NCBI GenBank assembly: GCA_021108255.1
Contig: JAIORG010000180.1
Location: 1 to 47,224, forward strand
Reading direction: 5' to 3'
DNA from: Anaerolineales bacterium
GTDB lineage: Bacteria > Chloroflexota > Anaerolineae > Anaerolineales > UBA11858
Length of the DNA: 47,224 nt
Below, in pieces: positions 1 to 47,224 of this stretch. The position numbers and the translations under genes were made by a program. Positions within the stretch are counted from its first letter, which is position 1. Every line of letters starts with the position of its first letter. A model generated the notes under the pieces. The model saw nothing but the letters and a program-made list of their open reading frames with translations. It was not told the origin of the DNA and ran no database searches.

Positions 1-1
1 T

Positions 2-943
2 ATTGTCGGTTTATTTGGGAATATAGCTGGCCCAGCCCACCAAGCCATGATCGCTGATGTGCTGCCGGAGGACAAACGGGCAGATGGTTTTGGGATCCTG
101 CGAGTGGCGGCAAACCTGGCTGTTGTTCTCGGACCCGCGATCGGTGGATTACTGGCAGCCAAAGGTTATACGTTGTTATTTATCATTGACGTCATCACCA
201 GCTTTATCACCGCTGTGATTATCTTCATCTTTGTTCCAGAAACCAAACCCGATGCAAAACCCGGAACCAGTGAAGAACAAAGACAAGAAGAAACTTTCCT
301 GGAAATTCTCGCTGGATATTTCAAAGTTGTCAAAGACCGGGTGTACATGGTCTTTATTTTAGGGTCCCTGCTGATGGCTCTGGCATATATGCAGATGAAC
401 ACCAGTTTGCCAGTCTTCTTAAGAGATGTACACGGGATTCCTGACCGGGGCTACGGCCTTCTGCTGAGCTTGAACGCAGGTATGGTAGTGCTGTTCCAAT
501 TCTGGATCACCAGGCGGGTCAAACGTTTCGCTCCCTTGAAAATTATGGGCTGGGGCATGGTCATCTACGCTGTTGGATTCTCAATGTATGGCTATGTTTC
601 AACCTTCTGGCTCTTTATCATCGCAATGGTAATCATCACCATTGCGGAAATGCTGGTCACCCCAACCGGTCAGGCAATTGTTGCCAAATTATCGCCGGAA
701 GATATGAGGGGAAGATACATGGCAGTATTTGGATTTAGCTGGACAATTCCCATGGCCATCGGCCCCCTGGCAGCTGGACTGATTATGGATAATTACAACC
801 CTAACTGGGTTTGGTATGCCTGCGGGATCATCTTGCTCTTATCTGCCAGTACCTTCGCCGGATTGCATCTAAAAGCCGCGGAACGGTTTGCGTCTGTTAA
901 TGGAGATGCCTCAACTCCGTCCCCGGAAGCTGCTTCCAGCTAA
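2..943 (+). CDS. MFS drug/metabolite exporter, C-terminal part (5' end outside window)
   Basis: Reading frame is open from base 2 and ends with TAA at 941-943, so this is the last ~313 residues of a 12-helix major facilitator protein; the N-terminal helices lie upstream of the window. An early segment, LGPAIGGLL, matches the helix-5 antiporter motif C (GPxxGG) typical of drug/H+ antiporters. Further hydrophobic helices follow, separated by a charged central loop (ETKPDAKPGTSEEQ). The tail is short, cytoplasmic and Ser/Pro-rich. This predicts proton-coupled efflux at the inner membrane, substrate unknown. The family call is firm; the substrate cannot be read. It is followed by the ileS leader, which has its own promoter, so the two are probably not cotranscribed. 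Confidence 0.85.
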   Translation: MVGLFGNIAGPAHQAMIADVLPEDKRADGFGILRVAANLAVVLGPAIGGLLAAKGYTLLFIIDVITSFITAVIIFIFVPETKPDAKPGTSEEQRQEETFLEILAGYFKVVKDRVYMVFILGSLLMALAYMQMNTSLPVFLRDVHGIPDRGYGLLLSLNAGMVVLFQFWITRRVKRFAPLKIMGWGMVIYAVGFSMYGYVSTFWLFIIAMVIITIAEMLVTPTGQAIVAKLSPEDMRGRYMAVFGFSWTIPMAIGPLAAGLIMDNYNPNWVWYACGIILLLSASTFAGLHLKAAERFASVNGDASTPSPEAASS

Positions 944-984
944 TCCTGTGGGACTGAATTCATCCATCAAAAAGTTCTCGACCG

Positions 985-1013
985 TTGACCGGCTTATTGG
1001 TTTATGGCATAAT
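985..1013 (+). promoter_or_regulatory. ileS promoter (-35 TTGACC, extended -10 TGG-CATAAT)
   Basis: TTGACC at 985-990 and CATAAT at 1008-1013 are separated by 17 bases. A TG dinucleotide one base before the -10 box makes it an extended -10. Transcription would begin near 1020, just before the T-box structures, which fits an mRNA leader of about 320 bases before ileS. Confidence 0.7.
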
Positions 1014-1019
1014 CAGCGC

Positions 1020-1330
1020 AACATATCAATAAAAGCAGAGATGAAAACGAGTAAGGCTGTCTGGATCTGCCAGCGAGCCCGGAAACGGTGGAAGCCGGGT
1101 CAGAAACGACAATCTGAAAATCCTTTCGGAGCTGAGAACTGAACCCCTTTGGCAATTAAGGGATCCGGGTTCACCCCCGTTACCAAGGTGCGAGGCTGAA
1201 TCGCAGGTTCGGCAATATCCGCCATAACTATCTGAGAGTCCTCGCTAAGTGCCCGCTAATCAGTGGGAATACGGGTGGTACCGCGTGAGTTGATACTCTC
1301 GTCCCGACAGGGATGAGAGTTTTTTTATTC
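1020..1330 (+). ncRNA. T-box riboswitch leader controlling ileS (Ile specifier)
   Basis: The invariant T-box sequence GGGTGGTACCGCG is present at 1273-1285; its TGGT would pair with the tRNA acceptor end. Stem I hallmarks are also visible: an AGCGAG segment (1072-1077), the stem CCCGG/CCGGG (1078-1082 / 1095-1099), and the GGTGGAAG bulge (1087-1094). The likely specifier is ATC at 1120-1122 within GAAAATCCTTTCGGAG, an isoleucine codon matching the downstream gene. The T-box family binds uncharged tRNA and switches between antiterminator and terminator; here uncharged tRNA-Ile would raise ileS transcription. The T-box core is certain; the exact specifier base positions are my reading of the loop. 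Confidence 0.95.
1295..1327 (+). terminator. T-box intrinsic terminator
   Basis: Hairpin ACTCTCGTCCC / GGGATGAGAGT with a GACA loop and one G-T pair, followed by a run of seven T. It overlaps the T-box sequence region in the usual way, so antiterminator and terminator are mutually exclusive folds. The ileS ribosome site AGGAGG follows at 1331-1336. Confidence 0.9.
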
Positions 1331-1340
1331 AGGAGGAAGG

Positions 1341-4300
1341 ATGGCTATCAAAAAAGCGCCCAATGAAGTCGATTTTATCCAGCTGGAGCATCAAACCCTT
1401 AAGTTTTGGGATGAGATTGATGCTTTTAACAGTTTAAGATCCCTTCGCAAAGGTAAACCGCCCTGGTCATTTATCGATGGTCCAATTACAGCCAATAACC
1501 CCATGGGAGTCCATCACGGCTGGGGACGAACCTATAAGGATCTTTTTAACCGTTACTGGGCTATGAATGGCCGCGAACTCCGCTATCAAAATGGATTTGA
1601 CTGCCAGGGATTATGGGTAGAAGTAGAAGTTGAAAAGGAAAAAGGGTTTAAATCCAAAAAGGATATTGAAGGTTACGGTCTAGCAAAATTTGTCCGGGAG
1701 TGCAAAGCCAGGGTTTTGCGATACGCCGCCGTACAGACGGAGCAATCCATCCGGTTGGGTTATTGGATGGACTGGAACCAGCCTGATTTTCTCCGGGATC
1801 TGGCGGACAAATTACTGGAAGATCCTCTGCAGGAAATCACAGTTCCCGGACCAAAAGGACCTGTGACTGATACAGTGGAGCGAATTGTCGGGCGATTGGG
1901 ACTCCAGGAGCTTGGGGGCAGCTACTTCACATTCTCCACTGAAAACAATTACATGATTTGGACTTTCCTGAAGAAAACCTGGGAGAAAGGCTGGCTGTAC
2001 CGGGGAGCAGACGTGATGCCCTGGTGCCCCCGCTGCGCAACAGCAATCAGCCAGCATGAAATTGTCACCGATGGCTATGCGGAGCTCACTCACCGCTCTG
2101 TAACACTGCGGTTCCCTCTTCGCGATCGGCCAAATGAATCCTTGCTGGTTTGGACCACAACCCCCTGGACTTTAACCTCGAATGTTGCGGCTGCAGTCGG
2201 GCCTGAACTTACTTACTTGAAAGCCCAGGTAACCCTGCCTGGGACAGATGGAGAGAATCACATTGTTTACCTCTCTAAAGGAACTGCGTCTATTCTCCGG
2301 GGCGAGTACAAAATCCTGGGTGAAATTAAAGGGGCAGAGATGGAAGGGTGGACCTATGATGGTCCTTTCGATGATCTACCAGCAGCACAGTCCTCCGGCG
2401 GTGTCACTGAACTAAAAGAGCTTCAGGAAGGCATAGAGAAAAGCGCCGTTGAGTCTCATCAGGTGATTCTGTGGGAGGAAGTAGGAGAAGAAGAAGGTAC
2501 AGGGATCGTCCATATAGCGCCAGGGTGCGGAGCGGAAGACTTCCAGCTCTCGTTTGAATATTCCCTGCCGCGGATTGCTCCCTTGACTGAGGAAGGATAT
2601 TTTATCGACGGCTTTGACTGGATCACAGGCAAACACGTTTCAGAAGTGACGGATGAAATTTTTGAGAACCTGGAAGAAAAGGGGGTTCTTTACCATGTAG
2701 AACCCTACACTCACCGCTACCCCACCTGTTGGCGCTGTAAAACCGAACTCGTTTTCCGCCTGGTAGATGAATGGTTCATCAGCATGGGAGAGAACTACGA
2801 GAAAGACCGGGAAAAGCTCACAGCAGAAGAGAAGGAGTCCAGCCTGCGCTATCAGATCATGGATGTGGTGGATCAAATCCGCTGGATCCCTGATTTTGGT
2901 CACGCCCGCGAATTGGATTGGCTTCGAAATATGCATGACTGGATGATTTCCAAAAAACGCTACTGGGGGTTAGCCTTGCCGATCTGGGTATGCGAGGATT
3001 GTGAGCATTTCCACGTGATTGGCAATGAAGAAGAATTGGAAGAAAGAGCCATCGAGGGATTTGACGCCCTCAAAGGGCATACACCTCACCGCCCATTTAT
3101 TGATGGGGTAGTGTTGGCCTGTGACAAATGTGGTGGAAAGATGACTCGCATTCCCGATGTGGGCAACCCCTGGCTGGATGCGGGCATTGTGCCGTTTTCA
3201 ACCTTGAGTTTCCGGACTGATCCAGAATTCTGGGAGAAGTGGTACCCCGCTCACTGGATCAGCGAATCATTTCCGGGACAATTCAGGAACTGGTTCTACA
3301 GTTTGCTTGCCATGGGAACCGTACTGGACAACTCACCTCCTTTCCTGGAGAATTTCAGCTACGCCAGCCTGCATGCAGAAGATGGCCGGGAAATGCATAA
3401 ATCCTCGGGAAATTCAATAGAGTTCAACGAAGCTGCGGATAAAATGGGCGTGGATGTTATGCGCTGGCTGTACAGCGCGCATAAACCAGAAAACAACCTG
3501 TTATTTGGTTACCATCGCGCAGAGGAGACTCGCCGCCGGTTCATCATTCCATTCTGGAATGTCTATTCCTTTTTTACTACCTATGCTGAAATTGATGGTT
3601 GGTCCCCCGGATTAAAGGATTTTGACCCGGATTATCCTGAAGGACCTACACCAAAAACCCAAAATCCGCTGGACCGCTGGATCCTGGGCCGTTTAAACCA
3701 GACAGTAGAACAGGTCACATCAGATATGGAAAACTCAAACGCGTTTAATGCTACCCTGGGATTTGAGTCCCTCCTGGATGATCTGAGCAATTGGTATGTC
3801 CGCCGTTCCCGGAGGCGATATTGGAAAACCGAGACGGATCAGGATAAAAACACTGCCTACGAAACGCTCTGGCACGTCCTGGTAAAGATGATCCGCTCGC
3901 TGGCTCCAGTGATTCCTTTCCTTACCGAGCAAATTTACCAGAACCTTGTCAGGTCAGTATACCCGGATGCCCACCAGAGTATCCACCATACACTCTGGCC
4001 TGAAGTAGATAAAAATGCCATCGATCAAAAGTTGATCAATCAAATGAAATTAGCCCGGGAAACCGCCAGCCAGGGACTAAGCGCCCGGAGCAATGTAGGG
4101 ATCAAAGTCCGGCAGCCCCTTGCTCAGGTGCTTGTTCACGTCAAAGAAGGTCGAGCAGAACTTGACGAAGAACTGATCGAAATCGTTCAGGACGAGCTAA
4201 ATGTTAAAGACCTCTCATTTGTTCAGGATGCAAAATCCCTTCTGGCCTATAAAGTGCTTCCTGATAATCGTGCTCTGGGGCCAAAGTACGGGGCGGATTT

Positions 4301-4778
4301 CCCGAAAGTTCAAGCTGCTTTATCTGAACAGGATCCGGATGAGATTGTCAACCTGGTGAATGAAGGCAAAAACATACCCCTGGAACTGGAGGGTAAACAA
4401 ATCCTGCTCACAGCAGAAGAAGTTCTTATCCGCACTGAAGCAGCCGAAGGTTTATCCACGGTGGACAGCAAATTACTTACTGTTGCCATTGACACTGAAA
4501 TCAGTGCAGAATTACGGGATGAAGGACTCGCGCGGGAAATCATCCGCCGCATCCAGGACTTCCGAAAACAAGCGGATTTTGATATTTCTGACCGGATTTC
4601 CCTGGTTTACCAGGCTACGCCAACCCTTCAAAATGCTATCGAAACCCATCGAGACTACATCATGGAGGAGACTCTTACCTTAGAAATGAGTGAAGGTGAC
4701 CCCGAAAAAGGCATGTTCAGCGGTAGCGCCAGCTTTGAAGATGAAGAAGCGACATTGGGATTAAAAGTTGTTGAATAA
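1341..4778 (+). CDS. ileS: Isoleucyl-tRNA synthetase
   Basis: Charges tRNA-Ile in the cytoplasm. At 1145 residues it has the expected class Ia layout. The HIGH region is the variant GVHHGWGR near residues 57-63. CP1 editing segments follow (VWTTTPWTLTSN, then GTGIVHIAPGCGAEDF). Cys pairs CPRC, CWRC, CEDC and CDKC suggest zinc sites. The KMSKS loop reads MHKSSGN around residue 687, a variant with no Met between Lys and Ser. The anticodon-binding helical bundle and a C-terminal extension complete the protein. ATG at 1341 has AGGAGGAAGG immediately upstream. The T-box leader with an Ile specifier independently supports Ile over Val specificity. The HHGW and KSSGN variants resemble the divergent long IleRS of Actinobacteria/Chloroflexi and may matter for mupirocin sensitivity, which is inference. 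Confidence 0.97.
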   Translation: MAIKKAPNEVDFIQLEHQTLKFWDEIDAFNSLRSLRKGKPPWSFIDGPITANNPMGVHHGWGRTYKDLFNRYWAMNGRELRYQNGFDCQGLWVEVEVEKEKGFKSKKDIEGYGLAKFVRECKARVLRYAAVQTEQSIRLGYWMDWNQPDFLRDLADKLLEDPLQEITVPGPKGPVTDTVERIVGRLGLQELGGSYFTFSTENNYMIWTFLKKTWEKGWLYRGADVMPWCPRCATAISQHEIVTDGYAELTHRSVTLRFPLRDRPNESLLVWTTTPWTLTSNVAAAVGPELTYLKAQVTLPGTDGENHIVYLSKGTASILRGEYKILGEIKGAEMEGWTYDGPFDDLPAAQSSGGVTELKELQEGIEKSAVESHQVILWEEVGEEEGTGIVHIAPGCGAEDFQLSFEYSLPRIAPLTEEGYFIDGFDWITGKHVSEVTDEIFENLEEKGVLYHVEPYTHRYPTCWRCKTELVFRLVDEWFISMGENYEKDREKLTAEEKESSLRYQIMDVVDQIRWIPDFGHARELDWLRNMHDWMISKKRYWGLALPIWVCEDCEHFHVIGNEEELEERAIEGFDALKGHTPHRPFIDGVVLACDKCGGKMTRIPDVGNPWLDAGIVPFSTLSFRTDPEFWEKWYPAHWISESFPGQFRNWFYSLLAMGTVLDNSPPFLENFSYASLHAEDGREMHKSSGNSIEFNEAADKMGVDVMRWLYSAHKPENNLLFGYHRAEETRRRFIIPFWNVYSFFTTYAEIDGWSPGLKDFDPDYPEGPTPKTQNPLDRWILGRLNQTVEQVTSDMENSNAFNATLGFESLLDDLSNWYVRRSRRRYWKTETDQDKNTAYETLWHVLVKMIRSLAPVIPFLTEQIYQNLVRSVYPDAHQSIHHTLWPEVDKNAIDQKLINQMKLARETASQGLSARSNVGIKVRQPLAQVLVHVKEGRAELDEELIEIVQDELNVKDLSFVQDAKSLLAYKVLPDNRALGPKYGADFPKVQAALSEQDPDEIVNLVNEGKNIPLELEGKQILLTAEEVLIRTEAAEGLSTVDSKLLTVAIDTEISAELRDEGLAREIIRRIQDFRKQADFDISDRISLVYQATPTLQNAIETHRDYIMEETLTLEMSEGDPEKGMFSGSASFEDEEATLGLKVVE

Positions 4779-4790
4779 TATCATCATTTC

Positions 4791-4829
4791 AGGATGCGGG
4801 TCCCTTTCTGAAATCCGCATCCTATTAAT
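4791..4829 (+). terminator. Hairpin after ileS, probable terminator
   Basis: Perfect 9-bp stem AGGATGCGG (4791-4799) / CCGCATCCT (4815-4823) with a 15-base loop, followed by ATTAATATTT, a weak U tract. It starts 12 bases after the ileS stop and ends just before the tyrS leader promoter, so it would insulate the two synthetase genes. Confidence 0.6.
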
Positions 4830-4832
4830 ATT

Positions 4833-4841
4833 TGATATAAT
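4833..4841 (+). promoter_or_regulatory. tyrS leader promoter, extended -10 TGA-TATAAT
   Basis: Perfect TATAAT at 4836-4841 preceded by TG plus one base (4833-4835). No good -35 hexamer is visible, as expected for an extended -10 promoter. The predicted transcription start, 6-8 bases downstream, falls on or next to the ATG at 4849. Confidence 0.7.
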
Positions 4842-4848
4842 CAATCCT

Positions 4849-4899
4849 ATGACCCTGAAAAATAATCACAATCAGGTCCTGGACTATTATAGACTCTAG
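4849..4899 (+). CDS. tyrS leader peptide with tandem Tyr codons (16 aa)
   Basis: An ATG seven bases after a perfect -10 box opens a short frame encoding MTLKNNHNQVLDYYRL and stopping at TAG 4897-4899. The two adjacent TAT codons (4885-4890) lie near the end of the peptide, the arrangement seen in classical attenuation leader peptides, and the next gene is tyrosyl-tRNA synthetase. With the promoter so close, the mRNA would start at the ATG, so the peptide would be translated without a Shine-Dalgarno. Hairpins follow at once (4898-4932 and 4935-4966). Inference: ribosome stalling on Tyr codons when charged tRNA-Tyr is scarce changes folding of the downstream hairpins and raises tyrS expression. 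It is too short to be judged by coding statistics. Confidence 0.6.
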   Translation: MTLKNNHNQVLDYYRL

Positions 4900-4932
4900 A
4901 AGCGCTGACCCATAAAACAGATCAGTGCTTCT
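4898..4932 (+). promoter_or_regulatory. Hairpin overlapping the leader-peptide stop codon
   Basis: 11-bp stem AGAAGCGCTGA (4898-4908) / TCAGTGCTTCT (4922-4932) with one G-T pair and a 13-base loop. Its 5' arm starts inside the stop codon, so a ribosome terminating there would block it, whereas a ribosome stalled on the Tyr codons would block it less. It stops two bases before the terminator-like hairpin. A smaller upstream fold, GACCCTGA / TCAGGTC (4851-4878), lies within the peptide coding region. Confidence 0.6.
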
Positions 4933-4934
4933 CC

Positions 4935-4967
4935 ACACGCCCTCCCTAACGGGGGCGTGTTATTATG
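4935..4967 (+). terminator. Attenuator-like terminator hairpin before tyrS
   Basis: 10-bp GC-rich stem ACACGCCCTC (4935-4944) / GGGGGCGTGT (4951-4960), loop CCTAAC, followed by TATTATG, a modest U-rich tail. It lies 30 bases upstream of the tyrS start and downstream of the leader peptide, the position of an attenuator. No strong alternative antiterminator pairing could be found by eye, so the switching mechanism is unresolved. Confidence 0.6.
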
Positions 4968-4996
4968 TAAAGACCAGGAATAAATGGGAGAAAATC

Positions 4997-6226
4997 ATGG
5001 CAAGCAACAGAAAAATGACCATCGATGAACAAGTAGATTACTTAATACAAGGCGCTGATTATGGTGACGAGAGGCTCAAGGGGGCCATGGCTACAGAATT
5101 AAAGGAACGGCTGCTGGAAGCTGAAAAAGAAAATCGTCCACTTCGGGTTTATTGCGGGTATGACCCCACCGCGCCTGATCTGCATCTCGGCCATACCGTA
5201 ACCATGAGAAAGTTAAGCCAATTCCAGGAACTAGGGCACGAAGTAATTTTCCTGATAGGCGATTTCACATCGCTGATAGGTGATCCTTCCGACAAGGACA
5301 ATCTGAGACCTCGCCTGTCCCCTGAGCAGGTTGCCCACAATGGAATGACCTATGCTGAACAAAGCTTCAAAATACTGGATCCTGAAAAAACCGTTATCCG
5401 CCACAACGCAGAATGGTTATCAAAACTGACCTTTGAAGACCTGATCCACTTAAGCTCAAATTTCACCGTGGGACAATTTCTGACCAGGGATAACTTCGCC
5501 AAACGATTTCAAAAGAACGAAGCCATTTACCTGCACGAATTTTATTATGCCCTCATGCAGGGATATGACGCCTATACCCTGGACGCAGATGTCCAGGTAG
5601 GGGGCAGTGATCAATTATTTAACATAATCACCGCTTCCAGGAAGTTGATGACATCTCTGGGGAAGAAACCCAATATTGGGATTATCATGTCTATTTTGCC
5701 TGGAACAGACGGTGAAATCAGGATGAGCAAGTCTTTAGGCAACCATATTGCCATCACCGGCGATCCCAAAGATATGTATGGAAAAATAATGAGCATCCCT
5801 GATAAAGCAATGGGGATTTACGCCCGACTGGTGACCCGGTGGACACCTAACGAAATTTTTGAGCTGGAGTCCCGCCTGTCCCAAGGAGACCTGCATCCTA
5901 AAGAAGCGAAGATGAGCCTTGCCCGGGAAATCGTATCGATTTACAACGGCCAGCCTGCAGCTGAGGAAGCGGAAGCTGAATTTGTCCGGGTATTCCAGGA
6001 GCAAGGCCAGCCGGAAACAATGGCAGACTACAAATTGCAATCCGGTCAAACTGTCCTGGATGTCCTGGAGAAAAGCGGACTAACAGATAGCCGAAGTCAA
6101 GCCAAGCGCTTGATCCAGCAAAACGCTGTTCGCTTGGATGAAAAGAAGTTGGATAATCCTCATGCTGAATTTCCAGGCAAGGGTGTTCTGCAAGTTGGCA
6201 AGCGACGCTTCATCAGGATAGTCTAA
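4997..6226 (+). CDS. tyrS: Tyrosyl-tRNA synthetase
   Basis: Charges tRNA-Tyr. The 409-residue protein has the class Ic signature HLGH at residues 63-66 (within DPTAPDLHLGH), the tyrosine-pocket segment VQVGGSDQLFN, and the KMSKS loop RMSKSLGN near 242-249. A C-terminal S4-like RNA-binding domain follows (SRSQAKRLIQQNAV, then VQVGKRRFIRI). The frame is open further upstream to 4925, but ATG 4997 is chosen because GGGAG lies at 4986-4990 and the protein then begins like the family. Starting at 4925 would place the start inside the leader hairpins. Expression is probably set by the leader peptide and hairpins upstream. No partner gene follows; the next gene is convergent. Confidence 0.97.
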   Translation: MASNRKMTIDEQVDYLIQGADYGDERLKGAMATELKERLLEAEKENRPLRVYCGYDPTAPDLHLGHTVTMRKLSQFQELGHEVIFLIGDFTSLIGDPSDKDNLRPRLSPEQVAHNGMTYAEQSFKILDPEKTVIRHNAEWLSKLTFEDLIHLSSNFTVGQFLTRDNFAKRFQKNEAIYLHEFYYALMQGYDAYTLDADVQVGGSDQLFNIITASRKLMTSLGKKPNIGIIMSILPGTDGEIRMSKSLGNHIAITGDPKDMYGKIMSIPDKAMGIYARLVTRWTPNEIFELESRLSQGDLHPKEAKMSLAREIVSIYNGQPAAEEAEAEFVRVFQEQGQPETMADYKLQSGQTVLDVLEKSGLTDSRSQAKRLIQQNAVRLDEKKLDNPHAEFPGKGVLQVGKRRFIRIV

Positions 6227-6339
6227 CTAAGACATCACTCATCCAGGCATACTTTAGATAATCATCCGGGCTTCCTCGTCTGAATATCCCACCTGAACGC
6301 TTTGTTTAATAGCAGAGGAAAGGTAACCTGATTAGCAAT

Positions 6340-7704
6340 TCAAAGGGAAGGAACTGGTTTCTCTGCCTGCTGCCGAGCACTCTGTTCATCCACTTGCAGA
6401 AGAATAAATAACCCTACTACCAGGAATAATATCACCGGCAAAATCGCCACCCTTTGTCCCAACTGTTCTGCAAACGGCGCACCGCCTTCCAGCAGCCTGA
6501 ACCACAGAAATGAAGCATTCTCGCCCTGAGCTTCAAAGTAAACTGCCGCTCCAGCAGCCACAAAACCATAGATGGTCGGACCGATAAAAGATGATGTCCT
6601 TCCCGCAACAGCAAAGAAACCATAGAATTCTGCACTGCGTCCAGGGGGGCTCAAGGCACCTACCATGGCTCTGCTCACCGCCTGAACTGAAGACAAAGCC
6701 AATCCCGCAACACCCCCTATGATATAAAACCCAATCACTGTTTCAACAACAAACAAACCTACAATTGCTCCGATCATAAGCAGTAAAAAGACAACCAGGG
6801 AAACCTTCCCGCTTCTCTTGTCTGCAATCCAGCCTGAGACATACGCTCCGATCACACTGGTAAACTGGATCAGGATCATAAAAATAATGATCTGCTGCTG
6901 TTCGAGGCCGAACATTACTGCCCCGAAAATAGCTGCAAAATTTATTGCCATTAATATTCCGTCATTGTAGATCAGGAAAGCTATTATATATCTCACAAAT
7001 TCCTTGTGATCCCGGACGGATTGAACAGTATTCCGGAGCTTCTTGTACGCTATAGAAAACACATTTTCGCCGGGGAGGAGTTTTTTATCTCCGCCTTTTT
7101 CCTGAAACCACAAGAAGAGTGGAATTGCGAAAACCGCAAAATACACAGCTGTGATTACCAGTGAAAATCGGACAATCCAGGTTCCTTCAATGAATGTAAC
7201 CAGGGCTAAAACAATCAACAGACAAACAATCCCACCCATTAAACCAATCGCCCAGCCGTTACCAGATACCTGTCCCATTTCATCCCGTTCAGCAACTTCA
7301 GGGAGTAAAGAGTTGTAAAAGACCTGCCCGCCTCGGTAACCAATCTCAGCAAAAATAAACAAAACCATACCCAACAGAATGTCGCCTTTCTGAACAAAAA
7401 ATAACAACGCTGTAGATACGACTGATAAAGCTGTAAAATAGATTAAGAAGCGTTTCTTCTGACCGGTATAATCGGCAATAACTCCAAGTACCGGGGAGAT
7501 CACAGCAACAACCAGCATCGCTATTCCTACAGACAAACCCCATAACCGTGATCCCTCTGCGCCCCCTACAACATGGCCTTTAAAGTAAGCTGCGTAGATC
7601 GCCAGGATCACTACAGCTGCGTAAGCAGAATTACCAACATCAAACAGATACCAGAGCCAGCGCTTTCTTTTATTCAATTTTTCTTCTGTAAATGAGAAAT
7701 GCAT
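6340..7704 (-). CDS. UMF1-type major facilitator (Atg22-like) transporter
   Basis: A 454-residue, ~12-helix membrane protein. The N terminus WLWYLFDVGNSAYAAVV and the segment GYRGGQVFYNSLLPEVA are characteristic of the UMF1/Atg22-like MFS family, whose yeast member exports amino acids from the vacuole; bacterial substrates are unknown. ATG at 7704 is preferred over the GTG nine bases upstream because GGGAG (7717-7713) then sits 8 bases from the start. It follows the fumarase gene on the same strand, but a terminator separates them. The gene is convergent with tyrS; 6227-6339 shows no obvious structure. Confidence 0.8.
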   Translation of the reverse strand: MHFSFTEEKLNKRKRWLWYLFDVGNSAYAAVVILAIYAAYFKGHVVGGAEGSRLWGLSVGIAMLVVAVISPVLGVIADYTGQKKRFLIYFTALSVVSTALLFFVQKGDILLGMVLFIFAEIGYRGGQVFYNSLLPEVAERDEMGQVSGNGWAIGLMGGIVCLLIVLALVTFIEGTWIVRFSLVITAVYFAVFAIPLFLWFQEKGGDKKLLPGENVFSIAYKKLRNTVQSVRDHKEFVRYIIAFLIYNDGILMAINFAAIFGAVMFGLEQQQIIIFMILIQFTSVIGAYVSGWIADKRSGKVSLVVFLLLMIGAIVGLFVVETVIGFYIIGGVAGLALSSVQAVSRAMVGALSPPGRSAEFYGFFAVAGRTSSFIGPTIYGFVAAGAAVYFEAQGENASFLWFRLLEGGAPFAEQLGQRVAILPVILFLVVGLFILLQVDEQSARQQAEKPVPSL

Positions 7705-7791
7705 TAAAATCACTCCCTGGGATAAAGTTCCAGCTTTGCCATTGTATGATTTAACCCCCTCTACTGTTGCCGGATACGACCTGATCCGGAC

Positions 7792-7827
7792 AAAAAAATA
7801 CCGGACAGAAAACTGGTTCCTGTCCGG
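7792..7827 (-). terminator. Terminator of the fumarase alpha gene
   Basis: On the minus strand an 8-bp stem CCGGACAG / CTGTCCGG is followed by TATTTTTTTG. It lies 26 bases after the end of the fumarase coding region. Confidence 0.85.
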
Positions 7828-7852
7828 TTTATTAACTTTCCTCTGGAGAGAT

Positions 7853-8728
7853 TTATTGGTATTCCACTTCCCCGCTTTGGTAAATCATCCGGCGGCGGCG
7901 AAAAGCCCAGCACATATAAGCTATGGAGACAAAATAACTGGCTGGGAGACGGTGCAGGTTCTTTACTTTAGTACCCAGGACTGTGGTTTTCCCACGAAAT
8001 CCCATCGGCCCAATATCCAGCTGATTAGCCTGCCTGGTGATCTTCTCTTCCAATTCAGCCAATATTGGATCAGGGTTTTTATCATCCAACTGCCGGAGCA
8101 AGGCTTCTTTAGAAGCAGCATAGGATGATCCGCGGTCACCGCCGATAGCAACGCCCAAAACACCAGGGGCACATCCCTTTCCCTGGGCTTTCACCACCGC
8201 ATCCAAAACGGTTTTTCGCACACCATCCAGGTCCCGGCCCGCTGTCAATGACCCATCCGGAAGTTTGTACTGGGTGCTTACATTTTCACACCCACCGCCC
8301 TTCAATATCAATTCTATTATAAGTTCATCTCCCCCGCCTTCTTGAAAGTGCAAGGATGGATAATGCTCGTCCCCGCTGTTATCTCCTGTATTCTTTCCCG
8401 TCACCGAATTAACTGAGTTCGGTCTCAAATACGCTTTAGCTGTTGCTTGAATCACTGCATCCTTGATTTGGGCAGAAAGTTTCCTCGTACTCCAACCCTC
8501 TGGATAGGTGATATAAAAAATTGGAGTTCCAGTATCCTGACATATCGGAGTTGATTTTTCCCTGGCCATTTCAACATTTTTCAGGATCGTATCCAACGCG
8601 CCCTCTGCCGCAGAGCCTTCAGCTTCTTGATCTTTTGATTTTCGTAACTTTTCCTCTACATCGCTGGGTAAATCAGTCGACGTCAAACGCACCAATTCCA
8701 AGATTTGATCAGTTAAATCGGGCTGCAT
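7853..8728 (-). CDS. Class I fumarate hydratase (or related dehydratase), alpha subunit
   Basis: Belongs to the oxygen-sensitive 4Fe-4S hydro-lyases that interconvert fumarate and malate (or act on tartrate). The 291-residue chain matches the N-terminal/alpha half of class I enzymes. Three cluster-binding cysteines are visible in CQDTG, GGGCEN and GKGCAPG, and the C terminus HRLPASYFVSIAYMCWAFRR is family-typical. ATG at 8728 has GGAGGAATT directly upstream. In this family the catalytic unit needs a beta half, either fused or encoded next door. None is present in this window and a terminator follows the alpha gene, so the beta subunit must be encoded elsewhere. Fumarase versus tartrate dehydratase cannot be settled from sequence alone; fumarase is likelier for a single-copy gene. 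The [4Fe-4S] enzyme suggests an anaerobic or microaerobic life. Confidence 0.85.
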   Translation of the reverse strand: MQPDLTDQILELVRLTSTDLPSDVEEKLRKSKDQEAEGSAAEGALDTILKNVEMAREKSTPICQDTGTPIFYITYPEGWSTRKLSAQIKDAVIQATAKAYLRPNSVNSVTGKNTGDNSGDEHYPSLHFQEGGGDELIIELILKGGGCENVSTQYKLPDGSLTAGRDLDGVRKTVLDAVVKAQGKGCAPGVLGVAIGGDRGSSYAASKEALLRQLDDKNPDPILAELEEKITRQANQLDIGPMGFRGKTTVLGTKVKNLHRLPASYFVSIAYMCWAFRRRRMIYQSGEVEYQ

Positions 8729-8879
8729 AATTCCTCCAAAAATGACCTTTTTTACTTAACTACCTATATCATACGATACTTTACTAACCCCTGGTAGCAC
8801 AGTATGAGAAATAATCAAAGATGGATATCTTAAGTCATATCCCGACAGGCAGGTACCGCTCACTTGAAAAATGAAACTA

Positions 8880-8888
8880 TGCTATACT
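8880..8888 (+). promoter_or_regulatory. Promoter of the envelope cluster, extended -10 TGC-TATACT
   Basis: TG at 8880-8881, one base, then TATACT at 8883-8888. The start codon at 8900 is only 11 bases further, giving a leader of about 5 bases or less. The region 8747-8879 otherwise holds the divergent fumarase promoter and shows no gene. Confidence 0.55.
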
Positions 8889-8899
8889 AATTCTGAACT

Positions 8900-9154
8900 A
8901 TGGAGATTAAAGAAAATAGGGAAAATTGGATCAAAACGCTACATAAATTGCGGCTCCATCATCTCATAGCAACATTTTTGGAAGCTTCAGGTCCAATCAA
9001 TCTGCTTGGCGCCCAGCTGGTATATTTAAGCCAACCAGTCTTGTCCACTTTTATTTCCAAAGAACAGTCCCGAGACTTTGCCAAGATTTTAGAGGACCCA
9101 ACGGAAACCGCAATATTTATCAAGGCTCTCAGGTCCTTCGAGCCAACAGCATAG
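8900..9154 (+). CDS. Small soluble protein, first gene of the envelope cluster
   Basis: 84 residues, no membrane segment, no recognised domain. The sequence has an amphipathic helical start (KTHLKLRLHH-type pattern) and a central hydrophobic stretch ASGPINLLGAQLVYLSQPVL, and looks like a compact helical protein. A promoter with an extended -10 lies directly upstream, and there is no clear Shine-Dalgarno, so translation is probably nearly leaderless. The next gene begins 15 bases after its stop with its own GGAGG, so the pair is probably cotranscribed. I do not recognise the family; function unknown. Its reality rests on promoter position and the tight coupling to the next gene. Confidence 0.65.
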   Translation: MEIKENRENWIKTLHKLRLHHLIATFLEASGPINLLGAQLVYLSQPVLSTFISKEQSRDFAKILEDPTETAIFIKALRSFEPTA

Positions 9155-9169
9155 CTGGAGGTTAACACT

Positions 9170-9952
9170 GTGTCAGCTACAGGCTTCACAGGGATTGTGG
9201 TAATTGTCCTCTTCCTCGGTTTGATGATCTTTTTTTCGATCATCAATCAGGAACCGAAGCAGAAAAATATCCGACCCATACAGGCCTACAATAAAATCAA
9301 CCAGGAGATAAATGTCGCCGTAGAAGACGGCACGCAGCTGCATATCTCTCTGGGGAGAGGGGGAATTACGGGTCCAGAATCCGCTTCGGCTCTGGCGGGA
9401 TTGAGCATATTAAAACAGGTCATTGAAAAATCATCTGTATGTGATTATCCCCCGGTCGCTTCCACTGGCAACGCTGTAATTTCAATCCTGGCCCAAGACA
9501 CCATTCAAGGGACCTCTAAAGCAATCAGCATTGCTGACAAGGGCAAAAATCCTTCCGGGGAATTAGTTGGCGTTACACCTTTCTCTTATGCAGCAGGAAC
9601 CCTCACAACCATCAGGGATAATAATGTCTCCGCGAACATTCACACCGGTTGGTTTGGCAGCGAAATAACCTGGTTAACTACAGCCGGCGAACGACAGAGC
9701 ACGCCAACAATTGCCGGTACCGCTCAACTTCCTGCTCAAGCTGTAATATATGCCTCAGCATCAGATCCTCTCATAGGAGAAGAATTATATGCTGGAGGCG
9801 CTTACCTGGGCGCCGGTAAAATCCATCTGGCCAGCATATCTGCCCAGGATGTTTTCAGGTGGATCATCATATTTGTCATTCTCGGAAGTGTCTTGTTGAA
9901 AATTCTTGGAATAGACATTTTCGTTGAAAATAGCCTGGCAGGTTCAATGTGA
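9170..9952 (+). CDS. DUF6754-like membrane protein
   Basis: 260 residues starting at GTG 9170, with GGAGG at 9157-9161. One helix near residues 5-26 and another near 225-250 flank a ~200-residue domain. That domain carries conserved-looking segments such as GRGGITGPESASALAGL, HTGWFGSEITWL and ASASDPLIGEELYAGGAYLGAG. I recall this style from the DUF6754 family of Chloroflexota membrane proteins; the name is from memory. With the small helices at both ends, the domain may face either side of the membrane. The end overlaps the next gene by four bases (ATGTGA), so they are translationally coupled. No enzymatic motif is visible and the function is unknown. Confidence 0.75.
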   Translation: MSATGFTGIVVIVLFLGLMIFFSIINQEPKQKNIRPIQAYNKINQEINVAVEDGTQLHISLGRGGITGPESASALAGLSILKQVIEKSSVCDYPPVASTGNAVISILAQDTIQGTSKAISIADKGKNPSGELVGVTPFSYAAGTLTTIRDNNVSANIHTGWFGSEITWLTTAGERQSTPTIAGTAQLPAQAVIYASASDPLIGEELYAGGAYLGAGKIHLASISAQDVFRWIIIFVILGSVLLKILGIDIFVENSLAGSM

Positions 9953-10593
9953 ATATTAAATTAAATGCGCCCGTCTCGACTGCAATTGCTATCGGAGTGG
10001 GGATTATCGTCCTGGCCGGGTACTTTATCCCGTCAATCACCAATATTCGTTTCGCTTTATTGCGGACAGGACTGGTGCTGGCTGCGGTTGCACTGCTGGT
10101 TGGAATCATTAATCTACTCACAGTCCACTTCAAGAAGCTGGGGCCTGACAACGAAAACAGCGGTTACAGTCTCATTCTAATCATCGCTCTTTTATTGACT
10201 TTAGTGATTGGTATTATTGACATGGTCCAATCATACATGTTTGGACAATCCAATTTCCAGATGACAAATTGGATATTCACAAATATTCAACTGCCAATTG
10301 AAACCAGTTTATTAGCGGTAACAGCCGTCAGTCTGACCTACGCCGCAGCCAGTATCCTGCGAAAAAGAATGGATCTTTTCTCAATTACTTTCTTTTTTGT
10401 GATTCTCCTGGTTCTACTCGGCTCGTTTTCTATTCCCCCTGCTACTCTTCCCTTCCTTCATATCATTCGTGATTGGATTGTTCGTGTTCCAGCACTCGGA
10501 GGAGCGCGCGGACTGCTGCTAGGAATCGCACTAGGGACTATAACCACCGGGATCAGGATCCTGATGGGAACAGACCGCCCTTATGGTGGCTAA
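9949..10593 (+). CDS. Polytopic membrane protein of the envelope cluster
   Basis: 214 residues starting at GTG 9949, which overlaps the stop of the DUF6754 gene, so translation is coupled. About six hydrophobic helices are visible (around residues 10-30, 36-60, 74-95, 115-133, 140-160 and 180-205) with short loops, one containing KKLGPDNENSG. There are no signature motifs of transporters or enzymes. The stop codon is two bases before the ATG of the zinc-ribbon gene. Probably a membrane scaffold or channel component of the same complex, by operon position only. Confidence 0.75.
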   Translation: MNIKLNAPVSTAIAIGVGIIVLAGYFIPSITNIRFALLRTGLVLAAVALLVGIINLLTVHFKKLGPDNENSGYSLILIIALLLTLVIGIIDMVQSYMFGQSNFQMTNWIFTNIQLPIETSLLAVTAVSLTYAAASILRKRMDLFSITFFFVILLVLLGSFSIPPATLPFLHIIRDWIVRVPALGGARGLLLGIALGTITTGIRILMGTDRPYGG

Positions 10594-10595
10594 CG

Positions 10596-13304
10596 ATGAC
10601 TGATATCCTCTGCCCCACCTGCGGTAGGCCCAATCCGGACAATCAAGGGTCTTGTGAATTTTGCGGTAGTCCCCTGGGTACTGATGATTCATCCTTACGT
10701 AATGACCTCTTCCCAGCTAAAGATATCAATGCCCCTGGCCGTCACCCGCCAGTTGAACCCGATGATTCGTCACGCCTGGATGACTTCTTAAAACCAACCG
10801 AACCCGCAGGCTCGTCCCTGAGAAATGATTTCTTCCCACCCGAAGAAAACGACGATCATGGCAGCCTAGAGCCGACCGGGCTAAACGATTCATCCCCACT
10901 GAAAGATTTTTTCTCGTCTGAAGACCTTGGCAATCAAGAAAGTATCCAACCAACCGAACCAGACGATTCGTCACGCCTGGATGACTTCTTAAAACCAACC
11001 GAACCCGCAGGCTCGTCCCTGAGAAATGATTTCTTCCCACCCGAAGAAAACGACGATCATGGCAGCCTAGAGCCGACCGGGCTAAACGATTCATCCCCAC
11101 TGAAAGATTTTTTCTCGTCTGAAGACCTTGGCAATCAAGAAAGTATCCAACCAACCGAACCAGACGATTCGTCACGCCTGGATGACTTCTTAAAACCAAC
11201 CGAACCCGCAGGCTCGTCCCTGAGAAATGATTTCGTTCCACCCGAAGAAAACGACATCCGTGACATCCTTGAGCCAACCGGGCTAAACGATTCGTCCGCC
11301 TTGAAGGATTTTTTCTCGTCTGAAGACCTTGGTGATCAAGAGAGCATCCAGCCAATAGAATCGGATGATTCTTCCCCATTGGATGACTTCCTCTCAACTA
11401 AAGAAATCGACGATCAAAACAACCTCCGTGCAGCTGAACCTCTGGAAGATGCCAAACCAGATTCAGAGCCAACATCTTTTTCCGGGGACTCAGGATGGCT
11501 GGACATGCTGCAAGATCCAAACTCGACCATCGATGAAGATCAGGAATCTGAGGCAGCGCCTGTATCCGCTCCAACTGTAGATAAACCCGGCACCGACTGG
11601 CTTGAAAAAATTAAAAGATTGAATAAGAGCGCCGATGAAGTAGAAGAAGACTCTTCTTTTCCCGATTGGTTGTCAGTTACAGAAAAACCAGAAGGGGAAC
11701 CGAAAGCAAAACCGGAGGAACCAGAGTCACCTGCAGAGGATGTGCCAGACTGGCTTCAGTTGGATGATGATGATGATCAACTGAATGATTTCCTGCAAAA
11801 AAAGGATCTCTATGACTCAGAAATCAAATCCGAGGATTCCGGGGAAACGATCTCTGAAGAAGAGGAATCACAAGCACCCGCTGAATTATTTGAGGAGGGC
11901 GTCGAGCACAAGAAATTCCCGTCCTGGGCAGCTGCCCAGGACAGCGCACCTCAAAATGGCGCTCAGGAAATTCCGGAAGAACTTCAGTTCCTTGCCGGGG
12001 TTGAACCAGATTCAATTACAGATCAGATAGTTGACCCCTTCCAAGGCGAAGAAGAGGAATTCTTTGATGATTTATTTAGCGAGGAACTTCCCGGCTGGCT
12101 GACAACTGCTTCTGAAGAAGGCGCTCAGATCGCTGAAGATGAAATATCACGTGGTGAATTACCAGGCTGGGTGGAAGCAATGCGTCCAGTGGTTGAATCA
12201 TCGGATATGACTGGCTTATCTGAAGACGAGGATTATATCGAGAATTACGGTCCTCTGGCCGGAATCCCCAGCGTTCTTCCCGCAGAAGCTGAATTTGCCC
12301 TGGATCCAGAACAAGCTGCCATGAAACCGCTTGACCTCACAGCATCTAAATCGCACCAGGAATATGTAAATCTGCTGAAAAAGCTGATCGGGGAAGAGAA
12401 GAAAGTAAAACCCATTACAAAAGTCGCCCCGGTTCAAACTCAAAGAATTCTCCGCTGGTTAATTGCCATCATTTTGATCATTACAGTAGGAGGAACAATT
12501 ATCTTTGGGGGAACTATTGAGACCAAAATACCGCCAGAAGATCAAGTCAATTCTTCAGGCTATGGCGCTTTATTTAATCAAATCGATGAGCTATTCGACG
12601 GACAACCTGTTCTAATAGCCTTCGATTATCAACCCGCCGCAACTGCTGAAATGCACATTGCTGCAGCCTCTGTCGTTGACCATCTGATGGAACAGGGAAC
12701 ATATCTTTCGTTTGTGTCCACGCAACCGACCGGACCCGTATTGGCCGAGCATTTCCTGACTTCTACCCAGGAAAAACACGGTTATATACACAATCAGCAA
12801 TATATCAACCTGGGATATTTACCCGGGGAATCTGCAGGTTTGGTAAGCTTTGTCATCGCTCCTAAAAAAATCATTCCCCTCGCATTTGATGGAAGTAACG
12901 CCTGGGGATCTCCTCCCCTGGTTAACGTGGATTCAATCAGCGATTTTGCTATGATCCTGGTTATTACAGATGATCCCAATACAGCAAAAAGCTGGATAGA
13001 ACAGGTGGGAACCCATCTTAAAGATACGCCCTTGAATATGGTGGTCAGCGCTCAAGTAGAACCATTAATCCAGCCTTATTTCCGGGCTTCTCCCCAACTG
13101 CTCTCAGGGTATGTAGCAGGGGTAATTCACAGCTTGAATTATGAACATCTCCGGGAACAACCAAGCCTGGCAAGTACAGCCTGGCTTCCCTATAATATCG
13201 GCATTATCATCACTGTCGGGACAATGTTTATTGGCGGATTGGCAAATGGCGTGCTTTCCTTATTTTCTCGCCACAGAGCCAGACAAATAGGAGAGATTAA
13301 GTGA
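10596..13304 (+). CDS. Zinc-ribbon, acidic-repeat, two-helix membrane protein
   Basis: 902 residues. Cys6, Cys9, Cys20 and Cys23 form a zinc ribbon (CPTC, then CEFC). Residues ~30-270 are about eleven degenerate acidic repeats of the type DDSSxLxDFFxxE, encoded partly by perfect 201-base tandem copies. Residues ~285-540 carry repeated Trp-Leu motifs in acidic context (SGWLDML, TDWLEKI, FPDWLSV, VPDWLQL, LPGWLTT, LPGWVEA). A helix near 618-640, a ~220-residue domain and a second helix near 864-890 end the protein. Likely a long, disordered, acidic cytoplasmic arm with a compact domain across the membrane. The ATG at 10596 is two bases after the previous stop; the upstream in-frame extension overlaps the preceding gene and is rejected. 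The 3' end overlaps the next gene by four bases. Function unknown. Confidence 0.85.
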   Translation: MTDILCPTCGRPNPDNQGSCEFCGSPLGTDDSSLRNDLFPAKDINAPGRHPPVEPDDSSRLDDFLKPTEPAGSSLRNDFFPPEENDDHGSLEPTGLNDSSPLKDFFSSEDLGNQESIQPTEPDDSSRLDDFLKPTEPAGSSLRNDFFPPEENDDHGSLEPTGLNDSSPLKDFFSSEDLGNQESIQPTEPDDSSRLDDFLKPTEPAGSSLRNDFVPPEENDIRDILEPTGLNDSSALKDFFSSEDLGDQESIQPIESDDSSPLDDFLSTKEIDDQNNLRAAEPLEDAKPDSEPTSFSGDSGWLDMLQDPNSTIDEDQESEAAPVSAPTVDKPGTDWLEKIKRLNKSADEVEEDSSFPDWLSVTEKPEGEPKAKPEEPESPAEDVPDWLQLDDDDDQLNDFLQKKDLYDSEIKSEDSGETISEEEESQAPAELFEEGVEHKKFPSWAAAQDSAPQNGAQEIPEELQFLAGVEPDSITDQIVDPFQGEEEEFFDDLFSEELPGWLTTASEEGAQIAEDEISRGELPGWVEAMRPVVESSDMTGLSEDEDYIENYGPLAGIPSVLPAEAEFALDPEQAAMKPLDLTASKSHQEYVNLLKKLIGEEKKVKPITKVAPVQTQRILRWLIAIILIITVGGTIIFGGTIETKIPPEDQVNSSGYGALFNQIDELFDGQPVLIAFDYQPAATAEMHIAAASVVDHLMEQGTYLSFVSTQPTGPVLAEHFLTSTQEKHGYIHNQQYINLGYLPGESAGLVSFVIAPKKIIPLAFDGSNAWGSPPLVNVDSISDFAMILVITDDPNTAKSWIEQVGTHLKDTPLNMVVSAQVEPLIQPYFRASPQLLSGYVAGVIHSLNYEHLREQPSLASTAWLPYNIGIIITVGTMFIGGLANGVLSLFSRHRARQIGEIK
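10764..11400 (+). repeat. Tandem 201-base repeats inside the zinc-ribbon gene
   Basis: Two copies, 10770-10970 and 10971-11171, appear identical base for base. A third begins at 11172, stays identical for about 63 bases, then diverges but keeps the pattern; a partial fourth ends near 11400. The period of 201 bases keeps the reading frame (67 residues), and each unit holds three ~22-residue sub-repeats. The near-perfect copies imply recent duplication or gene conversion, and copy number could vary or be collapsed in assembly. Confidence 0.95.
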
Positions 13305-14011
13305 ACCTCACCATAGGAAGCCTGCTTGATTTCACAGGGCTTGGACTGGGATTTTTGTTTACAATCCTGATTTTCAGCTACCTGCTGGGAGACAATCCTT
13401 TCTTCCGACTTGCTATCCACATTTTTATTGGTGTTTCAGCAGCTTATGTTGCCCTCGTAACCATCAATAATGTGCTGATTCCCCGCCTGATAATTCCCCT
13501 CATCAATGGAACCAAGGGAGAACGTTTGTTATCCCTCCTGCTGTTTATCCCCAGTCTCTTTTTATTAACCAAAGCCACCCCGCTTCGCAAAGCGGGTAAT
13601 TGGTCTGTAGCAATCCTGGTTGGAATTGGGGCAGCGGCAGCGGTCGGCGGGGCCATTACTGGAACATTGTTTCCACAGATCCTAGGAACTATCAACAGCG
13701 TGGATCCATCTGCGTATGCAATCTCAACCAGTCGATGGGATCAAGCTATCAATGGCTTTATAATTGTCCTGGGCACCGTTACTACTTTAATTTATTTCCA
13801 TTTTGGGGCTCGGGAAACACCGGGACAGTCGAGTGAACGCCTTCCCATTATTGAAAACATCAGCAAAATTGGTAAGGTCTTTCTGGCTGTTACCTTCGGG
13901 GCGCTTTATGCCGGGGTCTATTTATCTTCCCTCGCAGCGTTGGTTGAACGGTTGACATTTATCTGGAAATTTCTAAACAGTCTCGGTTTTACGCTGTTTT
14001 CGTCTTTTTAA
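13301..14011 (+). CDS. Polytopic membrane protein of the envelope cluster
   Basis: 236 residues starting at GTG 13301, overlapping the previous stop by four bases. It has about six or seven hydrophobic helices, with a Gly/Ala-rich stretch (VGIGAAAAVGGAITGTL) and a conserved-looking loop NSVDPSAYAIS. The gene opens with a hydrophobic segment and no cleavable signal. The ATG of the ATPase gene follows six bases after its stop. No family recognised. Together with the protein at 9949-10593 it would provide most of the membrane-embedded part of the presumed complex. Confidence 0.75.
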   Translation: MNLTIGSLLDFTGLGLGFLFTILIFSYLLGDNPFFRLAIHIFIGVSAAYVALVTINNVLIPRLIIPLINGTKGERLLSLLLFIPSLFLLTKATPLRKAGNWSVAILVGIGAAAAVGGAITGTLFPQILGTINSVDPSAYAISTSRWDQAINGFIIVLGTVTTLIYFHFGARETPGQSSERLPIIENISKIGKVFLAVTFGALYAGVYLSSLAALVERLTFIWKFLNSLGFTLFSSF

Positions 14012-14016
14012 TCAAT

Positions 14017-15774
14017 ATGGATATAAATACTGTACCAGCAAAGTCTCTAATAACATTAGATATCGGCAACACAGTCACCAGAGCTTTATTCTTTGACGTG
14101 GTGAGTGGTAAATACCGGTTTTTGGCTTCTGCCTCCGCTCCCACAACTGCCGGATCACCCCTCTTTGATGTTACCGAGGGTGCCTGGAGAGCAATTGAAG
14201 AACTACAGCATATCACCAGGAGGACATTCCTCAGCGAAAAAGAGGGGTTGATCATTCCTAGTACCCGGGATAATCAAGGCTTTGACATCATGGTGGCAAC
14301 CATGTCTGCCGGAAATCCAATGTCTGTGGTAACAGTTGGGCTGTTGGATAATGTCTCACTACTTAATGCCAAATATTTGGCTCACACAACATATTCCGAG
14401 ATCGTAGCTGAAATCTCACTCAATGACCGGAGGACAGCTTCAGACCGAATCAATATGCTGACTGAAAAGCGCCCGGACTTAATAATCATCACCGGGGGCA
14501 CAAATAAAGGCGCTTCAAAATCTCTCCTTAGTATATTAGAAAGTATCGGCTTATCAAGTTATCTTCTGGAAGAGAGCCAAAGACCTCATATCTTATATGC
14601 CGGAAATGATGAACTTCAAGAAGAAGTGAAGTCCGGGTTAGAAAAAATCAGTAAATTACGCATCGCTCCAAATATTCAGCCGGTCCTGGGAAAAGAAGAC
14701 ATTTACCCGGCCCAAAATCAGCTCAATGAAATCTATAAAGATATCCGGAAAAGACAAATTGGCGGAATCAGGGAAGTCTTATCCTGGACGGAAGGCAACT
14801 TTACCTCCAGCGCATCAGCACTCGGCCGGGTGATCCGTTTTTTGAGTGAAAAATATGAACCAGAAAAAGGGGTCATGGGGGTTGATATTGGCTCATATGC
14901 CACAATTATCGCTGCGGCGTCTTCAGGCGAAGAAACACTCCGGGTCTTTCCAGGACTTGGTGTTGGATCCGGTTGTACCGGAGTCCTGAAAGAGGGTTCC
15001 CTGGAGGATATTACCCGCTGGCTGCCGCTCAAACTGGCCAAGCAGGACATCCTGGATTATATCTACAATAAGTCCGTGTATCCCGCCAGTCTGCCGACGG
15101 AATCTGAACACCTGGAAATTGAGATTGCCCTCGCCAAACAAGCTTTAAGAATTGCATCTAAGAAAACTATCCCCAGCCTTCATAAGCGATCTACAACGTT
15201 CAGCTCGCTTATGCCTCCGATTGAACCTATCATTGGATCAGGCAGGATTCTGACTCAGGCTCCCACTCGATCGCAAAGCCTGTCAATTCTACTGGATGGT
15301 ATTCAACCGACTGGCGTAACAACACTTGCGCTGGACCAAAACGGCTTATTGCCCGGATTGGGTGCAGCAAGTGATATCAATCCCCTGTTAACAGTCCAGG
15401 TTATTGAATCAAATACTTTCTTGAATTTGGGCACAATTATTGCACCTATCGGGTATGCCAGACCCGGAACCCCGATTCTACGAATCCAGGTAAACCGGGA
15501 AGATGGGAGAAACTTTACCCGTGAAATTAAATTCGGGGCACTAACTGCTCTCCCAATCGAATTAGGAGAGAAAGTCTCCCTCCACCTCCGCCCTCTTCAC
15601 CGCTTTGATGTTGGCATGGGAGGCCCTGGCAAGAGTGGAAAAGTGAACGCTGTCGGTGGATCATTAGGCATCATCATTGATGCCAGGGGGCGTCCGCTAC
15701 ACTTTTTCCAGGATCAGGAAAAAAATTGGAAGAGAAATGAGACCTGGATAAAAACTCTACTGAAATATGAGTAA
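14017..15774 (+). CDS. MutL/GlmL-family ASKHA ATPase (no mutase nearby)
   Basis: 585 residues resembling the MutL (glutamate mutase L) family of actin-like ATPases. The phosphate-1 motif LDIGNTVTRALFF is near residue 14, followed by PTTAG, the segment MVATMSAGNPMSVVTVGLL and RPDLIIITGGTNKG. A second DxG motif, GVDIGSYATIIAAA, lies near residue 288, and GVGSGCTGVL is close to it. In clostridia MutL sits beside glutamate mutase subunits as a presumed reactivating chaperone. Here there are no B12 mutase genes; the neighbours are membrane and envelope proteins, so the role is more likely ATP-dependent assembly or gating of that system (inference). The ATG lies six bases after the previous stop with no clear ribosome site, suggesting coupling. 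The C-terminal ~130 residues look beta-rich. Confidence 0.78.
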   Translation: MDINTVPAKSLITLDIGNTVTRALFFDVVSGKYRFLASASAPTTAGSPLFDVTEGAWRAIEELQHITRRTFLSEKEGLIIPSTRDNQGFDIMVATMSAGNPMSVVTVGLLDNVSLLNAKYLAHTTYSEIVAEISLNDRRTASDRINMLTEKRPDLIIITGGTNKGASKSLLSILESIGLSSYLLEESQRPHILYAGNDELQEEVKSGLEKISKLRIAPNIQPVLGKEDIYPAQNQLNEIYKDIRKRQIGGIREVLSWTEGNFTSSASALGRVIRFLSEKYEPEKGVMGVDIGSYATIIAAASSGEETLRVFPGLGVGSGCTGVLKEGSLEDITRWLPLKLAKQDILDYIYNKSVYPASLPTESEHLEIEIALAKQALRIASKKTIPSLHKRSTTFSSLMPPIEPIIGSGRILTQAPTRSQSLSILLDGIQPTGVTTLALDQNGLLPGLGAASDINPLLTVQVIESNTFLNLGTIIAPIGYARPGTPILRIQVNREDGRNFTREIKFGALTALPIELGEKVSLHLRPLHRFDVGMGGPGKSGKVNAVGGSLGIIIDARGRPLHFFQDQEKNWKRNETWIKTLLKYE

Positions 15775-15800
15775 TAAAACCAGAGCAGAGAAACCTGAGC

Positions 15801-15806
15801 TATAAT
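15801..15806 (+). promoter_or_regulatory. TATAAT -10 box giving a leaderless mRNA for the next gene
   Basis: Perfect TATAAT eight bases before the ATG at 15815. A start 6-8 bases downstream of the box would fall on or within two bases of the ATG. The preceding 40-base gap after the ATPase gene has no ribosome binding site, so this gene probably has its own promoter within the cluster. Confidence 0.6.
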
Positions 15807-15814
15807 GGTACATT

Positions 15815-16873
15815 ATGTTTAGTAAAGTGAAGCATATCCACGCACTTACAAATATCAGACGGGAACGTATTCTGTCTTCAGACGGATATGTAATTGTTCG
15901 CCGTATGCAAAAAGTCACTCCCACTGATGTGATAGTGGCAGCGCCGCTTTCTACCAAATATTTATTGCTTGAAATTGCTCAGGGATTAAATGTAACTCCT
16001 GCCCGGGCAGATGAACTGCTTCAGCGCCAGGCCGGGGATGAACTTTCACCAGGAGATGTAATTGCAGGTCCAGTAGGTTTATTCAAACGAGTTATCCGGG
16101 CTCCATTTTCGGGGCAAGTGAGAATTGCCGGAGAAGGAAAAGTTCTTTTCGAGATCGCCTCACAACCATTTGAACTTCAGGCTGGTATGGAAGGAACGGT
16201 GACCAATATTATCCCTGATCGGGGAGCGATTATCGAAACCCGGGGCGCATTAATTCAGGGTGTATGGGGCAATGGAAAGATCACTTACGGTGTCATTCAA
16301 CCAGTTAGTAATAATCTTAACCAGGAATTGGTGGCGGAACAGATAAATATCGGATTCCGGGGAGCAATTCTGGCAGCTGGATACTGCAACAATTCAGAAG
16401 TGCTGGAAATTGCTGGCAACACTCCAATTAAAGGGTTAATCCTGGGAAGCATCTCGTCAGATTTGATTCCAGCCGCTCAATCAATGAAGTATCCTATCAT
16501 GGTTATTGACGGATTTGGATCAACTCCTATGAACAGCGCTGCAGAAGGAATATTGATAGCCAATAAAGACAAGAATATTGCGCTAAACGCCCAGGTATAT
16601 GAACCGTTTTTAGGAAAATATCCCGAACTCATAATCTCCCAACCCAACCAGCCAGAACCCGACCTACCGATTGAGTCTGAAACCCTTTCTTCTGGGAAAA
16701 AGGTTATCATAGTTAATGGTCCCCAAGCACCTCAAATCGGAATAATTGACTATATACATCCCAGAAAACAGCGATTATCAAACGGCATTGAAACCCGGAC
16801 AGCTGAAGTATCCTATGGACATGATAAACAAGCTGCAATTCCGCTATCAAACGTTGAAATTCTTATGGAATAA
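15815..16873 (+). CDS. Beta-rich barrel/sandwich-type protein of the envelope cluster
   Basis: 352 residues, no signal peptide, no membrane helix. The N-terminal part has the alternating hydrophobic pattern of barrel-sandwich hybrid folds (DELSPGDVIAG, FKRVIRAPFSGQVRIAG, GMEGTVTNIIPDRGAIIETRG), similar in feel to lipoyl-like or RNA polymerase beta-prime hybrid motifs. A central alpha/beta-like segment (GAILAAGYCNNSEVLEIA, IKGLILGSISSDLIPAA) follows. The C-terminal ~50 residues (QIGIIDYIHPRKQRLSNGI) resemble a KOW-like small beta domain. It would be cytoplasmic and could contact the ATPase encoded just upstream. The start is taken at 15815 because the promoter -10 box is only eight bases away. 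No specific function can be assigned. Confidence 0.7.
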   Translation: MFSKVKHIHALTNIRRERILSSDGYVIVRRMQKVTPTDVIVAAPLSTKYLLLEIAQGLNVTPARADELLQRQAGDELSPGDVIAGPVGLFKRVIRAPFSGQVRIAGEGKVLFEIASQPFELQAGMEGTVTNIIPDRGAIIETRGALIQGVWGNGKITYGVIQPVSNNLNQELVAEQINIGFRGAILAAGYCNNSEVLEIAGNTPIKGLILGSISSDLIPAAQSMKYPIMVIDGFGSTPMNSAAEGILIANKDKNIALNAQVYEPFLGKYPELIISQPNQPEPDLPIESETLSSGKKVIIVNGPQAPQIGIIDYIHPRKQRLSNGIETRTAEVSYGHDKQAAIPLSNVEILME

Positions 16874-16927
16874 GAACTAATACCATTTTGCTGCCTAATT
16901 GACAGGGCAAATTGAGGAGAGAGAACT

Positions 16928-17539
16928 ATGGGTATGATGAATGATTTTGATGATCTGGAATTCGAGGAAACAGATTCTGAAGAAACTATCGCAACAAGCA
17001 GGGGATCCAACCGGACCTTCCTGGTTGTTGCCGGAATCCTCGGTGGAATCCTCCTGATTGCATTACTCGCTATTGCTGGTTACGCTGTGGTTATCTTACC
17101 CGGTCGTGATACCGGACAGCAAACCCAGGTAGCAGCAATCAATGCCACCAATACAGCTATCGCGGAAGAAGCCCGGCTTACTGCAATAGTAATGCGAGGC
17201 TCATTAACGCCAACCTTTACAGCTACCCTTCTGCCGGCAGCCGAAACTTTAACACCAGTCCCCACCGACATCCCCACCAACACGGCCACCCCGGTATTAG
17301 CACCCACCAATACACCTGAACCAACAAGCGAGGGGACCCAAGATCCTGGAACTGCTACTGTTGCAGCTCTGCTGACCCAGCAAGCGGGAGAAGGAGAAGA
17401 AACGCCAATCCCGACAGCTACTGCACTGCCAGATACAGGTTTTGCAGATGATTTTGGAGTCCCAGGGCTCCTCTTGGTTGCGGGTGTGTTAATGGTGGTA
17501 ATCATCCTCAGCCGCCGGTTGCGCGTGTCCTCAATGTAG
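16928..17539 (+). CDS. LPDTG cell-wall/surface protein with Thr/Pro-rich stalk
   Basis: 203 residues. A hydrophobic helix near residues 34-58 follows an acidic cytoplasmic start (DDLEFEETDSEE). A Thr/Pro/Ala-rich stalk, typical of Chloroflexota surface proteins and probably glycosylated or disordered, occupies residues ~75-165. The C terminus reads LPDTG, hydrophobic helix, RRLR, the sortase sorting-signal layout. With a helix at each end the chain would cross the membrane twice unless sortase cuts at LPDTG. ATG 16928 has GAGGAGAGAG upstream. No sortase is encoded in the window. Probably an exposed component or last gene of the envelope cluster; a strong terminator follows. Confidence 0.75.
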   Translation: MGMMNDFDDLEFEETDSEETIATSRGSNRTFLVVAGILGGILLIALLAIAGYAVVILPGRDTGQQTQVAAINATNTAIAEEARLTAIVMRGSLTPTFTATLLPAAETLTPVPTDIPTNTATPVLAPTNTPEPTSEGTQDPGTATVAALLTQQAGEGEETPIPTATALPDTGFADDFGVPGLLLVAGVLMVVIILSRRLRVSSM

Positions 17540-17581
17540 AAACCTGCGGAATTACCCTGTCAGTTTTCTTTGTAAAAACAG

Positions 17582-17620
17582 ACAACCACAGTAATCTTAT
17601 TGATTGCTGTGGTTGTTTTG
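17582..17620. terminator. Bidirectional terminator between envelope cluster and phosphohexomutase
   Basis: Stem ACAACCACAG (17582-17591) / CTGTGGTTGT (17607-17616), extended inside by AATC/GATT, followed by TTTGTT on the plus strand. On the minus strand a TTTTT run follows a few bases after the stem. It lies between the convergent genes ending at 17539 and 17639. Confidence 0.85.
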
Positions 17621-17638
17621 TTAATTTCCAGTTTTCGT

Positions 17639-19099
17639 TCAAGTGATATTTTCTGCAACCGTCTCCCCGTATACCAACAGGGCTTGAACCATCTCTTCGC
17701 TTCTGCCCTCAGCATACACTCGCAAAACCGGTTCAGTTCCCGAGGGGCGGATCAACAGCCAGGAATCGTCTTCCATAATATATTTCACACCATCCACTGT
17801 CAAAAGATCAGTAACTTTAATCCCCCCGATCTCATCCGGTTGGTTGTCTAGCAAATAACCCACCATTTTTTGTTTCTGGATAGGATATTTTAGTCGTTGA
17901 TCTTTCCGCTCATAATACGCCGGACCGACTTCGTCCAGCAATTCGTTAACCAAGGTATTGAGCGATTTTTGATACACTGCGACCATCTCAATCAAGAGCA
18001 GCCCCATCAAAACCCCATCGCCTTCCGGAATGTTTCCCCGGAAAGAAATCCCTCCAGATTCTTCTCCTCCGATAAGGATATCCTCTGAGATCATATAATC
18101 GGCAATGTGATTAAATCCTACGGGTGTTTCATAAACTGGCAAATCATACTTATCAGCCAGGCGGTCAATCATTCTTGTAGTGGATACTGTTCGTACAACA
18201 GGGCCTTTCCAGCCCCGTTCTTCAACAAGATAGCGGAATGCCAGAGCCATAATTTTATGGGGATCAACAAAATTTCCCCTTTCATCCATGGCGCCAATCC
18301 GATCTCCGTCACCGTCCAGTGCCAAACCGAGATTGCCCATACCTGTGCTAATCGCCCCCGCTAAAGCGCCCAGATGGGAACCAATCGGTTCCGGGTGCGC
18401 TCCTCCAAATCCCGGATTCATTTCACCCCGGATTTCTTTAACCTCACAGCCTGTTCCGGTCAAAATCCCCTTAATCAGCCCCCTTCCGGATCCGTGCATG
18501 GAATCCACCACTACCTGGGGAGGATTTGCTGCAATCGCGTCAAAATCAATCAGGGTTCTCAGGTGCTGATAATAGTCCGGAACGGGATTAAAGTTCACAA
18601 TCAACCCCTCTTCCACAGCCTGGTCCCACTCCATAAGATTCGGGCCCCGTCCCCTTTCCTGGTTGTCATTTAAGTAGATTTCCACCCGCCGGGATTGTTC
18701 TGACGAAGCGGAGCAACCATTGGCAGCCTTTAACTTGACTCCGCTATAGCGGGGAGCGTTATGTGAAGCAGTGATGACAATGCCCCCAATCGCATTTAAG
18801 TTTTTTACTGCATAGGATATAGATGGTGTGGATGAATCGGCTTGTGCTATATGCACTTTGTACCCATTGGCGGCCATCACCCGGGCAACTTCCCGGGCAT
18901 ATCGATCTGACAAAAACCTGGTATCAAAACCCACCACAATCCGATCAGCATCCGGATTGACGTCTCCAGCAGATTTACTGTGCCAGTGACCGGAATTAAT
19001 GGCATCTGCGATCGCCTGGGTGACCAGACGCAAATTGTGGAAAGTGAAAGTGTCAGAGATGACTGCCCGCCAGCCATCAGTGCCAAAATTAATAGGCAT
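17639..19099 (-). CDS. Alpha-D-phosphohexomutase (phosphoglucomutase/phosphomannomutase)
   Basis: Interconverts hexose 1- and 6-phosphates for nucleotide-sugar and envelope synthesis. 486 residues with all four motifs: GTDGWR at the N terminus, the phosphoserine loop VITASHNAPRYSG, the metal loop LDGDGDRIG, the sugar loop GGEESGG and the phosphate loop RPSGTEPVLRVYAE. ATG 19099 has AGGAG upstream, and an extended -10 (TGA-TAGAAT) is on the minus strand near 19149-19141. Glucose versus mannose preference cannot be read. The gene sits alone, facing away from the CNB/PH gene. Confidence 0.9.
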   Translation of the reverse strand: MPINFGTDGWRAVISDTFTFHNLRLVTQAIADAINSGHWHSKSAGDVNPDADRIVVGFDTRFLSDRYAREVARVMAANGYKVHIAQADSSTPSISYAVKNLNAIGGIVITASHNAPRYSGVKLKAANGCSASSEQSRRVEIYLNDNQERGRGPNLMEWDQAVEEGLIVNFNPVPDYYQHLRTLIDFDAIAANPPQVVVDSMHGSGRGLIKGILTGTGCEVKEIRGEMNPGFGGAHPEPIGSHLGALAGAISTGMGNLGLALDGDGDRIGAMDERGNFVDPHKIMALAFRYLVEERGWKGPVVRTVSTTRMIDRLADKYDLPVYETPVGFNHIADYMISEDILIGGEESGGISFRGNIPEGDGVLMGLLLIEMVAVYQKSLNTLVNELLDEVGPAYYERKDQRLKYPIQKQKMVGYLLDNQPDEIGGIKVTDLLTVDGVKYIMEDDSWLLIRPSGTEPVLRVYAEGRSEEMVQALLVYGETVAENIT

Positions 19100-19263
19100 A
19101 CTTCTTGCTCCTAGATCTGTATAATTTTTGAATGTACACTATTCTATCATTGATAATCCTGATCGACAGGTTCGCCTCTCCCCATCGAAAAGGAATTTAT
19201 TCGTTCCCTGAACTTCACAGGTTGAACTGGAGGATCAATCGCATTCATCGAAAACTTGAGTTG

Positions 19264-19272
19264 TGTTAAAAT
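19264..19272 (+). promoter_or_regulatory. Extended -10 promoter (TGT-TAAAAT)
   Basis: TG at 19264-19265, one base, then TAAAAT at 19267-19272; 17 bases separate it from ATG 19290. It overlaps the alternative TTG start at 19263, which argues against that start. Confidence 0.5.
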
Positions 19273-19289
19273 CTATTTTTAGAGTGCCT

Positions 19290-20918
19290 ATGGATTCCAA
19301 AACGATTTACGCATTTCTCCACGAACATTTTCTCTTTAATTACCTGACCGATGAAGAATTAGGTCAGATTATGCCGTTATTTAAACCCATCATATTGGAA
19401 AAGGGAGAAGTGCTCTACCGGACAGGATTCCCGGGGAGAAATTTTTTCCTCATAGTATCCGGGCAAATCATTCTCCAGGATGATGATCAAAACTCATCTG
19501 TGATCCACACCAAAGGTCATTTTGGAGAACAAGCAATATTCAAAGAGGGACTGCGGAATGAAACAGCCCAAGCACTGGAAAAATCAACTATCCTGGCAAT
19601 AAATAAACGTGGATTTTTGGCTATCCTTGCTGCGTACCCATCCATAAAATCCAGAATTTCCGGCATGAAAATTAGCGACACTATTATTCAAAACCATGAA
19701 TTTCCCTGGATCAGCAGTGACGAAACGGTCCGTTTCGTAGACCGTAAACACATCAACGTTTTTTATACCCAATTGATGCTGCCGTTGGTTTTCTTGATCT
19801 TAACTGGAATCGGCGCAGTTCTTCTTGATTTAAATTTAGGGCTATTTCTGCCAATTACATTCCTAATCTTCTGTTTATGGAGCATATGGTTGTGGCTTGA
19901 TTGGCGAAACGACTTCTACCTTGTCACCAGTGAACGGGTAGCCTGGGTGGAAAAAGTGATCTGGCTTCATGACCAGCGGAGAGAGGTTCCCCTCCAATCT
20001 ATTCTGTCGGTTAATATCTCAACAAACCAGATTCAGCGCCTATTTGGGTATGGAGATGTCATTGTCCGCACATATACAGGAAATATCCCAATGCGGAACA
20101 CTGCCCATCCAAAAATGCTGCTGGACCTGATTTCCGAAGTGCAGGAAATTTCTAAAACGAGAGCTCAAAGAATAGAAACCGCGGACATCAACCAAACCAT
20201 CCGCACACGACTGGGTCTGTCAGGGAATTCAACCTCTCCCGAAACCGATCCCGAGTTTACTGATTTGGAAATGGAGGGAGGTCCCCAGCTAACGGAAACG
20301 ATCACTCCTCTCCAGGAATTCATTAATCTCTTTCGTGCCAGGTATGAGTTAAACGGGGTAATCAATTATCGGAAACATATATTTGTCCTGTTCCGGAATT
20401 CCTGGTGGCTTTTGATGGCTCTTGCCGGCCTTGGAGTCTCCTTTTTTGCCCGTTTAGTCGGGCTCTTGACCTATCCAACTTTACCGGTGATCATAATACT
20501 TTTTACTGTGAATTTGGCTGCCCTGGGTTATGTGTTTGCTGACTGGGCAAATGACCGTTTTCAGATTACAGATAAACACATCATTGATCTGGATCGAAAA
20601 CCGTTTGGGCGAGAAACCAAACGATCTGCGCTGCTGGAAAATGTTCTCAGCCTAGATTGTAAAAGGGAGAATATAATCCAAAGGCTGTTTGATTTTGGCA
20701 CAGTCGCAATCAATGTTGGAGATATTCAATTGGATTTTGAACATGTCGCTCACCCCATAACTGTCCAAAATGAAATATTTGAACGATATAATAATGCAGT
20801 AAAACAAAAAGAACTGGAAGACGCTCACCGTCGGCGGGACGATATGGTAGAATTTTTAGCGGCTTATCACGAAGAAAGCACTGATGATACGCCAGGTCCC
20901 GAAAGTGACGATTCCTGA
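19290..20918 (+). CDS. Cyclic-nucleotide-binding-domain protein with two membrane hairpins and two bacterial PH domains
   Basis: 542 residues. Residues ~15-130 form a cyclic-nucleotide-binding fold; the phosphate-binding cassette reads FGEQAIFKEGLR, keeping the Glu and Arg that contact cyclic nucleotides in the family. Two paired hydrophobic helices (~155-200) precede a bacterial PH-like (bPH2/YdbS-type) domain (FYLVTSERVAW ... QIQRLFGYGDVIVRT). A second helix pair (~370-420) precedes a second copy (FQITDKHIIDLDR ... IIQRLFDFGTVAI). So the order is CNB, TM pair, PH, TM pair, PH, an unusual fusion of second-messenger sensing with two membrane-associated PH units. The ATG at 19290 is chosen because the in-frame TTG at 19263 overlaps the -10 box. 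Function: cyclic-nucleotide-responsive membrane regulator, by inference. Confidence 0.78.
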   Translation: MDSKTIYAFLHEHFLFNYLTDEELGQIMPLFKPIILEKGEVLYRTGFPGRNFFLIVSGQIILQDDDQNSSVIHTKGHFGEQAIFKEGLRNETAQALEKSTILAINKRGFLAILAAYPSIKSRISGMKISDTIIQNHEFPWISSDETVRFVDRKHINVFYTQLMLPLVFLILTGIGAVLLDLNLGLFLPITFLIFCLWSIWLWLDWRNDFYLVTSERVAWVEKVIWLHDQRREVPLQSILSVNISTNQIQRLFGYGDVIVRTYTGNIPMRNTAHPKMLLDLISEVQEISKTRAQRIETADINQTIRTRLGLSGNSTSPETDPEFTDLEMEGGPQLTETITPLQEFINLFRARYELNGVINYRKHIFVLFRNSWWLLMALAGLGVSFFARLVGLLTYPTLPVIIILFTVNLAALGYVFADWANDRFQITDKHIIDLDRKPFGRETKRSALLENVLSLDCKRENIIQRLFDFGTVAINVGDIQLDFEHVAHPITVQNEIFERYNNAVKQKELEDAHRRRDDMVEFLAAYHEESTDDTPGPESDDS

Positions 20919-20955
20919 TTGAGTATTAGCAACAAATTACAGGAGCAGGCTTCCT

Positions 20956-21456
20956 ATGGCAGCGCGAGAAATTATTTTTGTCCCTCATCCAACGTTAAGA
21001 AAGAAATCCGCAAAAGTATCTGATTTTGGCCCCGACCTTCAGCAATTAATCGAGGACATGATTGAAACACTGCACGAGAACTCCGGAGCCGGATTGGCAG
21101 CCCCGCAGGTCAACATCTCGCAGCGGGTGATCCTGGTGGAATTTGGAACTGAAGATAATGAGGAAATTCCACCGACATTGTATGTCATGATCAATCCCAG
21201 AGTGACCCGTTTTTCCCAGAAGATTGTGACCGGTGCTGAAGGCTGCCTGTCAATTCCCGGGCTAATGGGAGAAGTGGAACGGGCAGATGAGATTGTTGTG
21301 GAAGGTCAAGACCGCTTCGGCAAACCGTTGAAAATGCGGCTGCAGGGGTGGATCGCACGGATATTCCAGCACGAAATCGATCATGTCAACGGTATTCTCT
21401 ACACTGATCGGGCAACAAGTGTCTGGGAAACCGATGAAGATTATAACCCCGTGTAG
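20956..21456 (+). CDS. def: Peptide deformylase
   Basis: Removes the formyl group from nascent protein N termini. The 166-residue chain has the three motifs in order: GAGLAAPQV (residues 44-52), EGCLSIPG with metal ligand Cys97, and QHEIDHVNG with His139 and His143 as ligands and Glu140 as catalytic base. ATG at 20956, with AGGAGCAGG at 20941-20949. It ends five bases before recF, so the two are cotranscribed. Confidence 0.96.
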   Translation: MAAREIIFVPHPTLRKKSAKVSDFGPDLQQLIEDMIETLHENSGAGLAAPQVNISQRVILVEFGTEDNEEIPPTLYVMINPRVTRFSQKIVTGAEGCLSIPGLMGEVERADEIVVEGQDRFGKPLKMRLQGWIARIFQHEIDHVNGILYTDRATSVWETDEDYNPV

Positions 21457-21461
21457 ACTTC

Positions 21462-22661
21462 ATGTATCTCACTCATCTATCTCTGACTGATTTTCGAATA
21501 TTCTCCCGGTTTGACCAGGACGTTCCTCAAAACGCACTAATCTTGGTCGGTGATAATGCTCAAGGCAAAACAAGTCTTCTTGAGGCAGTTTACTATCTGT
21601 CAGCTTTAGATTCCTTTCAAGCATCCAGTACAGCAGAATTGATCAATTTTTCCGCTCTTCAAAACAACCTTGCGGTTTGCAGGATCGTAGCTGATTACCA
21701 GAAGGGTGATAAAAACCATCACCTGGAAATCAGGATCATCCGGGATACGCTGTCCAATGGAAACGCCAGCATTCGAAAAGAAGTTATTCTAGATGGAAGC
21801 CAGACCAAAATCAATTCTGTTATCGGACATTTTAATGCAGTACTGTTCCTCCCGCACATGCTTCAGATAGCCACGGGCTCTCCCCAGCGCCGCCGTCATT
21901 ATCTCAACCTGACCATCTCCCAGGTGGATCCGCGTTATAACGAAACCCTGTCAGAATATAATAAAGCTCTGACTCAGCGAAACGCCTTATTAAAACAACT
22001 TAATGAGCGCTCCGGCGACCCGGATCAATTATCCTATTGGGATGAAAGAATCACCCAGGCAGGATCCTATATTATGCACGCCCGGATTCAGGCAATACGG
22101 GATATCGGGCATTTATCTGCCTCAATCCATCAGGAACTCACCAGGGGGGAAGAAATCCTGCGTCTGAATTATCTACCCTCTTATGAACCGATGCCCTCTC
22201 CTCCCGGGCAAATTGAATTACCTCTGGACAACCCGATAGATAGGTCCGGAATGGATTTAAAGGAAATTCAAGGAGGTTTTCGGGAAAGACTTCTGGCCCA
22301 GCGAAAAGAGGAAATCAGCCGTGGAGTTACCACTCTAGGACCGCATCGGGATAATCTGCGTTTTATCAGCAACGGTATTGATCTTGGTAATTTTGGTTCC
22401 CGGGGGCAGCTGCGAACTGCTTTGCTGGCAATTAAATTAGCTGAAGTTGCCTGGTTAAAAGAGAATACCGGCCACTGGCCGGTGTTATTACTTGATGAAG
22501 TGCTGGCTGAATTAGACGATTACCGGCGGCAGGATTTATTGGAGCGCCTGTCAAAAACCGAACAATTGCTGTTAACAACGGCTGACCTGGATTTGTTTTC
22601 TGATGAGTTTCGAAAAACCGCAACTAGATGGGAAATTCAAAACGGTCAGCTAACGGTTTAA
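21462..22661 (+). CDS. recF: DNA replication and repair protein RecF
   Basis: An SMC-like ATPase that loads RecA at ssDNA gaps with RecO and RecR. 399 residues with Walker A GDNAQGKTS (30-38), a signature-type segment with LGPHRDNLRF and GSRGQLRTALLAIKLAE, and Walker B LLLDEVLAELDD. The ATG is five bases after the def stop, without its own ribosome site, so translation is probably coupled. The stop abuts the stop of rsmG on the other strand with no spacer. recF is usually beside dnaN/gyrB; here it is with def. Confidence 0.94.
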   Translation: MYLTHLSLTDFRIFSRFDQDVPQNALILVGDNAQGKTSLLEAVYYLSALDSFQASSTAELINFSALQNNLAVCRIVADYQKGDKNHHLEIRIIRDTLSNGNASIRKEVILDGSQTKINSVIGHFNAVLFLPHMLQIATGSPQRRRHYLNLTISQVDPRYNETLSEYNKALTQRNALLKQLNERSGDPDQLSYWDERITQAGSYIMHARIQAIRDIGHLSASIHQELTRGEEILRLNYLPSYEPMPSPPGQIELPLDNPIDRSGMDLKEIQGGFRERLLAQRKEEISRGVTTLGPHRDNLRFISNGIDLGNFGSRGQLRTALLAIKLAEVAWLKENTGHWPVLLLDEVLAELDDYRRQDLLERLSKTEQLLLTTADLDLFSDEFRKTATRWEIQNGQLTV

Positions 22662-23372
22662 TCAGAGGGGTTTTTTACCAGGTACACCCACCCGCCGGGG
22701 ATACTTCTCGGGGGTTGAAGCTTTCTTTTCTATCGTAATTAAGAATCTATCTTCAGTTACTCCAGGAAGCGTTATTTTCTTTACCTGGGTTAATTCACCC
22801 CCCAATAACCCTACTGCCTGGTGGGCTTGTTGGGCTTCAGCTGGACCCCGATCCCCTTTCATCGCCAGCATACTTCCCCCAAGTTTAACAAATGGGAGCA
22901 TGTACTCACTAAGCGTGGAAAGCTGGGCAACTGCTCTTGCTATTGCCCAGTCAAATTTTTCTCTGAATTCCACTTCCCGGGCAAGTCGCTCTACTCGTTC
23001 CTGGATGACCTGAATCCCCTTTAAGTTCAAACTATCTATGATATGCTGGCAAAACTCGGCTTTTTTATTAATGGAATCTACCAGAACCACTTCAGTTTCT
23101 GGCAGCAGTATCTTTAACGGTATGCCGGGGAAACCCGCTCCGGTACCGACATCAATCAGCCGGTTAATGGTTGTGTTCTGGATTACCAGATAGGGACTAA
23201 AGGAATCTAAAAAATGCTTAACCCGGATCTGTTCCGGTTCATGAATCGCAGTGAGATTGAACCTGCTATTCCATTCATCAAGCTCCTGTCTGTACCGGTC
23301 AAGGAGGGATAATTGGTAAGAACTGAGGGTAATCCCGATCAAATTCTGAGTTTCCGTCTTTAAGGTTTCCAT
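22662..23372 (-). CDS. rsmG: 16S rRNA (guanine-N7) methyltransferase RsmG
   Basis: Methylates G527 of 16S rRNA (E. coli numbering). 236 residues with the GidB signature: NLTAI near the N terminus, the SAM-binding loop DVGTGAGFPGIPLKI, then VDSINKKAEF and the segment WAIARAVAQLSTLSEY. ATG 23372 (METLKTE) is preferred over an upstream in-frame start because a perfect TATAAT lies only nine bases upstream, making the mRNA leaderless. Loss of the enzyme gives low-level streptomycin resistance in other bacteria. The C-terminal ~20 residues are a basic extension. Confidence 0.94.
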   Translation of the reverse strand: METLKTETQNLIGITLSSYQLSLLDRYRQELDEWNSRFNLTAIHEPEQIRVKHFLDSFSPYLVIQNTTINRLIDVGTGAGFPGIPLKILLPETEVVLVDSINKKAEFCQHIIDSLNLKGIQVIQERVERLAREVEFREKFDWAIARAVAQLSTLSEYMLPFVKLGGSMLAMKGDRGPAEAQQAHQAVGLLGGELTQVKKITLPGVTEDRFLITIEKKASTPEKYPRRVGVPGKKPL

Positions 23373-23381
23373 CTGGGATAA

Positions 23382-23387
23382 ATTATA
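23382..23387 (-). promoter_or_regulatory. rsmG -10 box TATAAT (leaderless start)
   Basis: Minus-strand TATAAT ends nine bases before the rsmG ATG, so the predicted transcription start falls within about three bases of the start codon. No Shine-Dalgarno is seen in between (TTATCCCAG). Confidence 0.6.
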
Positions 23388-23406
23388 CAGGAATCTTGCA
23401 ATCAAG

Positions 23407-23449
23407 AATAATAAAAGTCTGATTTCTCATCCAGAAATCAGACTTTTAT
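23407..23449 (-). terminator. Terminator of the DUF4349 gene
   Basis: A 17-bp perfect stem, 23411-23427 / 23433-23449, with a five-base loop; the distal arm on the minus strand ends ACTTTTATTATTC, giving a U-rich tail. It lies 18 bases after the lipoprotein stop and only ~20 bases before the rsmG -10 box, so it insulates rsmG. Confidence 0.85.
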
Positions 23450-23467
23450 ATATTGCATTATCAGAGA

Positions 23468-24421
23468 CTATTTTTCTTTTTCTACAGAAGTCTTATCCTG
23501 AGCCTTTTTCTTTTTCCCTCGGGAAAATAATCTTTTCAGCCCTTTCCAAATCCAGCGGATGGGGAAATACAGAACCAGTACAACCGGGAGAATGTACAAC
23601 GCTACCCAAATCAAAAAGTTAGCAATTAATTCCAGGGTATTGATAAGCGCCTGGATCGCCCGTTTCGCTACCCCTACAGGCTGCCAATTCCCGATTTTGA
23701 GAGGCTGTACTGCCTCATTTGCCTGAATATTCACAGATATAGCGGATAAAGCGGCAGACTGCTCGTAATATTGCATTTGCCCTTTAATCAATTCTATTTG
23801 TTCCTGTACATCAACCAGGCGGTTGTAGACGCTTAACACATCCTCTGTCTCATAGGCTTGTTCCATGATCTCAGTTAGCTGTTGTTCCGCATTCTCCAGA
23901 TTTCTCAACCTGGATTCTAAATCAGTGTATTCCTGCGTTACATCCTGACCCGAGATATTTTCATTCAGAATCTGACCTGCACCTGATTTTATCTCAACCA
24001 AAGCCTGGTCCAATTTCTCGGCAGGTACCCGGATAGTAATATTGGCCTGAGGGACTTCCAACCCACCTTCAACCTCCATCCTGTACAAGTTGGAGGAAAC
24101 TACAAATCCCCCCAAATCAGCAGCGAGGTCACTGATAGCATCAAGGGTTGTTCCCGGCTCTTCAACAACAATTGACAGGGATGCATTCTTGATTACCATT
24201 CTGGTTTGGGATTCTCGAGTCTGGATCCCCGGTTCCTGATAGGATGTTGAGCTGGTTGAATATTCCGCCTCGCCAAAACTAGAGTCACTTGAGATATTAA
24301 TTCCCTTGGCCATGGGAGCTCCAGCATCCATCAATATCTCAGAATCATATTGAGAACTACCAACAGCACAAGAGGACAAGAGAATAGTTAGAACGGACAA
24401 GAAAATTAGTTGTTTCCTCAT
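23468..24421 (-). CDS. DUF4349 lipoprotein
   Basis: 317 residues. The start at 24421 is preceded by AAAGGAGATATATTC. The signal ends in a lipobox (LTILLSSCAV), so Cys19 would be lipidated. The body is the DUF4349 family: beta-rich part (ASLSIVVEEPGTTLDAI, VPQANITIRVPAEKLDQAL), then a coiled coil (YTDLESRLRNLENAEQQLTEIMEQA), and a C-terminal helix near 270-295 with a basic tail (KGLKRLFSRGKKKKAQ). The family is found on the outer face of the membrane in many bacteria with no settled function; an envelope structural or sensing role is likely. It is followed by a strong terminator and preceded by the phosphoesterase. Confidence 0.88.
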   Translation of the reverse strand: MRKQLIFLSVLTILLSSCAVGSSQYDSEILMDAGAPMAKGINISSDSSFGEAEYSTSSTSYQEPGIQTRESQTRMVIKNASLSIVVEEPGTTLDAISDLAADLGGFVVSSNLYRMEVEGGLEVPQANITIRVPAEKLDQALVEIKSGAGQILNENISGQDVTQEYTDLESRLRNLENAEQQLTEIMEQAYETEDVLSVYNRLVDVQEQIELIKGQMQYYEQSAALSAISVNIQANEAVQPLKIGNWQPVGVAKRAIQALINTLELIANFLIWVALYILPVVLVLYFPIRWIWKGLKRLFSRGKKKKAQDKTSVEKEK

Positions 24422-24486
24422 GAATATATCTCCTTTCTTGGGTATACTTTTCATCCTTAAGACGCTAAATCTGTTAGAAAAGTTCC

Positions 24487-25215
24487 CTACCATCCCAAAT
24501 CCAACCGTTGAATGTATTCATCTGGCAATCCAGCCAATTCCATCCTTTCCTGGACGTCTGCGATGTCGTACGAAACCCGGTGCTGCGCCCAGGTCTTTTC
24601 CTCGGTATCAAAGATTGTGTAAGCTGCCCGGGGATCATGATCTCTTGGCTGTCCAACTGACCCGGGATTTACTATGGTTTTATTTGGAAGCCGGGTTTGT
24701 TCCCCTGGAAAAACAAAGTTCACGGTTGCCAGCTCTTTGCCGTTCTTCATGTAGTACATTACGGGAAGATGAGAATGTCCCACAAAACAATATGGGGTCA
24801 TAAAATAATCGAAATTTGCTGTAGCTGTGTAGACATCCATGATGTATTCCCAGATCGGGTCTCGGGGACTTGCATGAGCCAGCGTTACATCATCAACTTC
24901 AACTTGCGGAGAAAGACTCTGTAAATACTGCCGGTGTACCGGATTGAGTTGTTCAGCTGTCCACTCCAGCACTCTTTGGGCAGAGTGGTTGAATTTTACA
25001 TTTTCGGTCAGGCCAATCACCGCGCTATCATGATTGCCCCGCAGGCAAATCAAATTAGGAAGATCCCGGATAATCGATACACAATCATTTGGATCTGGAC
25101 CATAACCGATAATATCCCCCAAACACCAAACAGCATCTACTGCGTTGGCGTCTTCTAAAACCGCTTCCAGAGCTGTGCGATTCCCATGTATGTCAGATAT
25201 GATTAATACTTTCAT
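24487..25215 (-). CDS. YfcE-like metallophosphoesterase
   Basis: 242 residues of the calcineurin-like phosphoesterase fold, with metal ligands in ISDIHGN (start), GDIIGYGPDPNDC, RGNHD and, later, GHSHLP. These bind two divalent ions and hydrolyse phosphomonoesters or diesters; the substrate is not predictable. ATG at 25215 with GGGAGG about 12 bases upstream. Probably transcribed with the DUF4349 gene, 65 bases downstream, though that gap has its own possible -10 (TATACC). Confidence 0.88.
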   Translation of the reverse strand: MKVLIISDIHGNRTALEAVLEDANAVDAVWCLGDIIGYGPDPNDCVSIIRDLPNLICLRGNHDSAVIGLTENVKFNHSAQRVLEWTAEQLNPVHRQYLQSLSPQVEVDDVTLAHASPRDPIWEYIMDVYTATANFDYFMTPYCFVGHSHLPVMYYMKNGKELATVNFVFPGEQTRLPNKTIVNPGSVGQPRDHDPRAAYTIFDTEEKTWAQHRVSYDIADVQERMELAGLPDEYIQRLDLGW

Positions 25216-25496
25216 TTATGGCTGGTACCTCCCAGACATAGTTATTTTACAGTAACTAATCACTGTGGTTTTCCTAATCATAAGCGAAACTTCGTTTCCA
25301 GTAAAGTTATTATTAGCAGTATTCAAACAGAAAACTGCTAATAATCAAAAACAAGATTTACTTCAATCCGACATGATATCACAGTCTTCTACCACTAGAT
25401 GAGCCTGATTGCAGGCCGCCTTGAATGGCATTGTTCTTGCAACCTTAACATAGCAGCCGGTTTTTTAACCGGCAACCCCTCACTTAAAGGTAAAAT
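25216..25496. promoter_or_regulatory. Divergent promoter region between phosphoesterase and LysM/M23 operon
   Basis: 281 bases without a gene. It holds a short palindrome ACAGT-N8-ACTGT near 25251, the 12-base inverted repeat at 25309-25345 and a GCCGGTT/AACCGGC hairpin at 25456-25473. A TAAAAT at 25491-25496 touches the ATG at 25497. If that is the -10, translation would start at the second ATG, 25509. Confidence 0.5.
25309..25345. repeat. Perfect 12-base inverted repeat
   Basis: ATTATTAGCAGT (25309-25320) and ACTGCTAATAAT (25334-25345) with 13 bases between. No run of T follows in either direction, so it does not look like a terminator; it could be an operator or an mRNA-leader hairpin for the operon beginning at 25497. 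Confidence 0.75.
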
Positions 25497-27014
25497 ATGC
25501 TCAGTGATATGGCTATTTCAAGGCGATTCTTCCTCAGTTTCCTGGTTCTATTAATCAGTGCCTGCACAAAACAGGCACATACAGCACCCTATATAAATTT
25601 TTCCAAAGTAGAATCAGAATCGGAACCAGTAGCCACCGCGGATCCTTACATACCCCCAACCAGAATTCCAGATCAACCAATTTATACCCCCACGCCAAGC
25701 GCTCCTAAACCACTTCCCACGTTGCGCACAGAAGATATTACCTATATTGTTCAATGGGGAGATACAGTACGGTCCATCGCTTACCAGTACAATTTACTCC
25801 CCCAGAAAATTATTAACGTAAACGGGATTACCAATCCTAGCCTGATCTATACCGGACAGGAACTGCTTCTGCCTGCACCGGTTATCAGAAATACAGGACC
25901 TAGTTTCAAATTAATTCCGGACTCTGAATTAATTAATAGTCCTTATACAGTACGTTTTCGTACAGTTTCATTTATCGACAATCAGTCGGGGTATTTAAAA
26001 GATTATCAGGAAGAAGTAGATGGTGAACCGCATAATGGATCTGAAATTGTCCAGCGTATCTCCGAGGATTATTCCATAAATCCCCGTCTTCTGATTGCCC
26101 TGATCGAACATCAAAGTCAATGGGTGACTACAAAGAACAATAAAAACAATCCTTACCCGCTATCTCACAAAGAAGCAGGCTATGAGGGACTGTACCGTCA
26201 GTTAGCCTGGGCAGCAGATGAACTGAATCGGGGATATTACCTATGGAAAGTAAAAGGTATTGGTACCTGGACATTGACTGATGGAATCAATGTTCCTATT
26301 AACGCCACCATCAATGCTGGATCTGCAGGTGTCCAGCACTTGTTTTCGCGGCTCCTTCCCTACAAGGATTGGTTAACTGCCGTATCTGAGGAAGGCTTCT
26401 TTTCTACCTATTCTAACTTGTTCGGGTACCCCTTTGATTACACGTATTCTCCCCTTGTTCCCGAAGATCTAACCCAACCCCAGCTTCAACTGCCGTTCGA
26501 AGATGGCGTAACCTGGCTATTCTCCGGAGGGCCCCACGGTGGATGGGATACCGGTTCTGCTTGGGCGGCACTTGATTTTGCACCAACTCCCGGCGATGTA
26601 GGCTGTAGCTCCAGCAATGCCTGGGTGGTTGCAGTAGCTGACGGCATCATTGTCCGATCTGATCACGGTGCCGTTACCCAAAGTCTGGATGGAGATCCTT
26701 ACGGTCAAACCGGGTGGTCTATCCTTTATGCGCATATTGAAACCCGGGACCGGGTTGAGATTGGATCCCGCTTAAAAGCAGGAGACAGAATTGGACATCC
26801 TTCCTGTGAAGGAGGAATCTCTACCGGCACTCACCTTCACATTGCCCGGCGGTATAATGGGGAATGGATTCCCGCTGATCAGGATATCCCTTTCATCATG
26901 GACGGCTGGGTATCCCAGGGGCTGGGATTTGCTTATCAAGGCATAATGACTCGCGGAGATCAAGTGATTCGGGCTGAAGATACTAAAACTGATTACAATC
27001 GAATTCAACGGTAA
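25497..27014 (+). CDS. LysM/M23 peptidoglycan-hydrolase lipoprotein, paralog 1
   Basis: 505 residues, first of three tandem paralogs. The twin-Arg-like signal ends with the lipobox LLISACT. A short Pro/Thr linker leads to one LysM domain (residues ~80-125, ITYIVQWGDTVRSIAY ... ELLLPAP) that binds glycan. A ~150-residue middle part follows with INPRLLIALIEHQSQW, like the catalytic Glu helix of lytic transglycosylases. The C terminus is an M23 endopeptidase with a zinc-site His in GGPHGGW, Asp in AALDFAP and HLH in GTHLHIA. M23 enzymes cut peptide crosslinks. ATG 25497 has AAAGG 6 bases upstream; ATG 25509 is the alternative. Confidence 0.85.
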   Translation: MLSDMAISRRFFLSFLVLLISACTKQAHTAPYINFSKVESESEPVATADPYIPPTRIPDQPIYTPTPSAPKPLPTLRTEDITYIVQWGDTVRSIAYQYNLLPQKIINVNGITNPSLIYTGQELLLPAPVIRNTGPSFKLIPDSELINSPYTVRFRTVSFIDNQSGYLKDYQEEVDGEPHNGSEIVQRISEDYSINPRLLIALIEHQSQWVTTKNNKNNPYPLSHKEAGYEGLYRQLAWAADELNRGYYLWKVKGIGTWTLTDGINVPINATINAGSAGVQHLFSRLLPYKDWLTAVSEEGFFSTYSNLFGYPFDYTYSPLVPEDLTQPQLQLPFEDGVTWLFSGGPHGGWDTGSAWAALDFAPTPGDVGCSSSNAWVVAVADGIIVRSDHGAVTQSLDGDPYGQTGWSILYAHIETRDRVEIGSRLKAGDRIGHPSCEGGISTGTHLHIARRYNGEWIPADQDIPFIMDGWVSQGLGFAYQGIMTRGDQVIRAEDTKTDYNRIQR

Positions 27015-27020
27015 AAACCA

Positions 27021-28604
27021 GTGAAACGTATTGTCATTTTTACACTCATGCTCTCCTTGACGGGATGCAGTTTATACCAAAGAACCCCTCCGATTTTTGT
27101 CCCTCCTGTGGGGTACACACCAACACCTGTGACACCCACTCCGGATCCGTCGCCGACTCAAGCGTCTACCCTTGCAAATTCGGCAACTCCCACCGCTGAA
27201 TTTAATCCGACCCCGACTATATTCATTCCATCTACAGAAACACTAGTGCCTACGCCCAATGTCGAGCGGGAACCCATTGTCTACCATGCCCAAGCCGGGG
27301 ACACACTAGCTGTTGTTGCCACCCATTTTGGCGTAGGGAAAGATCAGATCCAATCCAACATAACTTTGCCTGAGACATCCTTTATTAACCCGGGAACGCT
27401 GCTAGTTATTCCTCAGGTATTAATCAACACAACTTCTGATGCACACCTGCTGCCTGACAGCGAGTTTGTATATTCCCGGGCAATCACAGATTCCGATTTT
27501 CCTTCCGATGTAATCAGTTTTGTAGAACAGGCCGGGGGCTATTTAAGTAAACCGCGAGAATATAAACACTCGCTCTTAACCAGCGGGGGAGAAATTGTTA
27601 AACAGATTGCTCAAAACAATTCCCTCAATCCTTTTCTCCTGCTTGCCCTGCTGGAACACCAGAGTAATTGGGTATTTGGTCAACCCCAAAACATCGCCCA
27701 GTTGAAATATCCCCTGGGGCACCTAGATCACGATGATCAAGGTCTGGTAAATCAACTTCGGTGGGCAGTCAACCAGCTCTCGATAGGTTATTATGGCTGG
27801 CGAGAAGGACGCTTGACAGAAATTTTAATAAGAAATTCACAAAACCCCTCCAGAAACGTAACAGCCCGGATTGAGCCCAGCCTGAACGCTGGAACTGTCG
27901 CCCTCCAGTATTTTTTCTCACAGATTTATGAAAGTGATGAATGGATCCAGGCGTTGGATGACGATACCGGCTTTATCACAACCTATACTGATATGTTCGG
28001 TTCTTCAGAAAATCGTACTCAGTATGAACCTCTCTTTTCCCACGATCTGGTCCAGCCTGAGCTTGGATTACCTTTCACTCGGGGTACTGTTTGGAACTAT
28101 ACAGGAGGACCCCATGGAGCCTGGGAACGGGAAGGATCCTGGTCTGCAATTGACTTTGCACCTTCCGGATTTGAAGGTGGGTGTTCAGGGTCCTACGCCT
28201 ACGTAACAGCATCCGCGCCAGGCCTGGTCGTCAGGGCGGAAAATGGTGCAGTGATCATAAATTTGAATTACAACAACAATGAGCATTCCGGCTGGGTGCT
28301 GTTATATCTGCATATTGCTACTACTGGACGGCTGGTAGACGCGGGTGATGAGGTCAAATTCGGAGATAAATTAGGGCATCCCTCCTGTGAAGGTGGTATC
28401 TCAACCGGCACCCATGTCCATATGGCGCGGAAATACAATGGGGAATGGATGACAGCTGATGGCGATGGACCTATTCCTTTTCTGTTAAGTGGCTGGACAG
28501 TGCATAATGGTGCTTCAGCTTACAAAGGAAGCCTCACCAAACCTGGGGAGAGTGTCGTCACTGCCAGCTCTTATAGTGCTCCGGGGAGCCAGATTAAGCG
28601 GTAA
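27021..28604 (+). CDS. LysM/M23 peptidoglycan-hydrolase lipoprotein, paralog 2
   Basis: 527 residues from a GTG start six bases after the previous stop, so coupled to paralog 1. Lipobox LTGCSL follows a short signal. A longer Thr/Pro stalk (~residues 30-85) precedes the LysM (VYHAQAGDTLAVVATHFGV). The transglycosylase-like middle has LNPFLLLALLEHQSNW, and the M23 domain has GGPHGAW, SAIDFAPS, YLHI and THVHMA. All catalytic residues seen in paralog 1 are kept. It differs mainly in linker length and loops, which suggests divergence in substrate or position, not loss of activity. Confidence 0.85.
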   Translation: MKRIVIFTLMLSLTGCSLYQRTPPIFVPPVGYTPTPVTPTPDPSPTQASTLANSATPTAEFNPTPTIFIPSTETLVPTPNVEREPIVYHAQAGDTLAVVATHFGVGKDQIQSNITLPETSFINPGTLLVIPQVLINTTSDAHLLPDSEFVYSRAITDSDFPSDVISFVEQAGGYLSKPREYKHSLLTSGGEIVKQIAQNNSLNPFLLLALLEHQSNWVFGQPQNIAQLKYPLGHLDHDDQGLVNQLRWAVNQLSIGYYGWREGRLTEILIRNSQNPSRNVTARIEPSLNAGTVALQYFFSQIYESDEWIQALDDDTGFITTYTDMFGSSENRTQYEPLFSHDLVQPELGLPFTRGTVWNYTGGPHGAWEREGSWSAIDFAPSGFEGGCSGSYAYVTASAPGLVVRAENGAVIINLNYNNNEHSGWVLLYLHIATTGRLVDAGDEVKFGDKLGHPSCEGGISTGTHVHMARKYNGEWMTADGDGPIPFLLSGWTVHNGASAYKGSLTKPGESVVTASSYSAPGSQIKR

Positions 28605-28616
28605 AATAGAAGACCT

Positions 28617-30113
28617 ATGTCCCGCTTTCAGGGTTTCACTCAAAATCGAATTAAGTTCCTGTTTCCATGGTTTTGGATTCTGGGAATTCTGCTCTCTGCT
28701 TGCATGCTGCAAATTCAAGATCCGGAAACAATCCCGCTCCCCACTTTAACCACAATCCCAACCATTACTCCCAGACCAGTGGCAGAACGCCCGATATATT
28801 CACCCGGAGAGATCGTGGATTATATTGCACAGTCGGGTGATACATTATCTAATCTTGCTTTCAGGTTTAACACCACGGTAGAGGAAATCCTGGCAGAAAA
28901 TCCAGTCATCCCGGAAAGCGCTACAACTCTCCCTCCAGGTTTGCCTATGCAAATCCCAATCTATTATGAAGCGCTTTGGGGTTCTCAGTTTCAAATTCTC
29001 CCTAACTGCGCCTTTATTAATGGACCTGCCCAAATTGGATTTAACGTAACAGAGTTTGTAGAGTCTCAACCCGGTTGGTTAAAAGATTACCAACAGTATG
29101 CCGCAGAGCAGCAGCGAAGCGGGGCGGAGATCGTCTCCTATGTTTCTACAAGCTTCAGCATCAGTCCCCAGGTGCTGTTGACATTATTGGAATATCAAAC
29201 CGGCGCGTTAAGCAACCCCACACCTCCTGATAATTTAGAGGATTACCCGCTAGGTTACGTTAAAACTGGTTACCATGGTTTATATATCCAGTTAGTTTGG
29301 GCTGCAAATTCTCTGAACCAAGGATATTACGGGTGGCTGGTCAACCACCTGGACACTCTGGAGTACCTTGATCAAACTATTGAGCATCCTGACCCTTGGC
29401 AAAATGCAGCAACGGTTGCTCTGCAATATTATTTTTCCCGGCTCGAACCCAAAGCGGTATATGACTACACAATAAGTCCGGATGGATTCTTCAAAACTTA
29501 TCAATCCTATTTTAAGGATCCCTGGAGCTGCGAACCCCATATTCCCGGCAGTTTAAGACAGCCGACCATGCGTCTCCCATTCGAAAGCGGAAAAACCTGG
29601 GCTTTCACGGGAGGTCCTCATACTGGTTGGGGGAAAGGAGATCCCTGGGCTGCGCTGGACTTTGCCCCTCCCAGTGAAAGCGGAGGTTGTGAAGTGACCA
29701 GTGAATGGGCTGTAGCAGTTGCACCCGGTATTATCGCCAGATCAGATACCGGTCTGATTGAGCTGGACCTGGATGGCGATGGTGATCCACTCACTGGATG
29801 GGTGATTTTATATCTCCACCTGGGAATCCAGCATAAAACAAGGGAGGGAGAATTGGTTGAAGCAGGAGATCCCCTCGGTCATCCTTCCTGTGAGGGAGGT
29901 GAAAGCACCGGCTCTCATATTCATATTGCCCGCAAATACAACGGGGAATGGATTCCCGCTTCAGGCACTATACCCTTTAATCTGGATGAATGGATTGCAC
30001 ACGATGGAGCGGCTGCTTATTTGGGCACCCTGACCAGATTTACCGAGACTGTTATTGCCAGTGTGGAAGCAGAAGAAAAAAGCCTGATCAGCGCACGGAA
30101 AATCACTCCTTAG
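28617..30113 (+). CDS. LysM/M23 peptidoglycan-hydrolase lipoprotein, paralog 3
   Basis: 498 residues, ATG 12 bases after paralog 2. Signal ends LLSACML. LysM (DYIAQSGDTLSNLAFRFN), transglycosylase-like middle (ISPQVLLTLLEYQTGA) and M23 domain (GGPHTGW, AALDFAP, YLHLG, GSHIHIA) follow. The Glu of the presumed transglycosylase helix is kept but the following QS becomes QT. Three successive genes of the same build within 4.6 kb point to tandem duplication followed by divergence. A weak terminator follows. Confidence 0.84.
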   Translation: MSRFQGFTQNRIKFLFPWFWILGILLSACMLQIQDPETIPLPTLTTIPTITPRPVAERPIYSPGEIVDYIAQSGDTLSNLAFRFNTTVEEILAENPVIPESATTLPPGLPMQIPIYYEALWGSQFQILPNCAFINGPAQIGFNVTEFVESQPGWLKDYQQYAAEQQRSGAEIVSYVSTSFSISPQVLLTLLEYQTGALSNPTPPDNLEDYPLGYVKTGYHGLYIQLVWAANSLNQGYYGWLVNHLDTLEYLDQTIEHPDPWQNAATVALQYYFSRLEPKAVYDYTISPDGFFKTYQSYFKDPWSCEPHIPGSLRQPTMRLPFESGKTWAFTGGPHTGWGKGDPWAALDFAPPSESGGCEVTSEWAVAVAPGIIARSDTGLIELDLDGDGDPLTGWVILYLHLGIQHKTREGELVEAGDPLGHPSCEGGESTGSHIHIARKYNGEWIPASGTIPFNLDEWIAHDGAAAYLGTLTRFTETVIASVEAEEKSLISARKITP

Positions 30114-30156
30114 GATCTTTCCTCAATTTCCATTTAAAGAAACCAATCACCCCCTC

Positions 30157-30203
30157 AAGAATTCAATATTCTTAATGTTGTGTTCAATAATTCTTATTTT
30201 TTT
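30157..30203 (+). terminator. Possible terminator after the LysM/M23 operon
   Basis: Seven-base stem AAGAATT (30157-30163) / AATTCTT (30189-30195) with a long loop, followed by ATTTTTTT. The stem is weak and AT-rich, but the T run and position are suitable. Confidence 0.4.
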
Positions 30204-30205
30204 CC

Positions 30206-30233
30206 TTGACATACTGAAATTTTCTGATATACT
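30206..30233 (+). promoter_or_regulatory. Strong promoter of the DUF2089/DUF4097 operon
   Basis: Consensus TTGACA (30206-30211) and TATACT (30228-30233) separated by 16 bases, with TG plus one base before the -10. This is the best match to a housekeeping promoter in the window; transcription would start near 30240. Confidence 0.8.
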
Positions 30234-30269
30234 GTAAGCATTGTTCAAGTTCCCCTATGGGAGACAATC

Positions 30270-30467
30270 ATGTTTACGGTAACTTTACTCGAATTCAAAA
30301 CCAATCAAGCGGAGCTTCACAGGCAGGCAGCCAAATTTCGGCTGATGCAATTGCTGAAAAAACCAAATCCATGGACAGCCCATGTATTCACCGCGGTTGG
30401 CAGATTATTGATTGAGTCTGGAACAGGGATCATCAATCGTTTTCAAACAGCTCAATATAAATATTAA
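30270..30467 (+). CDS. Small protein, first gene of the DUF2089/DUF4097 operon
   Basis: 65 residues, basic (Lys/Arg-rich start, LHRQAAKFRLMQLLKKPN), no membrane helix and no known family. ATG 30270 has GGGAG seven bases upstream, right after the strong promoter, and its stop is 21 bases before the DUF2089 gene. Promoter and ribosome-site quality support a real gene, but conservation cannot be tested here. Confidence 0.5.
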   Translation: MFTVTLLEFKTNQAELHRQAAKFRLMQLLKKPNPWTAHVFTAVGRLLIESGTGIINRFQTAQYKY

Positions 30468-30488
30468 TTCCAAAAAGGAGATTTAATC

Positions 30489-30875
30489 ATGCACCCATTA
30501 CCCTCTCAATGCCCCATCTGCGGTGGAGATGTTGTTATCACCCAGATTAATTGCCGCGATTGCAACACAACAATTGACGGTCGTTTTACTTCCCGCACGT
30601 TCTCGCAGCTGACTCCAAAACAAATGGATTTTGTAGAGACCTTTGTCAGATTGGAAGGCAAAATCACCCATATGGAAAAGGAACTTGGGTACTCATACCC
30701 CACAATCCGCAAACTGCTGCACGATGTCATTCGAGCGCTGGGCTACGAACCAGGCGGCGAAGAGGAAATGCCAGAGCTGTCTGAAAAAGAACGGGAAAGC
30801 ATCCTCAATAACCTGGATGAGGGGAAAATTAGTTATGATGATGCCATCAAGCAGCTGAAAGACGAGGAGAAATAA
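30489..30875 (+). CDS. DUF2089 regulator with zinc ribbon and helix-turn-helix
   Basis: 128 residues. CPICGG and CRDCN make a zinc ribbon (residues 8-27). A helical part resembling a sigma-70 region 4/HTH follows (SQLTPKQMDFVETFVRLEGKI, HMEKELGYSYPTIRKLLHDVI). A C-terminal helical hairpin ends the protein (SEKERESILNNLDEGKISYDDAIKQL). That hairpin is the same module found in the next three proteins of the operon. Likely a DNA-binding regulator of the operon, perhaps titrated by its partners through the shared module (inference). RBS AAGGAG at 30475-30480. Confidence 0.85.
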   Translation: MHPLPSQCPICGGDVVITQINCRDCNTTIDGRFTSRTFSQLTPKQMDFVETFVRLEGKITHMEKELGYSYPTIRKLLHDVIRALGYEPGGEEEMPELSEKERESILNNLDEGKISYDDAIKQLKDEEK

Positions 30876-30880
30876 GGGCT

Positions 30881-32110
30881 ATGACACAACACTCAATCCC
30901 TATTGATGATATCTCCCGGCTGGTGATTATCAGCACCGGAGGCGACCTGTACCTGACGGGGTGGAACCGTGACGAGATTCGGATCAAAGACCCTTCAGAG
31001 CAGGACTCATTCAGCAAAGAAAAAGACCTGCTTGAGATTACATTTCCAAAAGACGGCATTATCCATCTACCCCATCACCTGCCCGTTACCATCGAATCCG
31101 TTGGCAAAGACGCGGTGATTAAGGGAATCGGCAGTCCTCTTCAAATTTCCTCAGTGGGTGGTGATCTAATACTCAGTGATGTCAGCCCATCAAATATAAA
31201 ATCTGTCGGCGGTGATGTGTTTGCAAAACGCGTCCAGGGAGATTTAGTGACAGAAAATGTAGGCGGTGACTGTTTGATCGATAACGTAAAAGGACAGCTG
31301 TCCCTTCAACAGGTCGGAGGAGATATCCAGATCGAAAAGGTAGCTGGCGGTATCGAAGCCCAGGCAGGAGGAGACGGCCAAGTGAGTTTTTCTCCGGTTC
31401 CCTGGCAAGCATACAGCATTAAAACAGGCGGCGATATATCTATTTCAGTACCAGAGGACAGTAATGCTGAGCTCTCAATTAAGAGCGGAAGTAAAGATAT
31501 AACCATGAAGCTAGGCAGCACCGACGAAAAGGTATCCGATGGGGACTTCACCAAACAAATTGGCGAAGGGGGTCCATCAGTCATGCTTGCCGCAGGCGGG
31601 AGCGTATTTATAGCAAGCGACAATTACAGTTGGTTATCTCCGTTCCAGGCGAATGCAGAACAATTCGAAAGTATTGCAGTTGATTTTTCAGCGCAGACTG
31701 CTGAACATATAAAAAACAATCTCAGTCATTTGGAAATTACTCTGAGGGAATCTTTATCTAACCTTCCTGAATCAATGGAATCGGCCGGTTTATCTGAAGA
31801 GAACCTGCAGCAGATGAAAACTCGAATCGAGGAAAGCAGCCGTCTGGCAATCCAAAAAGCAGAAATGGCAGCAGCAAAAGTCCAGGCAAAGGTAGAGAAG
31901 AGTATCGCCAAGGCTCAGCGGAAAGCACTAAAAGCGAAAAGGAAAGCCGGAAAATTTGACCTGGATCAATTCTTTGCCTCACAAGCTGAAAAGAAATCAG
32001 TGTCGGATAGCGAACGTTTGATAATCCTGGAAATGCTCCAGGAGAAAAAAATCTCTCCTGAAGAAGCCGATGATCTATTAAAGGCTTTGGAGGGGAAGAA
32101 AAAACAATGA
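30881..32110 (+). CDS. DUF4097-like beta-solenoid protein with C-terminal coiled coil and shared helical module
   Basis: 409 residues. The first ~250 carry repeating SVGGDL / KSVGGDV / ENVGGDC / QQVGGDI turns, a beta-helix-like DUF4097 pattern. A long Lys/Ala-rich coiled coil (~residues 270-370, AEMAAAKVQAKVEKSIAKAQ) and a final SDSERLIILEMLQEKKISPEEADDLLKAL module follow. No signal peptide, so probably cytoplasmic and membrane-peripheral. The start is 5 bases after the DUF2089 stop, and the end overlaps the next gene by four bases. In Bacillus, YvlB (DUF4097) sits with PspC-type proteins in an envelope-stress operon, the same association seen here. Confidence 0.82.
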   Translation: MTQHSIPIDDISRLVIISTGGDLYLTGWNRDEIRIKDPSEQDSFSKEKDLLEITFPKDGIIHLPHHLPVTIESVGKDAVIKGIGSPLQISSVGGDLILSDVSPSNIKSVGGDVFAKRVQGDLVTENVGGDCLIDNVKGQLSLQQVGGDIQIEKVAGGIEAQAGGDGQVSFSPVPWQAYSIKTGGDISISVPEDSNAELSIKSGSKDITMKLGSTDEKVSDGDFTKQIGEGGPSVMLAAGGSVFIASDNYSWLSPFQANAEQFESIAVDFSAQTAEHIKNNLSHLEITLRESLSNLPESMESAGLSEENLQQMKTRIEESSRLAIQKAEMAAAKVQAKVEKSIAKAQRKALKAKRKAGKFDLDQFFASQAEKKSVSDSERLIILEMLQEKKISPEEADDLLKALEGKKKQ

Positions 32111-32751
32111 CCGCAAATAACGAACGCCTGGAAATTCTAGATATGATTCAGCGGGGAACAATCAACGCTCAGGAAGGTTTAAAGTTAATCGAAGCACTCG
32201 GTGAAACCCAGGACAATCTCGACGAGGAATACCTTCTCGCTAAAGCCAGGCTTGAAGGAGGAACTGAACAGGAAGCGGGGGACGAGTTTGATCCTCAATC
32301 CGTAGTGGAAGATCTTGAAAAGTGGAAAAAGTGGTGGATCATCCCTTTCTGGGTCGGGGTAGGAACAACCATATTTGGCGCATCTCTGATGTACTGGGCC
32401 TGGTCTGCCTGGGAAATAAGCTTTGGATTTATCCTGGCCTGGATCCCGTTTCTGATCGGGATTGGTATTCTGGTACTTGGTTGGAACAGTCGGACCGGAC
32501 CCTGGCTCCATCTCCGGATTCAGCAAAAACCGGGAGAAAAACCTGGTCGAATTTCTATCAGCTTTCCACTGCCAATCCGATTCTTTGCCTGGAGTTTACG
32601 TACCTTCGGAAATCTCATTCCTGGCTTAAATGCTACTGGCGTTGATGAAGTCATTCTCGCGTTGGGAGAAAGCGCCCATGCAGAAACCCCCTTATTTATT
32701 GATGTAAATGAAGGTGATGAGGGAGAACAAGTTAAGATATACATTGGTTAG
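32107..32751 (+). CDS. Shared-module membrane protein (two helices)
   Basis: 214 residues starting at ATG 32107, inside the previous stop (ATGA). The N-terminal ~30 residues are the shared module (NNERLEILDMIQRGTINAQEGLKLIEAL). Two hydrophobic helices follow (~77-100 and ~105-125), then a beta-rich cytoplasmic domain (RISISFPLPIRFFAWSLRTF). It would carry the module on the cytoplasmic side at the membrane. Family not recognised beyond the module. Confidence 0.75.
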   Translation: MTANNERLEILDMIQRGTINAQEGLKLIEALGETQDNLDEEYLLAKARLEGGTEQEAGDEFDPQSVVEDLEKWKKWWIIPFWVGVGTTIFGASLMYWAWSAWEISFGFILAWIPFLIGIGILVLGWNSRTGPWLHLRIQQKPGEKPGRISISFPLPIRFFAWSLRTFGNLIPGLNATGVDEVILALGESAHAETPLFIDVNEGDEGEQVKIYIG

Positions 32752-32778
32752 GAAGAGGTTTCTAACGAGGAGAAAAAC

Positions 32779-33159
32779 ATGGTTACCAGCGAAGAACGGA
32801 TGAAAATCCTGAACATGATCAATGAGGGAAAAATCACTGCAGAAGAAGGATCAAATATTTTATCGGCCTTAACCCAAAGAAGCGAAAAACCGAAAAAAGT
32901 GTCCAAGCAAGCTCTTACCAGTCAGTGGCTTCGTGTGCGGGTTTCGGATATGTCTACCGGGAAAGCCAAAGTTAATGTAAACGTACCTATGAGACTCGTT
33001 GACGCGGGGTTAAATATTGCCGCGCAATTTATAGATGAGGTGGAAAGCGGCCAGATGATGGACGCTGTTAAGGAAGCATTGGCAGAAAATATCCAGGGGA
33101 AAATCGTTGATGTGATTGACGAGGAAGACCAGGAACACGTAGAAATATTTATCGAATAA
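32779..33159 (+). CDS. Shared-module soluble protein
   Basis: 126 residues, ATG 32779 with GAGGAG upstream. The N-terminal module TSEERMKILNMINEGKITAEEGSNILSAL is followed by a domain matching the C-terminal half of the 214-residue neighbour in style (WLRVRVSDM, VNVNVPMRLVDAGLNIAAQF), ending with an acidic segment EEDQEHVEIFIE. No membrane helix. Last gene of the operon; a strong terminator follows. Confidence 0.75.
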   Translation: MVTSEERMKILNMINEGKITAEEGSNILSALTQRSEKPKKVSKQALTSQWLRVRVSDMSTGKAKVNVNVPMRLVDAGLNIAAQFIDEVESGQMMDAVKEALAENIQGKIVDVIDEEDQEHVEIFIE

Positions 33160-33183
33160 ACCCCTGTTTTATATGAATAACCA

Positions 33184-33219
33184 ACAGAGAGCCCGGATTT
33201 CTCCGGGCTCTCTGTGTTT
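33184..33219 (+). terminator. Terminator of the DUF2089/DUF4097 operon
   Basis: Perfect 14-bp stem ACAGAGAGCCCGGA (33184-33197) / TCCGGGCTCTCTGT (33202-33215), four-base loop, then GTTTT. Confidence 0.92.
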
Positions 33220-33235
33220 TAGACTATTAGTAAGA

Positions 33236-33490
33236 TTATTCCTTTTTCGGGGCAGCCTCTTTAACCTCTGCGGTTACTACATCCTCGGCTGCAGGTACAT
33301 ATTCCGGGACGACGATCATCATAATCACATAAGCCCAGAAAAGTCCGCTGCCGGTCGCAAAAAAGCCAAAGACAAAGAGGAGCCGGATCAGTGTGGGGTC
33401 AACGTCAAAATAATCCGCAATCCCAGCACATATGCCCGCAACCATCCGATCATCCACCGAGCGATACAATCTTTTATATTCATTAGCCAT
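33236..33490 (-). CDS. PspC-domain membrane protein
   Basis: 84 residues. LYRSVDDRMVAGICAGIADYFDVDPTLIRLLFVF is the PspC signature: a short amphipathic start followed by one or two helices. PspC is part of the phage-shock envelope-stress response. ATG 33490 is chosen over an upstream start because AGGAGAAAGAATC precedes it. It is convergent with the DUF2089/DUF4097 operon, which carries the expected partners, supporting a shared stress role. A possible minus-strand -10 (TATAAT) lies at 33554-33549. Confidence 0.9.
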   Translation of the reverse strand: MANEYKRLYRSVDDRMVAGICAGIADYFDVDPTLIRLLFVFGFFATGSGLFWAYVIMMIVVPEYVPAAEDVVTAEVKEAAPKKE

Positions 33491-33661
33491 GATTCTTTCT
33501 CCTGATAACAAAATTTGTTGTTTCTCTACCAGGATATACGTCTAAACCATTATAAAGTTGTATGTTTCTTTTTGTTTCCTGTTCAGCAAATTGCTTCCTA
33601 ATAACGAAAAACATTAATCAGCTATCAATCCTGTCTCCAACTCCAGAAAGGCACTTTCTTT

Positions 33662-33670
33662 TGATATAAT
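33662..33670 (+). promoter_or_regulatory. Extended -10 promoter (TGA-TATAAT) of the XRE-cupin gene
   Basis: TG at 33662-33663, one base, TATAAT at 33665-33670; no clear -35. ATG is 28 bases downstream with GAGGTG in between, so this mRNA has a conventional short leader. The same TTGATATAATCAA context precedes the tyrS leader. Confidence 0.6.
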
Positions 33671-33698
33671 CAAGACAGTATACCTAAAACGAGGTGCC

Positions 33699-34325
33699 AT
33701 GGATATCTACGATAAGGAAGCTATCTCAGTTAATATCAGTACAAGGCTGCGTGCCCTCCGGGAAGAACGGGATTTGTCAATCCGGGCGTTGGGCCGATTA
33801 AGCGGTTTGTCCGCCAATGCTTTAAGTGTAATTGAACGGGGTCTTTCCTCCCCCTCTGTGAGCACATTGTACAAAATCGCAATTGCTCTCGAAATTCCAG
33901 TTACGGCATTTTTTGAAGAAACTCCCCCAAAACAGGACGTGGTTTTTATCAAATCTTCCGAGAGGAACCGCATTCCCCTCCATAGGGGATTATGGGAAGG
34001 TCTAGGTGGAGAACACTATGATGGCTTAATAGAGCCCTTTATGATTACTCTTGAAGCCGGCACCAGCAGCGGCAGATTCCATATGTCACATTCCGGCCAT
34101 GAATTTGTGTTATGTTTACGTGGCCAGTTGGAGTATGAGATTGGCAATCAGGCTTATCTCCTGGACTCAGGAGATGCATTATTATTTTCTGGCTCACTGG
34201 AACATAAATGGCGGAATCCGGGGAACATTGTTACCACTGCATTAATCTTGTTGTCTGGTTTCCACCCTGGGGAAAGCCCCAGTCAATATCATCTTGCTTC
34301 AGGAGATCCTATCGTCACAGAATAA
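33699..34325 (+). CDS. XRE-family regulator with C-terminal cupin
   Basis: 208 residues. An N-terminal XRE/Cro HTH (LRALREERDLSIRALGRLSGLSANALSVIERGLSSPS, residues ~10-65) is followed by a cupin_2 domain with GEHYDGLIEPFMI, HMSHSGHEFVLCLRGQLEYEI and SGDALLFSGSLEHKWRN. The layout matches regulators such as PuuR/SutR, which sense small molecules through the cupin. It faces away from the sulfide operon, separated by a shared terminator, so it is a possible but unproven local regulator of it. Confidence 0.88.
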   Translation: MDIYDKEAISVNISTRLRALREERDLSIRALGRLSGLSANALSVIERGLSSPSVSTLYKIAIALEIPVTAFFEETPPKQDVVFIKSSERNRIPLHRGLWEGLGGEHYDGLIEPFMITLEAGTSSGRFHMSHSGHEFVLCLRGQLEYEIGNQAYLLDSGDALLFSGSLEHKWRNPGNIVTTALILLSGFHPGESPSQYHLASGDPIVTE

Positions 34326-34344
34326 ATTTACATCGAACAAGCAA

Positions 34345-34380
34345 AAACAGCCTCGAAAATAATTTCGAGGCTGTTTTATT
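34345..34380. terminator. Bidirectional terminator
   Basis: Stem AAACAGCCTCGAAA (34345-34358) / TTTCGAGGCTGTTT (34363-34376) with an ATAA loop and T runs on both sides (TTTTATTTTT on plus, TTTTTGC on minus). It ends the XRE-cupin gene and the convergent DsrE-like gene. Confidence 0.88.
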
Positions 34381-34396
34381 TTTCCTCTTATTGAGT

Positions 34397-34909
34397 TTAA
34401 ACAAAAATAACTTGAGCACCTTCGGTTATATCCATAAACTCCATTGCACCCAGAACTACTGATCCTTCAATCAAATCATCCTTGGTTAATTTCATCATGT
34501 CCATTGACATTTTACACCCGTAAACATTGGCTCCAGCATCAATGAGCAGCTGCATGAACTCGGGCACAGGAGGGAAATCCAGCTTTTTAATCTCCCCTCT
34601 CATCATCCAGGAAGCAGCGGCGGACATTCCCGGCAGAGCTCCCAGCAAAGTTGGGATCCCGAACCAGGGGTGCATATTGGGATTACCCACGGTAGCAACG
34701 TGTAGTTTTCCCATTTTCTTTTTGGTGATAATGTCCAACCCCCAGAAGGTGAAGAACATCTCCACCTCGATGCCGCTCATTCTGGCAGCATTGGCCAGGA
34801 TTAAAGGCGGGTAAGCCATATCCAATGAGCCTTTGGAAGCTATCAGCGCCAGCTTTCTTCCGCCAGCTTCTCCAGAACTTTGATGTAAAGCTCTTGAAGG
34901 TTTTGCCAT
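34397..34909 (-). CDS. DsrE2-like sulfur-carrier protein
   Basis: 170 residues of the DsrE/DsrF/DsrH-like superfamily. KLALIASKGSLDMAYPPLILANAAR is the family opening, the middle has a long hydrophobic segment (WFGIPTLLGALPGMSAAASWMM), and NVYGCKMSMDM holds the single candidate persulfide-carrying Cys132. DsrE2-type proteins pass sulfane sulfur between TusA- and rhodanese-type partners and can be membrane-associated. ATG 34909 follows AGGAGAAGAAG. Last gene of the sulfide operon. Confidence 0.85.
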   Translation of the reverse strand: MAKPSRALHQSSGEAGGRKLALIASKGSLDMAYPPLILANAARMSGIEVEMFFTFWGLDIITKKKMGKLHVATVGNPNMHPWFGIPTLLGALPGMSAAASWMMRGEIKKLDFPPVPEFMQLLIDAGANVYGCKMSMDMMKLTKDDLIEGSVVLGAMEFMDITEGAQVIFV

Positions 34910-34924
34910 CTTCTTCTCCTTTTC

Positions 34925-35233
34925 CTAAATACAGCCGGTTGGTTTTTTAAGGCCTGCGATATTGGCGGCAATTTTTGCCGGTCCCCCGGGGAATAATTGG
35001 TACATTTCTTTCATGCTGACTTCTGTCTGCTGGGTAATACGGCGCAGAGTTGGCGGCTCACCCTGAGCTTCAAACTCCTGTCTGGCGTACTTTATCACTT
35101 CCCAATGACGATCTGAAAGTTTAACCTCCAGCGCTTCCCCAATCGCCTGGGCTATTTCTTCCGTCCACACAGAAGCGTCTACCATAAATCCTTCATCATC
35201 GAAGGCAATGGTGTCAAGAATATCTTGAGTCAT
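34925..35233 (-). CDS. DsrC/TusE-like protein lacking the second arm cysteine
   Basis: 102 residues with the DsrC/TusE fold: HWEVIKYARQEFEAQGEPPTLRRI, then the C-terminal arm LFPGGPAKIAANIAGLKKPTGCI. The penultimate Cys (Cys101) that carries persulfide is present. The second arm Cys, ten residues before it in true DsrC (…AC..AG…), is replaced by Ala (AAN). By family knowledge this makes it TusE-like: able to accept sulfur but not to form the internal trisulfide used with dissimilatory sulfite reductase. No dsrAB is present. ATG 35233 follows GGAG. Confidence 0.88.
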   Translation of the reverse strand: MTQDILDTIAFDDEGFMVDASVWTEEIAQAIGEALEVKLSDRHWEVIKYARQEFEAQGEPPTLRRITQQTEVSMKEMYQLFPGGPAKIAANIAGLKKPTGCI

Positions 35234-35264
35234 AATCTATCTCCTTATAACAATAAATAAACGG

Positions 35265-35843
35265 TCAGTTCCCCTGCTTATTCCCACCCATAAGTTTTAC
35301 AATCTGAAGTAAACGGGCCATTCCTTTCCGAACTTCAGGTTGATTCAATTCCCTCAATAACGCGATCGAGGATGGAGATCCCAAATCCTCCCCTATGGAT
35401 CGAATATCTGCCGGATCTATCTCAGCCACAATCTTCTCCAGCACACCCCAACTTTCCCGGGCGATGGCGAAAAAGCCTTCTCTCTCTAAACGATCAAGCC
35501 CTTCTATCGTGGTTGAGAAGACCTGTTTTCCGAGCAGTTCCATTTCATCGGCGATCCCCATCAACGCCTCGAAACGATCCATCATGGTCAGGATTAATTG
35601 AGTATTTCTAAGAACCCTTTTCAGGAGGTAAATTAAATCCTCCAGTTCAAATTCTGTCCCAATTTCAGCCAGTTCATTAATGGTTAACTTGATCAGCTGA
35701 TTGCCGATTGGTATTAAATCTGCCTTTAGTTCATCCAGTTCACGTCCCCGACGTTGTTCAATCTCAGCATGATCAGCCAGAATTTCCACCTGGGCGGTCA
35801 GTTGATCAACTTTTTCATGAAGTAAAGCGATATCTTTATCCAT
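35265..35843 (-). CDS. DUF1641 protein
   Basis: 192 residues, mostly helical; the start is a coiled coil (LLHEKVDQLTAQVEILADHAE). The segment DLIYLLKRVLRNTQLILTMMDRFEALMGIADEM and the following hydrophobic helices match DUF1641. That family is often next to FAD-dependent pyridine-nucleotide/sulfide reductases or formate dehydrogenase genes. Starts ten bases after the sqr stop (an in-frame GTG lies directly before the ATG), with GAGGGTGA upstream. Probably a partner or membrane recruiter of the quinone reductase (inference). Confidence 0.82.
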   Translation of the reverse strand: MDKDIALLHEKVDQLTAQVEILADHAEIEQRRGRELDELKADLIPIGNQLIKLTINELAEIGTEFELEDLIYLLKRVLRNTQLILTMMDRFEALMGIADEMELLGKQVFSTTIEGLDRLEREGFFAIARESWGVLEKIVAEIDPADIRSIGEDLGSPSSIALLRELNQPEVRKGMARLLQIVKLMGGNKQGN

Positions 35844-35852
35844 CACTCACCC

Positions 35853-37088
35853 TCACTGCCATTTCCCGGCCATGGTCATCTGGGATTCAAAAGGCATTTC
35901 TCCCCCTTTCAGCAAGATATTCCAATACATCCAGCGGAACATCATTTTGCCCCAATGATTGGAAGGGGACTCTTTTAGCAGGGAGAATGGCCCTAATCCG
36001 GGAAGGGGGTATTTCCCCGGAAGCGGTTCCACATCGTAGTTAAAATCAATCAATATTCCCTGTTCAAATCCAGATTCAATAAAACAATTCGCATGTCCAT
36101 CAAACTCTGCCAACAGCTCTAATCCCTCCATGTGCCGAAGCATATTGTCTATCAGAACATCCAGCATAAAATGAGCTACTGATCCGGCTTTGGAGGTCGG
36201 GGCATTCCCGGCATCACCAATAACCCAGATGTTTTCCCAAGCTGAAGATTGCAGGGTATGTTTATCAACAGGGACAAAGTTGAGTTCATCACCCAGCCCC
36301 GAGCGTCCAATGACCTCAGCGCCCATGTTGGTGGGTATCGAAACCAACAGGTCATAAGAGATTTCACGTTCATCCCAGGAACGAATGACCTGCTTTTTGT
36401 TGTCCACCTCGCCAATGTTGAACTCCGGCTCCAGGTTAATATTTTTCTTTTCCAGCATACCTCCCAGGATCTCGGAAGCTCTGGGTTTAGTAAAAGCGCC
36501 ATCAAGCGGCGTGGCATAAACTATTTCCACCTGATCCCGTATTCCACGTTCATGAAAAAACCAGTCCGCCAGGAAAAGAAATTCCAGGGGGGCTACAGGA
36601 CACTTTATCGGCATTTCTGAAACATTCACAACCATTCTGCCGCCTTTCCAGAACTTTAAAAACCGTGCCAGGTCAGCAGCACCATCAGGTGAATAAAAAT
36701 CAAAAATGTTCTTCCGCCATCCGCCGCCATCCAGCAATCCCTCAGTTTCTTTTGGCTGAATATGACTTCCGGTTGCGATCACCAGGTAATCATAATTGAT
36801 GATTTGTTTATCTTTAGATAACTGGACCCGGTTCTTTTCCGGTTCAATCAGCTCGATATCGGAAAGTATCAAATTGACGTTAAGGGGAATAAAGTCCCGC
36901 TTGGGCTTTTCCACATCCCGGGGATTGTAAATTCCAAAGGGAATAAACAGCAAACCAGGCTGGTAATAATGGGTTTCGTCGCGGTCAACAATGATGATCT
37001 CCCATTCCCGGGAATCAAGTTCGTGAACCATCTTGTTTGCAACCATAGTGCCGCCAGTTCCGGCACCCAGAATCAATAAAGTTTTCAT
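35853..37088 (-). CDS. Sulfide:quinone oxidoreductase-like flavoprotein
   Basis: 411 residues. The N-terminal FAD motif LILGAGTGGTMVANKM, the second dinucleotide segment YLVIATGS and VIGDAGNAPTSKAGSVAHFM define the family. It has exactly two cysteines: Cys163 (IKCPVAPLEF) and Cys335 (HANCFIES), consistent with the redox pair that oxidises sulfide to polysulfide and feeds electrons to quinone. ATG 37088 has GGAG nine bases upstream, preferred over an upstream in-frame start. It is first in an operon with DUF1641, DsrC/TusE-like and DsrE2-like genes. Detoxification or energy conservation from sulfide are both possible. Sequence class is SQR-like; biochemical specificity is unproven. Confidence 0.85.
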   Translation of the reverse strand: MKTLLILGAGTGGTMVANKMVHELDSREWEIIIVDRDETHYYQPGLLFIPFGIYNPRDVEKPKRDFIPLNVNLILSDIELIEPEKNRVQLSKDKQIINYDYLVIATGSHIQPKETEGLLDGGGWRKNIFDFYSPDGAADLARFLKFWKGGRMVVNVSEMPIKCPVAPLEFLFLADWFFHERGIRDQVEIVYATPLDGAFTKPRASEILGGMLEKKNINLEPEFNIGEVDNKKQVIRSWDEREISYDLLVSIPTNMGAEVIGRSGLGDELNFVPVDKHTLQSSAWENIWVIGDAGNAPTSKAGSVAHFMLDVLIDNMLRHMEGLELLAEFDGHANCFIESGFEQGILIDFNYDVEPLPGKYPLPGLGPFSLLKESPSNHWGKMMFRWMYWNILLKGGEMPFESQMTMAGKWQ

Positions 37089-37171
37089 ATAAGCGTTCTC
37101 CTGATCCTTGACAGAGGCTGGTTTTCCGGACTCAGTCACAGATACTTCCGGTTCTCTTGTTCAAGGCATAA

Positions 37172-37200
37172 TGTAACAAGGCATATAATACCATGTTACA
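37172..37200. promoter_or_regulatory. Inverted repeat over the sulfide-operon promoter (candidate operator)
   Basis: TGTAACA (37172-37178) and TGTTACA (37194-37200) are inverted and 22 bases apart, about two helical turns. Between them, on the minus strand, TGG-TATTAT (37193-37185) is an extended -10 box reading toward sqr. A repressor or CRP/FNR-type factor binding both arms would cover the promoter. Confidence 0.55.
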
Positions 37201-37508
37201 CTAGAGGAAAAAGGGCTATTAAGAACTTCTTACAAATTTATTATGTTGTTCTGTTTTTCACAAGCCGTTGTCCCCAGCTACCCAACACGCACTCAAATCA
37301 GCACCATTTCCCCACTATTAAGAACGTTAAATGCCTCGGCTCATTTTTCACTGTGCCGTTATTTTCCAATCGAACCAAAATTGATGTTTTTTATATGCCC
37401 ACCAACTTTCCGTTTCCGGTTGGATCAGTCAATTATCTGTCACCAAAACAAAAAACTCTGTATAATAGAATCGGTTTCCAGGATGAAATAACTCAGGGAG
37501 GAGTTCTT
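37201..37508 (+). promoter_or_regulatory. Intergenic region with promoter of the small membrane protein
   Basis: 308 bases without a credible gene. TATAAT at 37461-37466 with CTGTCA 18 bases upstream (37437-37442) is a likely promoter, followed by a ribosome site GGGAGGAG shortly before ATG 37509. The AT-rich block 37201-37260 and the rest show no further structure. An upstream-extended frame starting at 37353 is rejected because it lacks a ribosome site. Confidence 0.55.
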
Positions 37509-37775
37509 ATGAAATTGAATGTTAAAGCCTTTGCCCTCGCCTCTGGCCTAGTCTGGGGAATTAACTGGTTTGCAGTAACGTGGTGGATGATGGCCTTTGA
37601 CGGAGCAACCAGGGAAGTGCTGTTCGTCGGACGCATGTACCGAGGATTTACACTCAGCCCAATTGGCAGCCTGGTTGCCCTGCTGTGGGGTTTCGGGGAC
37701 GGCTTTTTAATCGGCTTGATGGTCGCCTGGATCTATAATAAAGTCAGCCCCCATTTGCAATCTGACAAGGAATAA
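37509..37775 (+). CDS. Small two-helix membrane protein, holin-like
   Basis: 88 residues: MKLNVKAFALASGLVWGIN opens the first helix (~5-32), a loop follows with conserved-looking GRMYRGFTLSPIGS, then a second helix (~55-80, GSLVALLWGFGDGFLIGLMVAW). Similar small proteins are often annotated as bacteriophage holin or DUF5676-like, but there is no phage context, so lysis is unlikely. It stands alone with its own promoter. Role unknown. Confidence 0.75.
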   Translation: MKLNVKAFALASGLVWGINWFAVTWWMMAFDGATREVLFVGRMYRGFTLSPIGSLVALLWGFGDGFLIGLMVAWIYNKVSPHLQSDKE

Positions 37776-37831
37776 CTCCAGGTATTACCAGACCTATATC
37801 ATCACGAAAAAACCAAATCGCGATTAACGCT

Positions 37832-37869
37832 ATAAGAGCCAGGCGAAGAATATACGCCCGGCTCTTATT
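37832..37869. terminator. Bidirectional terminator
   Basis: Stem ATAAGAGCCaGGCG / CGCCcGGCTCTTAT with one mismatch and a nine-base loop, T-rich on the plus side (TTAT, TTAAC). It lies between convergent genes ending at 37775 and 37896. Confidence 0.75.
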
Positions 37870-37895
37870 TAACTTACTCCGATTCAAGAACTATT

Positions 37896-40304
37896 TCATT
37901 TCTTTTTTCCAAACCCCAGAACTGCCAAGCCTGCCAGCAAAGGCGCAGTGCAAAACCCGCTAATACCTGAAGAGTTGGCGGGCTGCTCAGTAATATTTAC
38001 CTCGTTTTCTTCCTCCGGATGTGAAAGTTGAGCTGGCAAACTCTCTAACTCTCCTTCCCCTTCCACTATCTCGTAAACCATATCACCAGCCACAAAAATT
38101 AAGTGGTCACCAAGTGCTAAATATTTTCCCCAGGAAGGTCTGGCCGCGATCAAATCAAAATAGACTTGTGATCCAAACCCGATTTTTAGAATATCCATGG
38201 ATCCGGGTTCAAATGCAGTGTCGATCCACATTCCGTTCTGATAGAAGAAAGTTTTATCATCAATATATTTAACAGCCGGCCGATAAAATCCCTGACCGGA
38301 ATCACCACTTTGTACTTCCGCCTGGTAAAACGATTCCGCCGAACGCAAGTTTGATTCAGCATCAGCTTTCTCAACGGCTTCTGCACCTACAGCCGGTCCG
38401 GAATATTCTTCCGTCAAATCCCTGGCAGCATCATCCAGTCCTTCTCCAGTCAAGAAATCGCCCTCTTCAATCAGGAAAGAGGTATAGGGTGTAATAACCC
38501 CATATTTAATACTGAGTTGGACAATCGCGTCCACCCACTCCTGATTTTCACCTATGAGGCGAATCTGGGACAACAAATATCCTATCTTCCGGGTTGCCCA
38601 CAATCTAGGAATATAACTGGTTGAATTTCCATCCTCATCAGCAGGCATGAAATCAGCTTCATATACAAATATCCTTTTTTCGCCATTTACATAACCTGAC
38701 AATGTAATTTTTGTTTGTCCTGAACTGCCTGCAGGATATCGATACTGGCCCGTTAGCAGCAGTTGTGACCCTGAAAACAGATCAGGAATAACAGGCGGAT
38801 ACATATCTTCCACCAGGATTCCGCCAAAATCCAGCTCCAGGTCTGTCAACACAGGTGTTTTGATCTTGGCAAACAGGGCGGATACTTCCTCATCGATCCG
38901 CTCCTGGGGACGCACGTAGCTGGTTAATCCACGATTGTCTGCCGCCAGGGTATCCAGCAGCACAGTATTCACGTCATCTCCCACCCCAAAAGCAAAGAGA
39001 CGAACGCTGCTTGATGCCGTTGCTTTGATATTTGCGATGATCTGCTGGATTTCCGTGACACCTTCTGTGGGCAGTCCATCTGTCAGGAAAAGCACTACGA
39101 GCGGTCTTCCTCCTTCATCGCCTTCCAAATCAGCTCTGAGAGAAAGCGCCTCCAACAGGGCAAGGTTTATGTTTGTTCCTCCCAGCGCATCCATCCTGTT
39201 GATCCAGGACAAAGCCTCTGGGGCTCTGGAGACAGGCTGCAGATCCAGGGCAAAGTGTTTACTTCCCGTAGAAAAAGCGATCACATTAAAACGATCTTCT
39301 TCATTGAGGTGATTTAATACATATTTAGAAGCTTCCTTGGCTTGATTAAGCTTCTCCCCTTCCATTGATCCCGAGGTGTCCAGAACCAGGATGATATCCC
39401 TGGGCACAACTTGATTGACTTCTACCGTCGGCGCTGCCATCAGAAGAAAATATCCTTCCTGACCGGGTAACCCTGTTTTTTCGGGATAGGTCAATCCGTC
39501 CCACCATATCTTGTCAGGATAGGTCAGCAGATGCAAACCTATCTCTTCTTTACTAAAAGTGTAAATGAGGTCAAAATCCTGATCCGGCAGAACAAATCTT
39601 TCTTCATAGCCAATTACCACTCGATGATCCCCTTCCCGCTGGATATATACCCGGTCTTGATGGGTGGGTGAATATATAGTATGCAGCGGTTGATCTGATT
39701 CAAGGGTAATGTGAACCGAGCACTCTTCCAGCGGTTGAGCAGAAAATTTCTCCGTATTAAGTGGATAACTATATCTCACCAAACCATTATCTGCGGTCAG
39801 CACCTGAGTATATTCCAAATCAATTTTCCTTGATCCTCCAGCTGGAATAGGAAATATTCGTACCTGTACTGCATCCCGGCCCACATATTCCAATAAAGCA
39901 GGGTCGCGTCGTTCGCGAACGATATCTTCATATATTTTTCGGGCTTCATCAGCAGGCAGAATCTTCCCCTCAATGGGTTCACCGTCAATCCACATCACGA
40001 ATTTCGATATTGATGCCCCCAGGGGCAAAGGGAAGATATAAGTCCCCTCAACTTCCCAATCATACTCGTTTATAAATTCTTGTTCTACACGCGTGACTGC
40101 GATCTGATTTTCAATCGTGACAGAGACCCGGTGGTAACGGATGGTTAACCAAATATCCTCCAGCAGCACGGGGCCAGACAGCGGGGGCGGATCGGGAATC
40201 ACAATGCCATCCGCCAGGACCGGCTGACAGGTGACTCCAAGTAGGATGAAAACAAAACCGAAACTAGCCAGTATTTTCTTTGGGAGATCCTTAATATGAC
40301 ACAT
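37896..40304 (-). CDS. VIT and von Willebrand A domain surface protein with C-terminal anchor
   Basis: 802 residues. A signal peptide (KILASFGFVFILLGVTCQPVLA) is followed by a VIT domain (~residues 35-165) and a vWA domain with the MIDAS motif DTSGSMEG near residue 310. The layout resembles inter-alpha-trypsin inhibitor heavy chain-like bacterial proteins. The C terminus (GISGFCTAPLLAGLAVLGFGKKK) has a Cys, a short hydrophobic helix and three Lys, the layout of a protein-sorting tail; no LPxTG is present. ATG 40304 is chosen because GGAGGAG precedes it by four bases. Expected to be exported and surface-held, binding metal-dependent ligands. Confidence 0.85.
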   Translation of the reverse strand: MCHIKDLPKKILASFGFVFILLGVTCQPVLADGIVIPDPPPLSGPVLLEDIWLTIRYHRVSVTIENQIAVTRVEQEFINEYDWEVEGTYIFPLPLGASISKFVMWIDGEPIEGKILPADEARKIYEDIVRERRDPALLEYVGRDAVQVRIFPIPAGGSRKIDLEYTQVLTADNGLVRYSYPLNTEKFSAQPLEECSVHITLESDQPLHTIYSPTHQDRVYIQREGDHRVVIGYEERFVLPDQDFDLIYTFSKEEIGLHLLTYPDKIWWDGLTYPEKTGLPGQEGYFLLMAAPTVEVNQVVPRDIILVLDTSGSMEGEKLNQAKEASKYVLNHLNEEDRFNVIAFSTGSKHFALDLQPVSRAPEALSWINRMDALGGTNINLALLEALSLRADLEGDEGGRPLVVLFLTDGLPTEGVTEIQQIIANIKATASSSVRLFAFGVGDDVNTVLLDTLAADNRGLTSYVRPQERIDEEVSALFAKIKTPVLTDLELDFGGILVEDMYPPVIPDLFSGSQLLLTGQYRYPAGSSGQTKITLSGYVNGEKRIFVYEADFMPADEDGNSTSYIPRLWATRKIGYLLSQIRLIGENQEWVDAIVQLSIKYGVITPYTSFLIEEGDFLTGEGLDDAARDLTEEYSGPAVGAEAVEKADAESNLRSAESFYQAEVQSGDSGQGFYRPAVKYIDDKTFFYQNGMWIDTAFEPGSMDILKIGFGSQVYFDLIAARPSWGKYLALGDHLIFVAGDMVYEIVEGEGELESLPAQLSHPEEENEVNITEQPANSSGISGFCTAPLLAGLAVLGFGKKK

Positions 40305-40412
40305 TCTTCTCCTCCTCAGATAACTCTTGTTGATGCTGTTATGACGGTTAGCATCCTTCAAAAGTTCCCGAAATCCGTTCTGGCGGTTTCAAGCACTCAG
40401 GAGCAGAGCAGA

Positions 40413-41078
40413 TTATTCAATTTTATAAATAAATTTCATGTCAGGATATTCTGTGAAAAAGTAATGGGCCCAAATGTATAAATGGTTAAATAGTGCCGCC
40501 AGTAATCCAGCTTTGGACAAAAACAGTAAGCCAGGAGCCCATAATAACAGGAACCCGAATAAATACATCGGATTCGATGACCACTGGAATATTCCTTTTT
40601 TTATAAAAGGCTGATCTCTGTAAATTTCAGGTTGAAAATGATCCTTGCCTAACGCTCTGTCTGCTCCAAAATACTTATACACCGAATAACCCAGATATAG
40701 TACCGGGGGAATACTCAGGACAGACAACAATATTCCCAGCCAGCCGGGGATAGGCAAAGTCCCCCGATTTGATATCGCCAACCCTAAAACGAATACCGGG
40801 CGCGCGATTAATAAAATCATAAAACCTATGCCAAAGACAGAAAATGCCCTTTCTCCAAACCACCCTGATAAAGTTTTATAATGAAGTTCAGCACGCCAGA
40901 AAATCAACACATAAACTTGATGTGCTACTGGAATCAAGATTGAGAGCAGCAGCCAGGCTCTGGTTGATAAACCCAGAAACGATCCCTGCAGGAAATCCCC
41001 CTGAGCCGCATTATTTACACCCAATAATAAAATAACCAAAGACAAGAAGTGATATTGCTGCTTCTCCAGAATCTTCAT
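40413..41078 (-). CDS. ICMT/PEMT-like membrane methyltransferase 1
   Basis: 221 residues, about five or six helices. The C-terminal NPMY-type motif (WSSNPMYLFGFLLLWAPGLLFL) followed by a HYFFTEYPD segment fits the isoprenylcysteine carboxyl methyltransferase / phospholipid methyltransferase superfamily, where SAM binds near such a motif. ATG 41078 has GAGGAG upstream. The catalytic Glu and Arg set is less complete than in its neighbour, so activity is uncertain. Substrate unknown. Confidence 0.65.
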   Translation of the reverse strand: MKILEKQQYHFLSLVILLLGVNNAAQGDFLQGSFLGLSTRAWLLLSILIPVAHQVYVLIFWRAELHYKTLSGWFGERAFSVFGIGFMILLIARPVFVLGLAISNRGTLPIPGWLGILLSVLSIPPVLYLGYSVYKYFGADRALGKDHFQPEIYRDQPFIKKGIFQWSSNPMYLFGFLLLWAPGLLFLSKAGLLAALFNHLYIWAHYFFTEYPDMKFIYKIE

Positions 41079-41138
41079 CTTAGCTCCTCTTCCCTTTTCA
41101 ATCCCTTTCAGGGGATCAAATTCCAATTAGATTTTTAC

Positions 41139-41666
41139 TCATTTATTTAGTAAATAGATAAATGGGGAAAAACGTTTAGTCTTATTACAATACTCCAGGT
41201 ATTCCTCACCAAAGCGAGCCAGGTTGTGTTTTTCCTCGATCCGGGCAGTCAGGAACACACCCACAAAAAGTATTCCTACCAAACCCCCACCCAATAATGA
41301 AGGCTCTTTCAGGAATGCTCCCAATCCGAAAAGCAGCAACGAACTGTACAACGGGTGCCGAACGAATCGGTATGCGCCAGATATAATCAAGCTGGTTGTG
41401 TCTTCAAAATCGCCAGCCGGATTTCCCCGGGTTTTAATTAATGTAAATCCATGGACGGCCAAGAACAAAGAACCTGCCAGGAAAATCCAGGAAATAATCT
41501 GCCTGCCCGATAACGGATCAATAAACCAGCGGTCCGCATTAAGGAATATCAGTCCCAGAAGACTGTCAAATGCCAGAAAACGAGTAAATCGGTAGGGATG
41601 GGGCCTGACGAGAGTAAAGGCCAGCAGCAGGGCAGAAAAAAATATCCAGAGTAAGAAATTCAGCAT
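41139..41666 (-). CDS. ICMT-family membrane methyltransferase 2
   Basis: 175 residues, about five helices. Shows the family end motif: RFVRHPLYSSLLLFGLGAFL, then ARIEEKHNLARFGEEYLEYC, with the RHPxY and the E…L…G..Y..Y pattern of isoprenylcysteine carboxyl methyltransferase-like proteins that methylate hydrophobic membrane substrates using SAM. ATG 41666 has AAGGA. Lies 60 bases upstream of the other methyltransferase on the same strand, so likely cotranscribed; bacterial members mostly have unknown substrates. Confidence 0.8.
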   Translation of the reverse strand: MLNFLLWIFFSALLLAFTLVRPHPYRFTRFLAFDSLLGLIFLNADRWFIDPLSGRQIISWIFLAGSLFLAVHGFTLIKTRGNPAGDFEDTTSLIISGAYRFVRHPLYSSLLLFGLGAFLKEPSLLGGGLVGILFVGVFLTARIEEKHNLARFGEEYLEYCNKTKRFSPFIYLLNK

Positions 41667-41741
41667 CGCTTATTCCTTTCTTTTAACCTCTACTCTGATT
41701 CTATTTCAGGGACTTTAATAACTGTACCCGGGTAATTCCTC

Positions 41742-42440
41742 TCAATTTTCGAGTGCTTCTACAGCATTCAAAACCTGAGAAATTTCTTTCACTTCCCGGT
41801 AACGATCCTGGCTGATCTCTGCCAGCGGGTCATCCTCATGAGACCAGGTAAGGTGGTCTGATAAATAAATAGCCCAGGCTCCAAGTTTCAATACCGGGAT
41901 GACATCAGATCGAAGCGAATTACCAACCATAATAAACCGCTGGGGGTCAATTTTATGCCGTTCCAGGATCTCGCGATAGACTTCTGGTGTTTTATCACTA
42001 ACCACTTCTACGGCCTGAAAGAAACCTGCCAACCCAGATTCTTCCAATTTGCGCTGCTGATGAAAAAGATCCCCCTTTGTAATCAGCATTAATGGATACT
42101 TTTTTGAGATTTCTTCCAACAACTGGCGGACTCCATCAAACATCTCAACTTCTGCAGTGAGCATCGCTTTCGCCAGATTAAGCAGCTTGCGGATATCCCC
42201 GGGATGAATTCTCTCCCCGGTCAGCTCGATAGCCAGCTCGATCATTGAGAGCGCAAAACTCATCACCCCATAGCCATAATACTGGATATTTTCTACTTCA
42301 AATTCATCCACTCTCTCAAGTGCATCTTGATTTATATTGTAGTCAGCCAGTATTTGCAGAAAAACCTGCCTGCCATGCAAGTACTCTTCCTCGTTTTTCC
42401 AGAGAGTATCATCTGCGTCAAAAGCAATCCAGTCAAACAT
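41742..42440 (-). CDS. HAD-superfamily phosphatase (YjjG-like)
   Basis: 232 residues. Motif I FDADDT (nucleophile Asp8, residues 7-12), motif II LITKG, a Lys in SDKTPEVYREIL and motif IV VGNSLRSDVIPVLKLG match HAD phosphatases with a small helical cap. Hydrolyses a phosphomonoester, perhaps a nucleotide or sugar phosphate. AGGATGAATT precedes the ATG. It follows the pfkB gene by 30 bases, suggesting a joint metabolic role. Confidence 0.88.
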   Translation of the reverse strand: MFDWIAFDADDTLWKNEEEYLHGRQVFLQILADYNINQDALERVDEFEVENIQYYGYGVMSFALSMIELAIELTGERIHPGDIRKLLNLAKAMLTAEVEMFDGVRQLLEEISKKYPLMLITKGDLFHQQRKLEESGLAGFFQAVEVVSDKTPEVYREILERHKIDPQRFIMVGNSLRSDVIPVLKLGAWAIYLSDHLTWSHEDDPLAEISQDRYREVKEISQVLNAVEALEN

Positions 42441-42470
42441 AATTCATCCTGTTTATGCGGGGCGATTCCA

Positions 42471-43379
42471 TCAGGTAAGCTTCACAGCTCCCAGATATTG
42501 CACCGTTCTGGAACCCATAATGGCTCCGGCCCGGCAGGCATCAGGCAAATCCTCACCTTTCTGAAGCGCTGCCAATAACCCGGCAGCGAAAGCATCCCCC
42601 GCGCCGGTTGTATCAATCACATTCTCAACTTGCGGTGCAGGAATGAGTATCCCCTGACCCAATTCTGACAGCCAGCATCCCTTCGATCCCAGTTTAATAA
42701 TGACTGCAGCTGCTCCCCTGGCGTGGAATTCCTCAGATGCGGATTCAGGGTCACCATACCCGGTTAAGAATTCCGCCTCCCGGAGATTGCATAAAAACAA
42801 ATTCAGATAAGGCAGCAGGGGCCATAAAAATTCAGGTTTATCCATTGCCGGGGAAATAACCACATCCAAAGAAGTGAATATGCCGCACTTCTGTACAAGG
42901 CTTAGCATATCCTTAAAGCCAGGATCAAGAAGTCCGGGCAGGACATAATATCCCGCAACATGCAATAATCGAACTTTAAGTTCTTTTAATCTGTCTGGTT
43001 CCAGAGATTCTGGTTGAAGTTTCGCATTAGCGCCTGCCGTGTGGACAAACCGGGGTTGGAAATCACTATCAACCAATCCAACACTAACACCGGATCCCTG
43101 GTTTTCAAATCGCTGAACAAACCGGATATCGATCCCCATTCTATCCCAAGTCTGGCAAAGGATCTCTGCAGCATCGTCGTCCCCAATGCAGGCAATTAAA
43201 TAAACCGTTTCTCCTGCCCTGGCAAGCCCGATTGCTGTATTAGATCCACAACCTCCCGGTGTCACTGCAGCTTCCTGAAAGGTAATTGAATCGTGCCTGG
43301 GAACATCATCAACTGTTTTACAAATGATATCCAGAGTCACGTTGCCGAGAACTGCAATTGCGTTATGATTCTCAATCAT
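42471..43379 (-). CDS. PfkB-family carbohydrate/nucleoside kinase
   Basis: 302 residues. The N-terminal GGCGSNTAIGLARAG and the C-terminal DTTGAGDAFAAGLLAAL (Asp near residue 262 is the catalytic base) are the two PfkB signatures. Could be a ribokinase, adenosine or sugar kinase; specificity cannot be read. ATG at 43379 overlaps the gatA stop by eight bases, so it is translationally coupled to gatA. Confidence 0.9.
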   Translation of the reverse strand: MIENHNAIAVLGNVTLDIICKTVDDVPRHDSITFQEAAVTPGGCGSNTAIGLARAGETVYLIACIGDDDAAEILCQTWDRMGIDIRFVQRFENQGSGVSVGLVDSDFQPRFVHTAGANAKLQPESLEPDRLKELKVRLLHVAGYYVLPGLLDPGFKDMLSLVQKCGIFTSLDVVISPAMDKPEFLWPLLPYLNLFLCNLREAEFLTGYGDPESASEEFHARGAAAVIIKLGSKGCWLSELGQGILIPAPQVENVIDTTGAGDAFAAGLLAALQKGEDLPDACRAGAIMGSRTVQYLGAVKLT

Positions 43380-44970
43380 TAGCAGGAAGTAGTGGAGGGC
43401 GTCTGTTACGCCACTCCTCGTTTGCCGTCACCTTCTCAAAAGCGCGACCCACCCGCAGCAAAAGGCCTTCTGAATAATCCGGCCCCAGGAATTGGGCGCC
43501 GATGGGCAAGCCCTTTTTATCAAAACCCACAGGGATGGATAAACCAGGAATCCCGGCATGATTTGTAGTCACTGTCAGCTGATCTGAATACTGCATTAAC
43601 ACAGAATCGCCGTAAACACCTCCAATAGGAAAAGCCGTAGTGGGGGTTGTCGGTGTCAGCAGTGCATCCAGGCGATAATTCCCCTTGGGATCAAAGATAG
43701 TTTCAAAATCACTCCGGATGAGCGCCCTGGCCTTCAGCGCCCGCTGGTAATATCCTTTATCAAATTGGGCAGCGCTTAAATAGATACCCATCAGCATACG
43801 AAGTTTTGGCTCCACGCCAAATGCGGCACCTCTTGTCTTCCGGTACAACTCCCGCAAATCTTCAAATGGTTGCTCCGTCCGGAAGCCATATTTCACACCA
43901 TCGTATCTGAGTAAATTCGACGAGGCTTCTACTCGTGAAATTACAAAATAAGTCGGGATCCCATATTTTGTGTGGGGAAGTGGGACATCAATCACTATAT
44001 CCGCTCCCAATTGAGCCAAAAATCCGGCTACACTTAATACAGCATCCTTGATTTCACCATCAATAGGATTTTCCTTAAGTTCACCAGTATCTGCATCAAA
44101 ATATGTAACCCTGAAAAATTCCTCCGAGAGACCAATCCTCAACCCACGGATATCTTTCTCCAGTTCAGCCAAATAATCCGGTACCGGGACCACTGCAGCT
44201 GTATTATCCCGGGGATCCTCTCCGGCGATTGCCTGCAGGACCAGGGCTGCATCTGTCACGTTTCGGGCAAGAGGACCAGGGCAATCCAGGGAAGATCCAA
44301 AAGCGATCAGCCCATAGCGGGAAACCCTGCCGTACGTTGGTTTTAACCCTACTGTTCCACAAAATGCGGCCGGTTGCCGGATTGAACCTCCGGTATCCGT
44401 TCCCAGTGAAATTGCTCCTTCTCCGGCAGCCACTGCTGCAGCACTGCCTCCGGAAGAACCCCCAGTAACCCTGCTGGTATCCCAGGGATTCCGGGGAACC
44501 GGTTTTAATGCGGATGATTCACTAGAAGATCCATAAGTGAATTCGTCCAGGTTAACTTTTCCTATCATCACGGCACCTGCTGTCTCCATCCGCTCTACGG
44601 CCGTTGCTGTGTAGGGAGCTACGTAATTTGATAGAATTTTTGAACCTGCTGTCGCAGGGATGCCTTTCACAGTAAAGATATCTTTGGCTGTATAAGGGAC
44701 TCCTGCCAATGGACCAGGACTTTCTCCTGCTTTTACCATCTGGTCTATCTTTTCAGCCTGTCCCCGGGCATGTTCATCAGCCAGCGTGGTGAACGCATGG
44801 ACACTACTGAGGTCTTCTTTAGATTGCGCCTGAGACGCGTCAACCTGTCCGACCCTGCCGTCCACATCCCGAACCCGTTCCAAAGTCTCTTCCAGTACTT
44901 CTACAGCAGATATCTGTCGGGTTTTAATTAAATCAGCGATTGCATAAGCGGGGAGATAATAAGTTTTCAT
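43372..44970 (-). CDS. gatA: Aspartyl/glutamyl-tRNA amidotransferase subunit A
   Basis: Amidates misacylated Glu-tRNA-Gln/Asp-tRNA-Asn with GatB and GatC. 532 residues, longer than usual (~485) because of an insert around 36-60 (DGRVGQVDASQAQSKED). The Ser-cisSer-Lys triad is visible: Lys96 (PYTAKDIF), Ser172 (TGGSSGGSAAA) and Ser196 (TDTGGSIRQPA). ATG 44970. gatC precedes it by three bases; gatB is not in the window. Confidence 0.95.
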   Translation of the reverse strand: MKTYYLPAYAIADLIKTRQISAVEVLEETLERVRDVDGRVGQVDASQAQSKEDLSSVHAFTTLADEHARGQAEKIDQMVKAGESPGPLAGVPYTAKDIFTVKGIPATAGSKILSNYVAPYTATAVERMETAGAVMIGKVNLDEFTYGSSSESSALKPVPRNPWDTSRVTGGSSGGSAAAVAAGEGAISLGTDTGGSIRQPAAFCGTVGLKPTYGRVSRYGLIAFGSSLDCPGPLARNVTDAALVLQAIAGEDPRDNTAAVVPVPDYLAELEKDIRGLRIGLSEEFFRVTYFDADTGELKENPIDGEIKDAVLSVAGFLAQLGADIVIDVPLPHTKYGIPTYFVISRVEASSNLLRYDGVKYGFRTEQPFEDLRELYRKTRGAAFGVEPKLRMLMGIYLSAAQFDKGYYQRALKARALIRSDFETIFDPKGNYRLDALLTPTTPTTAFPIGGVYGDSVLMQYSDQLTVTTNHAGIPGLSIPVGFDKKGLPIGAQFLGPDYSEGLLLRVGRAFEKVTANEEWRNRRPPLLPAND

Positions 44971-44973
44971 GAG

Positions 44974-45294
44974 TTAATCCAACTCCTCATGGGATATATC
45001 CGGAACCACGATATATCCATCTTCAAGTTCTGGTGCCTGTTTCAGAATATCCTCCCGGTGGGGATCCTGGCGGGTAACATCTTCCCGGGGAACAGGGCTG
45101 TTCATTGCCGTATAAGGAATTCCATGCGCTGCGGTGCCTGTTTCCGCATCAACGGGAATTGATTCCAGGACCTCAACAGAGACCATTTGATTGTTTAATT
45201 CCTTCCGCAAGTATTCACTCTCTCCTTCCGGAAGCTCCAGGGAAGCAAGATCAACCAGACGTTTAAATACATCCACTGAAATTTTATCTGTCAT
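44974..45294 (-). CDS. gatC: Aspartyl/glutamyl-tRNA amidotransferase subunit C
   Basis: 106 residues, a small belt subunit that stabilises GatA/GatB. The N-terminal helix (DVFKRLVDLASLELPEGESEYLRKELN) and the tail motif RQDPHREDILKQAPE match GatC. ATG 45294 with AAGGAAATTTTTTT upstream. The promoter is probably in 45295-45555, shared with the divergent glmS gene. First gene of the gatC-gatA-pfkB-HAD run. Confidence 0.92.
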   Translation of the reverse strand: MTDKISVDVFKRLVDLASLELPEGESEYLRKELNNQMVSVEVLESIPVDAETGTAAHGIPYTAMNSPVPREDVTRQDPHREDILKQAPELEDGYIVVPDISHEELD

Positions 45295-45555
45295 AAAAAA
45301 ATTTCCTTAAATAGCTTCAATCTAAAAACGGTATTCCTATTTTATCATTGATTAATTCCAGGGTCATTTCACCATCTGACAATCTAACCAGGAGCCGTGA
45401 TCTCCCACCCAACTCAGTGCCATACTCCCTTTAAAATAGTGTCATTAGGAAACTGCATCAATTACTCCCAGGTGGTAGAATAATTCCACTTTATCTGCCC
45501 ATTTCCCGGCAGATTATTAGATAACTCCATTAATTGGCTCAAGGATGGTATGCCT
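45295..45555. promoter_or_regulatory. Divergent promoter region between gatC and glmS
   Basis: 261 bases. Holds TTTAAAATAG near 45432 and TTATTAGATAAC near 45515 as possible -10 boxes on the plus strand, and AAGGATGG as the glmS ribosome site. A small CTGCC/GGCAG fold lies near 45498. No glmS ribozyme core was recognised. Confidence 0.4.
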
Positions 45556-47224
45556 ATGTGCGGCATTTTCGGAATTGTTACAAAAGAAACTCAAAATTTA
45601 GGCCCAATATTGATTAGCGCGGGTGAACGGCTATCCTACCGCGGCTATGACACTGTAGGTGCCGCGACCATCCCGCAGGAGGGAGAAATTGATCTCCGGA
45701 AGGATGCCGGAAGAATCCAGGATGTCGCTGAAAAATACAACTTTCAAGATATGCCCGGAGACCGGGCAATCCTCCAGCTGCGGTGGGCTACTTTCGGCGC
45801 CCCCTCCCAATTGAACTCCCAGCCGCATCTTGATACTGACGGGGATCTGGTCGGTGCCCACAACGGAAATGTGGTTAACAATATGGAACTAAGGGAACAA
45901 TTCGCGGCAGAAGGGATGACAGTTCGATCAGAAAACGACGGTGAAAGCTGTGTCCACGCGGTTGAACGCTACCATGATCAGGGACACGGAATGGTTGAAG
46001 CCCTCCGGATGGCAACCCAGGATCTGGAAGGAGATTACTCTTTCGTGATCGGTAAAGTAGGAGAAGATCGCCTCTATGCAATTAAAAAAGGATCAGGGCT
46101 GGTCGCAGGAATCACTGAGGACCTCTCCTGTATAGGCTCTGATTTACCCTCTATCCTGCCTATTACCAGGAACATCCTCCGCCTTAATGATGGCGAGATC
46201 ATCTCCATCTGGGCCGGGGGTTATGAAATTACCGACGTTGAGGACGGCAGCAAAATTGAGCGTGAACCTGAAATCGCCGAGGACAGTATGGAAGCTGCCC
46301 AGAAAGGCGGTTACGACCATTTCATGCTCAAAGAAATCCATGAACAGGGCAAAGTTGCAGGAGATTTACTGCATATGCTGGACAATTCCACAGATCTGGA
46401 TCCGTTTCTTGCTAAACTCGCGGGGGCCCGCAATATCTATCTAATTGCCTGCGGTACCAGTTATCATGCAGGTTTACTTGGTTCTGTTTACTTCAATCAG
46501 TTTGCTGGTAGAGCTGCTATACCTGTCCTTGCCCCGCAATTTGCCGCCCAATACGGCTCATCGGTTGGACCTGAGGATGTGGGGATTTTTATCAGTCAAA
46601 GCGGAGAGACAAAAGACGTATTGAACGCCATAAAAACTGCCGATGAACGCGGCATGGGTATCCTGGGGCTTGTAAATGTGGTCGGTTCAACTCTGACCCT
46701 GGTTAGTGAAGTCTATCTCCCGCTCACTTGCGGATATGAAATAAGCGTACCTGCGACAAAAACCTATAGCAACCAGGTACTGACACTTCTTTACCTGGCT
46801 CTTCGTTACGGTGGACATGATACGGACCCATTAAATGCTATCCCAGAGATGATGGATCGTACCCTGGAGGAAGTATCCGGTCAAATCAATCCCGCAGTAA
46901 AAAAACTTGCCGGGTGGGATGACCTCTACATTCTCGGTTACGGACTCACTTACCCGGTAGCCCTGGAAGGCGCGCTAAAACTCAAGGAAATTACCTATAC
47001 TCATTGCGAGGGCATGCTTTCTACGGAATTTAAACACGGGCCTTTATCTGCTGTCAGCGAGGGGTATCCGGTAATCTTTACGGTTGGCCCGGATAATATT
47101 CCCTTGATCGTCAGCGGAATCAACGAGGTTACCTGCAGGGGCGGCCACGTGATCGCGATTGGATTCCAGGATTCTCGCCTGGAAGGGAATGCCCAGGAAA
47201 CAATCATCATTCCAGAAATTGACG
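45556..47224 (+). CDS. glmS: Glutamine:fructose-6-phosphate aminotransferase, N-terminal ~556 residues (3' end outside window)
   Basis: First step of UDP-GlcNAc synthesis for peptidoglycan. The frame runs open to the window end. Cys2 (MCGIFGIV) is the Ntn nucleophile after Met removal. YRGYDTVGAA, RWATFGAPSQLNSQPH and AHNGNVV follow in the glutaminase domain. The SIS isomerase domain shows CGTSYHAG, SQSGETKD and KTYSNQ. Compared with the usual RWATHG and NAHPH, this protein has Phe and NSQPH, an uncommon change next to the glutamine site. ATG 45556 follows AAGGATGG. Confidence 0.9.
   Translation, partial: MCGIFGIVTKETQNLGPILISAGERLSYRGYDTVGAATIPQEGEIDLRKDAGRIQDVAEKYNFQDMPGDRAILQLRWATFGAPSQLNSQPHLDTDGDLVGAHNGNVVNNMELREQFAAEGMTVRSENDGESCVHAVERYHDQGHGMVEALRMATQDLEGDYSFVIGKVGEDRLYAIKKGSGLVAGITEDLSCIGSDLPSILPITRNILRLNDGEIISIWAGGYEITDVEDGSKIEREPEIAEDSMEAAQKGGYDHFMLKEIHEQGKVAGDLLHMLDNSTDLDPFLAKLAGARNIYLIACGTSYHAGLLGSVYFNQFAGRAAIPVLAPQFAAQYGSSVGPEDVGIFISQSGETKDVLNAIKTADERGMGILGLVNVVGSTLTLVSEVYLPLTCGYEISVPATKTYSNQVLTLLYLALRYGGHDTDPLNAIPEMMDRTLEEVSGQINPAVKKLAGWDDLYILGYGLTYPVALEGALKLKEITYTHCEGMLSTEFKHGPLSAVSEGYPVIFTVGPDNIPLIVSGINEVTCRGGHVIAIGFQDSRLEGNAQETIIIPEID

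Follow-up and report, generated by a model that had tools for sequence, protein, structure and literature searches.

A putative ribosome-mediated tyrosine attenuator upstream of tyrS in the Anaerolineales

The ileS–tyrS interval

The window, meaning the whole 47,224-nucleotide stretch of DNA analyzed here, derives from a bacterium of the order Anaerolineales. Near its start, two aminoacyl-tRNA synthetase genes, ileS and tyrS, follow one another on the forward strand (Table 1). The interval between them holds a hairpin that is probably the ileS terminator and would insulate the tyrS leader, an extended -10 element, a short open reading frame (ORF) with tandem Tyr codons near its end, and two further hairpins. 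The first of these, HP1, overlaps the stop codon of the short ORF; the second is GC-rich and terminator-like, and tyrS follows. Homologs of tyrS, collected by tblastn and genome search, are 35–83% identical.

A first-pass annotation of this DNA had described the extended -10 seven bases ahead of the ATG, the short frame and its Tyr codons, both downstream hairpins, and a T-box at the neighboring ileS, and all of these are present. Its Firmicutes framing was misplaced, the host being a Chloroflexota bacterium. The arrangement is not one expected by chance: the pattern TATAAT-N5-8-ATG at the head of a short ORF whose final six codons include YY has one occurrence in the window, against 0.01 per shuffled window. 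Elsewhere in the window, an ORF at positions 10473–13304 has a zinc-ribbon-like start followed by several near-identical repeats of ~65 residues (SSLRNDFFPPEEN..SSPLKDFFSSEDL..).

Table 1. Features of the window from the ileS T-box to tyrS
Feature	Coordinates	Strand	Basis
T-box leader of ileS	1029..1309	+	Rfam RF00230, 95 bits, above gathering score
ileS, upstream neighbor	1341..4778	+	1145-aa ORF; name from sequence and T-box context
Hairpin 3' of ileS, AGGATGCGG..CCGCATCCT	4791..4823	+	Read from sequence
Extended -10, TGATATAAT	4833..4841	+	Sequence
Leader ORF MTLKNNHNQVLDYYRL, 16 codons, ATG at 4849, stop UAG 4897-4899	4849..4899	+	Sequence; Tyr register conserved
Tandem Tyr codons TATTAT	4885..4890	+	Sequence; codons -4/-3 from stop
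Post-stop hairpin HP1; 5' arm begins within UAG stop codon	4898..4932	+	z -5.6 vs shuffles
GC-rich terminator-like hairpin ACACGCCCTCCC..GGGGGCGTGT, then TTATTATG	4935..4960	+	Folding and congener comparison
tyrS, tyrosyl-tRNA synthetase, 409 aa, gene controlled	4997..6226	+	Homologs

An exception in a genome that uses T-boxes

The T-box is the usual device for controlling synthetase genes; it binds uncharged tRNA directly and involves no leader peptide. Seven T-box matches are found in the genome that harbors the window, of which three exceed the Rfam cut-off; inspection of the downstream frames places six of the seven ahead of ileS, pheS, serS, thrS, leuS, and trpB. Upstream of tyrS in the window, no Rfam family, T-box included, gives a match even at E<=1, and the leaders of relatives likewise match no Rfam family. 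A T-box before tyrS was rejected on the grounds that its covariance model finds nothing there at that threshold. Since T-boxes stand at other synthetase genes and none was found at tyrS, tyrS is an exception in a T-box-using genome. The tyrS element shares with the T-box (RF00230) its target class, synthetase genes, but differs in having a putative leader peptide.

A tyrosine leader across the order

Relatives might have lacked a conserved short frame or its Tyr codons, in which case the first-pass proposal would fall; the leader is conserved. Specifically, we compared 132 tyrS upstream regions from the same order, covering nine families and 71 genera, with distant families under-sampled because the regions were taken from the better-scoring tyrS matches. 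An automatic scan finds a terminator-like hairpin, in some cases not the leader's terminator, in 115 of them. In 85 of these 115 regions, a frame that stops 5–50 nt before the hairpin carries two or more Tyr among its final eight codons. By the same count Arg (28) and Leu (23) come second and third, with the others below, and Tyr-Tyr doublets number 76 vs 16 for Leu-Leu. Among frames ending ahead of the terminator, no residue but Tyr shows strong enrichment.

Ninety leaders, from 46 genera and eight families, were collected by hand. Tyr occupies codon -5 in 81/90 and codon -4 in 73/90, and the last clustered Tyr falls at -4 in 65/90 leaders and at -5 in 17/90. The leaders come in two kinds: 49 are short ORFs of 10–30 codons, and 41 are the C-terminal end of a longer gene that encodes a PH domain. 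The leader is absent from most of family f13 and from all of the few f5 members sampled. The f13 loci that lack it, such as L102, L115, and L128, have a TATAAT shortly ahead of a Shine–Dalgarno (SD) sequence and the tyrS start, which suggests that an attenuator was lost.

Probable leaderless starts

An exact TATAAT lies 6–9 nt ahead of the start codon in 46/49 short leaders (7 nt in the window); three start with GTG, at a spacing of 6 nt. Because of this proximity, the short leaders are probably leaderless, with translation beginning at or beside the transcript 5' end. Leaderless starts look common in the lineage, as many protein genes begin 5–8 nt after a TATAAT in the window's own genome, at L177, L179, L180, L182, L191, L192, L197, L199-L202, and L204. 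By inspection, the TATAAT-proximal frames resemble tgt, scpA, NAD kinase, and others. Among 30 TATAAT-N5-8-ATG sites sampled in the window's own genome, ~13 open frames of >130 codons, and no other site resembled an amino-acid leader. Chloroflexi have been reported to use a TATAAT-type leaderless signal (PMC3160421). One congener (L019, genome G008) departs from the simple layout: what follows its TATAAT is a very small frame, MVKHYTRK, and the stop of this frame and the start codon of the YY frame overlap in the sequence ATGA, so that the Tyr leader would be translated by coupling.

A PH-domain gene whose tail is the leader

In the 41 leaders of the second kind, the Tyr register forms the C-terminal codons (..YYARP, ..YYSRE, ..YYYARG) of a gene of ~175–200 aa. 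Its product carries a bacterial PH domain, matched by Pfam bPH_6 in two members at E 1.7e-5 and 0.011, and, by eye, two probable transmembrane helices. An exact TATAAT stands 6–10 nt before the start in 36/41 cases; by the same spacing criterion, the PH gene itself is probably leaderless. In the window's family, here f1, the PH gene lies ahead of tyrS in 9/9 genomes that have it. All ten genomes of the window's genus are missing the gene, and the genus retains the short form alone.

Homologs of the PH gene that have no attenuator downstream finish with one Tyr at most (MIYMR, VVYTR, WIWKAS, WVCQQ..), and one (L267) has YY far from the stop. A YY ending at -4/-5 is found in 40/41 PH-gene leaders vs 0/12 such homologs, with a tabulated p of 5e-11 that is optimistic because several of the 12 share a genus. 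The register is lacking where the attenuator is lacking, and therefore the Tyr tail belongs to regulation and not to the PH protein. On these comparisons, the most economical interpretation derives the short leader from the PH gene by loss of all but its two ends; the opposite course, with the short leader first and the gene later, is also conceivable.

The codons behind the Tyr cluster are biased as well, with Ser or Ala at -3 in 52/90 leaders, Arg or His at -2 in 58/90, and Pro at -1 in 27/90. A proline at the C terminus could delay peptide release, holding the ribosome at the stop. Such a bias is also what an arrest motif would produce, YY(S/A)(R/H)P acting through the nascent peptide, in the manner of TnaC, and not through hungry codons. 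We consider arrest of this kind highly improbable: apart from Tyr, which is retained, the tails are highly diverse (YYYPL, YYPQAR, YAYAPSR, YYFSLD), leaders of 10–14 residues would hardly fill the exit tunnel, and the bias can stem from the ancestral PH gene tail. The register, the identity of the codons, and the linked gene tail would all go unexplained if the short frame were untranslated and HP1 and the terminator merely served, between ileS and tyrS, to end transcription constitutively or as a site of processing, and we give that idea next to no credence.

Outside f1, an overlapping antiterminator

In families other than f1, the strand behind the stop codon is complementary to the terminator loop and 3' arm and pairs with them, e.g., CCTCTGCGG with CCGCAGAGG. 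Other genera have the same type of pairing (GTTTTACG with CGTAAAAC; CGATGGTG with CACCATCG). When partners are swapped among 62 leaders, each leader's own pairing averages -15.7 kcal/mol vs -12.3 kcal/mol for permuted partners, and 0/2000 permutations do as well. The result repeats when each genus contributes a single sequence (n=38) and when short and long leaders are treated separately. Judged by this covariation, the predicted antiterminator outside f1 is a classical one that coevolves with the terminator.

Folding of the complete transcript at equilibrium favors the terminator in 46/62 of these leaders. Because the finished terminator usually wins, equilibrium folding alone is uninformative as a test of switching, and it was replaced by partial transcripts and swap tests; for the same reason, the switch must be kinetic. 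With the transcript 6 nt short of completion, antiterminator pairs outnumber terminator pairs in 54/62 leaders when the ribosome sits on the Tyr codons vs 33/62 when it sits on the stop. At 2 nt short, the corresponding figures are 29/62 and 2/62.

In f1, a hairpin flush with the terminator

The first-pass annotation could name no clear antiterminator pairing, and the family comparison accounts for this: the overlapping antiterminator, present and coevolving in other families, is not found in f1, where 1834/2000 permutations are at least as good as the native pairing in the swap test. What f1 has at this place is HP1. Its arms coevolve in the 18 f1 leaders (swap test 0/2000; outside f1, 816/2000). 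HP1 starts at stop -2 to +2 and ends 0–3 nt before the terminator in 17/18 f1 leaders. The stop codon is UAG in 18/18 f1 leaders vs 10/72 elsewhere (p 3e-12).

Within the window's genus, the leader codons drift except for those of Tyr, and the -10-to-ATG spacing, HP1, and the terminator are preserved, the pattern of conservation that the first-pass annotation had proposed looking for. Its suggested check of stem covariation likewise comes out in favor of the hairpins, with compensatory changes across nine congeners. Specifically, 90.5% of cells in the two hairpins are paired, ten cells have double changes, and 0/500 shuffles match this; slid controls give 35–53% paired. In the terminator hairpin, 94% of cells are paired in the nine congeners.

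Several other pairings were considered and rejected. In the window, antiterminators formed from the post-stop strand or from the HP1 3' arm with the terminator are no better than shuffles or swapped partners. By eye, the window also shows the HP1 loop pairing with the U-tract and the leader codons pairing with the terminator 3' arm, but congeners conserve neither. Mimicry of tRNA-Tyr by the HP1 loops was also dismissed, as the loops share no sequence.

The lack of a computed RNA switch in the window, along with a weak, interrupted U-tract (TTATTATG), would fit a locus in which attenuation has decayed in the window's genus, the leader and hairpins being relics and tyrS being expressed by constant partial readthrough. 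Such decay is very unlikely, as nine congeners keep the Tyr codons, the UAG, HP1 with its compensatory changes, and the terminator against a background of drifting codons.

A different Tyr leader occurs in 6/40 upstream regions (L229, L230, L233, L234, L237, L252), the 40 coming almost entirely from other orders of the class. These leaders end in YIYxSGL, YTYSSGL, or YSYSGGL, and their UAG stop is enclosed in a long GCGGATTGTAGCG..CGCTACAATCCGC hairpin, which a terminator follows within a few nt. Some start behind an SD-like sequence and are not leaderless. Given these stop-in-hairpin leaders, the design with a hairpin in place of an overlapping antiterminator may have arisen more than once.

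A model for tyrosine sensing

The leader, its Tyr register, the terminator, the coevolving antiterminator elsewhere, and HP1 in f1, all established by comparing sequences, make it very likely that tyrS is controlled by a ribosome-mediated, tyrosine-specific transcription attenuator. From the same features, we infer the start site, ribosome stalling, readthrough, and the action of HP1 as follows. Transcription would start at or beside the AUG of the 16-codon leader. When Tyr-tRNA is ample, the ribosome would reach the UAG and cover the RNA just behind it, the terminator would form, and tyrS would go untranscribed. When Tyr-tRNA is short, the ribosome would stall on the Tyr codons 3–5 upstream of the stop. 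A ribosome covers ~12 nt beyond the start of its A-site codon, and so one awaiting Tyr at -4 would reach just to the stop codon. With the front edge of the ribosome there, the RNA behind the stop would be free. In most families, the freed strand would pair into the terminator loop and 3' arm, constituting the antiterminator.

The RNA switch of the window would be a variant, in its predicted antitermination step above all. In f1, the freed strand would fold back on its downstream half to give HP1, directly against the base of the terminator, and HP1 would let RNA polymerase through. Readthrough would occur probably because two abutting helices cannot both close in the RNA exit channel. Exclusion between HP1 and the terminator would hold only inside RNA polymerase, because there the flush helix must sit in the exit channel beside the terminator. 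In its full form, our proposal is that HP1, which shares no base with the terminator, acts as an antiterminator by steric exclusion in the exit channel, gated by the position of the ribosome relative to the UAG, and that the leader peptide is a full-length leaderless gene, its last codons already a sensor, reduced to its two ends. We regard this compound reading as possible but less likely than not.

In folding of the free window RNA, HP1 and the terminator coexist, and the probability of the terminator is 0.95 in both ribosome positions; there is no exclusion between the two hairpins. That behavior is consistent with a role for HP1 other than antitermination, as is its placement, beginning at the stop, the very point to which a ribosome stalled on Tyr would extend, and ending 0–3 nt from the terminator. 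Tyr would still be sensed, but HP1 would be a roadblock that lengthens ribosome pausing or a pause signal for RNA polymerase, and the terminator would be overcome otherwise. For example, a stalled ribosome could crowd RNA polymerase, with HP1 leaving few unpaired bases between them. A roadblock or pause function is possible, though doubtful, and it does not account for HP1 taking over precisely the leader position that the antiterminator holds elsewhere. If steric exclusion by HP1 is true, the same ribosome logic, stop occupied or stop free, gives the right sign in both RNA designs.

Relation to known attenuators

Attenuation of synthetase genes has precedents. In E. coli, pheST is subject to ribosome-mediated attenuation through pheM, and Lopatovskaya et al. 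reportedly surveyed synthetase attenuators in 2010. Attenuator leaders with leaderless starts are also known, the trp and ilv leaders of Corynebacterium being cases in point. Attenuators have been predicted for trpS and leuS in Streptomyces (PMC1262725). Like the tyrS system, pheST/pheM and the Streptomyces trpS and leuS loci have a leader frame with cognate codons and then a terminator before the synthetase gene, and the overlapping antiterminator extends the likeness in most families of the order. The tyrS system differs from them in its amino acid and gene, its probable leaderless start, and a leader formed in many cases by the end of a full-length gene; in f1, moreover, a flush hairpin replaces the antiterminator.

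Leaderless attenuator peptides include trpL of Sinorhizobium meliloti (PMC7298713), and Cys leaders are described in mycobacteria (PMC1262725). These, together with Corynebacterium trp/ilv, resemble the tyrS leader in starting at or near the 5' end and in carrying runs of regulatory codons, but they sense other amino acids and control biosynthetic genes, whereas the gene here encodes a synthetase. A search of open-access papers for a tyrS leader peptide, Tyr leader codons, or attenuation in Chloroflexi found nothing relevant. The first-pass judgment that the arrangement is little known holds in part: leaderless genes are usual in this genome and reported for the phylum, and leaderless attenuator peptides occur elsewhere, but no report of a tyrS attenuator was found.

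Here, we have described a likely addition of tyrosine and tyrS to the ribosome-sensed attenuators, none of which was found described in this phylum in our open-access search. The f1 leaders present a testable RNA design, in which an abutting hairpin takes the place of the classical overlapping antiterminator. Beyond the RNA, a whole gene, encoding a probable membrane protein with a PH domain, would serve as a sensing leader by virtue of its last codons. Sister lineages that keep the 16-codon peptide alone suggest a concrete route by which a leader peptide can originate.
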